The notes below the pieces were generated by a model. The model made no database searches. It saw nothing but the letters and a program-made list of their open reading frames with translations, and was not told where the DNA came from. Made by a program: the position numbers and the translations under genes. This document shows, in pieces, positions 1 to 64,000 of a stretch of DNA of 64,000 bases. Source of the DNA: Lytechinus variegatus (lineage: Eukaryota; Echinodermata; Echinoidea; Temnopleuroida; Toxopneustidae); contig NC_054740.1 of assembly GCF_018143015.1 (NCBI RefSeq), positions 39,585,180 to 39,649,179 on the forward strand. Direction: 5' to 3'. The first letter of the stretch is position 1; each line of letters opens with the position of its first letter.

Positions 1-164
1 TATAGAGCGCCATTGACTAGGCAACCAGATAATCGGCATTATTATCACTATAATGAAATCTAAAAGTGATTTATCCTAGTATTATAATGAGAATATGTCA
101 TTTACAATTCAAAGAGCAAAGAGTTTCAGGCCACTGCTGTTGATAGGTGCTGTGAATCTTGCCT

Positions 165-233
165 CCATGTTGCACTGTATTTGCACTACATTTGCTACAG
201 AAAAACATGCAATGCAACTACAATGCACCATGG
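165..233 (-). ncRNA. mir-33: miR-33 precursor hairpin inside an SREBP intron
   Basis: On the minus strand, positions 228 down to 208 read as the canonical miR-33 5p sequence (starts GTGCATTGTAGTTGCATT). The strand folds back on positions about 165-192 with near-continuous pairing: CCATG at 233-229 pairs with CATGG at 169-165, and the stem has two G-A mismatches and several G-U pairs. The loop holds a T5 run. It lies about 500 bp downstream of exon 15 of SREBP in the same orientation, so it should be made from the host intron. miR-33 sits in SREBP introns in vertebrates and insects and, in those animals, represses lipid export and fatty-acid oxidation genes. Its position also supports the host gene continuing past the left edge. 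Confidence 0.96.
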
Positions 234-308
234 CTTCAAGAAAGGAATCCTTGTGAGTCGTGTGGTCATCGTGATGATCGTCCATGTCCTCTGGAGAACT
301 ACCAAACC

Positions 309-416
309 CTGATCTAACTCTGATATACACTAACCAATCACTGAGCTAACCTTGATCCAACACTGATCTAACTCTGATATACACTACCCAATCACTGAGC
401 TAACCTTGATCCAACA
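309..416. repeat. Two-copy 54-bp tandem repeat
   Basis: Units 309-362 and 363-416 are nearly identical (one starts CTGATCTAACTCTGATATAC) and fade rightward into looser CTAACACTG-type copies to about 500. It lies in the SREBP intron that carries miR-33. No function is apparent. Confidence 0.75.
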
Positions 417-732
417 CTACGCTAACACTGCTCCAATACTTAGCTAACACTGACGAAGTCCTACCAGGGACCAATCACTGACCTTACGCTTGCCTAACAC
501 CGATTATCTAACATCGACCTATCGTTGACAGCAATTAAAGCAAATCAAGTACAGAAAATACAAGTACGAAACCAAATCGGTTGGTATTTTCAAATCTGCA
601 TTTCATGTTTTCCTCCTATCTGTCTCCCTCCTCACCAAGGTTGGAGACCTCGTTACAACAATATCAACTACAATGATAAAAATAATTATAATAATGATTA
701 TCATTCATGAATGACATGAGATTGATACTAAC

Positions 733-3700
733 CATAATGGAGCTATCTGCTGAGTAGCAAGCATCCAAGCTGCGTACAAGGTTGCTGCTTGCTAGGTCAC
801 AAATCCTCATACAATCATCAGGTATGTCGTTGTGAGCAGCTGAAAGGAAGGTAAGCCGTGCCTTGCAGGCTTGCAGGGCTGCCAGAGGGAAGCTGTAAAT
901 GATCAAATAAAAACTAGGTATTGAATCAGTCCATGAAGGCCCAAAGATGTGGCTGAATTGGAAGGAAAGAGGGAGGGGGAGGGGGTGGGGAGTTATGGCC
1001 TAGATGTGTTTCATACCTTATATCCCAAAATAAAGGGAAAAGCCACCAATTCTTCGTTTCAAAATACTATACAGTACACCAATGGTGGAGTGCAACAAGT
1101 GTCATGTCCACCAGATGGTGACAAGACATATGCTCCTGCGGCAAATGCACCTGACTTTATTTCGTCTAAGATGTAGGGTTAGGGTTGCAATAGGGTTTTA
1201 TGTTATGTTTAGGGTAAGGTATAGTGTAAAATCTAGGGTTGAAGTTGGTTATTCCATTAGCGTGTGTTGAATTTACGGCGGAGCAATTGTCGGAGGAGCC
1301 AACGCCACGGAACCCAATCAGATATGAGCCCATAAATTTAAATGCAGGTTTCAAAACTCTTGCTGTCGTGCTCCCCAGAAATCTTTCCCAGTATCACGCA
1401 CTATATAAAAGCAGAATATTGCTATTATCACCATTATAACTATCATCACAAGTATTCATAACAGTCCAAGACAAACTTTCAAGTACTCGATGCATAGAAG
1501 TTAGTGTGGTCGAGATAACATAGATGCATTGTTTACCATTCTTTTTGGAGCTGGGGAGGCAGAGAGTCGATGCAGTTTATGTACGTCTCAGCCTTGTCTT
1601 CCTCACCAACATGCCAGTAGGCCGCCACAAACAGCAGGTTAACCCACCAACGAGCGACTGGATCGTACTCTGCAAATAAATTAAAACAAAAATACATTGT
1701 ATGTTTCTTTGTTTTATTTTTTTTTTCTTAGCTTAGTTTTTATTAGGATTTCATGATTTTGTGTAACAAATCACATACAAGTAATTTGAAAATAAAAATA
1801 AAAAAGCAGCATACACATTATAAGTTTAAATAAGAAAAAGTACAGCTTATAAACAGATAATAAGTGATAAATATGTTATAGCAAAGGTAAGCATGTAAAT
1901 AACAGAGGGATAAAAATCAGGTGATTTACCTGTATTAGAGATTTCCATCTTCCGAAGGCATATTAAGATCTTCTTCAGTTACAAAAATCAATAATGATAG
2001 AATATCTTACAACTTAAATCTCCATTTCCAAAAAAAAGGCTTGTAAGTTTATTATTTTTCTTGGCAATACGATATTCAATATCCTTGTTAGAAACAAGAA
2101 AATCCATTGTTACCATGTATCTTTGAAAAAATACAGAACATGAGGATTGGAGTAGAGTCATGGCGAGTTCAAAGTTTGGATACTTTTCAGTTTATAAATG
2201 AATCCTAGCATAAAGTTAGTTCCTTATGGTCTGAAAGTAAAGTGCTGCACTTGATCCTAATGAGGTGAATGGGTACCCGCCAAGATTAATTCTTTGAATG
2301 TACCAAGTGCTGCTAAAGAAGTAGTAGCTTGAGCTTGAGGAAAAATGCCAGTTGTGGTAAATATGTCAAAATGAGTATGAACCGAATCCAATAAAATGAC
2401 AGCAAAGTGTTTGTATGTATGAATCAAATGATTATGGTAAAGTGTGTGTAACTGCTCAGATATTAGCAAAATGGGAATGGAATTCAGCCAAATGTCTGGT
2501 CTTTTCCCAAGCAATTATAATACACTGTCCCACAGGAGCATTTCTGTGTTGGTAACCTTCATTGTGATTCTTATTCAAGCTTAGATTTCATGATAGTGAC
2601 AACTGACCTTGGTTTCAGACATTTCCTGATGACTTTCTAGTGTTTACTGCAACTACATTATTTTATGTTTAATACCTTTGTTACCGACCAACAAAAAACA
2701 TGTACAAATCTCTGACTATAGAGGGCGGACTCACCATTCCTGGCCTGAAGGTTGGAGGTCATATCTACATTCTGCTGATAGAAGCTGGAAGCCTCGTCAA
2801 GAGAAATGCTCAGCCTGTTCAGCTGCATCAGGAAATCTTCATCGACACTGTGAGTACAACAAAAACAATGTGAAAAGAACATAATGGTCAATATAACAAA
2901 ACAGTGAATAGACCAAAAATGATATGAAAACAATATAACACTGAATAGAAAAGTGAAAAGAACAATGCCTATAGTACATACTGTGAATAGAATTTTAAAA
3001 AAGTAAATAGAACATTAACACTGAATATGAAAACCTGTGAATAGATCAAAAATAATGTAAATAAAACAAACTAAATAAAAGCAATGTGAATAAAACAAAA
3101 AATAATGCGAATAGGACAAAACCATGGTGAATAGATCAATAATTTGTATATTTTTGTCTCATGAAATCACCATGTCAATCTTTCATTTTCCAAGCTCGGG
3201 CTTCTATCACTTCTTAGCATTAAAAAAAAATGTTCAAACCTTCCATAACCAGCAATTTGGTGAGTAGAATATGTAAATCAGTAGGGACGACTGTCAAAAT
3301 TATGATGAACTTCAAACGATCAATTTGCAGTTTTCTGAGCAATTATGATTTGTATGATATACCTTGTCTTGGTCTTGTGTGAGTCATGCACTGGCTGTAG
3401 GGCTAAGATACCTCGGAGTGCATTGTGTATCATATGCTCCCTCAGGTGCTGGGATACTACTACCAATGGGTTACCTACAGGCAGAAACATTGAAAGAAGA
3501 CATAAAAAGGGCATAAATATACAACCAAGAGATGACAAATAAAAAGAATGATGCGAGAAATACTGTTTCTTATAGTTTAAGCTTTATCAAGAACTAAATA
3601 TTAAGACATACTGTCTGATGCTGGAATCAGTTCTACAAACTTTACACCCCCACCCTTTTAGGGTTAAGGTTAAACCCAAGGGGTGTTTCACAAGGATTTA

Positions 3701-6700
3701 AGGATGACTTAGAGTCACAACTTAAATGCCGATGCGTGTATGATATGCAACGGGCAATCTTATTGATAAATACGCAGTAGTGCGCATCCTCTTGGCATGA
3801 TCTGACCAATGCGGTCATACGTTTTAAACTGCGCACAACTAGACATTTTAGTGCGACTCTAAGTCATTCTTAAATCTTTGTAAAACAACCCCTGGTGTAC
3901 TTAGTATTGTTTGGGCCAAACCATAACTAGACCATTTTTACAGTCAATTGCAAGTTTATATTGGTCCCTAAATCAATCATAGGTCTTGCAAATAAATTGT
4001 AAATTTGCAAATGATTGCTGGTCTGCTTTCTGCAGCAAGGAGTGTTATCTGATTGGCTACAGCTAAAATTGGTCAATCAGTTGTAAAAAAATGGCAACAT
4101 GATATTTGCATTTGATTGCAAATATTTTCTTGCAACATCCATACGTGGGTTTCAACACGATTGTGTTGGATGACCCATGAATGATACCATCTGCTAGTAG
4201 ACCAAGTGGAAACGATCCCAATGCATACATGCCAACCCCGACAGCCAAGAAATAGGTACAAATTACCAATAAATTACCCCCAAAAAGGAACACACTTCAA
4301 TGTCCTATTCGATACTACTTAAAATGTTTAACATGTATTGTTACATACACATTAAAATTGCAATTTTCTTTGAATCCTGAAAATAAGAACATTTCAATTT
4401 CATAGGAACACTTGGCAGACCGAATTTATATCTATACAGAAAGTTTGTATGGTTGGTATAAGGATTCGATGCAGTCTCGGCCAGTAGTTCCGAGTCACGA
4501 GGCCGCTGCAGAAAGTCTACTCCAATAGAGTTAGCACACATGACTCGGGTTGATGCCGAGGTCAAGGCCAGCAAAATGTGGCCTCAAGCCTGGCATCTAC
4601 TATGAATGGGCATGCTTACAAAGAACGTTTCTTACGTTTCTCTGTGATGGAGGTGAAATAGCTTGGTCCCTGCCAGGAGGTTGGGACGGTATCATGGTGT
4701 CTGAAGTGATGGGAGAAAGCAACCAAGGCCCAGTTCAGAATAGGTGGAGTGGGGCTCTTGGATCGATTCAGGATGTACCGCACTCGGTAGAAAACTGGGC
4801 TCTGTCAAGAAAAAAAAAAAATAATAATCTAGTTGAAAAGAGGTTTGACTCATTGAACACTTTTTGATCTCATGCAGAAGGCTCACTGGGTTAAGCCTAA
4901 GGTTGTTTGAGCAAAACACATCATTGTAAGCTACAAATCACAAATCAAATCATGGGTACAGTATCTTAGGTCCTTTTTACTTTCGATTGACCAAACTTCT
5001 TTTTCTTTAATACTTTGGTTTCATCTACATAACTAGAGAAAACCATTCAACAATACTTCTATCTATTGTCCCATACTGAACTACAAATCATGAATTACAC
5101 TAAAGGTACAAATACTCCTGTCATTTTACTGTTTATTGACAAAATTTCTTCTTTTCATCATTGTAAAAAAATCCATTTGACTCTTCTTTATCTAGTGCCC
5201 CATTCTGAACTACAAATCATGAATTTCATTACATGCCAATATCTTTTTTCGTTTTCACTTTCATATTATTTTTTTAAATCTTATAATGTAAATGCAATTT
5301 GTAATTTGTAGATACCCATCATTTTAACAGAGTTAGACCATGGCCTGAATTAAACAAGACTTCAGAATATGGGCCAATGAACAGAAAGGGGAGACTTACC
5401 GCCAGCCATTGGAGTGATTTCGAGAACCTGGTTCTGATCAGCACCCCTACAGTGGCATAGATCTCGGCCCGTTCAATCGCACTCATAGCATCCCTGGCCC
5501 TCTCAGCATGGTTGATGCTACACATACCCATGTAGAAGGCCCGCGGTACTCCAAGAGAAAAATTAGCTGCACATGGAGGGGAAATAAAAGAGCAATTTGT
5601 TACAAAGAGGAACATGTTCCATAGTTGTTAATAAAAACTAGATGGTCTCACATTCAAAAAGGCTCACAGTACTCCAAGAGGAACAGGGGAGCATGGTGAA
5701 CAGCTGTTCAAAAGTGTGCCAAAGTATGCAGGGCCAACAGAATTGCAGTGGCTGTAGAATACAGGCAGGCTAGGAAGGTAAGGACTACTACCCTGTAACA
5801 CCTGCCAGCATTCCCTGTCCACAATGACAAATAATATTAGGCACAGCATGGCCTGATCAGCCATCTGTAGACCCACCAAGCCTAATTATCCCAAAACTCA
5901 GGATGATTAGATGGTCGCATCGACGGACGAACACATCACTGGAAGGAATGGAAAGAAATGTAGCACAATTCTTGCTCTATCATATAATGGGATTTTGTAC
6001 AACAGTTGCTAGTGAGTACAGGTAAAATTTCAATTTAAATCAATTCAATTCAATGAGAATTAAATGGTCACTCCTCTGCAGTCTGCACAATCAATACTTC
6101 TACCACTGCCATTAAAAAATGTTCAAACACTGCTTGCTAGTTCGCCCCCCCCCCTTTCCATTTTCTCCTTGGTGATATTCCTATTCTTATTCACATTCTT
6201 CTTCTTCTCCTTTTCCTTCTCATATTTCTTCCTCTATAATTCTTATCCTCCTCCTTCCCATTGCTATCGTCTATCCACAACCCCTTTTTATCCTCAAATC
6301 TCTCCAAACAATCTGAATTATTTTCTAGCATTACGTTTCCCCCAAAAGCATTTAAGCTATTACAGAAATATGACCACTTTTTCATATGGCATTTGCATAA
6401 ATGATTGTGTTATATTTGGCTTCAATGTACACACCTGTCAAGAAGAGCTGGACAATGTGGTGGTATGTCTTGGCAATGTCTCTTGCAGTGGTCTGCCCAA
6501 CGGGGTATTCCCCATCCTTCTGCTTGTCCGCCTTCGGCCTGGAGAGCCAGGCACCGATCCCACGGCCCTTGAAGATGAGGTTGAGAGGGAAGCTGAGGAG
6601 GTTCCAGACGAAGGAGGTGTAGTACTCCAGCATCCCCAGAGGATGGTTGCGACCGAGAGCAGCAAAGCAGTGGAAGAGCTGATTCAGAGCCTGGGCAATG

Positions 6701-9700
6701 TTACCCTGATGGTGAAAAAAAAGAAGGAAGATATTGAAGATAAGATTGGGATGGAAGCAAAGAATATTCCAGACGAAGGTGGCATAGTACTCCACCATAC
6801 CCAGAGGATGGCTGAAAACTTATTAACAAGAGCTTCAGAGCACCCATTACCCTGATGTTAGGGGGGGGGAGGGGAAGGGTAATTTCTTGCTATTATTTCT
6901 TACACTTGTGCTTCAGTGTGAGTGTGAAGAACCTGTATACCCTCACTGAATCTCTGTTGGCATGGTGCATTTCTGTCAAAAAGCACTTCGATTCAAAGAA
7001 CTACTGACAGGAGGCCTGCCTAAAACGCCTAAAACGGGACTACCAATTTATAATAAACGACATGTGATATTATCAGCCATCTCTTGTCCACACACACACA
7101 TGTCATGTATTTCATTGGCATATGAAAAAATAATCGAACTTGAAAATGCCATACCACACATTTCTTTATCACTCAAATGTGATTTAGATGACAATTTCAG
7201 AGTTAAGTATGTTGGGTATTCCCTATTTACTCTTTTCCAATCACGTTGACGTCAGAATGGCTATCAACAATTCATTGAAGATATATCCGAGAGTATGAAT
7301 CTAAGAAGCAGAGAGCAGTGTATGGTCCGAGACCCGAGGGTCTGAGATTACAAACAAGGCCAAGATCATTCCGTTCAAGACCAGGATCCTACTTGACACA
7401 CCCATCATGGGCAGAGACTGAACCTACCTTAATAATCTCCTGCTCTGCTTGAGTCCTGTATCGCCAGTAGGCTGTGATATTGACTGATGAACTCTTGGAC
7501 GTCTTGTCGCCATACAGCATTGTTATGAGGACCGTCGCTATGATAGTTCCGTTCATCAACCAAACCAAGAGAGAAGGTACAACCTGCCAGATCAAGGAGA
7601 GGACCCTCGTCTCAACGCCGCTTCCTCCTTCTTCTGTAAGGGACCAAGAGATATCATCAATAGTTGATGAAGTGGATCAAAATTATCAAAATACCAAGGG
7701 TATTGATATTTCTGTCTGTATCATCCCTTCTCAATTATTAGAAAACTTGAGAATTATGAACTAGCAACATTCCCCACACATTAATGTTAATCATGAAAAT
7801 AATGAGGAAAAGGACAAAAAAATATAATTACAAAAGTTTAAAATTATGAACTAGCAACAGTCATCACATATGTATATCTAATACTGAAACCCAACCAAAA
7901 GGGAAAAGGAAAGAAAATGCAACTATTCATGGATAGAATCTGTGCCTATAAAAACACAGCCCATTACAAGTTGATGTGAATTTATCATTTGCTTGTGTAT
8001 CTCTTTCACTTTGGGAATGACTATCAAGTGTACCTTAATCAACCTGCACATAGATATGTTTTAAATTATCTGAAGGCGATTGAAGAAATGAGTTAGCTGT
8101 GTACTAGCTTATTCATCTAAAGCGGTTCAAAATAGTTGAAATAACCAGGGTACAGACATTTCAATTTTATACTGGGCTTTCTCAGTCAGAAGAAAAGTTG
8201 AGAATTGTGAACTGACAACCCAAGAGTAGTCTGAATATTCAGCCTATATTCCCTACCAATGACTTGTGTACAAGTTGTATTTGTGCTAGTTTTGTGTGTA
8301 GATCCACTTGTTAAATCAAACTCTCAATCAGGGTCTGTGCCTGCAGACTATCCATCCCCCTCCCAGGTTCCATGATGATTGCTCAGGCGACAATTGCTCA
8401 TTCTCAATTCCACATAATACTTGAATGACCAACTTCAACCCTGGGTTTAACACTATTGCCTACCCTTAACCTAACCTAAACCTAACATGAAACCCTATTG
8501 CAACCCTAACCCTACAACTAAGATGAAATAAAGCCAAGAGCAATTGTTGCAGGAGCAATTGTCATGTCACCCCCCCCCCTCCCCCCTGGCATGAGATCTT
8601 ACCTCCCATCAGCTTCCTGCCTCCTGCGACCATGGAGTCCCCTCCGAACCCAGTCCCGCTGCCAACCACAAAGCTCTCAAAGCCCTTGTTGATGAGGAAT
8701 CCAAATGGATTAAAGGCAAGGATGGAGAACATGAACACACAGAGGACTAGTCTCGTCCTATCAAGCAGACCCCCCGACGGAGCGGAGTGGACCGGACTTG
8801 GCGGCGACATGTCGATGGGCGAGTCTGGAGCAGAGTATGGTGAATCGGGCTCGCTGCCTGAGACGTAGCAGTGGTCGGGTGAGTTTGTGAAGGACGATGG
8901 TGGGGTCAGAGGCTCCTTCACGTCGGTTACTGTTTATTGAAGAGAGCAAGATATTTACTATTCTCAATTCATAGAGGTAGGCAGCATGTTTCCATTCCTC
9001 AAATTGGCAACTATTATAAATCATTTACATGTGCTCAAATAGCTGTAAAAAAATTATGTTGCCAATTTACAGAGTGTACAATGATTTTCTTTAAAAACAG
9101 CTTTTCACAAAGTGAATCTGACATGGACATGTGAACAAGAAAGTAATGATACATACATTTATCCTTTCACACACAAAAAAGAAAAATCAGAAATAAATCC
9201 CAAACTTGGGTGTGAAATAGTTATATTCAAACTTGATCTAAAAAAATAACAAATGCTTGAAAGCATACTGTAAATATTTCATTGACAAATATTGTCACTG
9301 TTGTAAAGTGAAGTCAATATATATATATCTGCTGGTAGGTATATATTTTGTACCCTGAGCAAACAGAAATAAAGAATAAGTCTTTTCTTCATAGGATGGT
9401 TTCAAGGCTAAATTGTATGAACAATCCTCCAAAACAGAACAGCAATTGTCAATTTACCTGTGGTTATTCCTTTGTATTTGTCAAGCTCTGCTTTAAGAGT
9501 GATGTTTTCCTGCTTGAGGGTTTGACACATCTTCCTCAGACCAACTAGATGATCTATGGCCTTCTGAAGTGTGTGTGACTTTGATACCTGGTAGGATAGT
9601 CATAATTATTACCTGAATGAGGCATTTTGGAGACATGATATAAACGCGTATTTTGTCTGTCTAACTGATTAACTCAACATAAACTACGTCACAATGGCTC

Positions 9701-12700
9701 GGTCAGCGATCAGCTGAATGACGAGTGACCATAATATTCGTACACCCCTCCTCCCAGAAAAGAGTAATTTTCCTACTGCACCTACGTACATTAATAAGCG
9801 GTCCATAATATCCGTATTCCGAGCTCATCAATCCCCAGCGCATTTGTGGGTGCGTATAAAGAGATAAGGATCCGCGCACCAACAATATACGTCATAATAA
9901 AGACAACGCTGGATCCGAGCGCTTGTAAATACGTCATAATGGTAAAGTGCAGAATTGACACTAGAGGCTTGACCAAGGTAAGTCCAACAATTTAGTTATA
10001 AATCTATCAATATGTTAATTTAATGTACCAGAAAGAGGTAACAGGTAATAATAATAATATTGACTGGCGTTACTTTCGGGAGATACCAAAAATATTTCCC
10101 TCACTAGACCCATATTGCCCTCGTCTTCGACTCGGGGCAATATGAGACTAGTTTGGGAAATATATTTGGTATCTCCCTCAAGGCCAGTCAATGTTATAAA
10201 AATATACACTGATTATCAAATAAGAGTCTCAACTGCTTGAGTGATACACATCTTCCTCAGACCAACTAGATGATCTATGGCCTTCTGAAGTGTGTGTGAC
10301 TTTGATACCTGGTAGGATAGTCATAAATATACACTGATTATCAAATAAGAGTCTCAACTGCTTGAGTGATACACATCTTCTTCAGACCAACTAGATGATT
10401 TATGGCCTTCTGAAGTGTGTGTGACTTTGATACCTGATAGGATAGTCATAAATATACACTGATTATTAAAGATGAGTCTTAACTGCTTGAGTGTTTGATA
10501 AATATTACACAAAATGTAAAAGAATTGTAACAAACCATGCTTTATAAAATTCAAGCAAGTCTCTGTATTAACAATTGATAATAAGAGGGGTCAATGCATT
10601 ATTTGCACAAGTTCAGTGCTTCCTCAACTTTTTTTCCAACACTATTTTGGGATTGTCAACACAATTTCCCCACCTTCTTATTCTCTTTGAATAGCATGAC
10701 TTTGAGATCCTCGATCCTGCCATTGATGCTCTTCCGGTAGCGTTGTTCGATAGCATTGTGGGACTTGCGTTTCTCAGGCTTCTTTCCCATGTGCATGGCG
10801 CCCCCATTAGGCGAGGAGGAGAGAGGTGGGATGGCAATCTTGGACACGGAGTTAGTGGTGGTGGTGGACTCCGTGGACTTAATCATCGGACTGGAGACGG
10901 TTGCCATGGTGGAGCCAACAATGGCAACATTCCCAACACTGCCATTTTGTGAAGTTTGGATGACCAACTAAAGTAGATAAACAAAGATGGAGTATGTTAC
11001 AAATGGCAAATCCTGGCTCCTAACTTAACCAGAAATAATCTTAAATTAACCTTATATGACATTCCATTATGTAAACAAGAAAAAAAGTTTTTTTTTTAAT
11101 AAGTTTTTCCCATAATCTAGAATGATTTGCTGCATTAAAAACAAAGACTTCCATTGAATTCTTAAATCTCTTATAACATTCAGGTAGAATGGAACTCAAC
11201 CTTGAAAACATAACACTTGCACACACTCTACGCATTGGACCTCATACTTGTAATGTAATAGTACATATGTGAACACTGTGTACAATCCCTCTGAGCATTA
11301 TCCAACCAACATGGCGATCCTTTATAAATTCTGCATGTAACTGGAAAAGTTTTTAGCAAGATATTGTATTCATGCTAAATATAAAGCTTTGTGAAATATG
11401 AACCTTGATGTATGCTGTTTTAAAATTTTCCAATCCTTTCATAATACCCCATCAGATCATCACTTCCGATTCCAGACATGAATTGATTTCAAAAAGATTT
11501 GTTTTCTAACATGTAATGGTGTTGTAGGTTGTCAAGTTATCCAACAAAACTACCTACCTGTGGGACTGTGGTGACAGTGGGTTTGGTCTCCTGTTTGATT
11601 ACTTGGACATTCGGGATGGTGGTTTTCTGAAGAGACAACGGAATAACCTTCTGCTGCACAGGCTGTTGCTGTTGGGACACAGTTGCGACCTTCTGCTGCT
11701 GCAACTGGGTTGTGATCTGTGGTTGTGTAGTAGTCTGTAATAAAGATAATATTACATTTTTACAATTTTTTAAAACTTTCCAAGGCTACTTTTGAGCTTA
11801 CCAGCTACATTTTTTCAGGCCTACAGTTTACCTTGGACCCTATTAGGAATTTCAGGTGACTTTTTTTCTTTAGTTTCCAGAGCTCTTTGGGGCTAATTAG
11901 CCCCTTGCCTGTATAATTCTCCCACTTGGTGCACTAGTGCCCTTTGGTTAGACATTAATCCTTATTACCAGTTCCCTTGGAGAGAACCTTACTAAGCTGT
12001 CAGTCCTCTGGTTGCTTGCTTCCAAACATTCATGCTTTCTTAGAATTCAGGTAAAAAAAAAATTACCACCATTTCCAATTTACCATAATTTACCATTCTT
12101 TCCCTGCCATGTTCATTTTGACCAGTGCTAACTGCCATCCAAATGACTAATTACCAAGAGTTAAAGGCAAATTTGCCTTGCCCTCCCTGAGCACTTCCAG
12201 CAAAGGCTCAACTGGTACCAACATGAGCATGTATTAGAAAAAAAAAGAGAGATTGTCTTGAACTTTACCTGCAGAGTAGACATGACCAAGGGCTGTTGAG
12301 ACTGTTGCTGAACCTGCTGCTGTTGCTGTTGTTGCTGTAACTGCAGTATCAGCGCCAACTGGGCAATGGTCTTGTTCTGTAGCTGCTTCTGTTGTTCCTT
12401 CTGGACCAGCTGCTGGATGACCTCACTTGCCGTAGCCGGTCGAACGGTGGCAGCCGGGGCCACTGGTGCACTGACCAGCTGGGTGACCGGTCCTGTGGGT
12501 GGGGCCGGAGCTGCAGGAGTCGCGACATTGTTGACTGAAGTCTGGATACACATACAAAACAGAAATAATACAAAGAGGGAGTGAGTAGTTTATCATAGAT
12601 CCATGGACATTAATAAAAACAAACTTTAATAGGGACAGTGATTTTCCGCGATTGCGGAAAACGGACGGAATTCACGGAAAGAGCCTTTTGAAACGGAAAG

Positions 12701-15700
12701 TGGCATTTCAAACGGAAAATCACGGAAAACATATTTTCCCTCAAAATACACAGAATAGCAATAGAAATTACTCCAAAATCACAACAAAATGAGAATATCA
12801 GTGGCCACAAAATCCCAGAAAACACAATCTCTCTTTGCTACAATCATGACAATTCACACATCGTGACTGCACTCGACATCATCACACTCGATTGTACCCC
12901 GCGCCCGTACCCAACTTGCCCATATCGTACCGGCCGGCACGGCAGGGTTGGGCTTCACATGCACACATGACATACTGCTCCAACTGCACGGTCGTGTGTT
13001 GCTGCCCTCTACGTTTGAAGATGTAAAAGCACGATATCAACAATTAAGTAGGATGTTAAGATGAAATTGTGATTCAATTAAAATCCAAGATGGCAGATTG
13101 GCAAAAGTCGTTGACTGATGATAACGATGTCCAAAAAGTCCCAAAATACATCGATGAAATTTAATTGCACCGTAAAATAATGCTAATAATGTAAAAGGTG
13201 AGGATGTATGCATGCTAAATGTGTTTGAAAAAAAAATGATGCACCCGCATAGATCCGATTAGAACGGATTCTATTGTATTAATTGTTGGTACAGTAGCAC
13301 TAGCAGATACAAATTTTGACCAGCGCGAATGTACATGTTGTGATTCTGCTATTCAATGCGTAAACGGAATTGTCACTTTTCCGTGTGTACAAAGTCTATG
13401 GGGAAACGGAATTTCCGTTTTCTGACATGCTGAAACGGAATTTGAGATTTTCTGGAACGGAAAAGGCAATTTTTTGAAACGGAAAATAACTGTCCCTACT
13501 TTAACAACGAGGCTTAACTTAACAAGGGAAGGTTGCAGAAAGAGTTGCAGTTAATATAAAAATCAAGTGCAGTGCCCTGTCTTACAAAGAGTTGTGAGTG
13601 ATCCGACCAACCATGGATAGCCAGCAATCATGGCAATGTCAACACTTAAAGGAGAATGAAACCATTGGAACAAGATAGCTTGTGTGAAAACAGAAAAATC
13701 AAAGAAACAGATCAACAAAAGTTTGAGAAAAATCGGACAAATAATGAGAAAGTTATGAGCATTTGAATATTGCGATCACTAATGCTATGGAGATAGCAAA
13801 TTGGCAACGTGACAAAGATGTGTGAAGTCACTGATGAACAACTCTCCCCATTACTTTAGTATATATTTCACTTGAATTGCCTCTTTTATCACATCTATCC
13901 ATAGATCATGTGTTCTTTCTACATGAGGGCATGTAATACATATTTTTTAAGAATACATCATGGATAAAGAGTTTGCATCATCACAAGAAAAAGCAAAAAG
14001 AGACATTTTAAGGGTATTTTATAGTCCACCAAAGGGAAAGTTGTTCATCAGTGACATCACACATCCTTGTCGCATTGCCAATGGGAGGATCTCCATAGCA
14101 CTAGTGATTGCAATATTCAAATGCTCATAACTTTCTCATTATTTGTCCGATTTTTCTCAAACTTTTTTTATTCTTATTCTTTGATTTTTCTGTTTCTACA
14201 CAAGCCTATTTGTTCCAAAGGTTTCATTCCCCTTTAAAATGTCATTTTGTTCAGAATATTTTCCAGATAGGTCCTACATGTAGATCTATATACATTCATT
14301 GTTCTCTTGAAGATTCAGTCTGATTCTCTTTGTTTACTAAGGATATTACGCAAATTTCCTTTAGAAAAACTTACTTTAGAAAAACTGGTATGGATGGATT
14401 TCCAATACAGTTAGGATTGATTGGATCAATCGTAACTCTATGGAAATCCATCAGTGTCATAATTTTTTTCTACAGGAAATTTGCACAATGTCCTTCGTAA
14501 ACAAAGAGAAGCACAGTGAATTTTCAAGAAAACAATGAATGCATGAATATACATCATAGTTGAAAAATATTTTGAACAAACATGCAAAATAGATGTTGAC
14601 ATTGCCGGCCATCCATAGTTGTGATTGATTGGATCAATTGTTACTCTTTGTATTAAGACAGGGCCCTGGTCTCTATAAGTACACACACACATGAATGGTA
14701 GTGTTCTGAGAAAATAAATACAAAATTTGGTTATAGTTTTGCTTCCCCCATCTGTATATCAAATAAAATGAACATCCCTGACCAAGGAGAAAGAAATCAG
14801 CTATGCTTTTTAATACTTTGTTAATTTTCTTCTGTGGAGGTCTATACTTTTACTAAACCTACTAGTAGGCCTATATAGATCTACTCAGGTCCATAAAGTG
14901 ATAAAACTCACATTGCATCAATTTCATTGGCAAAAAATGTGCACTTTATGCACCTGTAGATTTCTAGAGTCTTTGTCCAAGTTTTTCAAGAAATAGATCT
15001 AGATTCTAGGTCTCAATACTAGGCCTAGATCTACTTAGACATTTTAAAAAGTTCAATGTTGAAATTATATCAATAGTTAGGCCTATATAATATAAAAATT
15101 ATATTACTAACAGGAATTACAAAAACTAAGATAAATTTAACAAAAAAACGACATAACAAATTAATTTCTAAATTATGCAGAATTTAGAAAATAACTTTTA
15201 AAAATAAACACAACACTGCCGATTACATGCAAACTAATACCAAAATGATGAAATACATCATGTATAAAAATAAATGGAAAGAATCTTAAAATATACCAGG
15301 CTCTATGTCCATTAAGAGAGAACAGGTATAACGTCTGCCCTTATCCGATCAGTTTAATAGCACAACTGAATTAACCCGGGCAATACTTGCAGGCCTATAC
15401 ACTTCAAAATCAATTTTTCCATCCACTCCCAGGGATTGTGACAGGGCATGGGACAGTCCCTCCATGGTCATGTGATCCACATGTGCGAACCCATGGCCAT
15501 AGTAAACAACCGGTACACATGTATTGAGTGTGCTCCATGCACCGTCGCACAGCATCAGGACCCAATCACAAACACATGTACAGTGAACAGTACATATCTG
15601 CTAGTCTTGATCAACAGACACTAGCATAACAAAACTTAGACCTACATTGTTGCATAATTTTGAAAAGCTATTATAAACTAAAAAGTATAAAGCTACATGT

Positions 15701-18700
15701 ATCAATGCCCATTGTGTAATTTGTCACATTAATACTTTGGGCTATTCCACTGTTACGTTACATTTTGAGGCACCTTGACTCATGCATAGTTGGAGCTGTT
15801 ATTATTGATAGGAACTAAACATCTCCTTATCACACCATACATGTAGTACAAAGTCTGACTATCATTTCATTGTATAAAAACAAAACTTTGAAAATTTTAT
15901 TATGCTCATGGTAAATCTTTGAAATGTGTCAGTTACGTTACATGAATTGGACGTGCATAAAATGAAAAGTTGACATAAGTGAAAAGTCTCCTTATACATG
16001 TACAAGGCTTTTATGAAAGTTGATTATATCCATTTCAAAGAAGTATATTTATAGGGAGACAAACTTTGTATAAAATTAAAAAATAAAGAACACATGGTTT
16101 TTACTAGGGGTGCAGATAAAGTGGTTACTCACGTTACATTTTGTCCATGTATGGTCAAGAACATAAATGTCACTAAAAATTCAATTATGTGTGTAAAATT
16201 CACGTTTCTGTTTCTGTAATATGAGTAGGATTTTAGACACCAGTTTATGTTTGAAGTTAACATTTCTGAATAAGTTTCCTCCTCTCTTATACTTTATATT
16301 GGTCAGTATATTGGTAATGTGTTCACTAAACTGTAGGAGATCTGGCTTGGGCTGTGTAAATTAAAAAAAAATGTAAAACCCTCAACATCAATTAAAGAAC
16401 CAGCTATAAGTATAAATAAGGCAAACACAATTTATAGTTCAGATCAGCTATACAGTACAAAGACACATTGAGCTTCCATTTCTTGATACTCAGTGTCATT
16501 TTTGATCTGCATTTTGACTGTACTATACAATACAGCTAATTAAAATGTGTCTGTAAATTTTAAGTGCCTGCTATTATTAGCAATTTAGACAGTAGATCTA
16601 GTTTCTTTGACATGAAGAGTGTCAGTAAAATTGATCCTTGCAGAATGGCTGTCAAAGTAAAAATGAGATCCCGATACAAGTACATAATCAATGGTAAATG
16701 AAAAAAAAGGTAGAAACTGAACAACCAATCACACCATCATATCAGGATTAGAAAAGGAGCAGGTTCTTCAAACTCAATGCAAATTCTGTTTAAAATCGAA
16801 AATCATAAATGTATGATTATTTTTAGTTTTGCTGGTCTACAAGCATTTATTTTATGCTGTTTAAGATCTCAGAAGTGTCCCCAACAAATTTAATTGAAAA
16901 AAACAATGGAAAACAAAAGGTAAAAAAACAAACAAGGAAATACATAAAAAATGCATAAAACAATAAAATAAATAAGAAATTTGATCTGATATCACAATTT
17001 TTTTCAAGTAACTTGCTAGGAACACAAAAAAGAGTTTTATACAAAAATTTGGAACAATTGGAGCTTTATTTAGGGTGTACATGTAAGAGGGATAAGTATG
17101 ATTTTGGTTACTAATTATAAATGCATAAATTAGCATAGATTGCTTAAAGAGAAATTCCAGTAGTTGCAGTAAACACTGATTTCATGAGAAAGTCTGTAAA
17201 ACAAGGCTTAATTGTCAGTATATCATCGAGGATCTAGATCTGGTACAGTTACATTAACTGAAATTTGTAAAATCTTGAAATCTACGCTGAAAAATGTTCA
17301 CACCGAAGATCCCTACACAGATAAGCGCACGTGGGACAATGTATAATTATTGCTTAGAGCGTCGGGCCCGACGCTCTACCCGAATCCTGTGCTTATTTGC
17401 TGATTTCTCAGCAATTACACAATTTCTTCCAGAATCCTTTGGCACATGGGTTTTATTTATACAAACAGACACTTTGGTGGTCATTTCATTGGATTCTGTA
17501 CGAACTCATTTTGATATCGTTACCAAAACTAGGGCAAGTCCAAGAAAAGGTCACCCGAGAAGGCAAAATTTCATCTTTAATTTAAGAAGTTATCTTTGGT
17601 GAGGTAAGAAAGCCCAAATGTTGGATTTTAAAATTTCATTAAGAAGAATTTGATAATATGCATATTTATGCTAATTTGGGGCACCTAATTTGCATAATTG
17701 GTAAAATGGGCGTTACGTATGGGACAATTATGAAAACTCATAGAAAATAAAAACAAAACTTGTGAGATTTAGTCATAGGTCAATAAGGTGGGACATGGAC
17801 CCCCTAACATCTTATTACTTTTGGGGGAAAAAAAGTGGTGTCATCTAATTAATTATGCAAATTAGGTTTTGTATAAGGATGGAATGTCCCATACGTAACA
17901 TTTTGAGGATATTTTTTAAAGTTATTTCTCATAATACAATACTTGTATTGTTGCATCTCTGGGAAGTTCTAATTTATAAAGTATGAAAATGTTATACCCA
18001 AAAAAGTTTTAAAAATAGAGTTTACTTTTTAATTAAAAGTTAATTAAAAATTTGTTACGTATGGGACATGTTACATGGGACATTTACACACAATGTCAAT
18101 GGGGAGATTTGTGTACAAAGTGAATGGAGAAAAACAAATTTCAAGAGTGCTCTACAAAGTGATTATTTACCTTTTCTTTCGTTTTTAAAGACTTATTTGT
18201 TATGAATAATGATTAATGAAAACAATTGAAGCGAAAAAATTGTGAAAATGGAAAAATATGAAAAAAATTAAAAACAATAGAAATACATAAGAAATTCATG
18301 AAACCATGAAAAACAAGAAAAAAATGTTGAAATGGCTAATTTTCCTCTTCAGTCATATCAAATATGTCTCAATAGAACATTTTATTAAAGGCAGAAACTC
18401 TTTTGTTATTTCCATATTTTAAATTTTTCAATTTTTTGAATTATGGGGAAAATTGTGTACGTTCTCTATGGGGACAAAATGTCCCATACATAACTGTCCC
18501 ATACGTAACATGTCATTAATTTGTTTAATTAGAGGGATTTGGCTTATGACATGAAACTTGCCTCAGATATACTAGAGCAGGGGTTCTCAAACTACGGCCC
18601 GCGGGCCGGATCCGGCCCGTGGAGCTCCTCAATCCGGCCCGCGAGACTCTGCTGGTTTCCTTTTTTTTATCGCTTTTAAGTAATAATATGAAACATAGCC

Positions 18701-21700
18701 CATAACTCAATATGATTACATTGTGTATCCATGTCGATCTTACTGTAATAAAAGTATGGCAGTCGAATAAATTTGTCTTTTAAAAGAAGTTTCGTGGAGT
18801 CTTTTCTGTCTATTCTACTTTCTTATTAGATCACCTGCGGTAAATTGAAAAAGTAGTTTCACATCAAACGTTGATAACACATTGCATTTGAAAACACGTG
18901 CGCACACATTCGCACACCGCTTGCGATCAATTTTGCTCTATAATGTAAACTTGATTGCTGGTTGATTTCTGCGGATTTTCTCAGGGGTAGTCAACATTAA
19001 TTGTTAGCTAGGTCAAGATGGCATCAAATTCTGCAAAGAAACGAAAGGTGGACGCTGAAAATCGTGTTTTCAATGAAGAATGGACGGACAAATATGCATT
19101 TATTTTGCCGCAATCGAGCACAAGGCCGATGTGTTTGATTTGCTCGGAAACTGTCAGCGTTTCTAAAAATGCTAATTTAAAGCGTCACTACGATTCCAAG
19201 CACAACCGATTTGAGCAACAATACCCACAGAACACAGAGATAAGGGAAACTAAAATAAATCAGTTGAAATCTTCCTATGAATCTTCCAGCAGCCAGTTTG
19301 TTAGATGTGTGACACAACAACAAAAAGCAACTGAAGCTTCCCTCCGTGTGGCCTGGGTTCTGGGTAAAAACAAGAAACCGTTTACTGATTCAGAACTAGT
19401 GAAGGAATGTTTGAATGAGGTTGTTGATTCCATGTTTACAGGGAAGGAAAGACAGGATTTATCAGATAAATTCAAACAAATTCCATTATCCAACAGCACT
19501 TCTACTCGGAGAACAGAACTACAGGCGGATGATGTTCTGCAGCAACTGACTGGTGATTTGAACAATGCAGAATACATTGCCCTTGCATTGGATGAATCAA
19601 CTGATAACACAGATAAAGTACAACTTTGTGTCTTCGTCAGATACTTCAGTAAGGCCAAAGCTGAAATTTGCGAAGACATACTTGGCCTAATACCACTGCT
19701 TGGTCGTACAAGAGGAGAGGATATTTATGAAGCCATCATGGAGATGCTACGAGACAGGGGAATCGATATCAAGAAAGTTGTGTCAGTTGCAACTGATGGT
19801 GCGCCAGCAATGATTGGGAGAGAGAAGGGAGTTGTTAGCCGTTTGAAAGAGCATCAACCACACATGTTGTCCTATCACTGTATCATACATCAGTCAGTAT
19901 TATGTGCCAGTCTTGGGAATGAGTACGCAGATGCAATGGAAACCATCATGAAACTAGTGAACTACTTGAGAGCATCTTCTGCACTTCAGCATCGTCTCCT
20001 GAGATCATTCCTGAATGAGGTGAAGAGAATACTTATCTATTTCAAGACATTGGTTATTCGTCATTATTTGTATTATCTTTCAGTATATCTCAGTATAAAA
20101 AATTTCTGGACCTGGTGTAGAATAAATCGAAAATATTTCTGTACAATTTGTATTAAACATCTCAGAATATGCGAAATAAATACACACAAAATACAAAAAA
20201 CATAGATAGATACATTACCTCCAGATCTCTCTTGTTAATACATGTTCAAACCAAAAAAATCCAATAATATTGAAAGATAAACGTAGATAGAGACCAGGGA
20301 GGAAGAAATCTAAACTTTATCAACAAATAGAATAAGCGCCTGTATGAAGAATGGTCCATCACAAATTATTAAACTTATCATTCCCTTTTTCTAACCAGGT
20401 CAATGCATCTTATGATGACTTACTCCTTCATAACAATGTAAGATGGCTAAGTAAGGGACAGGTCCTGGGAAGGTTCTGGGCCATTAAGAAAGACCTTGAA
20501 ATGTTTCTGTCACAGCAGACTACTGCCAAAGCCAGGCAGTTCCTGGACTATCTCCGTGATGACAACAAAATGGAACTTGTGGCTTTCCTGGTGGACATAA
20601 CATCTCATTTGAATGAGTTTAATCTCAAGCTCCAAGGTCAGGGCAGTACTGTGTGTGACCTGATGACAGCTGTGCGTTCTTTTGAGAGGCGACTGGAGCT
20701 CTTCAAGAATGATATCACAGAGGCACACCTCCATTTCCCAACTCTACTTGGTCACACTAATGGCAATCATCATCATGACCATGTTTCATTCCTGGAGAAA
20801 TTGGCTGACAATTTCAAATCTCGCTTCAGTGACTTTTGTGTAGGGAAGCAAGTACTTCTTTGCATCGGGTCACCATTCCTTGTGAAGGACCTTGTGGAAC
20901 TTTCAAGAGAGACCACGAGCATCTTCCCATGGGCAAACGCTGGGAAACTGCAGACAGAAATGATTGATCTCCAGGAGAATTTGTCTCTGAAGGAGAGTAG
21001 TTGTGATCATGTGACTTTCTGGACAAAGGTGGTTCCAGCAACATCATTTCCAACATTGCACAAAGTGTCTATTGCTGTTCTCACCATGTTTGGATCTACA
21101 TACAGGTGCGAAAGTGCATTTTCCACAATGAACATTTTAAAGAACTCGTACCGAAGCACCTTGACCAGTGAACATTTGCACCAGTGCCTTCGTCTGGCAA
21201 TTACACATTTTGTGCCAAGGTTCAAGCAACTTGTTGCTGACAAACAGTGTCACTTTTCCCATTGAAAGTGACTAAGAGACTGGCACCCTTATTAGAGTCT
21301 GCAAGAGACATATATACTCCATTATCCAATCTAATTTGACTACAAAAAATATTGATACTTCAAGACATTATCTGTCTCCTTAATACCAGGTATGTATAGA
21401 TACAATCTAGATTTATTTTAAAAAGTACTACAATATTTGTTATCATCACTATTGACTCTTGCTGTATTTTGAAATCTTTTTTAATTTTGCCTGTGTTCCA
21501 AATGAAAATGTTATAAATTTGTTGGATTAAAAGCTCCCAAAATAAGGGCCAGAATGCCAAGTGAGAATCTAGGACCCCGGCCACAAGGGTCTTTGCGCTT
21601 CGCGCACATTTTTTTTCTAAGTACCCACTTGACCCTGGCCCTTTCAGGTTTACTTGGAGTCTCATCTGGCCCTTCAAAGAAAAAGTTTGAGAACCCCTGT

Positions 21701-24700
21701 ACTAGAGTATTGTGACTTCTATCACACTAAGTTACAAGTTGCCAAATGAAATACTTTCAGAGAATTCTCAACTTGAAAAAAATGTTTTAAAAATTGTCTT
21801 TTTTCTGCGTCCCATACGTAACGGCCCATCTTTTCTCTACGCTAAAAGGTCAAGGTCACATCTCACCATTTTTTGCATGATTATTCTTCTCCTAGACGTC
21901 TACCATCATGAGGGTATTCAATCTAATTGAAGTCAATTAACACTATTTTTCAGGTCATTAAAGCTTCTGAAATGTCCCATACGTAACGCGCGCGAATTCT
22001 TGGACTTGCCCACTAGCATTTACCTTTAACAGAGCTGCCAACCTGAAAAGGAACATTTCAGTACCGGTATTTTTGAAGCTGAAAATCAGTATTTCGGTGA
22101 GGAAATCAGTATTTTCAAAAAATACCATAGGACCACACATACAACTGAAACTTTAGAAATCAGTATTTTACATGAAACTATCAGTATTCTTCTCACTTTT
22201 CAGTACTAAATACTGAAAATCAGTACTACTTGGTAGCTCTGCTTTAATACCAATTTGCATGAAGTGAATTACTGTATAGTTTTGTATCTTTTGCATCCAA
22301 CACAGGAAAAAAATGCTCAAAAGAGCCCTCTAAACTAAAAATTCCCATTTATCACAATGTCAAAATGTATCTTCTGTAGCAGATTAGAAAGTTGCGAACA
22401 GTAGGCCCCCCCCCAAAAAAAAAAAAAATTACATATATACAGTGCGTCCAACAAAAAATGAATGCGAAATTTAGAAATGATTTATCATAGTTTAATCCTG
22501 AATACAACAGACAAATGACCTACCAATGTAAAGATTAGAATCTCCTCTTTCATCTTAACTTATAAATTATTCCTCATTCATGCATGAGTAAGCAAAAAAT
22601 ATGAAGAAAGGATCCAATAAACTCATTTGGCAGGGGGGATCTGAATTTCAAAAGAAAATCACATGCCTAAAGTTCAATACAGGTGTATCTGCTCTTTTAT
22701 TTGATACCTTAATCACAGAAAATAGTCAAGAAGTAAAAAAGTTCTGCTTCCTCAAAACAATGCTTGTATTTCCATACTTTCGGTAAATAAACATGTTTTC
22801 ACCGGTTTTCCCACAGAAACTATCGCACGGTTAAAGACTTAATGCATGGCTGATCGTCAACAAAACGGAGTGTCGAGTGATTCTGAACACTAGCCTGTAA
22901 AACCTTTTCATTTTATGAAATTATTGAAATTCAAGACTTATTTCAAATAACCAGAACTTTGTTATTTCTTGACCATTTTCTGAAATTGAGGTATCAAATC
23001 ATAGAGCAGATAGCCAGATATTGAACTAATAATATGATTTTCTTTTTGAAACCCAGAATCCCAGATACAGCCTGCCGAGTGACTCTTTGATATCCCCTCT
23101 TCAAATTGTTTTTGCCCACTCATGCGTGAATGATGAATAATCTAAGTAATTTCAGATGAAAGAGGAGATTCTAAGCCTTACAATGGTAGGTCATAAAGAT
23201 TAAGTCATGATAAATCATCAATAAATCTTGGCTTCGTTTTTTGTGGGACGCACTGTATATACATGTAGATAAAAAAAAATAATAATTTCTTGCCTGATCC
23301 AACGGTGGATAATGTACGTGTTACGGTATATGATTAAAAAAGTTGCTGTTTACTTTCATGGATGCACATCATGCACATGATCATGAAATGTAATTACGTA
23401 CACAACATCAATCAATTTCTACAAAGAGATACATGTATACTGCATACTTTGGACTGATATTTGACAGATCAAACAACAGTATACAAAAGTAGTCAGTCTC
23501 AATTTCCTTTACCTTTGCCTCATGATCTGAATGTAGGCCAGCAGGCCTGTAATAGCACTATGCATTTTTAATACCACATGGCGTAAATCTTAACAATGTT
23601 GCGATCGATAAAATATGCAATATGATCTTTTGACCCCTTGATGACCTTTGACCTATTACCGGACCTATTATAAGACATTTCAAAAACTAAACCTTGTTTA
23701 CATGTACACTGTATGATTCAATGCTGACGAGGCTGCCGTCACAAAAAAGATAATTTTCAGTTTATTTCACTCTCGTTTTACATGTACCTACGTGTAAGTC
23801 AACACATGGGAATACAATATTTGTACATCATCTGAACAGTTTTCAAAGAAATGTGGAAATTAGATCATGCATTTCATGGATGTAAAGATGTGAAATGTGA
23901 AATTTCAGCAAATTTTGGAGTAGGTTTTTTTTTTGTCCCATACAGTGAAAACAGTTGTTCATATAGTCCTGAAAACGTTTTATGCTTTTAACAACCATTT
24001 GAATGGCATTTAAAGTTTTGAATTCAGTCCTAATGGATACTTGGGGCTGAAATAAAAAAGTTGAAATAAAGCTCACCTGTGGTTGCTGTTGTTGGTTGTT
24101 GAGTAGTAAGGCGACCAGATTGGTAAGCTCTGACGATACACTCACACTCCCATTGTTGACCGCTTCCGTTGACTTGGGTGCCACAATAACCTGCTGAGGC
24201 TGATTCTGCTGAGCAATCTGCAAGTCGGGCACTTGTTGCAGTGACTGTTGCTGTTGCAGCAACTGTTGCTGTTGTTGTGCTTGCAACAACTGCTGTGCCT
24301 GCTGCTGTTGTTGTAGCTGCAGCTGCAGGGTCTGCTGCCCTTGTGGTTGGACCAGTTGTGGCATCTCCTGGTTGTTGAACATGCCGGTCAATTCTTCCTC
24401 GCTCATCCCCAGGAGGCGCTCTTCGGAAAGGTCCGAGTAATCTGTCATGTTCATGTTGAAGGACAAGTCTGAGAAACTCATGTCCTCTGCAAAAAAAAAA
24501 TGAACATCAAATCATTTGTTTTGCATCTACTCTCAATTTTCAACAGACCTGTTTAATTTTTTTTGTGCTTCCTTTTTGGCAAACATCACATGTACAGGGT
24601 GTTTCGTTATAATTAGCATCATTATTCTGAACCAAAAGCTTTAGTCTCTGTTTCAACAGTTGTTCCACTGGACTATATCTTGTTTTACTACAATCCCTCC

Positions 24701-27700
24701 ATACACTGGAGTCATTTGTCACTCTGTAAAGGGAACCTAGGTGACTTCATATAATACAAGTCAATGAAGTCATGCAGGTTCCCTTTACAGCGTGACAAAA
24801 TGACTCCAGTCTATGGATGGGTCGTAGCAAAACAAGATGCAGTCCAGTGGAACAACCCGGTTAATTTTAACAGATACATTATACAGATGAGATACATTAT
24901 TTCGTTAATCTCTAAAATTTGTCAAGTACTACAGAACATTATCAACTGAAAGATTTTGGAAAAGAAAATGAAATTCATGTTAAATCGTAACTCAAAGTCA
25001 AATCGTTAGATGCGCAGACTTGGCCTTGGCAGTAGAGGTGCACGGCCAATATGGGAGACTCTCTCCAATATGGGAGATTATCTCCCATATTGGAGACTTG
25101 CTTTGCAAAAGGACAAAAGAAACAACATTTTAGTGAAACAACATCAACAAAAGCATATTTTCCACCCAAAATGTTGTCTCACTGAGGTCAGAAGCCCATT
25201 TGTCTTGTGTGTGATTGACAACAAAAATCCTTATCAAAACAAAAGTAGACGGTGAAAAGGGGTAATTTTTCATGAGATGAGGAATCTGCTTATCACATTT
25301 TTATTTGCTGCCGAGGTAATCCTTTTGCAGCAAATGTAAACAAAGGAAATTGGTCTCCAAAACTGGAGATTGTCTCTGAAATTGGATAGCCAAATTCTTT
25401 ACAAAAGTCTCTGATATTGGAATCGATATTATCTCCCAGTCCCACATTGGAAACAGAGTCCAATATTGGCCATGCGCCTCTACTGCTTGGGGACCACCAT
25501 TAATATAAGGAACGTTATAACTGAAAGATTTTGTGTTAGGTGCGCAGACTTGGGGCCCACCATCATAAGTTAATACAGAAGTTCAAGTTAATCTTACAAA
25601 AAAAAATATTTCAATTTTCCTTAAAAAGGCTTATAAACTTTTTATTTTAAACTAAATGTTTTTTACTTTCATCATCAATCAATGTCTCAACTCAACTCTC
25701 ATGTCCGATATCAATTGATCATCACGTTGGTGGACTACTAAGATTTTAGGGCCAAACTTTTGGGAACCACTCGTAGATTTACATGCGCACTTGTGCTTGT
25801 GTACAAAGTGAATGGAGGTGGAAATAGGAAACCGTGCGTGTGACTGAATAAAGCGCTGCTGTGTGAAGTTAACGGTGGTTCCCAATATCACGATAATGCC
25901 GATTTTAGTGAAACATATACCAGTGAAAAGAGAAATAAGGGCCAAATCGTGGTTTTGGAAACCACTCAGATTTGTGTACCGGTACGCGCATTTGTGTACA
26001 AAGTGAATGGAGGTGGAAATAGGGAACCGTGCGTGTGTAGCAGCTCATGTTAGCTGTGGTCTGTTTGTTAAATAATATTGCAGTTTAGATAGACTTGTAA
26101 ATAAGGCTCATTTTGGTTTTATATAATTCCGTTAGCGCAACCGCCTAAGTCTTAGGACCTTTTATTCTCCTTCAGCTCCTTTGTTTACAAACAATAAAAT
26201 TCTCCCACGCTCTGTCCGTGACCTTTTTAGGCCCACGTGACTCTTTGTTGTTTCTCGCCACGGGCACGCGCGCGCCCATTTTTCTGGATGCGCGCATTCC
26301 TTTCTTTTGACATTTCCTTGACTGGCGGTGGTTGCGGTAGCGATGTACGTTCCTGGTGTGCTAAATCAACTTTTGGAGGTAATTTTATGCTCGTAATTCG
26401 TAGTAATCCATTTGTTTCTTTAAGAGATTGTATTAGATAGAGAGATTTTTAAATTATGGTCCTTAGTCTTATCCTAGATTTCTGGCTAGCAATCACAGTC
26501 TTTTTATATGGATAGATTTTTGATGAATAACAAACACATTTTAGTCCTTCTCGGACATTTTTCCTTTCTGTATTTGCTTGGCTGTGATTGGTCAGATATT
26601 TTTTAGCTTTCTGATTGGTGCGTTTTACACCAATCTGATTGGACTAAAGTCTTGTTTGGTAGAAAATTTGGCGGATTGTTGGAAATGATCAGTAGAGAAG
26701 TTGGAGACTTAGCGTGAGGTCAACAAGGGCTCTGCTCTTAGTCTTAGCTCTCTTCATTAATTTTTCTTCGTCTCGGTAGCATCGCTCAATGCACTGAGCT
26801 TGCTTGGCTATTTGAGAACAACTTCATCAAACTTCATTTCATGGATTTATTTCGCCAACCGTTTTGGATCTATTTACTTTGAAATAGATCTAGAGGTCTC
26901 GTTTCTTATTGAGCGATGGACTTGAATTTCGACTGCTCTTCTTAGTAATTGTTTTCTCATCATCGAACAATATCTTCTTCGTCGACCCCATCGAATTTAA
27001 CTTTATTCGATCAACGACATCGAAGTCGAACATTGTCATTATCTTCTTCATCAACCTCATCGAATTTAACTTTATTCGATCAACGACATCGAAGTCGAAC
27101 ATTGTCATTATCTTCTTCGTCAACCTCATCGAATTTAACTTTATTCGATCAACGACATCGAAGTCGAACATTGTCATTATCTTCTTCGTCAACCTCGTCG
27201 AATTTAACTTTATTCGATCAACGACATCAAAGTCGAACATTGTCATTATCTTCTTTGTCAACCTCATCGAATTTTACTCTAGTCGATTACGACATCGAAC
27301 ACTGTCATCTTTTTCGTCAACCTCATCGTCGAACTTTAGTCGAAGTCGAACTTTGGCATCATCTTAATCGTCAACCTCGACCATCGAATCCTCGAGTTCT
27401 TCGTCATCTGTCTTCACACCGGACTTTCGTCTTTCTTAATTCGCTCTCCACGACTATTTCGCCTTAGTTTCGGACATTTAACTTTTGGATCTAACAATCG
27501 GATTTTTAATACTTGGAATATGATTTCTTTTTCCTTGGCACAACTTATGTAAGTAGACATGGTAGATCCTAGTTATAAATAGCGGCGGTCTTTCGCTATA
27601 GAAATAGACCACTTTATTATTGTTCTTGTATTTCTTGATTGGTAACTAGCGGCGGTCTTTCGCTATAGAAATAGACCATCTTAGCCTAATCTCTTGATTG

Positions 27701-28356
27701 TAAAAATACAATTTACAAGCACAGTCTTGATCTAGATCATAGATTCAAATTTGGATCTAGAATCTACTGCGATCACAATTTGATGTGTTGATAGTCTCCT
27801 TGAAATTATTAATAAAAAAACGAGATCCTGAGAAGAGGACTTTATACCTTGTAGTTCGCTTTTGTTTTATTTCGTTTTGGTTATTTGTATTCTTATTTTT
27901 TCATCATGTTCATAGACATCCCAAAGTTTAGGCCTAGTAACAATATGTCCTGACCCTCTCAGGGGTAGCTCGTTAAACGTGCGACTGAATAAAGCGCTGC
28001 TGTATGAAGTGAATGGTGGCTACCTATATCACGATAATGCCGAAATAAGTTCAATAAATCATCTCATAGCTCATCCTGTTAAAAAACTAGTGGGCTAACC
28101 TCGCATTTTAAGTCGCTGTGCAGTGAGTCGATGGTGTAACTAACACTGTTGACAACATGTGGGACTGACTTTTTACACCTGACGACAAAAATATATTGGT
28201 CGTTTTTATTTTTATATGAAATAGAAACTTACCTCCTTGTAGATCAAGATCATCAAGAAATGTATCCTCATCATCTTCTTTTTTAACAGAATTAAGATGT
28301 GGATCCGAATTCATTACTGAATCGGGTGAAAATAACCAATGTGTTTGGTCTCCCAT
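733..28356 (-). CDS. SREBF: SREBP: membrane-tethered bHLH-leucine-zipper transcription factor (3' end beyond window)
   Basis: Coding exons in transcription order: 28233-28356, 24077-24486, 12269-12541, 11558-11734, 10674-10967, 9458-9587, 8603-8929, 7428-7633, 6435-6705, 5400-5566, 4636-4801, 3363-3474, 2735-2847, 1537-1669, 733-892; all junctions are GT-AG and phases agree. Domains: acidic N-terminus (DDEDTFLDDLDL), Gln-rich region about 60-280, bHLH about 393-426 with the SREBP-specific tyrosine (AIEQRYRKS), leucine zipper to about 469, FBW7-degron-like LTPPSS at about 477, DRTR at 526-529 (site-2 protease position) before TM1 530-549 with helix-breaking Asn-Pro, a luminal loop, TM2 about 594-622, then the SCAP-binding regulatory domain (YWRYRTQAE, DPVARWW). 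In the family, sterol depletion lets SCAP carry the protein to the Golgi, where two cleavages release the bHLH part to the nucleus. About 1,021 codons are present; vertebrate forms have about 1,140, so the final exons lie left of base 1. Exon 11 is the weakest match and was placed by phase and the PP...W pattern. Confidence 0.93.
1125..1310 (-). repeat. Short inverted-repeat element with telomere-like interior, copy 1
   Basis: It shares a block with 8374-8566 in opposite orientation: an interior of AGGGTTAGGGTTGCAATAGGG type, flanked by GAGCAATTGTC-type ends. This fits a small non-autonomous transposon. It lies in SREBP intron 14. Confidence 0.6.
2337..2672 (-). repeat. Diverged copy of the 407-bp TTAA-ended MITE
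   Basis: This is an older relative of the elements at 47459-47865 and 17144-22029, shown by blocks such as ATGTCAAAATGAGTATGAAC, CCAAGCAATTATAATACACT and AGTGTTTACTGCAA in the same order. It ends 63 bp from SREBP exon 13, in the intron between exons 13 and 14. Confidence 0.7.
2880..3135. repeat. Degenerate tandem array of a ~20-bp GTGAATAGAACAAAA-type unit
   Basis: Loose repeats of 'gtgaatagaacaaaa...' occupy SREBP intron 12 between exons 12 and 13. Low complexity; no other signal seen. Confidence 0.6.
3679..3893. mobile_element. Small foldback MITE, 215 bp
   Basis: The outer ~38 bp form an imperfect inverted repeat: AGGGGTGTTTCACAAGGATT at the left against an AATCTTTGTAAAACAACCCCT end at the right. 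It is a non-autonomous DNA transposon in SREBP intron 11. I could not assign a superfamily. Confidence 0.75.
6718..6851 (-). pseudogene. Decayed tandem duplicate of SREBP exon 9 with its splice acceptor
   Basis: The block just upstream (in transcription) of exon 9 repeats the first half of that exon. Both begin after CATCAG with GGTAA, and later share CATCCTCTGGG and an EYY..FVWN..(C/S)F.(P/L)NLIF pattern. The copy is about 18 nt shorter between those landmarks, so its frame is shifted relative to exon 9, and it lacks the second half and the donor of exon 9. It is most likely a dead exon copy. Inclusion as a cryptic exon is possible because the acceptor AG remains. Confidence 0.8.
8374..8566 (+). 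repeat. Short inverted-repeat element with telomere-like interior, copy 2
   Basis: The ends carry GACAATTGCTC and GAGCAATTGT in inverted orientation, and the right end has the motif twice. The interior is CTAACCTAAACCTAAC and CCCTAACCCT. It is the same family as 1125-1310 and lies in SREBP intron 7. Confidence 0.65.
10051..10197. mobile_element. Foldback element, 147 bp
   Basis: This is a hairpin of two ~60-bp arms (TTGACTGGC...GGGAGATACCA...CATATTGCCC and its inverted partner) around a short TCGTCTTCGACTC loop. It is a MITE-like palindrome in SREBP intron 5. No target-site duplication was recognised. Confidence 0.8.
10203..10497 (-). repeat. 124-bp tandem array carrying two copies of part of SREBP exon 6
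   Basis: The units are 10203-10326 and 10327-10450, followed by a partial third. Each unit contains about 79 bp of exon 6 (homologous to 9509-9587) plus its splice acceptor and some upstream intron. The encoded pieces read VSKSHTLQKAIDHLVGLRKM on the minus strand, the helix-2/zipper start. No convincing donor follows, so these are probably pseudo-exons upstream of the real exon 6. Confidence 0.85.
12631..13497. mobile_element. hAT-like non-autonomous DNA transposon, 867 bp
   Basis: The termini are AGGGACAGTGATTTTCCG and, inverted, AGGGACAGTTATTTTCCG. The flanks are 8 bp, ACTTTAAT (12623-12630) and ACTTTAAC (13498-13505), a target-site duplication with one mismatch. The sub-terminal sequence repeats ACGGAAA-type motifs. 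There is no transposase. It lies in SREBP intron 2, just outside exon 3. Confidence 0.85.
13646..14237. mobile_element. TTAA-flanked foldback MITE, 592 bp
   Basis: Arms of about 200 bp are inverted copies: TTAAAGGAGAATGAAACC at the left against GGTTTCATTCCCCTTTAA at the right, with ATGAGAAAGTTATGAGCATT mirrored inside. TTAA at both ends suggests a piggyBac-type target preference; the superfamily is inference. Confidence 0.88.
14291..14545. mobile_element. Foldback element, ~255 bp
   Basis: Arms mirror each other (ATTCATTGTTCTCTTGAAG at the left against TTTTCAAGAAAACAATGAAT at the right). The centre is a second hairpin built on ATGGATTTCCA and TGGAAATCCAT. It lies in SREBP intron 2; class unknown. 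Confidence 0.75.
14700..17143. other. Intronic stretch without a recognised gene
   Basis: AT-rich SREBP intron 2. The motif GTTACGTTACAT or CGTTACATTTTG recurs near 15752, 15935 and 16128 and resembles the motif repeated inside the 17532-22011 element. Short reading frames here have no recognisable product. Confidence 0.6.
18578..21699 (+). mobile_element. Complete hAT transposon, 3,122 bp
   Basis: Perfect 16-bp terminal inverted repeats CAGGGGTTCTCAAACT (18578-18593; inverted at 21684-21699) are flanked by a perfect 8-bp duplication TACTAGAG (18570-18577 and 21700-21707). It encodes a full transposase in two exons with no disabling change seen. Perfect ends, target duplication and an open frame point to a recent, possibly still active, insertion. 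It lies inside the 17532-22011 element and runs opposite to the SREBP host gene. Confidence 0.95.
19018..21265 (+). CDS. hAT-family transposase with N-terminal BED-type zinc finger
   Basis: Exons 19018-20019 and 20399-21265 are joined over a 379-bp GT-AG intron (donor AATGAG|GTGAAG, acceptor AACCAG|GTCAATG), giving about 622 aa. The joined frame reads FLNE|VNASYDD, in phase 0. Features in order: basic start (KKRKV, a nuclear-localisation-like run); BED-like zinc finger at about residues 37-62 (CLIC...HYDSKH); RNase-H-like core with ALDESTDN and, later, ATDGAPAMIG, where the acidic residues expected in hAT catalysis lie; YHCIIHQ (C..H motif); C-terminal dimerisation segment with STYRCESAFSTMN near residue 560. 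It resembles the transposases from which vertebrate GTF2IRD2- and SCAND3-type genes derive. It cuts and pastes the element bearing the 16-bp ends. The splice is inferred from sequence; if the intron were retained, the product would stop after about 395 aa. Confidence 0.92.
22030..22241. mobile_element. hAT-like MITE, 212 bp
   Basis: The ends are CAGAGCTGCCAACCTG and, inverted, CAGAGCTACCAAGTAG. The interior repeats ATCAGTATTTT-type words. It starts at the base next to the end of the split MITE (22029). It is related to the element at 35393-35580 by its ends. A target duplication could not be fixed. Confidence 0.75.
22440..23255. mobile_element. Foldback MITE with mariner-like ends, 816 bp
   Basis: The termini are CAGTGCGTCCAACAAAAAA and, inverted, CAGTGCGTCCCACAAAAAA, and are flanked by TA. 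The inverted homology runs deep into the element (TATCTGCTCTATGATTTGATACC against its mirror, in part). It has no coding capacity. Tc1/mariner affinity rests on the CAGTG ends and TA flanks. Confidence 0.82.
24655..24858. mobile_element. Foldback element, ~204 bp
   Basis: Long mirrored arms: GTTGTTCCACTGGACT at the left against AGTCCAGTGGAACAAC at the right, with GTAAAGGGAACCT and AGGTTCCCTTTAC at the tip. It lies in SREBP intron 1. No target duplication was identified. Confidence 0.8.
25030..25485. mobile_element. MITE rich in CCAATAT / GGAGA palindromes, 456 bp
   Basis: The inverted ends are CAGTAGAGGTGCACGGCCAA and, mirrored, CAGTAGAGGCGCATGGCCAA. A perfect hairpin built on TCTCCAATATGGGAGAT lies at 25061-25095. 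Flanking CTTGG occurs on both sides. It is a non-autonomous element in SREBP intron 1. Confidence 0.8.
26034..27978. mobile_element. 1.9-kb insertion of uncertain class, possibly a lone terminal repeat of a retroelement
   Basis: The insertion disrupts a tandem unit and is flanked by GTGCG on both sides (26029-26033, 27979-27983), consistent with a 5-bp target duplication. It starts with TGTAGCAGC. The right part has a TATAAATA-like box near 27573, a 65-bp duplicated block (AGCGGCGGTCTTTCGCTATA near 27581 and 27648) and AATAAA near 27811, features expected of a promoter-plus-poly(A) terminal repeat. No coding domain was recognised. Family and age cannot be given. Confidence 0.5.
26991..27275. 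repeat. 69-bp tandem array, about four copies
   Basis: Units begin TCGAATTTAACTTTATTCGA at 26991, 27060, 27129 and 27198, with a degenerate fifth near 27267. Because 69 is a multiple of three, several frames stay open on both strands with a 23-residue period. These frames have no recognisable domain and look like a repeat effect. Confidence 0.9.
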
Positions 28357-28431
28357 TTTGATTTCATTTCACTTTTCGACATAGAAATTACGCGATGATG
28401 TTGTCGTCAATCTTGTGATAAAAAGGCGTTG

Positions 28432-28444
28432 CGTGATTGGTCGG
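28432..28444 (-). promoter_or_regulatory. CCAAT box upstream of SREBP
   Basis: The minus strand reads CCGACCAATCACG about 80 bp 5' of the SREBP start codon, matching the core CCAAT/NF-Y site. NF-Y is a known partner of SREBP at lipid-gene promoters. Its use here is inference, and the transcription start is not mapped. Confidence 0.4.
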
Positions 28445-29485
28445 TGGCATATCGTGCCATGCCATGGCCTCCGTAGTCTTTTTTTCTAGCACGCACGGAA
28501 GATCAACAAAATTGTAAGAGCTTAGTCTGAGACACAGACCTTCGTGAACAAAAAAAAATGGTAAAAAGCCCCGGCGGGAAAAGATACGACTCTTGCAGAG
28601 GTCGCAGTCCGGGGTCGCAGTTTGGTACAAATAGGCCTATAATTTGTTGCTTTAGTACACAAGTCCCAGGCAGTGCTACGGGAGGGGGGGAGGGCATGCC
28701 GGCCCTGCATGAGGGGACAGAGACGGTGGAGACTCTCAAAATTTGCATGTCACCTATAGCTGTGCATTTAACAGTTTTGTTAAAAGCAACAAAAAGGCCA
28801 GTAGGCCTCTGCACAATTTTTTCATTTTCGATTTGATGAAATGTTAAGCGTCATGCTGGTTTAATTTTTCTATCAAATTGATTTTTTCCCACCTTATGGT
28901 TATCGCGTAGGGTCTGGCAATTGCGAAACCCGACCATTCTAAAAAAAAAAAAAAAAAAAAAAAAGGACCCCCCTAGATTCCCGAAACGACAGATCCAGTT
29001 TTGCTCAATGTTTTGTGCAAAATAATTTTTATAGCAAAATTCTCCCAATGAGTCCACCCCCCCCCCCCCCCCCTTTAGAACCGCGCCTGCATTTTCAGTT
29101 CTGAATATCAAAAAAACAAAAATTCCAGCTCATACCACTCGCAATATTTCATTAGTGAGCCTAGCCTATTTCTTTTTATGATGATTACAATGTTTAAAAG
29201 TTTCCTGTTTTGGTCTCAATATGAAAATTATCAGCTCTCGCTTTCGTGCGCTCACATTATTGTTATTTAGATATAGGCCTAGGCTCCTATATCTTCTTCA
29301 CATTCCTATGTCAGTAAGTTCAAACAGTGTTACTTTCCAGATCAATATTAAAGAAATCAGCTCGCGCCTCTTTGCACTCGATTTTTTTTATTCAGTGAGA
29401 TAACAGGATTACAAAAGAGCTAATGTGTAGACCTAGTTTATAGGTCTGAAAATAAAATTAAAAAGTAAGTCCCACTGAACATTTA

Positions 29486-29700
29486 TTAAAGGACAAGTCC
29501 ACCCCAACAAAAAAAAAATAATAAAAAGAGAAAAATCCAAAAAGCATACACTGAAAATTTCATCAAAATCGGATGTAAAATAAGAAAGTTATGACATTTT
29601 AAAGTTTCGCTTAATTTCACAAAATAGTTGTAAATCCTGGTCAGTATGGGGAGACTGATGATGTCATCCACTCACTGTTTCTTTCGTATTTTTTTATGCG
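29486..29700. mobile_element. Partial TTAA MITE (left arm)
   Basis: It starts TTAAAGGACAAGTCCACCCC, then carries the ATGAAATTTTCAGTG-family words on the opposite strand and a GATGATGTCATC palindrome. It is the same family as the element at 42750-43502, whose right end reads GGGGTGGACTTGC. The matching right arm is missing. Confidence 0.75.
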
Positions 29701-29797
29701 AAATATGAAATATTCTACTTACGGCGAATCGATGCCGTAGTGAGACATTTTCTTTTAAAACTATACTCTAATTTTGTGATAACCTAAAAATCCCATT

Positions 29798-30020
29798 TCC
29801 GGTGGCGTACCTAGGATTTTCCAAAGGGGGGGGGGGCAAATTCGTCCGCCCAAAAAAAGCAAAAAAAAAAGTCTTCAACCGACATTTCGCACCGAAAAAA
29901 AATTGACAAAAAAAAAAGAAAAAAAAGGTCTTCAAGTGCAAAGGAGGGGGTCACTTGTGGCTCGTAAGGGATCAGTAATGTGACTCGTCAGGGGGGCAGG
30001 GATACGTCCCTTAATTGCAT
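29798..30020. mobile_element. Partial G-tract element
   Basis: It starts GGTGGCGTACCTAGGATTT and continues with G-runs, AAAAAATTGACAAAA and GGTCTTCAA blocks as in the element at 54070-54322. The right inverted end (GGTACGCTA) is absent here. Confidence 0.7.
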
Positions 30021-30783
30021 GAGTTAATGTCATCTTACCCATATGCTGTCAACGCCTCATTTCCTTGAAACGGTATTGTCGTAATCATGCATGCCATGTT
30101 ATGTTTGTTTCTTGACTAACTTTCATTCATTCTTCTCTGTTTTTTTTTATTATCAAGAGAACGATATTTCAAGTCATGATTAAAATTACTAGTACTTTTA
30201 AGAGGACAATTATTTTCAATTTCTCTACATCGATTGCGGTCATCGGAAAACTTCCAACAGTTTTTCCCCTGTTCATTAAAAAAAATATCTTGGGCTTTAC
30301 TTTGTTTTGAAAATCTGGCTTGAGTGAGAAAAGGTAATTAAGAAACATTTTTTATCGTTATTGCGCCTTTCCCGTGACCAAGGAAAGTATAGGCTATATA
30401 TAATGACAAGCACGATCAGGCATCCTTTTTTATTTCCCTATAATTTATCACAAAAATGAAATATATTTAGCACGAAGATAGAGTTCGGTCACTTTTTATG
30501 AAACCTGTAGTATCGCATAAAAAGAATCACCCTAACGAAAGATAGTCGGTGAAACATGAGTTTGACCGAGGTGATATCTCCTTGGTTTGACCCAATCATG
30601 TTGTGTTTGCAATGACATTATTCGCATTTAGTCAATACCCGGGGTCAATAGTTTTCCATATATAATTTTAAAAATCAAATTAGCCTGTAGTTTTGATCAG
30701 TCTGTTTCATAAGTCTTAATGTAGGCGATGAAATTCCCTTTTCATAATTGGCCTCTGTTGCATAATTTTGGAGGAATACTATG

Positions 30784-30792
30784 TGAGTCAGC
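30784..30792 (+). promoter_or_regulatory. CNC-sMaf / antioxidant-response-like site upstream of p62
   Basis: TGAGTCAGC is the right part of the palindromic Maf recognition element. Vertebrate p62 is induced by NRF2 through such a site. It lies about 500 bp upstream of the TATA box. One match to a short motif can be chance. Confidence 0.4.
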
Positions 30793-31260
30793 GATATTGA
30801 AAGTAGATTATGAAAACGTTCCAGAACGGAATCTTTGCGGGTCGTGTGAAAAAAGGAATAACAGAAAACACTGCACGTAGTCTGCAAATACAGACATTTA
30901 CTTTTAGATTTTTCGCACACTGCCCAGTAGTGCACATTGCAGGGTCCGAAATAGTGATTCTTGATTGAATAAAATATTGTAGCGGATTTTAATACTTTAT
31001 TTCGATTGATATAGACAGAGAGGTTTTAGTCTAGCAGTCTAGACATTGTTTAATTTGTTAAGCTGTCAAACTATAGTCTGTGTTTGCAGACTAACCAACG
31101 GTCGCCGAGGCAAGTATCGATGACGTTATGTTCTATTTTAAGAAACGATGTAAACAAACATTGAGCTGTCTTTCGCTCGCTTGGACGAACGAATCGATCG
31201 TTCCGTTTTGGAAAACGTAATGTCTACGTTCAATTTCGCTGAGTAAGTCCGGATTCGTGT

Positions 31261-31271
31261 GTTCCAGAAAC
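31261..31271 (+). promoter_or_regulatory. Heat-shock-element-like site
   Basis: GTTCCAGAAAC matches the paired TTCnnGAA unit and sits 15 bp upstream of the p62 TATA box, a position where it could act. p62 is stress-induced in other animals. Confidence 0.45.
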
Positions 31272-31285
31272 GTCTTGCATTTGGG

Positions 31286-31293
31286 TATATAAA
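31286..31293 (+). promoter_or_regulatory. TATA box of p62
   Basis: TATATAAA lies in a locally GC-richer stretch (AAAGGCAGCC follows), predicting a start near 31317. A non-coding first exon would then run to a donor at 31502 (ACAGG|GTAAATTG), joined to an acceptor at 32097 (TTTTCAG), 12 bp before the start codon. Confidence 0.6.
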
Positions 31294-32109
31294 GGCAGCC
31301 ACTCCCTGTCGATATTCATACTGCGATTCAGTGGTAGAATCTCCGCAAGCAAGAGACAACCGAGTTTCAACGTCTGCGTCCGACGTCAAAACCAGCAATA
31401 ACTGATAACAAAAAGTTATCTGAAAATCAGAAACTACCAAGAATTATACGCCGCTAGAGATCAGACCACTTGTTTCACTTTTGACCAGCCATCTACAACA
31501 GGGTAAATTGTGACTCTTTTTCTAATTCTACTTTTATTTCGGATCTATTTCAGACTCGATCGGAACAGTCTCTCTGCATCATGAGCTGATACCGGTTATA
31601 TACCCCCGAATATATTGTCATAAATGTGTGGATAGCTGGCATGTCGGATTTGAGCAAGGAAATAGTATTTACTATTGCCCTGCTCATGAAATAATTAGTA
31701 GTTATTCACTGCCCTTTGCCTTTTCTCGTTTATAGCTTGGAAGAACAATCTTTGTTTGTTGACATATATGGAGAAACATCCAGTGTGTTTGCTCCACAGT
31801 GGCATATCCATATCCTTAGGAATTGAAATAGAAAAGGTCGAAAAGAAACTGGATATATATTTTAACAATAAACAGAGTTAACAGAGGGGTATAGCTAAAA
31901 TGTGAAATAGTAAGCCTCCAAGGCCATGTCCTGGGATTCCATATTGAAATAACCCCCCCCCCCCCCGCCCCAGCATTGGATTAAATTTTTTGTGACTTAA
32001 AAAAAATCAATTTCTGATTGCCTCATGCAAACTTGCCTGAAACAGACAATGATATTATTAATATTATAAACAACTGTTTAATCGTTCTCATTTTCAGATT
32101 CAACGCAAC

Positions 32110-35100
32110 ATGTCGATGACAGTGAAAGCATACCTGAAGCGGGGAGAGAACGCAAATGCAGAGATTCGTCGCTTTGTGATTGACGTTGCTGTGAGTTCAA
32201 ACTATGAATACCTTTCGAAGAAGGTAGCTCAAGTATTTCCGTCTCTGGGTGACCCCGACAATTTCACTCTCTCCTGGAAAGGTAATATATATTTTTTAAT
32301 TCATAAACATATACATAAAGTTATAAATCAATTCAACTGGTCCATTCATTTTTCCAATTCACTGAAATAGAAAATAAAGAAATTTAATATAAAAGATAAT
32401 CATCATTAAATAGTACTTTTATTATAATACACTATATGATCAGACAAATGGGTTGTTCCCCGCCCCAACTATTTATTTTGTTTGCTTTTTAACTTTAATT
32501 TTTGTTATATATATTTTATTAATGTGATAGTTTGACATTAAAGACACTATAAATGGATCAATGTGTAGGGGACTATTGGTGATTCTCATTCGCTTATAGG
32601 ACATAAATTGTTTATTGTTTTTTCCATAATTATAGATTCCGACGGAGACAACATCACTTTCTCCAGCAATGATGAGTTGGTAGAAGCCTTGGGTCAGATA
32701 AATGATGACATCTTCCGGATCTATGTCAAAGGTCAGTATGTCTTTGTTATCAAAAGTAGACTATTCAATATCATGAGTATTGTTTCAGTAATGACATGAT
32801 ATATTATTCTCATCATTGTTGTTTGTATCATAATTTATTATTATCGTTTCTGTTATTAGTAGTATTTGTAGTAGAATTATAAAATGATTTATATTGTTAT
32901 GAAATTATTTTCATTTTTGTTTGCTCTTAATTACTATTTTTATTATTACTATCATCATCATTGTTATCATCATCATATTTCATGATTATTGTTAACTATG
33001 GTTATAATTATTGTAAGAATATTATTATTGTATGGAGAACATAATTAAATTTGAAGTGGCTCATCAGAAATCAAAATCAAGACTTTCATGAAAGTTACCA
33101 TGATAATATTAGGCTTTATGGAATTTAACTTTTATGTTTTTCAGTAAATGATTCTGTTATTTTCCTTGAAATGAAGTATTATAGTTAATTGCATGATTTG
33201 ATTACCAATCAATACTGTTATATCTATGGGGGTGGGGGGGGTATGAGAATATCAGAATCCAACATATTTTCATATCCCTCAGTCTGTCATCTTTATTTCA
33301 TTTGACATCACATGATAAATCCTTTTATATAGTGCATTATACCTTTCAAAAAGGTCAAAAGAAAAAAAGAAAAGGTGAAGGAAAACCAAGCTGGAAATGT
33401 TATGATGGTATTATCATCATATTATGACATTATTAGAATATTACTCTGATTTCATTTAAAAATCATATAACATTGTTACTATGATTATATTATTTGTTAT
33501 TATCATGTTCTTACATTAATATTTTCTATGATATTGTTATTATAGCATTACTATAATGATCTTATAATTATATCTCTACATATATGAAAATATCATTATC
33601 ATATTATAAATATTTTATTTGGTGAAATAGGGAAGAAGAAGTGTTCCCGTGAAGCCCCGTCTACCAGTTCTGATGACGGCGGTCGGGAGGAGCAGGTGTA
33701 CCACCCAGGCGTAATCTGCGACGGGTGCGAGAGTCGAATCCGCGGTCCGCGGTTCAAGTGCATCACTTGCCCCGACTATGACCTGTGTAAGCAGTGCGAA
33801 TCCCGAGGCACCCACCCGGAGCACAGTTTCGTCAAGTTCCGCAAGCCTCAAGTCGGCCGCAGCCACCACGGTGTAAGTATCGAAGTGCCCATTTTCTGTC
33901 TTGGGTGTATATACTTTTCATCCACATTTTTGTCCGACAGCTCCCAGATTGGACATTCTTCCTTGATTCTTGTTTGGTTGAGAAATTATGTTACTGTGCT
34001 AACTGTCGGTCCGACAAGTCCTTTCATGAAACACTTGATCCCCTGATTTGCCACACACCATAGAGGTAGTGTTATTTTCTGGAGACACTTGTTCAGTTTC
34101 TCTTTGTCCTGAGTACCTGCAATCACACATGGAATATGATTAGACTGTGAAAACCATTGTATACTGAAAATGTTGATACCATTTTCAGTGTATAATAAGT
34201 TGCCATTCCTGGATTTATGCCATTTCCCTAAAGCTAATCACTAATCATTCTAATTCTACATTTGTGATGTCATGTGGTCCCATGTGATAAGAACAACAAA
34301 TCACTTAAAAATGTAAATTGGCATGTTTTTGTTATAGCCCTGCTATTATCACTGATTTTGCCTTGTTTATTACCGATATCTATTTTATGTATCCAAAGTA
34401 TAAAGAAATAATAAATAATCAGTGCTGTAAAGATTGTTGTCAATTTAAAATGTCAAAGCAGATTAATGTTGACCATATCAGTTGTGTACCGCTGTAATGA
34501 AAAGGATATAGTTGATAAAAAAGTGATGTTGATCAGCCTAAGAGAAACTTTTATATCTTTTAGGACTAAGGCAGTAGTCTATTCAGAAAAATTTAATTTA
34601 TTTTTTCTTTTTTCTTTTGCAACACAGGGATTTTTCAACAGACCTGGGATGTTCCGCCAGTTTGGTCACCCTGGCTGGCGTCACTGGTGGCAGTGGAACC
34701 AACAACAGCAGCAGCAACAGCAGGAGCAGCAGGAGGGTGGTACCCAATCTACTACCCAACAGGAGCAGACCCAGGGGGCTGGTGGCTCTCAAAACAATGG
34801 AGGCTGTCCCATGGGCCCAGGTCCCTTCTGCCCCCCTCCTCCCCCACCCCCAGGGTGTCACATGCCACCCCCACCCCCACCTCCACCCCATGCTTTCCTG
34901 AGGGACATCGGACAGACCGTTGCCCAGATGCTTGACCCTCTAGGTAAGATGAGATGTCAACAGAGTTGTGATAGAAAAAAAACAACTCTTTTTCTTTTCA
35001 TTTAAACAATATTTTCCCCATTCTGAAACATTTTAGATCGTTTTGAAAATAGATGATTTGAATTTAGTCCTCATCTGCTGGATGTTTTAAACCTGGTTTA

Positions 35101-37551
35101 GTCCTTGACTGCAGGGGTGGCAGGATTTACATTGCATTCACAGAGGCCACTCTCCCACCCTGCATCCGCTTTACTCTCTTCAGTGCATTTTCTTCCCTCA
35201 ACCCAACCCTTCTACTCTGCCCCACTACTGGCTCCTTCTTTGGTCGCCCCCTTCCCATTTGTCAGGAAACATATTTTTTTAAAGAAAATATGTTTATTGT
35301 GTCAGCCCTTGATATCAGGACTTGAACTTGTAAATAAATGACCGTTTTTTTCCTATCAATTTAAGTAATGATAAGTTTCCACCAGATTACGGCAGAGCTA
35401 CCAAGTCTCACGCATTATGCGTGAGACTCAAGCATTTTGGACTCTTGTTCAACCCCTCAAATTTCTGTCTCACGCAACTATCACAGCCTATCCCCATAGA
35501 CATTGTACACAATGTCTGTGATCTCACTCAGATTCACAGAAAATCTCACGCATAGCTGGTCTTTGAACTTGGTATCTCTGGATTATGGTGCATTCTGTTT
35601 TGAAGTTATTACACACACTATATATATGTATATGTCTCCGGAAAAGCAATCTGTATGAGAAGTTCATTAAAAACATAGCTAGGTGTGCTATAAAACTTGA
35701 CTTATTCTTTCATGTAGGAATTGATGTTGATATCGACATCGACCACCAGGGTAACCGTACGCACTGTGCTGGAGAAGCCAATGCCTGCGGTGGAGGGCGA
35801 GGCCGTGGGAGGCATGGGCGTCGTCACGGGGGCAGAGGTCAGCGGGGATGCCGAAAGACATGGCATGGTGGTGAGCAGACGTCTATGGATATGAGCCAGG
35901 AGGATGCGGAACAACCAGGTCAAGAAGCTTCAAACAACCAAGATCAGGGAAGCACACAGAATGAAGCCAGTCAGAAGCAACCACAAGAACCTGTTGAACC
36001 AATGGTATGTCCAATTTCTCTTTGGAAGTTGTAGCAGAAACCAAGGCCCCTGTCTAACAAAGAGTTGGAATGCATTCCAATGAACCTCAAATTGTAATAC
36101 ATTCAAATCCTACTCAAAGATTCAAATTGAGATAGATTCAAACCCTACTCATTTTGTTACACATTCAAATCATCCTCAGACTGTAATAGATTTAAATTAT
36201 ATTCAAATTGAGGATTCAAATCCTACTCAAATTGAAATACATTCAAAGCATACTGAAAATGTAGATTCAAATGAAAATAAAATTGTTTTACATTCAAATC
36301 ATACCCCCATTGTAATAAATTCAAATAAAGCTCAAATTGTTTTACATTCATATCATACTGAGATTGAAATAGGTTCAAATTATACTCAAATTGTTATACA
36401 TTCAAATCATACTCAGATTGTAGTAGATTCAAATGATATTTACATTCTTATACATTCAAATCTTACCCAAATCGTAATAGATCCAGATAAAATCAAATTG
36501 TTATACATTCAAATCTTACTCAGATTGTAATAGAATCCAATGATATTCAAATCAAACTCATATTACAACTTGCAACTCTGTAAGACTTTGATGCAGCTGT
36601 ACTGTCACTTAGCCAATTACAATACAGAGCTTTCCCAATAGTTTTTTTTTCGAGGGGGGGGTCCAATTTCAGAAATTCAGTACACCAATGCAATGTAATA
36701 TGATTATCATACAAGGCACTTATTGTGAATGCAACTTATCTGTGCTTCTTCTTAGGAGACTACTGTGAAAGACGGAGCTGGTAGAAGTCCTAACGCCTCA
36801 CCATCTGGGAGTGATGATGCCGACTGGACCATGCTTGAGAAAACAGGAGGAAAGGCTCCCTCCCAGACTCCACAGGAAGGTATGGAATTACATTCGAATT
36901 CTATTTGTTCCACTTTCACAAACACAACACATGCATAAGAAATGTATTAGTTAAAAAAAAAAACCTTTCAAGTTTGATTAAATGTTTGACATGAGATACA
37001 GTATGTAATACAACCGAGGTGCTTTTTGTTTATTGATGTATTTCTGTTTTTTACATCTGCTTAATATTCAGGGGTTTACTTTTAATAATAATAATTTACT
37101 TTTAATAAAGTGGTGATGATGATGATACTAATAATGATCATAAATTATAATCATTATTATTATTACTATTTACATAATTATCATCATTACTATCAACAAA
37201 ATTATTCTTCTCATTTTTATTATCATTATCGTTACTATTTTTATAATAATTACAATAATGATAATGAAAATAATTTTGATGATAGTAATGATGATGATTA
37301 AATAAAAGCTGTAATAATAGTGAATATGAAGAATGCACCACAGTGACATTGATTTTGACACTGCCGCATTCTATCTCTTTTCAGGATCTACAGTGCATCA
37401 GACTGCTCTGAATCAGATGATGGCGATGGGCTTTGACAATGAGGGCGGTTGGTTGACCAGCCTCCTGGAAGCAAAGAATGGCGACATCGTCCGCGTCCTT
37501 GACGCCATCAAGATCGGTCACCAGCCTTCCTTCAGTGGAAACTCCAAGTAA
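32110..37551 (+). CDS. SQSTM1: SQSTM1/p62 selective-autophagy receptor
   Basis: Exons 32110-32281, 32636-32731, 33631-33872, 34628-34943, 35718-36004, 36756-36879 and 37385-37551 have consistent phases and encode 467 aa (human 440). PB1 domain about 1-89 has both the basic patch (VKAYL, IRRF) and the acidic OPCA loop (SDGDN...NDELVEAL), so it should self-polymerise. ZZ zinc finger about 112-160 (CDGC, CITC, YDLCKQC, two late His). A Gln run and two Pro runs follow. [10 protein letters not shown] about 276-285 matches the conserved IDVDVEH segment. LC3-interacting motif DADWTML at 392-398; UBA domain about 417-456 ([14 protein letters not shown]). It binds ubiquitinated cargo through UBA and LC3/Atg8 through the LIR, delivering cargo to autophagosomes. 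No DPSTGE-like KEAP1-binding motif follows the LIR ([10 protein letters not shown] instead). Confidence 0.96.
35393..35580. mobile_element. hAT-like MITE, 188 bp, in p62 intron 4
   Basis: The ends are CAGAGCTACCAAGT and, inverted, CAGAGATACCAAGT. The flanks GATTACGG (35385-35392) and GATTATGG (35581-35588) form an 8-bp target duplication with one mismatch. The interior holds a TCTCACGCATTATGCGTGAGA palindrome, here given in part. Confidence 0.88.
36065..36560. repeat. Degenerate minisatellite in p62 intron 5
   Basis: About 16 imperfect copies of a ~30-bp unit built on ATTCAAATCATACTCAGATT with TGTAATA(C/G)ATTCAA. It fills most of the intron between exons 5 and 6. Confidence 0.85.
37085..37310. 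repeat. AT-rich (ATT/ATC)n low-complexity tract in p62 intron 6
   Basis: Runs of ATTATT, ATAATG and GATGAT on both strands. The Asn/Tyr/Ile-rich frames across it are low-complexity artefacts. A similar tract occupies 32800-33060 and 33400-33600 in intron 2. Confidence 0.85.
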
Positions 37552-38171
37552 AGCTGTTCCAGAGAGATTGCATCGCGTTGCTATCGTAACCGTAACTTCG
37601 TTTAGCTTTGTTACTCTGTATGTTTTTGACCCATTTCTCCAAAACCAATTATAAATCATAAATCTTTCTATATCAGAGGAGAGTTTCAAGACAGGGCTTG
37701 TTGGATGTTTTCTATAAGAGTATGTATCATGTGACAGTTACCATAGCAACAGTCAGAAACCTGTGTTTCTCAGCCAGTTAAAATTCAGACAAGTTGTCAG
37801 ATCTGACAGCCTTGTCAGATGACAAATAGATAAAGGTAAAAAAACATGAAGAATGGTTAGGATGGCAACATGCCTCACTAGCTATATCAAGTTCTAAAGT
37901 AGTGACGAGTGGCTGAGCCGAGTCAGAATTTTTCTTCTAGATTTCTGCTAGTGTCTGTTTGAACATTACGCACACTTGCGATCTACAATCAACTTACACA
38001 GGCATGCAGTTTAAAAAAATGCATGCATTATTAAATAGAAACTTCTGAATTTTGTCTCTGAGAAAAGTCTGAGAAATGAGATATATCTGTGAAGTTACAT
38101 GATTGGTTTTGGAGAAACAAGTCAGTCTTTGTTCAGTTTTATGTTGTATATAAATGAATGTATTTTGATCT

Positions 38172-38177
38172 AATAAA
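38172..38177 (+). terminator. p62 poly(A) signal AATAAA
   Basis: This is an AATAAA about 620 bp after the p62 stop, followed by a T-rich stretch. It is a plausible 3' end; a second AATAAA lies near 39700. Confidence 0.5.
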
Positions 38178-38199
38178 GTTATACATTTATTGCAATATA

Positions 38200-39053
38200 T
38201 TAAATCCTATAAATTCAAGCAGATTTCTATCATTGCATTTTATTCATACCAAGAGTCATACCATATTTGTAGGAAAGATGTACTGATAAAATTATTTAAT
38301 GACACCATTCATTGTCAACAAGCAGAGGTGCCAAGACGAATTCACGTTTTCAGAATTCCTATCGTCCCAAAATCCTCATTTTGATCCCGAAAACCTAGAA
38401 CTAGAATTATAGTTTGTGGAAAATAAATATGAATGGATATTGGCCAAGTGTTTTCACTAATTACATTTCCATCCCACACATAGATGATTTTTTTTATTAA
38501 GTAATCACTGCCTTTGGAATAGAGAGAATGCCAAGATATGGAATAAATGCATAACTTTATTGATGATCTTTTAAATTAAAGGCCATCTTTCTTGACGATG
38601 CCTTAGCTGGTCTGGGCTTTGTCGTAGCATGCTTGTCAGCATTTGTATTGATTTAACCATTTCCACATCCTGTATCTACACCTGATGTAGTTATCGGTCC
38701 TTCATAAGTTTTACATTTACATTAGTTTGACTGTTGGCATGATCTTACTTGGATTTCTTGTACTCGAGATACAAAATTCATATTCATGTATTTAAAACTC
38801 CTTCATTTTAATACAAAGTAACTAGTGCAATGGGTGAATTCAAGTTAGGTGCTGACCTTTCGGTGTTGAAGCGATTTTCACATTAGCACAGCACCAAACG
38901 TGAATAAGTTGCTTGTGGGATTATTTGCTCCCACCAGGTGTTTAACTGTGATCATTTCACTTTTTTTGTTGTAAATTTACTTCAGGTTTTGGAGCTGAGA
39001 AAACCTTTCTAAATTGTGTTTCAAACACCAAAACCAAACTTGAAATTATGTAA
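38200..39053. other. Gene-free stretch downstream of p62
   Basis: No reading frame with a recognisable product and no clear repeat. It may include 3'-UTR if the later poly(A) signal is used. Confidence 0.5.
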
Positions 39054-39373
39054 CAGGGTTCCCACAGAAATTTGAAAACAGTCTTCCATAACTTTTCCAT
39101 GACTAAATTGCCGTTTTCCATGACTTTCTGTGACGTCCCACGGTCCCAGGAGTAATGTAGAATTTGGGATGTCACAAAACTGGGAAAAGTGGAAATCATG
39201 TACACCAATTATAATAGCAGAGTACGGGAGTTGCGCGACACGACAAACTGGAAAGCTGCCATAGCCAAGACGTAAATGCTATTCCATGACTTTTCACAAA
39301 TTTTGCTAATTCCCTGACTTTCCATGACCACAAATTTTTCCAGGATTTTCCATGACTGTCTGTGGGAACCCTG
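39054..39373. mobile_element. hAT-like MITE, 320 bp
   Basis: The ends are CAGGGTTCCCACAGA and, inverted, CAGGGTTCCCACAGACAG. The interior repeats TTTTCCATGACT-type words. No clean 8-bp duplication remains, suggesting an older insertion. Confidence 0.8.
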
Positions 39374-40689
39374 ATTTAATGAAACGAGTACATAAACATG
39401 AATACATTTTGGCATTAAAATAGAGCTTTTCCATAATTATATTCCCAAAGCAAACAATATGAAGTAACCAAGAATAGTTCTCTTAAATTGATTTAAATAT
39501 TTAAAATGCTGGCATGCATTCTTCTAGAGTGATGGCCCGGTAGTATTAATATACTTCAGTAAGATCTTGTAAGAGACATATATATTTTCATTTCATATAA
39601 TGATATTTTACATATATATATATACACACACTGCATTAGCATGTATACCGCTGTTTAATAACACTATGACATTGTACCCGCATCTGAATCATGTGAAAAT
39701 AAACATTTGTCTTTGATGTAAAGATACAAGAGACTTGTTTGTATCATAAAGGGTTGTAGGGGTGTTCCATTACATGCTACTGCTAGTCTAAAGTGAATTC
39801 ATTTGGCATTATATTTGATAATGGAAAGTAATTGCGATTATATAAAATTCTTGAACATATGCATCCTGAGTTTAGACTGAATGATTTTAAGCATGAAAAT
39901 GGTTGATGCTGTCTTTAAAGTTGGTGTGTCCTGCAATAAATGTGACATTTGTGTAAAATCAATTTTAAGTTTCTAATCTTGTATTCTTTGTATTGATGTC
40001 GTGCAGGAGCTTTCTGCCATTTTGTTTTGAACTTGATATTCCATGCGACTGCTAAACTTTGGAATCTATGAATGGTTATTGGGATTTTTACAATATGCAT
40101 ATTCCATGGACTATATATAGCCACTACACCAAATTTGCCTATTGTCCAACCTTCATTTTGTTCATAGACAATTTGGAGTTTGCATAGTGTAAATCAAAGT
40201 ATGATTAAAACACAAAATGCTCTGTATAACAAATACCTTCATCCATTCCCGAATGAATCTGTTATTTTCAGAGAGAATGAGAGAGAGAGAGAAAAAGAAA
40301 GAGGAGAAAAAGGGGAGAGGGAGAAAGGGGAGAGGTAGATGGCAGAGAAAGGGCAGGGAATGAAGAGAAAAAGTAAAAGGGGACTCAAGGGAGAGAAAGA
40401 AATAAGATGGTGTGGAGAGACAGAGAGAGAGGGGGATCTAAAGATTTCAGAATGTTTCCTCAACTCTTTGCATGCTGAATTAATTTTAGGGGGATAATAA
40501 TGACAATTGTTTCCATGTCATTTTCTCTAATTCAATATATCCATATTGTACCATTGATACTTATCATTATTCTATAGATGTCATCCAAGAACTGTTGCCT
40601 TTTGCTTATCTAATTTGAAGGCAGGGGAGAAAACTAATTATTACGATTGTTATTATTATTTCATTGTACGAATGTGCAAAATTGCAACA
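39374..40689. other. Intergenic stretch with a GA-rich microsatellite
   Basis: No gene was recognised. A purine tract (GAGAGAGA, GGAGAAAGGGGAGAGG) runs about 40265-40440; the serine/leucine-rich antisense frame across it is a composition artefact. Confidence 0.6.
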
Positions 40690-41905
40690 TCAGCGTGCAT
40701 AGGGTTAAGACCCACGGCCACTACACACCTTACGATTGGTCTACAAGTCAAATTTGCAATTAAACCTGAGATCAAACATAGAAACAAGTGGAATGCCTCT
40801 GGCCGTCTCACCTGCATCACGCGGTTCAATATAGCAGCAGTGCTGACTTTGAATACTACTCTTACTCGCACAAGATGTTCAGTGATACATGGTTACTCTT
40901 ATGTCCACTTTTTATGAACTAGACCAATAAACTTACAGAGATATGATGGTTATTCACCAAAAAACCCCAACATGGCCAAAGTTCATTGACCTTACATGAC
41001 CTTTGACCTTGATCATGTGACCTGAAACTCGAACAGGATGTTCAGTGATACTTGATTACTCTTATGTACAAGTTTCATGAATCAGATCCATAAACTTTCA
41101 AAGTTATAGGATGGTAATTCAACAGATACACCCAATTCGGCCAAAGTTCATTGACCTTTGACCTTGGTATGTGACCTGAAACGTGCACAGGATGTTCAGT
41201 GATACTTGATTACTCTAATGTCCAAGTTTAATGAACTAGACCAATAAACTTTCAAAGTTATGATGGTAATTCAACAGATACCCCCGATTCGGCCAAAGTT
41301 CATTGACCCTAAATGACCTTTGACCTTAATCATCAGACCTGAAACTTGCACAAAATGTTCAGTGATGCTTGATTACTATTATGTCCAAGTTTCATGAATC
41401 AGATCCATAAACTTTCAAAGTTATGATGGGAATTCAACAGATATCCCCAATTCGGCCAAAGTTCATTGACCCTAAATGACCTTTGACCTTGGTCATGTTA
41501 CGTGAAACTCATGCAGGATGTTCAGTGATACTTGATTAACCTTATGTCCAAGTTTCATGAACTAGGTCCATATATTTTCTAAGTTATGATGACATTTCAA
41601 AAACTTAACCTCAGGTTAAGATTTTGATGTTGATTCCTCCAACATGGTCTAAGTTCATTGACCCTAAATGACCTTTGACCTTGGTCATGTGACATGAAAC
41701 TCTAATAGGATGTTCAGTAATACTTGATTAACCTTATGGCCAAGTTTTATTAACTAGGTCCATATACTTTCTAAGTTATGACGTCATTTCAAAAACTTAA
41801 CCTCAGGTTAAGATTTGATGTTGACGCCGCCGCCGCCACCGCCGCCGCCGCCGTCGCCGTCGGAAAAGCGGCGCCTATAGTCTCACTTTGCTTCGCAGGT
41901 GAGAC
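40690..41905 (+). repeat. Tandem array of ~160-190-bp units, five of them with a DR1 nuclear-receptor motif
   Basis: About six units share GGCCAAAGTTCATTGACC, GACCTTGGTCATGTGACC, AGGATGTTCAGTGATACTTG and CAAGTTTCATGAACTAG. TGACCTTTGACCT occurs at 40997-41009, 41152-41164, 41314-41326, 41477-41489 and 41669-41681. The array ends in a (CCG)n tract near 41825-41865 and a GCGGCGCCTATAGTCTCACT tail, which may be the end of a parent element. No coding frame. Confidence 0.88.
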
Positions 41906-42749
41906 AAAAAAAGCACTGTTCAAAATGCTGAATCACAAGTTTCCATAAATTCGGTCCCATTTCATAAAACTTGTTATAATAACAAATTTGCAATAACAGT
42001 TAAAATCTTGAGAAATAATTCACTTTGATAGGCTGATAATATACCTCTTAATATAGAAAGTGAGCAGCAGTTATTTTAATAATTCTTTATGACGTGGGAA
42101 AAAGTTAAGTTATGGAAGGTCAACTGATACAAGTTTACCTGTATTTCTCAGCTCATTCTCTATGACGATGAACTTGGTTGTTAAAATGAAGTAACTCTTA
42201 ATAATATTGCTACCACCTAACTACACCTTCCTCTACAAAATTTATGAAAATAACAAGAATTATTATTTTTCCATTTTTAGAAAGATTTCAAATTTATCAA
42301 AGTTATTAATGATAAGACAACACAAGGTAATTAAATGAGACACAAGACCAATCATCCAATAACGTAAACTTAAAAAAAGTCCATTACATTAGCCATGGAA
42401 AACAACCATTTATTGATGAATGTGTTCATGGAACATAAAAAAGAAATATGCATAAAAATAACATTTTAAAAGCCACCTCTGGACCTGTTTCATAAGGATA
42501 TTTTTTACACCTATTGTAACTTTGCCATTATGGCAATTGTCACGTTATTTCCATGGTAGTTACAAAATGACAAAGTTATAATAGTTTTAAGTCTGTTCTT
42601 GAAATACATATATATGGTACATGTACATATATAGGTAGATTTACATGAATAACCTACATAACGATGTTACATATGCATACTTGTAGATGTTTACCCTGAT
42701 GTAACATTGGTTTAAATAAAAACAAAGAAATTAATGAAATATATATCAG

Positions 42750-43502
42750 ATTATAGACCATCCCAGAATTTTTTTTTATTTGAATCAATAAAGAAAAATC
42801 AAACAAGCATAATGCCGACAATTTTTATCAAAATCGGATTTAAAATGAGAAATTAATGATATTTTGAAGTTTTGCTTATTTTACACTTATATTTTCTGCA
42901 CAATTTAAAGAAACAGACTTGACTCACGCTTACTTTTGTTTTTGTTTGATTTACACAATATTTCAATTATTACAGATTTCACAATAAGGATCCTCTTGAT
43001 TAACCCACAAAAAGTTCAAACAATGGTAATTCCACATGTTTTGGAAGGAATACAAGTTTGTAATACCAGTACATGAAAATGAGGAGAAAATTAAAATATT
43101 TCATCTTTCATATAATAAAATACCCAAAAAAGGTACACAGTGGGTGATGTCATCAGGGGAGTGTTTCACTGTTACTATGGCAACTGTTGGATAAAATGGG
43201 ACTTGTCGGATAAAGCGGCCGACAAGTCCCATTTTATCCAACAGTTGCCATAGTAACAGTGTTTCTCAGCCAATCAAAATCCAGGAAAGTGACAACTCTT
43301 CGGACAAAAATATTGGTATAACACTCCCCAGGTCCCTCATTTGCAAATCAGTAAATGTTTATAACTAAACTGATTTGATTTAAAATGTCATAACTTTCTT
43401 ATTACTAGCATACATTTTATTTTAATGAAATTTTCAGTTTTATGCTTATTTGATTTTTCTCTTTTCAAGTAAACGTTTTGTTGGGGTGGACTTGCTCTTT
43501 AG
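42750..43502. mobile_element. Foldback MITE, ~750 bp
   Basis: The right arm ends AACGTTTTGTTGGGGTGGACTT, here given in part, mirrored by the start of 29486. The left arm carries ATCAAAATCGGATTTAAAAT and TGAGAAATTAATGATATTTT, mirrored at 43380-43450. The left terminus is degraded. Confidence 0.7.
43168..43260. repeat. Perfect 42-bp inverted repeat with 9-bp spacer
   Basis: The left arm 43168-43209 (starts ACTGTTACTATGGCAACTG) is the exact reverse complement of 43219-43260. It sits inside the foldback element. A related half sequence (CAGTTACCATAGCAACAGT) lies just after p62 near 37734. Confidence 0.92.
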
Positions 43503-44275
43503 TGAAGGATTTGTGAAAATCTGAAGAATGATTAAGTTATTGACTTGATAAACTTCACTTATTTTGAGGTGTCACAAGCAGCTCGTCAATGCCATGGGAA
43601 ATAAATTCCAGAATTGTAGATTGACTATGGTTTTACCTGTGCAACCAAAATATCATCTGACAAATGATTTCATGCTTCATTCCATACATGAAGGTGAAAA
43701 ATATATCAGTCATCATGAAACAATGGAATTCATGGACTTTATATTCATGTACATGACATGACATCACTACATCTTGCCAATGTCTCCAAACAGAGATGAA
43801 ATTTGTCTGTAAATTTGTTTCAGCGTCACTTCAACGTTCATTTTGTCTTTTAGAAACATAGCACATACCAAGCAAAACAACTGCCGCCTCATCAAGTACC
43901 CCATACAAATTTTAAATGGTACTCATGACTCTGAAATGTACATTGTTGTAAAGTCATTTTACAACTTTACAAACAACATTATCAATCATCCCTTTGCCTA
44001 TCTAAAAGTCATTTGCTTGATGATGACATTTCAATCTAATTCATGAAAAATGTTAGGGCAGCCTTATTACTAAAAAATAATTTGATATTACCTTGACAAT
44101 ACAGTTTGTGACACATTCAGGCCTGGACACATTAAATGTTCTAGGAGCAGTAAGTTTCAAGCATTGCTCAAAAACTGAGATTGGCATCATAAGACTTGAA
44201 ACAGATTGACCGTATACAGATACTTAATCCTATAAGTCCTCTTCAGAGTTTGGGGGGGGGGGTCAATCTGACATG
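43503..44275. other. Intergenic stretch without a recognised feature
   Basis: AT-rich, with only short frames lacking any recognisable product. A G10-plus tract is at 44252-44262. Confidence 0.5.
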
Positions 44276-44519
44276 TTAAAGGCTCCGTCACATCGTTCAG
44301 TGCAAGGCTTGCGGGTGAGATGTGGGTGAATCCCCGCAACAAACCAAAACAAAGATTTGAGCATGTTCAAAACTTTTCTGCATGCAAATTGGACTTGCGT
44401 GCGCTTTTTCGGGCAACTGCATGTGAGATGTGTGCAAGATACTGTCAATGCAGGCAACCTATGGGTATCAAAAATAGTTACCCGCAAGGCTTGCACGGAA
44501 CGATGTGATGGGGCCTTAA
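44276..44519. mobile_element. MITE with TTAA at both ends, 244 bp
   Basis: The ends are TTAAAGGCTCCGTCACATCG and, inverted, TTAAGGCCCCATCACATCG, followed by mirrored CAAGGCTTGC blocks. A 3-bp TAA or 4-bp TTAA target site cannot be told apart, so PIF/Harbinger and piggyBac affinities both remain open. Confidence 0.8.
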
Positions 44520-45352
44520 TAGATGGGGCACATTCTTTCAGATGTTAAAAATAAATTATCAAATGAGCAGAATGAAAATACCAGTATGTGTCAGGCTAAT
44601 GCCAGAAAGAGATACAATGTACTCGGTATGGAGGGGGAGATGTCCTTATTGCTGGAATGCATTTATATTGGTAGATGGTTAGCGAATCTGTTTTATTTAG
44701 TATTTTAGGGACTCGGCTTAATGCTCGTACATGTGTGCATGTCATGCTCAACTTTGAATATGGAGCCAAGAGACATATACCAGAACTTCAAAACCAATAT
44801 GTGTACAGGTAATGCATCTTATGATATTGGTAACAAAGATGTCTGAATAAATATGTCTGAAGTACTTGAAGAAACCAGTACATATGAAGTATTATATCAG
44901 TCGAGAATATCACTAAATATGTGGGTCCGCCTGATGGATGCTTGACCTAAACAAGCACACCTCTCGCTCTCCATCATCTCAGAAACATCTGCAAGAATCT
45001 TCAGCAATGAAGATGGCTGATTATCCAGAAGGGGGAGAATTTTCTCTCAATTTCATTCAAAGCATGTCTGGAAATATTTCTTCCATTTTCAAACTATAAT
45101 GTCAATGAAGAGTCATCATGGTACATCAACTATCCTTTGTGGGTATTTGTTTGGAGCATCCAAACTAGAATTCATTTAGGAGGTATCTAAAATTTGTTCC
45201 AAGTGGACGGTATCCTGAAGAATGATAATCTATTGTATTTACAATAGTCTTTACAAAAGTCTTTCTATTTACACATATGAGCTCGGATGGACACTGGCAG
45301 AGTTCCCCAAGGAAAGCACAGACATTCTGACTTCATTTGGTATTTATCACTG
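44520..45352. other. Intergenic stretch 3' of TTC29
   Basis: No recognised gene. It probably contains the TTC29 3'-UTR on the minus strand; a minus-strand AATAAA is at about 44691-44696. Confidence 0.4.
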
Positions 45353-48300
45353 TCAGTGGGATCCCTCTGAAAAAAGAGAAGAATATTTGAGACTTGAAAG
45401 ACATTTGATTGAGAAATAAATATATTTCACTTATGATATAATTAATGCACAAAAATCAAGTTAAATGATACAATGTCATTGTCACAGATGATGATGATGG
45501 GTTCTTGTAAAGCGCCGGTATCCACCTCAGCTGGGCGCTCATGGCACTTGCATAGAGATATAGCTGAGGAAAAGTTTTCATTTCATTTCGGTCACAAGGA
45601 TTAAAACAAATGAACATTCAAACATCCATGCATTCACACACTAGTATAAAGCAAACTAGATTTCAAAGATTTTTTTTAACAGGGAAGTTCACCATGACAT
45701 TTGTTAAACATCACATGCGAAAAGCTCCATCATGTCACTAAATGTATCAGTCCCTAACCACTATTATTATAGAATAGCCTATAACAATCTAAGCGAGGCA
45801 TCAGCAATACTTCCGATGCGAAAGACTAAGAACAGTGGCACTCTGGTCTTGCATTAGATGTTGATTTCTTGTTTTCGATGAATGACCGGTGGCAGTTTTT
45901 CGTACAAAAAACAAGCTCTGGATCCTGGTTGAGCAGCTGCTTGCATTTGACATAACAAATTCAAAGATAAAATGAAATCTACATGTATTCTCTGATGGAT
46001 TTTCATCAAACCATCATCAAGGTTTTCCCATAATTTTACTGTTTTTTTCTTAATTATTGGGTTGAACTTCCCCTTTAAGCCTTGGTGTCTTCTAAAAATG
46101 TTTCAGATCAAAAGATACTTACCTTCCTTTGCTGTAGCAACCACAAAGGCATCATTCCTGACGTCCTTCCAATTCATCAGCTGAGCCATGATTCTTCTTG
46201 ACGGATTCTCCACCACCGACACAAACGATGTGAGAGCTTTGTGTGCGCTGGAAATCCCAAACTGCGTCCTGGCCTCTTCAACTGTTTCAGGATCCCCTAA
46301 GCTACGGGCCATAGTGTAGGCTTTCCCAAAGTAATGAGATGCTTTTTCGTATTCGCCCTGGATAACAACAAAGAAAGAAAATGAAAAGAGACGATATGTT
46401 AATACTCGTAACAGACGATGTGATGCAGGAAAGAAACTATACAAGGGCTCATGGTGATTTTGTGCCCAAAATTTTCAAAAAGAGCCCTGGAAAATAATAA
46501 AAATAAAAAAAACATCCCATTCACTGCAATGTTAAATCTTTTCCAATGTTGCAGATCTAGGCAGTAGATTGTAGAAAGTAGCCCCCCCCTCCTATTTTTT
46601 TCCTAGTGGCCTTCCTGTTATCTCTATGTAGTAATCATTCATCAGCAGAGGTGATGTACATGTCCAAATGCGCCCAATATTTGTAAAGTAAGTTTGAAGC
46701 AATAAGCACATTTTGATCCTGGCATCCTAAATGATTTCACCCTTTGTGCGCTGGATCATGAACCCCTCTGTGCTGAATTATTTTCAGGGATGGAATTAAT
46801 GCACTGTTTGCTTGAGCGTGAAATGCAAAGTTCGCGAGGCGCCGAGTGTGCATTGGTGCGAAGTAGGCATGGAAAGGGTTAAAGAAAGTGTATGATCATG
46901 ATGGTATCCTGAATGATTTCTTCATATCTTAAAATAGCAACCTAAAATGTTTCCTCATATACAACATGGCTCCTACATGGTTTCTTCATAACATAATAAA
47001 AAGTATCCTAAAGGATAAACTACTGAAAATGCAATCAGGAAAGACAGGAATATCTTACCAGTGAATTGTAAATGGCACCAAGACAGCTACAAGCTTGGCT
47101 CAGAGCCTTCTCCTCGTTATTCTTTTCAGCAATTTCAACAAACATCTCTAGGTAAGTCACTGCCTCATCTCGCTTTCCTTGTCTGTCAAAAAGAAATAAT
47201 AGTAAAAGAAAATAAATCAGTATTTTCTTTGTAATCCATACCGGTATTTCAAAATATTTAACAGAAATTTTGTGTCATTTGGCATTGAAATGAGTGGACA
47301 TAATTACTGAAATTGTTCTCCTTATCTTAAAAAATAAGGAAAGAGCCAAGTAAAGATAGGAAATCAATAGTATAAACATGATTTTGAAATATTTTACTTC
47401 CCAACATTTCAACATAGAGTTAGACCATGGCAAAAGTTAAACCGAACTTCGGCCTGACTTAAAGGTAAATGCTAGTTTTGGTAACGATATCAAAATGAGT
47501 TCATACAGAATCCAATGAAACGACCACCAAAGTGTCTGTTTCTATAAATAAAATGTTTGTGCCAAAGGATTCTGGAAGAAATTGTGTAATTGCTGAGAAA
47601 TCAGCAAATAAGCACAGGATTCGGGTAGAGCGTCGGGCCCGACATTCCAAGCAATAATTATACACTGTCCTACGTGCGCTTATCTGTGTTGGGTATCTTC
47701 AGTCTGTGTACACATTTTAGCGTAGATTTCAAGATTTCACAAATTTCAGTTTATGTAACTGTACCAGATCTAGATCCTCAATGATATATACTGACAATTA
47801 AGCCTTGTTTTACAGACTTTCTCATGAAATCAGTGTTTACTGCAATTACTGGAATATTGCTTTAATATGGGTCCCCTGTCTTTTATGACTATCATAATGT
47901 AAATATGTCCATCATATGCGCTGGCATTTTACCAAGCTGTGGAATGTTGGAGATGATCATGATTAGAAGAATCGATGAGAGACCACATGAACTGTCCCAG
48001 TGACGGAATGAATGTCTAGTTATCATCATCATCTTACCTCTCATATGACTTAGCAATAGCTTCACATGCTTGCCCCATTCCAGCTTGGTCATTGTATCGT
48101 TTACAGATGTCCATGTAACATTGTAAGTGCTGCAAACGGAATATAAAAAAAAACATCTCATAACCCAATTACAAGTACAAAATAAAAATACTGTCTCCAC
48201 CAAGTTCTACTTTGTAATAATTTGTTTTAAATGCAAGTGTTAAGTTTTAACTTTAAACTCTTTAGATTTTTTATTCACATTTTAGATTCATTAAATTTGT

Positions 48301-51300
48301 CTCTTGTGTCATCTGATAAGTTTTCTTTGTAGTTATGGACATTTTATCAATAACTTTTGGGGAAGCCTTTCCTTCTGTACGATTAAATGGGAATTACGAA
48401 CTGTCCAAATGGTTATGGTGGTTGTTTAAACATCAATTAAACACCTTATTCAGCCTTAATACCAAAGGCTACAGTAATATTCATGAACATGATCATCTTA
48501 AATCATTACGATTCCACAAAGATAACTTTCAGGCATGGTTAAATCGTAAAACTGCTAAAGAGGTTTCTGTTACCATCAATGCAGTTTCACTGTCGCCTGA
48601 TCTCTCATATGCTTGACCTAATCTGTAGCTAGCCTCTCCTTCTTTTCGCCCATCTTTACCTGAAAAAAACAACAAACAAATACAGATTCCACATAAAATT
48701 CATGAACAGACAAGTTAAATGGTACAGATTAGATGAGAAAGTGACTCTTTAAATACAAGGCAAAATTAATTGAAGTTACTGTACATCTATTCAGATAAAC
48801 TGAAGTAAAATCAACAAAAAATCAAGGAATTATAAGGACAAAATAAAATCAATCTATTCTACAACTTGCCAGGACTTAAGATTAAATATCATTCCAGAAT
48901 GACGGTTTACGACATATATTTGCTTAATTTCTTGTTCATGCCATTCTTGCTAATTTTGAAAAACAAATGCAAGAATCCATGGCATATTCCTCACAAAAAA
49001 AGCAACAAAACTGAATTTAAATATTACAACGATGCCAAATTAAATGTTCGGCTTCAACTTCAACTGCTCATTACGTGAATCAATTCATATTATTCTTGTT
49101 GAATAATGGACAAAATACCTGTATTACCAATTTTCATGCATCATATTTCATAAGCTGCAATGTAAAATTGTCTGTAAAGCTAAGATAGGGCTAGATAAAG
49201 GAGGGGAGGGGGTATGGGGGCCTTGCCCCTCTCTGCTCCCCTCTCAAGATTATATTTCACTATTTCGTAATTTTGCCACAAGTCATTTTTGGGGTTGCCA
49301 ATTGCATTTATGGTGTTACCTTTGACCTTCTTCCTCCTTCATTAGATGGGAGGGGGAAGGGATCAAAAATATTTTGTAAATCGCCCGCCCCCATATTAAT
49401 TTGGCCATATTAGAAAGTTTCTTACTTTCTTTGGCCATTTGATGTGCCTTGGTGAGATAGCCGATGGCTTCTTTGTGATCAGTGTTGTACTGACTCTGGA
49501 AGGTCTGTGCCGTGGCGGTGTAAAGGCGTCTCAGGTGCTCGCAAGCCTCAGAATGAAGTGACAGATTCTCCTTAGTCAGCCAGTCTTTGGATGACGTTAA
49601 TGTGTAGAAAGCCTCAAAGTGATCAGCAGCCAGTGAGAACTCCCCTAAAAAAAATGATTTCAAAACAAGAGATATAATACAGCGCATCTCAGAAAGAAAA
49701 AAATACCAAAGAATGATTTCATCCCAACTTAATAGCAAAGATTCACACCTGATATGCAACAGTGACAAGTATTTATAAAACTATAAAGGTTCAGAATCAT
49801 TAACTTGAGATCCTAAAAGTGATCAGAAGTGAGTGAGAACTAACATAACCAAGATTTCAAGACCAAAGAAAAATACAGCACATCTCAAAAATGCCCAATA
49901 ATCATCCTTGGGGTAATGTTGCAAGAAAATATTTGCATTCAATTATATTTTTTTCTTTGCATTGATTTAAAAATTTAGCTGTAGCAAATCACTTTACACG
50001 CCTTAGTGACAGATGCAGATAAGAAGCTATGACGTGCAAATTTGGAAATACATGTAATTGCAAGACATATAGTTATAACAATAGTCAGTAAAAATCATAG
50101 ACTCTTTGCTAGATGAAATGTATACCTGACCATGTACTACTCAGCTTAATACTTATTCACATTTTTTAACCACTGCTGGTAACTGATTACCAGTACATGT
50201 TGTATTCTACTCCAAATCAAGTCTGGTGGCCAATCTTGTTAGATCGAGGGCCCGTTTCATAAAGAGTCAAAGCTATTGTAGAGTTGCCATTATGGCAACT
50301 ACCATGGTAACAGGGTTCAGCAGCCACTCACAATAAAAAATTCCCTGAAAGTTGTAATGATGGCAAAATTAGTAGTAAATCTTTATGAAATGGGCCCTAG
50401 ACATTCAACTGTCTAATATTTGATAGAAAAGGATCTCCAACTCACCTCTCCTTTCAAAGCCGAGACCAATGTTACAGTGTGCCTCAGCCTCTTTCCTGTC
50501 TCCTCCTTCAACGACCCTCGTGGCCGTCTCCAGACAAGATTGAAAGAAATGATCAGCTAGCCATAAGTCGTTTTCGTCCAAGAAATACTTGGCGAGCCTT
50601 TCCCGCTCTGCATACACTTTGTTCATGTCATCTGCAGCAAATGAAAAGAGGTAAATGGAATAATAGCAATTAAAATGTTGTTGAAGTACATGTACAAAGC
50701 TGAAGTACAAAGTACTAACTCAATTTATTCTACAGAACCGACAGGAAATGGTCAGACCATTAGTTAACCAGTTTTACTCTTTTTTAATGGTACAACCTAA
50801 AATTTGTTAAATCCAATTATCCAAAATTAAAAATGAAAATAAATATTGAAATACATGCACATGTAGATCTATCTGGGGGAGAGGGAGGGGGTATACAATG
50901 TCAAAAAAGACTACCTTGTCTTAGGGCAAGCTCAGCCTCTGTGAGATGTTGTTTCATCTGCCTCAGTTTCTCGTGCTGGTCTGCAAGCAGGGATCGATCT
51001 TGCAGCAGAGAGTCGGCCCCTGCATCATCGACTATTTTCTGCTGGTGCTTCACGAGGGCAAAGATCTCTGAGAAGGAGCGGTGAAAGCCCTCCTGAAGAA
51101 CCTCCAGGCATAGGTTGTGGAAGAAGGTATTGCGGTATCTAAAGGACAGAGAACATATATGTGACAGATGCTATTGCGATTGTAAAGCCTTGGGGAAAAA
51201 AATATTTATACGAGTAGATACATATTGAAGAGCTTTCCTATAATAGCTAGGGGCAGATCCATGATTTGCAAGAAGAGGGAGAGGGAACATAAAAAAAGGG

Positions 51301-51875
51301 TTGAAAGCAACTATTATTGGAAGCTCTTCAATGTAAAAAAAACAATCAGATAAGCTAAATCAAAAGAGACCCCCTTTGCAACCCTATTAACCCAGGACTC
51401 TGAATACTATTACTAATGACAGATTTAAATTTTTAATAATAATGAAAATCTAAATGGTATGAGTGATTTAAATTTTTCATGCAAATTTGAAAGGCATGTT
51501 TCAGCAAGACAAATTTGCCTTTGGTTCATAACTTGTGAAGTTAAAAACCCAACACCATTATTTTGCCTCACAAATTGCAAGATTTTGGTGTGTGAGGTCT
51601 TAATCAGCCAGCTGCAGTCTTCAGTTTCATTAATGCCGAAATACTTACTTCTGGGTCTCGATTTTGCTCATCTGTGGACTTCGACTTTTACCAGATCCGT
51701 TCTTTAACGAGTGCTGTCTATCTCTTCTACCTTGCATTCTGTATTTTGGCTTGGTATACTGCTCCGCCGGTCTCATCTTGTTGGGTGGACTGGGAACCCT
51801 GTGCTGCATGACCGGTTCTAGGATAGGGGAATGCCCCCTCGTGTTGTGAATGGCTGGCAGAGGAGCAGCCATCAT
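45353..51875 (-). CDS. TTC29: TTC29: tetratricopeptide-repeat protein of motile cilia/flagella
   Basis: Exons in transcription order: 51649-51875, 50915-51138, 50446-50631, 49426-49644, 48574-48659, 48038-48129, 47059-47182, 46123-46357 and a tentative last exon 45353-45366. Phases agree throughout, giving about 468 aa (human about 475). Hallmarks: YRNTFFHNLCLEVLQEGFHRSFSE near residue 76 (given in part: LEVLQEGFHRSF), GGDRKEAEAHCNIGLGFE, EASYRLGQAYER, ACEAIAKSYER, GEYEKASHYFGKAY and AQLMNWKDVRND, a series of TPR helical pairs in TTC29 order. The start Met is preceded by an in-frame stop; the N-terminal 70 residues are basic and probably disordered. In mammals TTC29 is needed for sperm flagellar structure and transport of axonemal parts. 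The last exon adds only EGSH before a stop and rests on a strong acceptor alone. Confidence 0.9.
47459..47865 (-). mobile_element. Uninterrupted 407-bp TTAA MITE in a TTC29 intron
   Basis: TTAAAGGTAAATGCTAG at one end and GGAATATTGCTTTAA at the other. It is the full-length relative of the split copy at 17144-22029 and shows that copy's empty site (ACTAGCATTTACC on the other strand). It lies between TTC29 exons 6 and 7. Confidence 0.85.
50247..50398. mobile_element. Short MITE, 152 bp, in a TTC29 intron
   Basis: The ends are AGGGCCCGTTTCATAAAGA and the mirrored TCTTTATGAAATGGGCCCT. The interior includes TTGCCATTATGGCAAC. Degraded relatives start near 41955 and 42483 (CCTGTTTCATAA). No clear target duplication. 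Confidence 0.8.
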
Positions 51876-51930
51876 CGTGCTCCCTCTCTATCTTTTTATC
51901 TAATAGCTTAAGGAATGCCTCGTCAATAAG
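51876..51930 (-). other. TTC29 5'-UTR part of exon, with overlapping second frame
   Basis: A strong acceptor (TTTTCTTTGGCAG) at 51931-51932 implies a 5' exon further upstream. From 51930 a second frame (LIDEAFLKLLDKKIERE...) stays open for 67 codons across the TTC29 start and then stops. I do not recognise it; it may be chance or an upstream frame. Confidence 0.5.
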
Positions 51931-53400
51931 CTGCCAAAGAAAATTTCAAAAAGTAGTATCAAGGTTAGGCACAATAAAAATGTATTTAAAAAAAAAATTA
52001 TATTAAAGATAATCACAACTCCAGTAATACCACAAAATTTTGTATATCAATGCTCCTATCAGATATGGACCAATATTATGCTGTTGCCACCTTGGACTTG
52101 GCAATCACTTGTACTGTAGTTTACAAAAAAAATAATAATAATAAAACAAATCATTACTAATATTATTGCAATGTAAATTTATAGAATTTTGAAGTCAATG
52201 GGATAAACAGACAGGAAAAAGATCAATCAATTTTGTAAATTCACAGTTTATCCTCAAATTTTATTTCACAGGGTTTCAATTTCGAATTATTATTAAATAC
52301 AGAGACATTTTTCTTCAAATCAAATTTTTGAATTTCGATAAAAACAGCATGATATTCTCCTCTGAAATATAGCCAAGGGTCGCTAAGTCACTGCCGAAGT
52401 CCGAGGCACCCAGGTCAGGGTTACAACTGCTCTTGCATAGTCTCACAAGTTATAGAAGTTAAAGTGATTTTCACGGCGAGTCTGCAAGACACTTTTATCA
52501 TTTGACTTTAAAAAGTGCAAAAAACAGCATGAGAATGTTCTTGGGCAAATGATTTTATGAAAAAAATATGAAAAAAAACCAACATTTCGTCGGGAGAATA
52601 TCATACCTGTAAAATTCAATTGAATAAATCTGAATTCATTTTCTGATTCTGTTCAATCATGATTTGATAACCTGATCAATGAATTAAAATTCTAGATCTC
52701 TAGGATATCAAAAGATTTTGGTATGTTTGAGTAGTAGATATAGTTCCCTATCCCTTTCTAATTCTATTTTTTATTTTATTTAAATGTAAGGAAAGTTATG
52801 GCTAAGGTCCAACTCCAAGACCAAATTGCCTAACTTCCAATCCAAGACAAGTTCCAGTCAGGAACTGCACTAAAAATAAAATAAGCCCCAAGGCCCAAAT
52901 CTGCACACACAAAAAATCTAAATCTCTGCACACACATTGTCACCATCGATCTAAAGTCAACAGAATAATTACATAGGCCTAGTGAATTCTTAATAATACA
53001 TGTAGCTGATAGCAACATAACATTTTGATTATGATAACAGAAAACAAGCCAAAAAGAAAAGATTCACATTTTCCAAGCACGGGAGGCTCGGAGCGAAGCG
53101 GAGCTTCATGACTCACGGCCACGGGCCGCGCCCGCCAAGCTTTGGGAGAGTTTTGGACCGATTTCTGACCAGCCCCTGCGATTTCTCTCGGTCCTCCTCG
53201 GACTTTGCAACCAATTTTGGATATTAATTGTGAATATTCAACTTCATAACATACTTTTATACTACATCCTTATGCCTCATAGAATGTAATTCAAACTTAT
53301 GATGATGATAATTCGATTAGAATGCGAAAAAAAATATGAAAAAATGGCTAACGGAGTTTTATTCAATTCACTCACCGGTGAAGTCGGCGGTTCGTAGCTA
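51931..53400. other. Probable 5'-UTR intron of TTC29
   Basis: AT-rich apart from a G+C-rich patch at 53085-53215 (CGGAGCGAAGCGGAGC). No frame is recognised. Assignment as an intron depends on the proposed donor at 53375 and acceptor at 51931. Confidence 0.4.
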
Positions 53401-53414
53401 GTTGTTATGGAAAC
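53401..53414 (-). promoter_or_regulatory. RFX X-box upstream of TTC29
   Basis: The minus strand reads GTTTCCATAACAAC, a full match to the X-box pattern GTHNYYATRRNAAC bound by RFX factors at ciliary genes. It lies 1.5 kb from the TTC29 start codon. A possible short 5'-UTR exon ends at a GTGAGT donor at 53375. The motif fits the ciliary role of the gene. Confidence 0.6.
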
Positions 53415-54069
53415 TTAGCGGATGTGCTCAAACGTAGAGGGCGTGGCGTCAATTAGCTCTTGGCAAGTGTGAGATCGAGATCGGAGCTCGGACAATTTCC
53501 ACTTTAATGCCCCAAAATGCCAAGCAAAATACAAAAAAACGTGTGACTTTTTTAATAAATAAAAATAAAGGTTGTGATTGTGAACCCTAGATGAAATATT
53601 TGGGGGCATATATACACATCTAATAATTTCCCGCATGGCACCTTCCCTTGTTACAGACCCTCAGCTCATCAAAATATCCATATAGCTGATAATGATATTT
53701 TTGACGTTTTTTTTTCTTTTTCTTTTTTTTTTCTCGGTACGGGGTCGAAACTCGACTGAAGCGGTGGTAGATGTATTTTTATCAATTATACTAATAAAAA
53801 ATTTCCAAAATTCCAAAGCTTTTGACCAAATACTTCTTGAGGGTACTTATTGCGAGGGTGGATCCATTCATGAATGTCACCGTACGCAGAAATTTTTCGC
53901 TGGGGCACGTATACGCGTAAACTTTTTCAAAAAAAAAACACACAAAACAAAATTAATCGAACGCTCTCCCTTTCGCCCAGTTATTTTCTTTTCTTCATTT
54001 TACAAGTCATTTCTTATAATCTTTATCCCCGCTTCTTAGTCCATATCCCTTTCCTCCACGTCTCCTTCG
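53415..54069. other. Intergenic stretch without a recognised gene
   Basis: AT-rich with T-tracts near 53705-53735. The Phe/Lys-rich frames here are composition artefacts. Confidence 0.5.
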
Positions 54070-54322
54070 GTAGCGTACCTAGGATTTCAGGGGGGGGGCG
54101 GGGGGCAAAATCTTCCGCAAAAAAATTGACGAGAAAAAAAGGTCTTCAACCACAACAACCACAAATAAAGGATTTCGTGCCAAAAAAATTGACAAGCCAA
54201 AAAAAAAAAGGTCTTCAACTGCTCGTCAGGGTGGGGGGGGGTAGGGATAGGTCCCTTGCATGGGTTGTGACTCGTCAGGGGGGTGCATTCTGCCCCCTGC
54301 CCCCCCCCCGTAGGTACGCTAG
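54070..54322. mobile_element. G-tract MITE, ~253 bp
   Basis: Inverted ends GTAGCGTACCTA and TAGGTACGCTA enclose G-runs, AAAAAATTGACAAG and GGTCTTCAAC blocks. The same family is seen in part at 29798-30020. The frames across it are artefacts. Confidence 0.8.
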
Positions 54323-55619
54323 TGTCTTCGTTGTTTTATTTTCTTGTTCCCGTGTCTTTTTAGGAGAGTTATAAGTGAGCTGGTGCAGCCATCAGGGCGC
54401 CATTTCAAAATGGTCCTAATTTTCTTCACTTCTTCATTTTTCTTGAGAATTCTCAACCCCAACAAATTAATTCCTCTTTCACCTCTCTATCTTTTCTTCC
54501 CCTTTTCTTTTTTATTTATTTGGGTGGGGGGGGGGGAGTCGGGGAGATACCTCGGCATGGAAGAGTATAAAATGGGCATTTATTTACAGGACTGGTGATA
54601 ACTTTCAGTTTTTTCTTGCTTTCTTTGCTTGTCAATTTCGTTTGAGATTATATAAATTTTTTATATAAATAAGAAATGCAATTGAGGAATGGTACAAAAC
54701 CATTATACCATTGTACAATATTGAAACCTATTAAAAATTTATGGGCGTTTTTTGTAATAAAGCCAAGAAAATACCCCCAGGCCATGCATATGGGGGAGGG
54801 GTAGGTTTAGTGTTTAATAGTGTTTATTAAGGGGGTTCGGGTAATGGTTAGGTATAGATACACTTTTCGCTAGTGGTGGATCCTACTACTCTTCAATAAA
54901 AGCTTTGAATACTAATATGGAGAAAATACTCTTTCATTATCGAAGTTTATATTTTACACGGGAGTTTACAAATCATTGCTATCGATCGGATGGGTAAAAA
55001 AACGAATTTAATTGCCAAATCAAGGTTTCATTATAGGGAAGCCCTGAAGTTGAAAAGAGATTTCACCGTGATCCATGCAGCAGTACGCCCATAGGAGTAT
55101 CCCTATCAAAACTTTATTCTACTCCTGAATCAATTATCTGACTGAATTTATCTTTTTATTCTATTGTCCATTACCCCCTCTCTCTTCTTTTCAGTGCATT
55201 TTCAGTCCATCTCTGGAACTCTCGCCTGAACTAAATAATCTGTGAAGAAATAGCGTTTATCTGATGATTAGCTATATACCGACACCACAGAGTGATCAGC
55301 ATTTTACAAATTACAAAAAATGAAATTTATTATACCAAAATCTGCTATGATAACTTTATAATAGTCTTGTTTTGCCACATCTTATGTATTTTAATGTCAT
55401 ATGGGTAATACATTTCAGTCACATTTGATTAAGTTAGTTATTGCTCAGAAAAAAAGTGGAAAGAATATAATGCTCCATTCAATTATCATACCAATGAACC
55501 GTTTTCAAAACTAAAAATCTTAATGATAAATGATTTGATAGATATGAATGTTGCTATTCTTTTGTTCAACTATATATAGAATGAATATATTTCCAGAATT
55601 TTGTAATAATATCTTTAAA
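54323..55619. other. Intergenic stretch without a recognised gene
   Basis: Contains a G10-plus tract near 54524-54537 and otherwise unremarkable AT-rich DNA. The upstream part of the LINE relic below may extend into it but cannot be followed. Confidence 0.5.
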
Positions 55620-55639
55620 AACAAATAACTCTCATCATG

Positions 55640-56115
55640 CATATCCAAGCCCGCACCAATACAGATTATCGTTCATTTAACACGTTAAACCACATCTCAA
55701 CAATTCTTACAATTCAATGGTCCAAAGATACGGAATAACTTATCACAAGATTTCAAAGAATGCTTAACATATAGATTTACAAGAAAACTACCATATAGGT
55801 GCCCCTTGTAATTTCAAAATAAATCAATGATTTTTTAATATTTTTGTTTAACTTTTTGTTGTTTTTTATTGTTTTATTGTCTTATAATGTTATATGTTTA
55901 TTGTCGTAAGATGTGCATACCATTTATTTCCTGTTTTATGTAATTATTTTCCATTGTATTATAATGCTTGTTTTAGATCACTGGTGATAAAGCTCTTTAC
56001 TTCTTAAGGGATCCATGCACACCTTAATTATCAATTCCTAATTTTATTGTTCACATTAAATTGTAAATATATATTTTTGTTGTTTTTACATATGAAGGTG
56101 AAATTAATGAAATGA
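55640..56115 (+). mobile_element. 3' relic of a CR1/L2-type LINE
   Basis: A plus-strand frame just before 55809 reads FNGPKIRNNLSQDFKE then TYRFTRKLPYRCPL and a stop, the usual last residues of CR1/L2-clade reverse transcriptase proteins. An AT-rich 3'-UTR follows, ending in GGTGAAATTAATGAAATGAAG, given in part, like the short-repeat tails of these LINEs. The upstream open frame is decayed, so this is a dead 5'-truncated copy. Confidence 0.7.
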
Positions 56116-56394
56116 AGTGAATGGATGAAGTTTGAAAAGGTCTGCTATATCCCAAATTTATGAGAATATAAGCCATACGTACGACTCATACCCCTTCCTC
56201 CCTGATAGACCACATTATATTGAGTAGTAGAGCATATTAGTGAAAGTGGTGTTGAAAATAGTTGAAATTTTTCCCGTTACAGAAAAGCTTGTTTTAGATG
56301 AACTAAATAATTTGAAAATATAAAAAAGTATACTGGTCTAGATATGGTACCTGCAAGATTTTTAAAAGATGGGGCAAGAAATAGGTGTAATCGG

Positions 56395-56620
56395 TGTAAA
56401 AATGGCAAAGGTAAAAGTGGCAAAGGTAAAAATGGCAAGGGTAAAAATGGCAGAGATAAAAATGGCAGAAGTAAAATGGCAGAGGTAACAATGGCAGAGG
56501 TAAAGATGGCAGGGGTAAAAATGGCAGGGGTAAAAATGGCAGAAGTAAAAATGGCAGAGGTAAAAATGGCAGAGATAAAAATGGCAGAGATAAAAATGGC
56601 AGAGGTAAAACTGGCAGAGT
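56395..56620 (+). repeat. 15-bp minisatellite (GTAAAAATGGCAGAG)n
   Basis: About 15 near-identical units. The Lys/Gly/Asn-rich and Leu/Pro-rich frames across it follow from the period being a multiple of three and are not genes. Confidence 0.9.
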
Positions 56621-57284
56621 GTTTATTATTTTTTCCTTGACTTACATGCACGACCTTCTCATGTCAATTTGATTTTCTAATTTTCAGAACACTTTCAATC
56701 CTAAATATTGTACTTAATTCATTGAAGGGGAAATTCACACTGACATTAAGTTTACTATGATATTGGCGAGGGTTTTAGGGAATCCATCAAAGATTAAAAA
56801 TCTACTGAAATTGTACGTTAATGGGGACGTCATTTGCAAGCAGTTTTCCGCATATAATATTGTAATTGAAAACATCAATGAAATGTCATTTTCTTTAAAA
56901 AAAATGAAATTGGTTTAATTGTACCTTAAGTATATGATACAAATAATTTTACATCCGCGCCTGAAAGATTTTTATTAGCAATTATGAACCACTGATTAAA
57001 AAATTTAAAAGTAGACATTTTGGTGCATAAAATACGGGGTAGATACCAGTATATGACGTCACAGATCAAAAACTCAAACTTCTAATAACTTTATTAATAT
57101 TTGATGGGTTTTCCGCAAACCTTCACCAATACATTTTTTCTGCTATTTTCAAAGTAAACCATTTGTCAGGGTGAATTTCCCCTTCAAAACATTTGATAGA
57201 ATGGTACCTAAGAAACACCTATATATAAATTTGAATTAAATCCCTGATTCGCTACACATAGTATGCTACACATAGTATGCAGCG

Positions 57285-57340
57285 CTTAGAAACATTAAGC
57301 GCTATATAAAAAACTGCATATTATTATTATTATTTCAAAA
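57285..57340 (+). repeat. SINE-like tail
   Basis: AGCGCTTAGAAACATTAAGC then CGCTATATAA and (ATT)n resembles the 3' ends of short dispersed repeats common in marine invertebrates. The rest of the element is not delimited. Confidence 0.4.
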
Positions 57341-57925
57341 TTCATGTGGTAACCGTTACCACAAGAAACTAGTTAAGGAACCTGATATCCATTTGGACTA
57401 GCTGCAATGAGGTATTACCCTAAAAAAATGAACATATATAGGTGCTATTATTATATCATTTACATTTAATATCAATATATATTCGGTTCCATGAAGATAT
57501 TGAAAAATGAAAAATTATTACAGAACGCTTTGTTTTTCTGTTATCCAAGTTATGTAAGTGCATGGTTCAAAGAAATCCCGAACTCGTCTATTTCAGGGTA
57601 GCCTGCTGCGCACATAGGTGTTAACATTACAATTCGTATATGTGATGAAGTGCTGTTCTACTCTACGAACTGGCCAATGCAAGATAAATCCTTTCATCAC
57701 TCAGTAATTAAAATTATTTTGTCATGACAATGGTTGAGGTTAATCATAGTTTTTATCAACGATTAAGTATAGACCTGAAGGAAAACAAAATTCCAAATAA
57801 TATCTAATCAGTTCATAATACTTATTTTGTCGATAGGAGTATATTCAAGGTCAATTTTTATGACTGATATTTACTGGAAAGGCTCTATCTTATCCTTGCT
57901 GATCTAGCATGTCATGATCTTTACC

Positions 57926-58032
57926 TCTGTCATTGTTACCTCTGCCATTATTACCTCTGCCATTTTTACCCCTGCCATTATTACCTCTGCCATTTTTACC
58001 TTTGCCATTATCACCTCTGCCATTTTTACCCG
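57926..58032 (-). repeat. Inverted copy of the 56395 minisatellite
   Basis: The plus strand reads (CTCTGCCATTTTTAC)n, about seven units, the reverse complement of the array 1.3 kb to the left. Transcription through both would give a long hairpin. Confidence 0.9.
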
Positions 58033-58610
58033 GCACCAATGTCATATATAGGGACTACTTTTTATTTCAATGGCATTTTGAAATGCTCTTCGTAATAAAG
58101 TTAAATCTATTCAAAATTTTATGAGTGCATTAAAGAAGCACCTAAAACTGGAATCTACTCGAGAACAGTATTACCAATAAAAAACACACATTTTTTACAG
58201 TTGTTTTATAGTATTGAAAATAATGGGTATGTTAAAATATAATCTTGTTTCATAAAACGTATTCATGATTAGGATCTTACAATCTTACCGACTCGATTAT
58301 AAAAATTAACGTGACTTCTTGTCCTAATAGACCACGCTTCCTTACAGCTATAATACCCCATCTATACTTCTCACAATTAAAACTCTCTTTCAATATAATC
58401 ATATCCACTTATAAAGCTATGCCTTCATACTTGCAACATTCAAGTATCTAATATCCTTGAAATCTCAGATTACAGACTTCAAATAGCCTCTATACCGCCT
58501 AAGATTCAGTCAAAATTACTTTGTACAGTGGTCGATTTCTGCATGAAATGAGATCCTCATGCATTCATTGCTTTGGTTTTGGTCCTCTAAAAACCAATCC
58601 AAACCAGAAC

Positions 58611-58893
58611 CATTGGCGGCGGAAGCCAAGAAAAAATTAGGGGGGGTCTACCTGAAATTTTGTGATGGACACATGTAAAAAAAAATTGACAACCCCAAAA
58701 AAAGAAAGAAAAAAGGTCATCGACCTAAATTTTAGGGGGGACAAGAGACATTTTAAGTGGGTCCACCAGAATTTAGGGGGGGGGACTCAGGAAACAAAAT
58801 TGACAAGCAAAAAAAAAGGTTATCAACTAGAAATTTAGGGTCCCCCCACCTCAAATTTAGGGGGGACCTGTCCCCCCGCTTCCGCCGCCTATG
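58611..58893. mobile_element. hAT-like non-autonomous element, 283 bp, with perfect target duplication
   Basis: The ends are CATTGGCGGCGGAAGC and, inverted, CATAGGCGGCGGAAGC. A perfect 8-bp duplication ACCAGAAC flanks it (58603-58610, 58894-58901). The interior alternates G-runs with AAAAATTGACAA blocks, resembling in style the elements at 54070 and 29798. Perfect flanks suggest a recent insertion. Confidence 0.9.
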
Positions 58894-58901
58894 ACCAGAA
58901 C

Positions 58902-59574
58902 TAAATCTGCGGCACTTCTATTACGGCACCAACCATCTATCTATTTGTGTTCTGAAGTCTCTGGATAAGAATAGCTATATCCGATCATCTAGCAAACCCT
59001 GCTTTATCCATGGACGAGGTGAAATCCTTTCAGGAATAGGAGACAAACCGTTTCATCTTCGGACTTTCCAGTTAAGTATGGAATCTCCAGGCTGCGGGGG
59101 GGGGGGTGAGAAATGAGAAGTCATTTGTTACATCTAGTTAACACTTCCAGTGTACCTCATATTCTCTTGTAAAATGTCTTCTTCCCATATGCCTATTATC
59201 GTGTACTGATTTAAAAAGCGAAGCACGGGGTGGGGGGGGGGGCTGAATATAAAAAAAATAAATGTACTGTAGTCACAAAAAGGTCAAGCAATGCTTTGCA
59301 GGATCATTTTCATATTTTAAAAATATTTCATTTATAATCTTCAAGTCAGTGAGCATCTATCCACATCCTTCAATGCCATGATTCCATTTACTCATATAAA
59401 TGTCCCCATATAGTGCATATAGGCTACAAGCTACACTGCCGTGTTCAAACCATTGTGAAAAATCATTGTTCCAAAAATAAGTATATCGGTGTAAACAATT
59501 GTATCAAAAATAAAGAAAGGAAAAATAAAAAGCAACCCTAAGTGGAAAATTGTAAAAGAATAAAAACTACTGAC
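58902..59574. other. Stretch 3' of the visible NLR exons
   Basis: No further exon could be supported; it may be intron or 3' flank. It includes G-tracts at 59097-59106 and 59230-59242. Confidence 0.4.
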
Positions 59575-62500
59575 TTGCTTCATGATAACTCCCATGCAGT
59601 TACACCTCTTTTTTTGAAGTCCACCAAGAGATTCTACCCTCGTTCCAATGCCATCTAAAATTTTGTAGACAGTTTCCTTGTTGATGTGAATATCACACTC
59701 GAATCTTTACAACAAAACGTTCATAATTATGAAGGTAAAAATAATTGTATGGTAATGAAAGACAATCCAAATATAATATTTTATATGTTAGAAATTTCAG
59801 CAAATATTGGAGTTAAATACATTACATCCTGATTAGTCTGTTTGAAAGTTAGCCGATTTGTGATTGGTTGACTTGAGGAGTTCTATGATTTATTAATTAA
59901 TAAATCCTTTTAATGAGATCAAGGCTGAGGATAATTCACAAAAACGACACTGAAACCGGCACTGAAAACATAATTATTTCAGTTACCAGAAAGTCATTCA
60001 GATTATATCAATCATATTCAAATCATATCAGAAATATGATATTTACTGGAATTTATATGCATCGTGTGTTTGGTGAGCCTTTACCAATACAGTTCCTAGA
60101 TGACAATTTATACCACCTTCTTAAAATGGAAAAAAAAATAAAAATAAAACGTGACATAAAACGCTGGATTGTAGTGAACCCTTGGGCTTTATCCATTACT
60201 TGTTGAAAGTTTCTGCGTCTCTTTGTGAGTACTATGTACCAGATCAGTGTTAAAGTTCAATAGAAATAAAATTAACCTTAGTCGTTTGAAAGATTTAATG
60301 CCCTTGCAGAATTCTACAATGTCGATCAAGCTCTCGGCATATTCCATCTTGATCTCAACCATACACAAGGTCTCAAGCTGCGTCGCTTTCTGTTGGATTG
60401 TACTCCCAAACTTCTCGCATGTTGACTTTGACACAGTCGATCCATTGGTGTTGAGTAGCCCATTGATCTCTATCCATCGAAGCGTGTGGCCCATCTCAAT
60501 AAGACTGTGCGTGATCCAGTCTAAGGCCTGGTCTAGGTTGTCCTCATTCCCAATCCAAATCTCGACATCTTCCACAGCTGGAAGGCCCTGGGTATTTATG
60601 GAAACAAATAAATTTTAGATATTTTTTTTAATGTGGGGATGATAAAACATATTAATATTGTTGACCTGTTTTATTTTACCTTTAACTCTTAATGAATCCA
60701 TAATCAAGATTTATTCTGTCTGTTTCCTATATGCATGGACTTATTAGAAATGGACACTCATCGAATAGTTAACGAATTCACTACCATGTGAACGTCATTG
60801 TGCTCTGATAGCATTCTCTTAATATTTTCTGCTTACCGTGTTACGCCGTCAAATAGGCCATGAGTCGAAGCAGTTTATATGATTATACATTGATATTGCA
60901 TAAACTGTATGTGCAGAAGATGATGAATCACTTAAAACTCCTGGAAAATCGAAGTGCATTTGGCAATTTTAGTTCTATGTGTTTTATTTGGGAAAATTTA
61001 TGCATATTTTAAGAAAGAGGCAATATTGTGATTAATAGTCTGTTATTCATAAGCCAATTTTCCTCCTAATATTCCAGAGATACATGACTCATATCGTGTA
61101 TAGAGAGCGTTTATCTCTTAATGTCATTGAGGATATGTGTGTGCGGATCAAATAGTAACGTAATTTATGTCACAAAATCGTCTGCTTCTTAGCTTTGCTG
61201 CTTCAAATCTAAAGCATGTTGATTGAAAAGTATTTTCTGACAGCACAGGGCATCAGCCAACCATGGACCTATGAGCCAACAAAACCAAAACCAGGAAAGC
61301 TGTGCCTTTGTAGATGATCAGCTACGGCTTGGTAGTCGCTATATTGTCAAATATGTTGCGGCGGATCTCGTTCGAGCAAAGAAAATAATAATAGCGTTGA
61401 ATGCTCTTCTCTAACTGGTCCATGATGTGTCTTGAAATATAGTAGTTAAAAGCACAGAGGCATTGCATGCTGAAATAAAAACTTTTTGTGCAGGTTTTGT
61501 TCTGGGTTTTTGTATGCGTTATCATATAGAGTCGTGAATTGTGGTACATTGAGTCCTCTCAAAAGAGATTGATTAAAAAATCGTATCGAAACCCCCGCGC
61601 CGATTCGTTTTTTTTTTATTTACCCTTGTGAGATGATTGAACGTCTCCTCTTGAAGGGACCAAGCCTCTAATCGACGCACGGATCGGAGGGGTGGGAGAA
61701 GCTTACCATTCTCTACATTTATGGAGGAGCTGTTCAAATACAAGCTGCAGAGGTTGTCAAATGATGATAGACAAGACCAAAGTCGGGTTGTCATGGTGAC
61801 CGAAAGATTTGTGCTGCACAAAGCAACGGATGTGATCTGAAATTTGAAAAGATTGGGGTGAAACTAGAAGTTAACTCGAGTTGCATAAATAGAAAGTAAT
61901 GCAGTCGTTTCGCAAAATAGAATATAAATGTGATCATTAGTATAAGCTTTTTATTTCAAATGCTTTATCATTCAAATTCGTATAATCTATAGGAAGGCAT
62001 GCTTTTCATATCTATATCCAATCCCTATATCCCTTGCCTGACCTGTGTGTAATTTTTGTTTTAATTATTCGTCGCAAGACGCCTTGGTAGAATTATTATG
62101 TTCATTTTTCCTGGTTATAATTAATAATCAATATTTAGTTATTTAATTTCACATTTTTTTTCAATCAAGAATTATACAGTTACGAAATAATAATCTCTAC
62201 AATATAGATGAAGATTTGTAAATTTGAGTAAATTAAACTTTATTACCGCTCTATTGGCTACCTGTGGTAGCCTTTCCAAACCAGTCATCATCATATCAGT
62301 AAGAGGATAGAGATCAACTTTGCCATCCCAGAAACACTTTCTCAAGGCGCTGGCCACACTGTCATCTACATAAGATCTATCTGCTTCCAAGAGACAGCGC
62401 AACACCAAACGGCATTTATAGTAGAGAACGAAGTCCTTAACCTGATTGGCAATGTGTCTAAAGACGGACAGACAGGCTGGTCTGTTAGCACCTGCAATGA

Positions 62501-63847
62501 AGCAAAGTACATTCTCCAGTTCTAGGGTTTTAGCTACTGTGTTGACTTCTTTGGCCAACAACGAGTCAAGTTTTGATGGGCTTCTGAACTTGATGTAACG
62601 ACTCTCTCGGGTGATGCCTAGTCGTCGCATGTAAATACTCGCACAATATTCCTGCTGAAGTTTGTGAAAGAATTCAACCGTTGTCTTTGACGTTTGGCGA
62701 TTTACCAGATGTTTAATGGGAATTTTGGAAGCAGAAAGGATTCCTAGCTTAATGCCTATTTTGTAAGCATCAGGATAATGTTTGAAATCTTCTACTTGAA
62801 AAACAAGCTTCTTGCTATCACTTCGAAGTCCATCAAATGCAAATTTACCCAAATCATATAGAATATCTTCAAGTTTTGCCTCGCTTGGTAAGAGTGATGG
62901 AACCTCTTTAGCTAATGCGTGTTGAAGCAAGAATTGGTTTATGCTATCAAACAGACTTGTCAGTGAATGAGCGTTAGATAAAGCTTCCACTTCGTATAAG
63001 TGACACACCATAGTACAGAACAATGGGACTTTGATCAAGCTTTCCAGAAACTTATTATTGCCGATATACTTGATGAGTTCTCTACCACCGTTGGAACTTG
63101 ATCTTGCTTGAAAATACCGTCTGATAAACTGTACGGATGAATCTGAGCTAAACCCTTCGATGGACATCTTGGTGTATATCCTTGACAGTTCCCCTTGGCT
63201 AAAATCTCCCTCCAGGTATGGTCGAGTGGTAACGAGAACTCTGCAGTTCTTCAGCCTATTGTTCCTGAGAACTTTCGTCAGACTCGTGATTGTCGACTTG
63301 ACACTTCCTTTGAACTCATCATATCCATCAAATATGAGAGCGCATGACTCTTGATGCATCTCAAGAAAGTTTTCTATTAATTCCGAAGTAACACCAAAAG
63401 TTTCACCTAAGAGCTGTGAGATGATGGTTTCACCCAAAGACATAGATTCCTCAACCTCCCTGAATTTTAAAACGAAGAGTGCTTTCAAACCTTTCATGGG
63501 TGATCCATCGATTTGGTGCAACCAATCATATGCCAATTTTGCGACTGCACATGTCTTACCATGACCACCGGGTGCCGTTAAAATAATACGTTTAGGGAAT
63601 TGGCCATCGATTTGAGTTCCAAAGATGCCATTAACCGAACCTTTCAATGGTGTCTTCTGAAACTGCCCCGTACTTCGGTCAAACTTAACAAGATTGATAT
63701 CCGTAAATAAATGTTTCAGATCTGCGAAGTCATTTGGGTCCCAAGGCCTACGTTGAATTTGACAAAGGACAGTCTTGTATTGGTCTTTCAGTACTTTACG
63801 GAGGTAGTTGAAGGAAAGCATTGGTTGGGATGGTATCGGCTTGGGGT
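59575..63847 (-). CDS. NACHT-LRR receptor (NLR-type), partial at both ends
   Basis: Exons 62262-63847, 61624-61836, 60277-60587 and 59575-59704 have matching phases. The large exon opens after a CTTCAG acceptor, so N-terminal exons (a DEATH or similar domain in echinoderm relatives) should lie right of the window. It encodes a NACHT NTPase: Walker A APGGHGKT, Walker B ALIFDGYDEF, sensor VLVTTRP, then winged-helix-type sequence. The later exons encode leucine-rich-repeat-like pieces (LCSLYLNSSSINVENGKLL in part; LETLCMVEIKMEYAESL). Such proteins are cytosolic danger sensors, and sea urchins have very many. A donor at 62246 is an alternative to 62261, also in phase. An in-frame Met at 63915-63917 with a hydrophobic stretch is probably intronic. 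The 3' end is not seen; the last exon's donor (GTCAGT) is modest. Confidence 0.85.
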
Positions 63848-64000
63848 CTGAAGTGAGGGTAAAAGAAAAAAATGTTAGTACAATTTGCCATAAAAATGAT
63901 TTAGTGAAGAATACCATCTGGCTTATTAATATGAATCGAAAATAAGAGAATTCACAGGAACATCCAACAAAACAAATAATTGGACAGAAAAAAAACTATT

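Follow-up and report, generated by a model that had tools for sequence, protein, structure and literature searches.

An intronic miR-33 on the sense strand of the SREBP gene of the sea urchin Lytechinus variegatus

In this study we found a miR-33 hairpin in Lytechinus variegatus, near one end of a 64-kb stretch of DNA (the window, by which we mean the whole stretch that was analysed). The microRNA lies on the sense strand inside an intron of the SREBP gene and has coding exons on both sides (Table 1). This arrangement is best explained by a conserved intronic microRNA that is transcribed together with SREBP and processed by Drosha, a reading to which we give a probability of about 0.82. The hairpin, its family, its strand, the intron borders and the downstream exons were observed directly; transcription of miR-33 from the SREBP promoter, its processing and its targets are the parts that we infer. 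Most likely, the SREBP primary transcript carries the miR-33 hairpin. Drosha would excise the hairpin from the intron, either ahead of splicing or in its course, after which the 5p strand would be loaded by Dicer and Argonaute. In this sense, one SREBP transcript may yield both the activator and miR-33, and the cell would make a lipid-synthesis activator and a microRNA together.

A different possibility is that miR-33, although located in the SREBP intron, is transcribed from an intronic promoter of its own, which would leave the two products uncoupled. Data from other animals speak in its favor: the oyster miRNA and its host are described as weakly co-expressed (r = 0.58) in the extracts of PMC4138081, and those of PMC3953336 report no co-regulation across 10 chicken tissues. 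Against it, the sea urchin miR-33 lies on the same strand as SREBP, and the same miR-33/SREBP pairing is found in several phyla. We consider an independent promoter quite unlikely and favor co-transcription with SREBP.

Table 1. Features of the miR-33/SREBP locus. Positions are those of the window, and negative positions lie to the left of its base 1.
Feature	Position	Strand	Details and evidence
pre-miR-33 hairpin	165-233	minus	Rfam RF00667 and fold
miR-33-5p mature sequence, predicted guide strand	208-228	minus	exact 21-nt string GTGCATTGTAGTTGCATTGCA; seed UGCAUUG
Host intron, part in window	1-732	minus	continues to -408 (contig position 39584771); splice sites and in-frame joining
SREBP exon directly 5' of the miR-33 intron	733-892	minus	160 nt; encodes FPLAALQACKARL...YSADSSIM; splice sites and translation
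SREBP exon directly 3' of the miR-33 intron	-409 to -697	minus	left of base 1; tblastn E 4.4e-16
Last SREBP exon	-921 to -1171	minus	ends at TGA stop; tblastn E 9.8e-11
SREBP exon	1537-1669	minus	133 nt; EYDPVARWWVNLLFVAAYWH...; tblastn 1542-1664, E 2.7e-5; splice sites
SREBP exon	2735-2847	minus	113 nt; VDEDFLMQLNRLSISLDEASSFYQQNVDMTSNLQARN; splice sites and in-frame joining; no tblastn match of its own
tblastn match in gene order	3392-3625	minus	E 0.27
SREBP C-terminal domain exon, approximate ends	5403-5531	minus	tblastn E 0.006
SREBP C-terminal domain exon, approximate ends	6433-6708	minus	tblastn E 1.3e-8
Open frame, second membrane-like segment	7392-7676	minus	LIWQVVPSLLVWLMNGTIIATVLITMLYGD, RVLS just ahead; translation; weak tblastn match 7428-7514, E 0.61
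Open frame, first membrane-like segment	8565-8933	minus	LLDRTRLVLCVFMFSILAFNPF; translation
Open frame, second half of bHLH-zipper	9411-9599	minus	SKSHTLQKAIDHLVGLRKMCQTLKQENITLKAELDKYK; translation
bHLH DNA-binding exon with SREBP-type tyrosine	10659-10967	minus	HNAIEQRYRKSIN; Pfam HLH 29.1 bits
Open frame, likely glutamine-rich SREBP exon	12164-12589	minus	translation, order and strand only
Likely N-terminal SREBP exon	23846-24511	minus	MSFSDLSFNMNMTDYSDLSEERLLGMSEEELTGMF...; translation, order and strand only

The miR-33 hairpin and its copy number

The Rfam mir-33 model (RF00667) aligned over its whole length (model positions 1-69 of 69) to window positions 233-165 of the minus strand with 67.8 bits and an E value of 8.3e-14, the curated gathering score of the family being 50 bits, and no other Rfam match in the 64-kb window reached the gathering threshold. 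The 21-nt 5p arm GTGCATTGTAGTTGCATTGCA (228-208, minus) is identical, letter by letter, to the Rfam mir-33 consensus along the arm. Both results bear out the original prediction, made from the sequence of this DNA, of a complete miR-33 5p at 208-228 of the minus strand in a well-paired hairpin. The pairing was also clear in folding, where the 101 nt of 150-250 gave -40.5 kcal/mol. The mean of 200 dinucleotide shuffles was -24.2 (z -4.99), and none of them folded as stably. The hairpin core was unchanged when 20 to 150 nt of flanking sequence were added, and the stem is imperfect, as is typical for miRNAs, with the mature arm intact.

The optional Microprocessor motifs include a basal UG at -14 and a CNNC located 16-18 nt past the cut. 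In pre-miR-33 a CNNC motif starts +16 nt past the predicted 3' Drosha cut, a weak sign as there are three permitted positions, each matched by chance about 1 in 16 times, and the cut site is itself predicted. The canonical basal UG is absent at -14 of the predicted cut, where UU is found instead. The antisense strand of the hairpin (165-233, plus) scores 43.6 bits as mir-33, below the cut-off; an antisense miRNA from this strand is possible but unsupported.

A genome-wide search with RF00667 covered 869,567,369 bases in 33 contigs, and 67 of 153,591 first-look candidates were scored. COX1 is carried by a contig of 15,693 bases. The search returned four mir-33 matches, with 67.8 bits for the minus strand of the miR-33 locus, 43.6 bits for its plus strand and 40.7 bits for each of two other places, so that among the 67 candidates scored 165-233 of the minus strand is the sole locus over the mir-33 cut-off in the genome. 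A DNA search of the genome with the hairpin, in which common words are skipped, gave one match, the hairpin itself. A single miR-33 copy with SREBP as its host is well supported in this sea urchin.

The two places at 40.7 bits (L002 and L003, on contigs 3 and 2) are near-perfect 66-nt palindromes of identical sequence on opposite strands. We rejected them as further mir-33 loci and take them as MITE-like, given their near-perfect palindromes and different stem sequence; they constitute a trap for low-threshold miRNA searches in the Lytechinus variegatus genome. As such palindromes of the same genome reach weak mir-33 scores, the hairpin might itself be a dead or chance inverted repeat, for example a MITE, that resembles miR-33, but this is very improbable for a sequence with a single DNA match, a whole mature arm intact, 67.8 bits and an imperfect stem of the miRNA type.

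The host intron and the SREBP gene

The host intron has 1,141 nt, is of phase 0 and GT-AG type, and lies close to the 3' end of SREBP, a gene read from the same strand as miR-33. Its donor is GTTAGT at 732 and its acceptor ATCTAG, ending at -408. Between the upstream exon and the hairpin there are 499 nt, and between the hairpin and the downstream exon 573 nt. The former distance is, to one nucleotide, the 500 bp at which the microRNA had been predicted downstream of a same-strand SREBP exon, here 733-892. A mirtron was considered and rejected on account of both distances.

Exon 733-892 has the borders TTACAG/CTTCCC and ATTATG/GTTAGT. In the adjoining 10 kb to the left of the window, where a further SREBP exon had been suspected, two 3' exons were found. 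The five exons 2735-2847, 1537-1669, 733-892, -409 to -697 and -921 to -1171 join in frame to a stop; AG precedes each of them and GT follows all but the last. Because the two 3' exons to the left of base 1 join in frame to the stop, the miR-33 hairpin is truly intronic. Rather than ending before base 733, the SREBP gene as predicted appears to continue through these downstream exons.

The C-terminal part of human SREBP-1, in an uncurated version, was used as tblastn query with the composition correction and the low-complexity filter off. Eight of the 14 matches up to E 10 are on the minus strand and in gene order (E 4e-16 to 0.61), the last two of them outside the window (-412 to -699, E 4.4e-16, and -926 to -1114, E 9.8e-11), and the remaining six either break this order or lie on the opposite strand (E 1.8 to 9.2). 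Exon 733-892 reaches only E 0.12 when taken alone (match 718-888) and is collinear with the other exons. Exon -409 to -697 has one protein match genome-wide, which is itself. The probable identity of the C-terminal half of the host gene rests on this uncurated human sequence.

Upstream, the bHLH exon finds its best solved structure in SREBP-1A (1am9, E 4e-5), MITF and TFEB ranking lower, and its basic region HNAIEQRYRKSIN carries a tyrosine in place of arginine, which we take to be the SREBP-type hallmark. We also recognised by eye two membrane-like segments in the translated frames; the segment LLDRTRLVLCVFMFSILAFNPF presumably corresponds to SREBP TM1, and the frame 7392-7676 resembles, in our view, the site-1-protease/TM2 region. 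The joined C-terminal protein matched no Pfam family with E <=0.01 and no relevant solved structure, a match to 3jqh being taken as a chance coiled-repeat match, and the 135-aa piece from the Met of 23846-24511 had no Pfam family better than E 0.41. That SREBP hosts miR-33, as the original prediction had it, agrees with the bHLH match to SREBP-1A and with C-terminal exons collinear with the uncurated human SREBP-1. Another bHLH-zipper gene as host, a reading that could draw on the uncurated query and on a C-terminal protein lacking a Pfam match at E <=0.01 or a relevant solved structure, is hardly credible against a bHLH closest to SREBP-1A with its SREBP-type tyrosine, two membrane-like segments and C-terminal exon matches that follow one another collinearly and reach E 4e-16.

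Parts of the SREBP exons are present more than once in the gene. A 125-bp unit with part of the leucine-zipper exon occurs in three copies (10200-10449 and 9479-9603, minus-strand reading). Two of them stand in tandem at 10200-10449, between the bHLH and zipper exons, and are 98% alike; the third, probably the working exon, is 76% alike. The extra copies read VSKSHTLQKAI(D/N)HLVGL(R/K)KMC, then ITQAVETLI and a stop, and splicing them in would yield a truncated factor that lacks the membrane segments, but they are more likely decayed exon duplicates than used exons. Also, an 81-nt part of a C-terminal exon (HPLGMLEYYTSFVWNLL...) at 6569-6649 is repeated at 6734-6814, 165 bp apart and with 81% identity, and is a second partial exon duplication within the SREBP gene.

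Other features were seen in the window. Pieces of a hAT-type transposase (zf-C2H2_12, a sub-threshold DUF4371 and Dimer_Tnp_hAT) occupy two open frames at 19012-21262 of the plus strand, in a likely SREBP intron and opposite to its strand. A ZZ zinc-finger exon (33588-34043, plus, E 3e-11) is followed by low-complexity frames within about 2 kb and belongs to a gene that we assume to be of the p62/SQSTM1 type. A 607-aa open frame with a NACHT domain (62175-63995, minus, E 5e-18) presumably belongs to the NLR-type genes, which are expanded in sea urchins.

Comparison with known miR-33/SREBP units

The DNA had been taken for likely echinoderm, and matches to Pfam Bindin narrow this to a sea urchin. 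Bindin is a sea urchin sperm protein, and two loci on contig 13 match it with E 4.0e-66 and 6.7e-64, with the N-terminal part about 1 kb from each; the family was absent from 14 control genomes, of which those named are bacteria and archaea and so provide no control among animals.

According to the extracts of PMC5027541, miR-33 lies inside an SREBP intron in vertebrates and Drosophila, so that its occurrence in vertebrates and insects, already assumed in the original prediction, is in print; extracts of PMC3953336 and PMC3675212 also describe the vertebrate case. In the oyster Crassostrea gigas, cgi-miR-33 was located in an intron of SREBF-1 (CGI_10004108), sequenced and its expression measured (PMC4138081, in the portion available). 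The oyster is likewise a marine invertebrate whose SREBP gene has miR-33 in an intron, with the difference that the sea urchin unit is known here from the genome alone. Drosophila resembles the sea urchin in having a single SREBP gene with an intronic miR-33, as the excerpted text of PMC5027541 has it. The vertebrate pairs miR-33a/SREBF2 and miR-33b/SREBF1 are like the sea urchin unit in miRNA family, host family, strand and an intron near the 3' end of the gene, but vertebrates have two gene/miRNA units whereas one gene and one miRNA copy were found in the sea urchin. SREBF2 has 19 exons with miR-33a in intron 16, and should, by this count, have three exons after the host intron, in contrast to two in the sea urchin.

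The original prediction had also argued from this locus that the pairing dates from the bilaterian ancestor. The pairing in vertebrates, Drosophila and oyster favors such an origin, but the inference is neither new nor dependent on the sea urchin window, because the insect, mollusc and vertebrate cases were already known. The sea urchin miR-33/SREBP unit adds one animal group to a known, ancient arrangement. Among the matches listed from the open-licence literature, in the parts available, we found no statement on miR-33 in an echinoderm SREBP, and miRNA databases may well list it; in a small-RNA paper on sea urchin and sea star (PMC3247247), mir-33 is absent from the main text.

We add to this picture that the two exons on either side of the sea urchin host intron appear to correspond to those that flank the vertebrate miR-33b intron. 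Human miR-33b is placed in SREBF1 intron 16 in the extracts of PMC4058878, which print primers for exons 16 and 17 of mouse Srebf1, and the intron number varies between sources, being 17 in those of PMC5027541. When the printed mouse primers are translated, the exon 16 primer gives RAALYSF and the exon 17 primer gives PASVQV, in one frame of three each. In an uncurated vertebrate SREBP-1 sequence, these peptides should fall in the stretches that match sea urchin exons 733-892 and -409 to -697. RAALYSF scores 15 on the last sea urchin exon versus 14 on 733-892, and short peptides alone do not pick out exons. On partly uncurated vertebrate sequence, then, the sea urchin and vertebrate miR-33b host introns are probably the same, separating the same two exons.

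Target sites and significance of the unit

In vertebrates, miR-33 represses sterol export and fatty-acid oxidation. We looked for target sites in the stretches downstream of loci found by a genome search with Pfam (Carn_acyltransf, R1_ABCA1, Thiolase_C and CPT_N); a search with AdenylateSensor, for AMPK, had no match anywhere, which says nothing about AMPK. Twelve stretches were used: those of the five strongest of eight ABCA C-terminal matches, of CPT1, of two other carnitine-acyltransferase loci and of four of seven thiolase loci. The two carnitine-acyltransferase loci were taken from about eight non-CPT1 ones, the rest having no terminal-exon match or no downstream sequence, and two of the four thiolase loci encode an identical terminal peptide. 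L054, which has no site, and L049 and L050, where the gene end was not reached, were left out of the seed count, and in L041, L043 and L044 the open frame probably continues into intron sequence, such that these stretches may not be UTR.

The 7mer seed site of miR-33, CAATGCA, was found zero times in the 12 stretches (22,252 nt) 3' of ABCA-, CPT1-, carnitine-acyltransferase- and thiolase-like genes, the UTRs of which are unannotated. Over the 420 possible orders of these seven bases, the mean in the 22,252 nt is 1.10 sites, and 39% of the orders likewise have zero. The count gives no support for vertebrate-type targets, and it would neither support nor exclude conserved ones. At the CPT1 locus, one 7mer seed site (L064, position 1108) lies upstream of the last recognisable exon (frame 1407-1520), probably in an intron. 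Past the SREBP stop, a seed site at 2,273 nt is the only one within 4 kb. It may be that miR-33 has been kept in one SREBP intron since before the echinoderm/chordate split while its targets changed, and that these are no longer of the ABCA/CPT1 type in sea urchins, a tentative idea that we hold to be unlikely. If it were true, activator and microRNA would have remained physically linked after the target set that is said to explain the linkage had gone.

The finding extends the miR-33/SREBP unit to a non-chordate deuterostome, which stands between the vertebrate cases on one side and the insect and mollusc ones on the other. Inheritance of the arrangement thereby becomes more likely than its repeated insertion. 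Furthermore, with one copy of each part found, the sea urchin is a simple system for asking if the linkage of miR-33 with SREBP itself matters.
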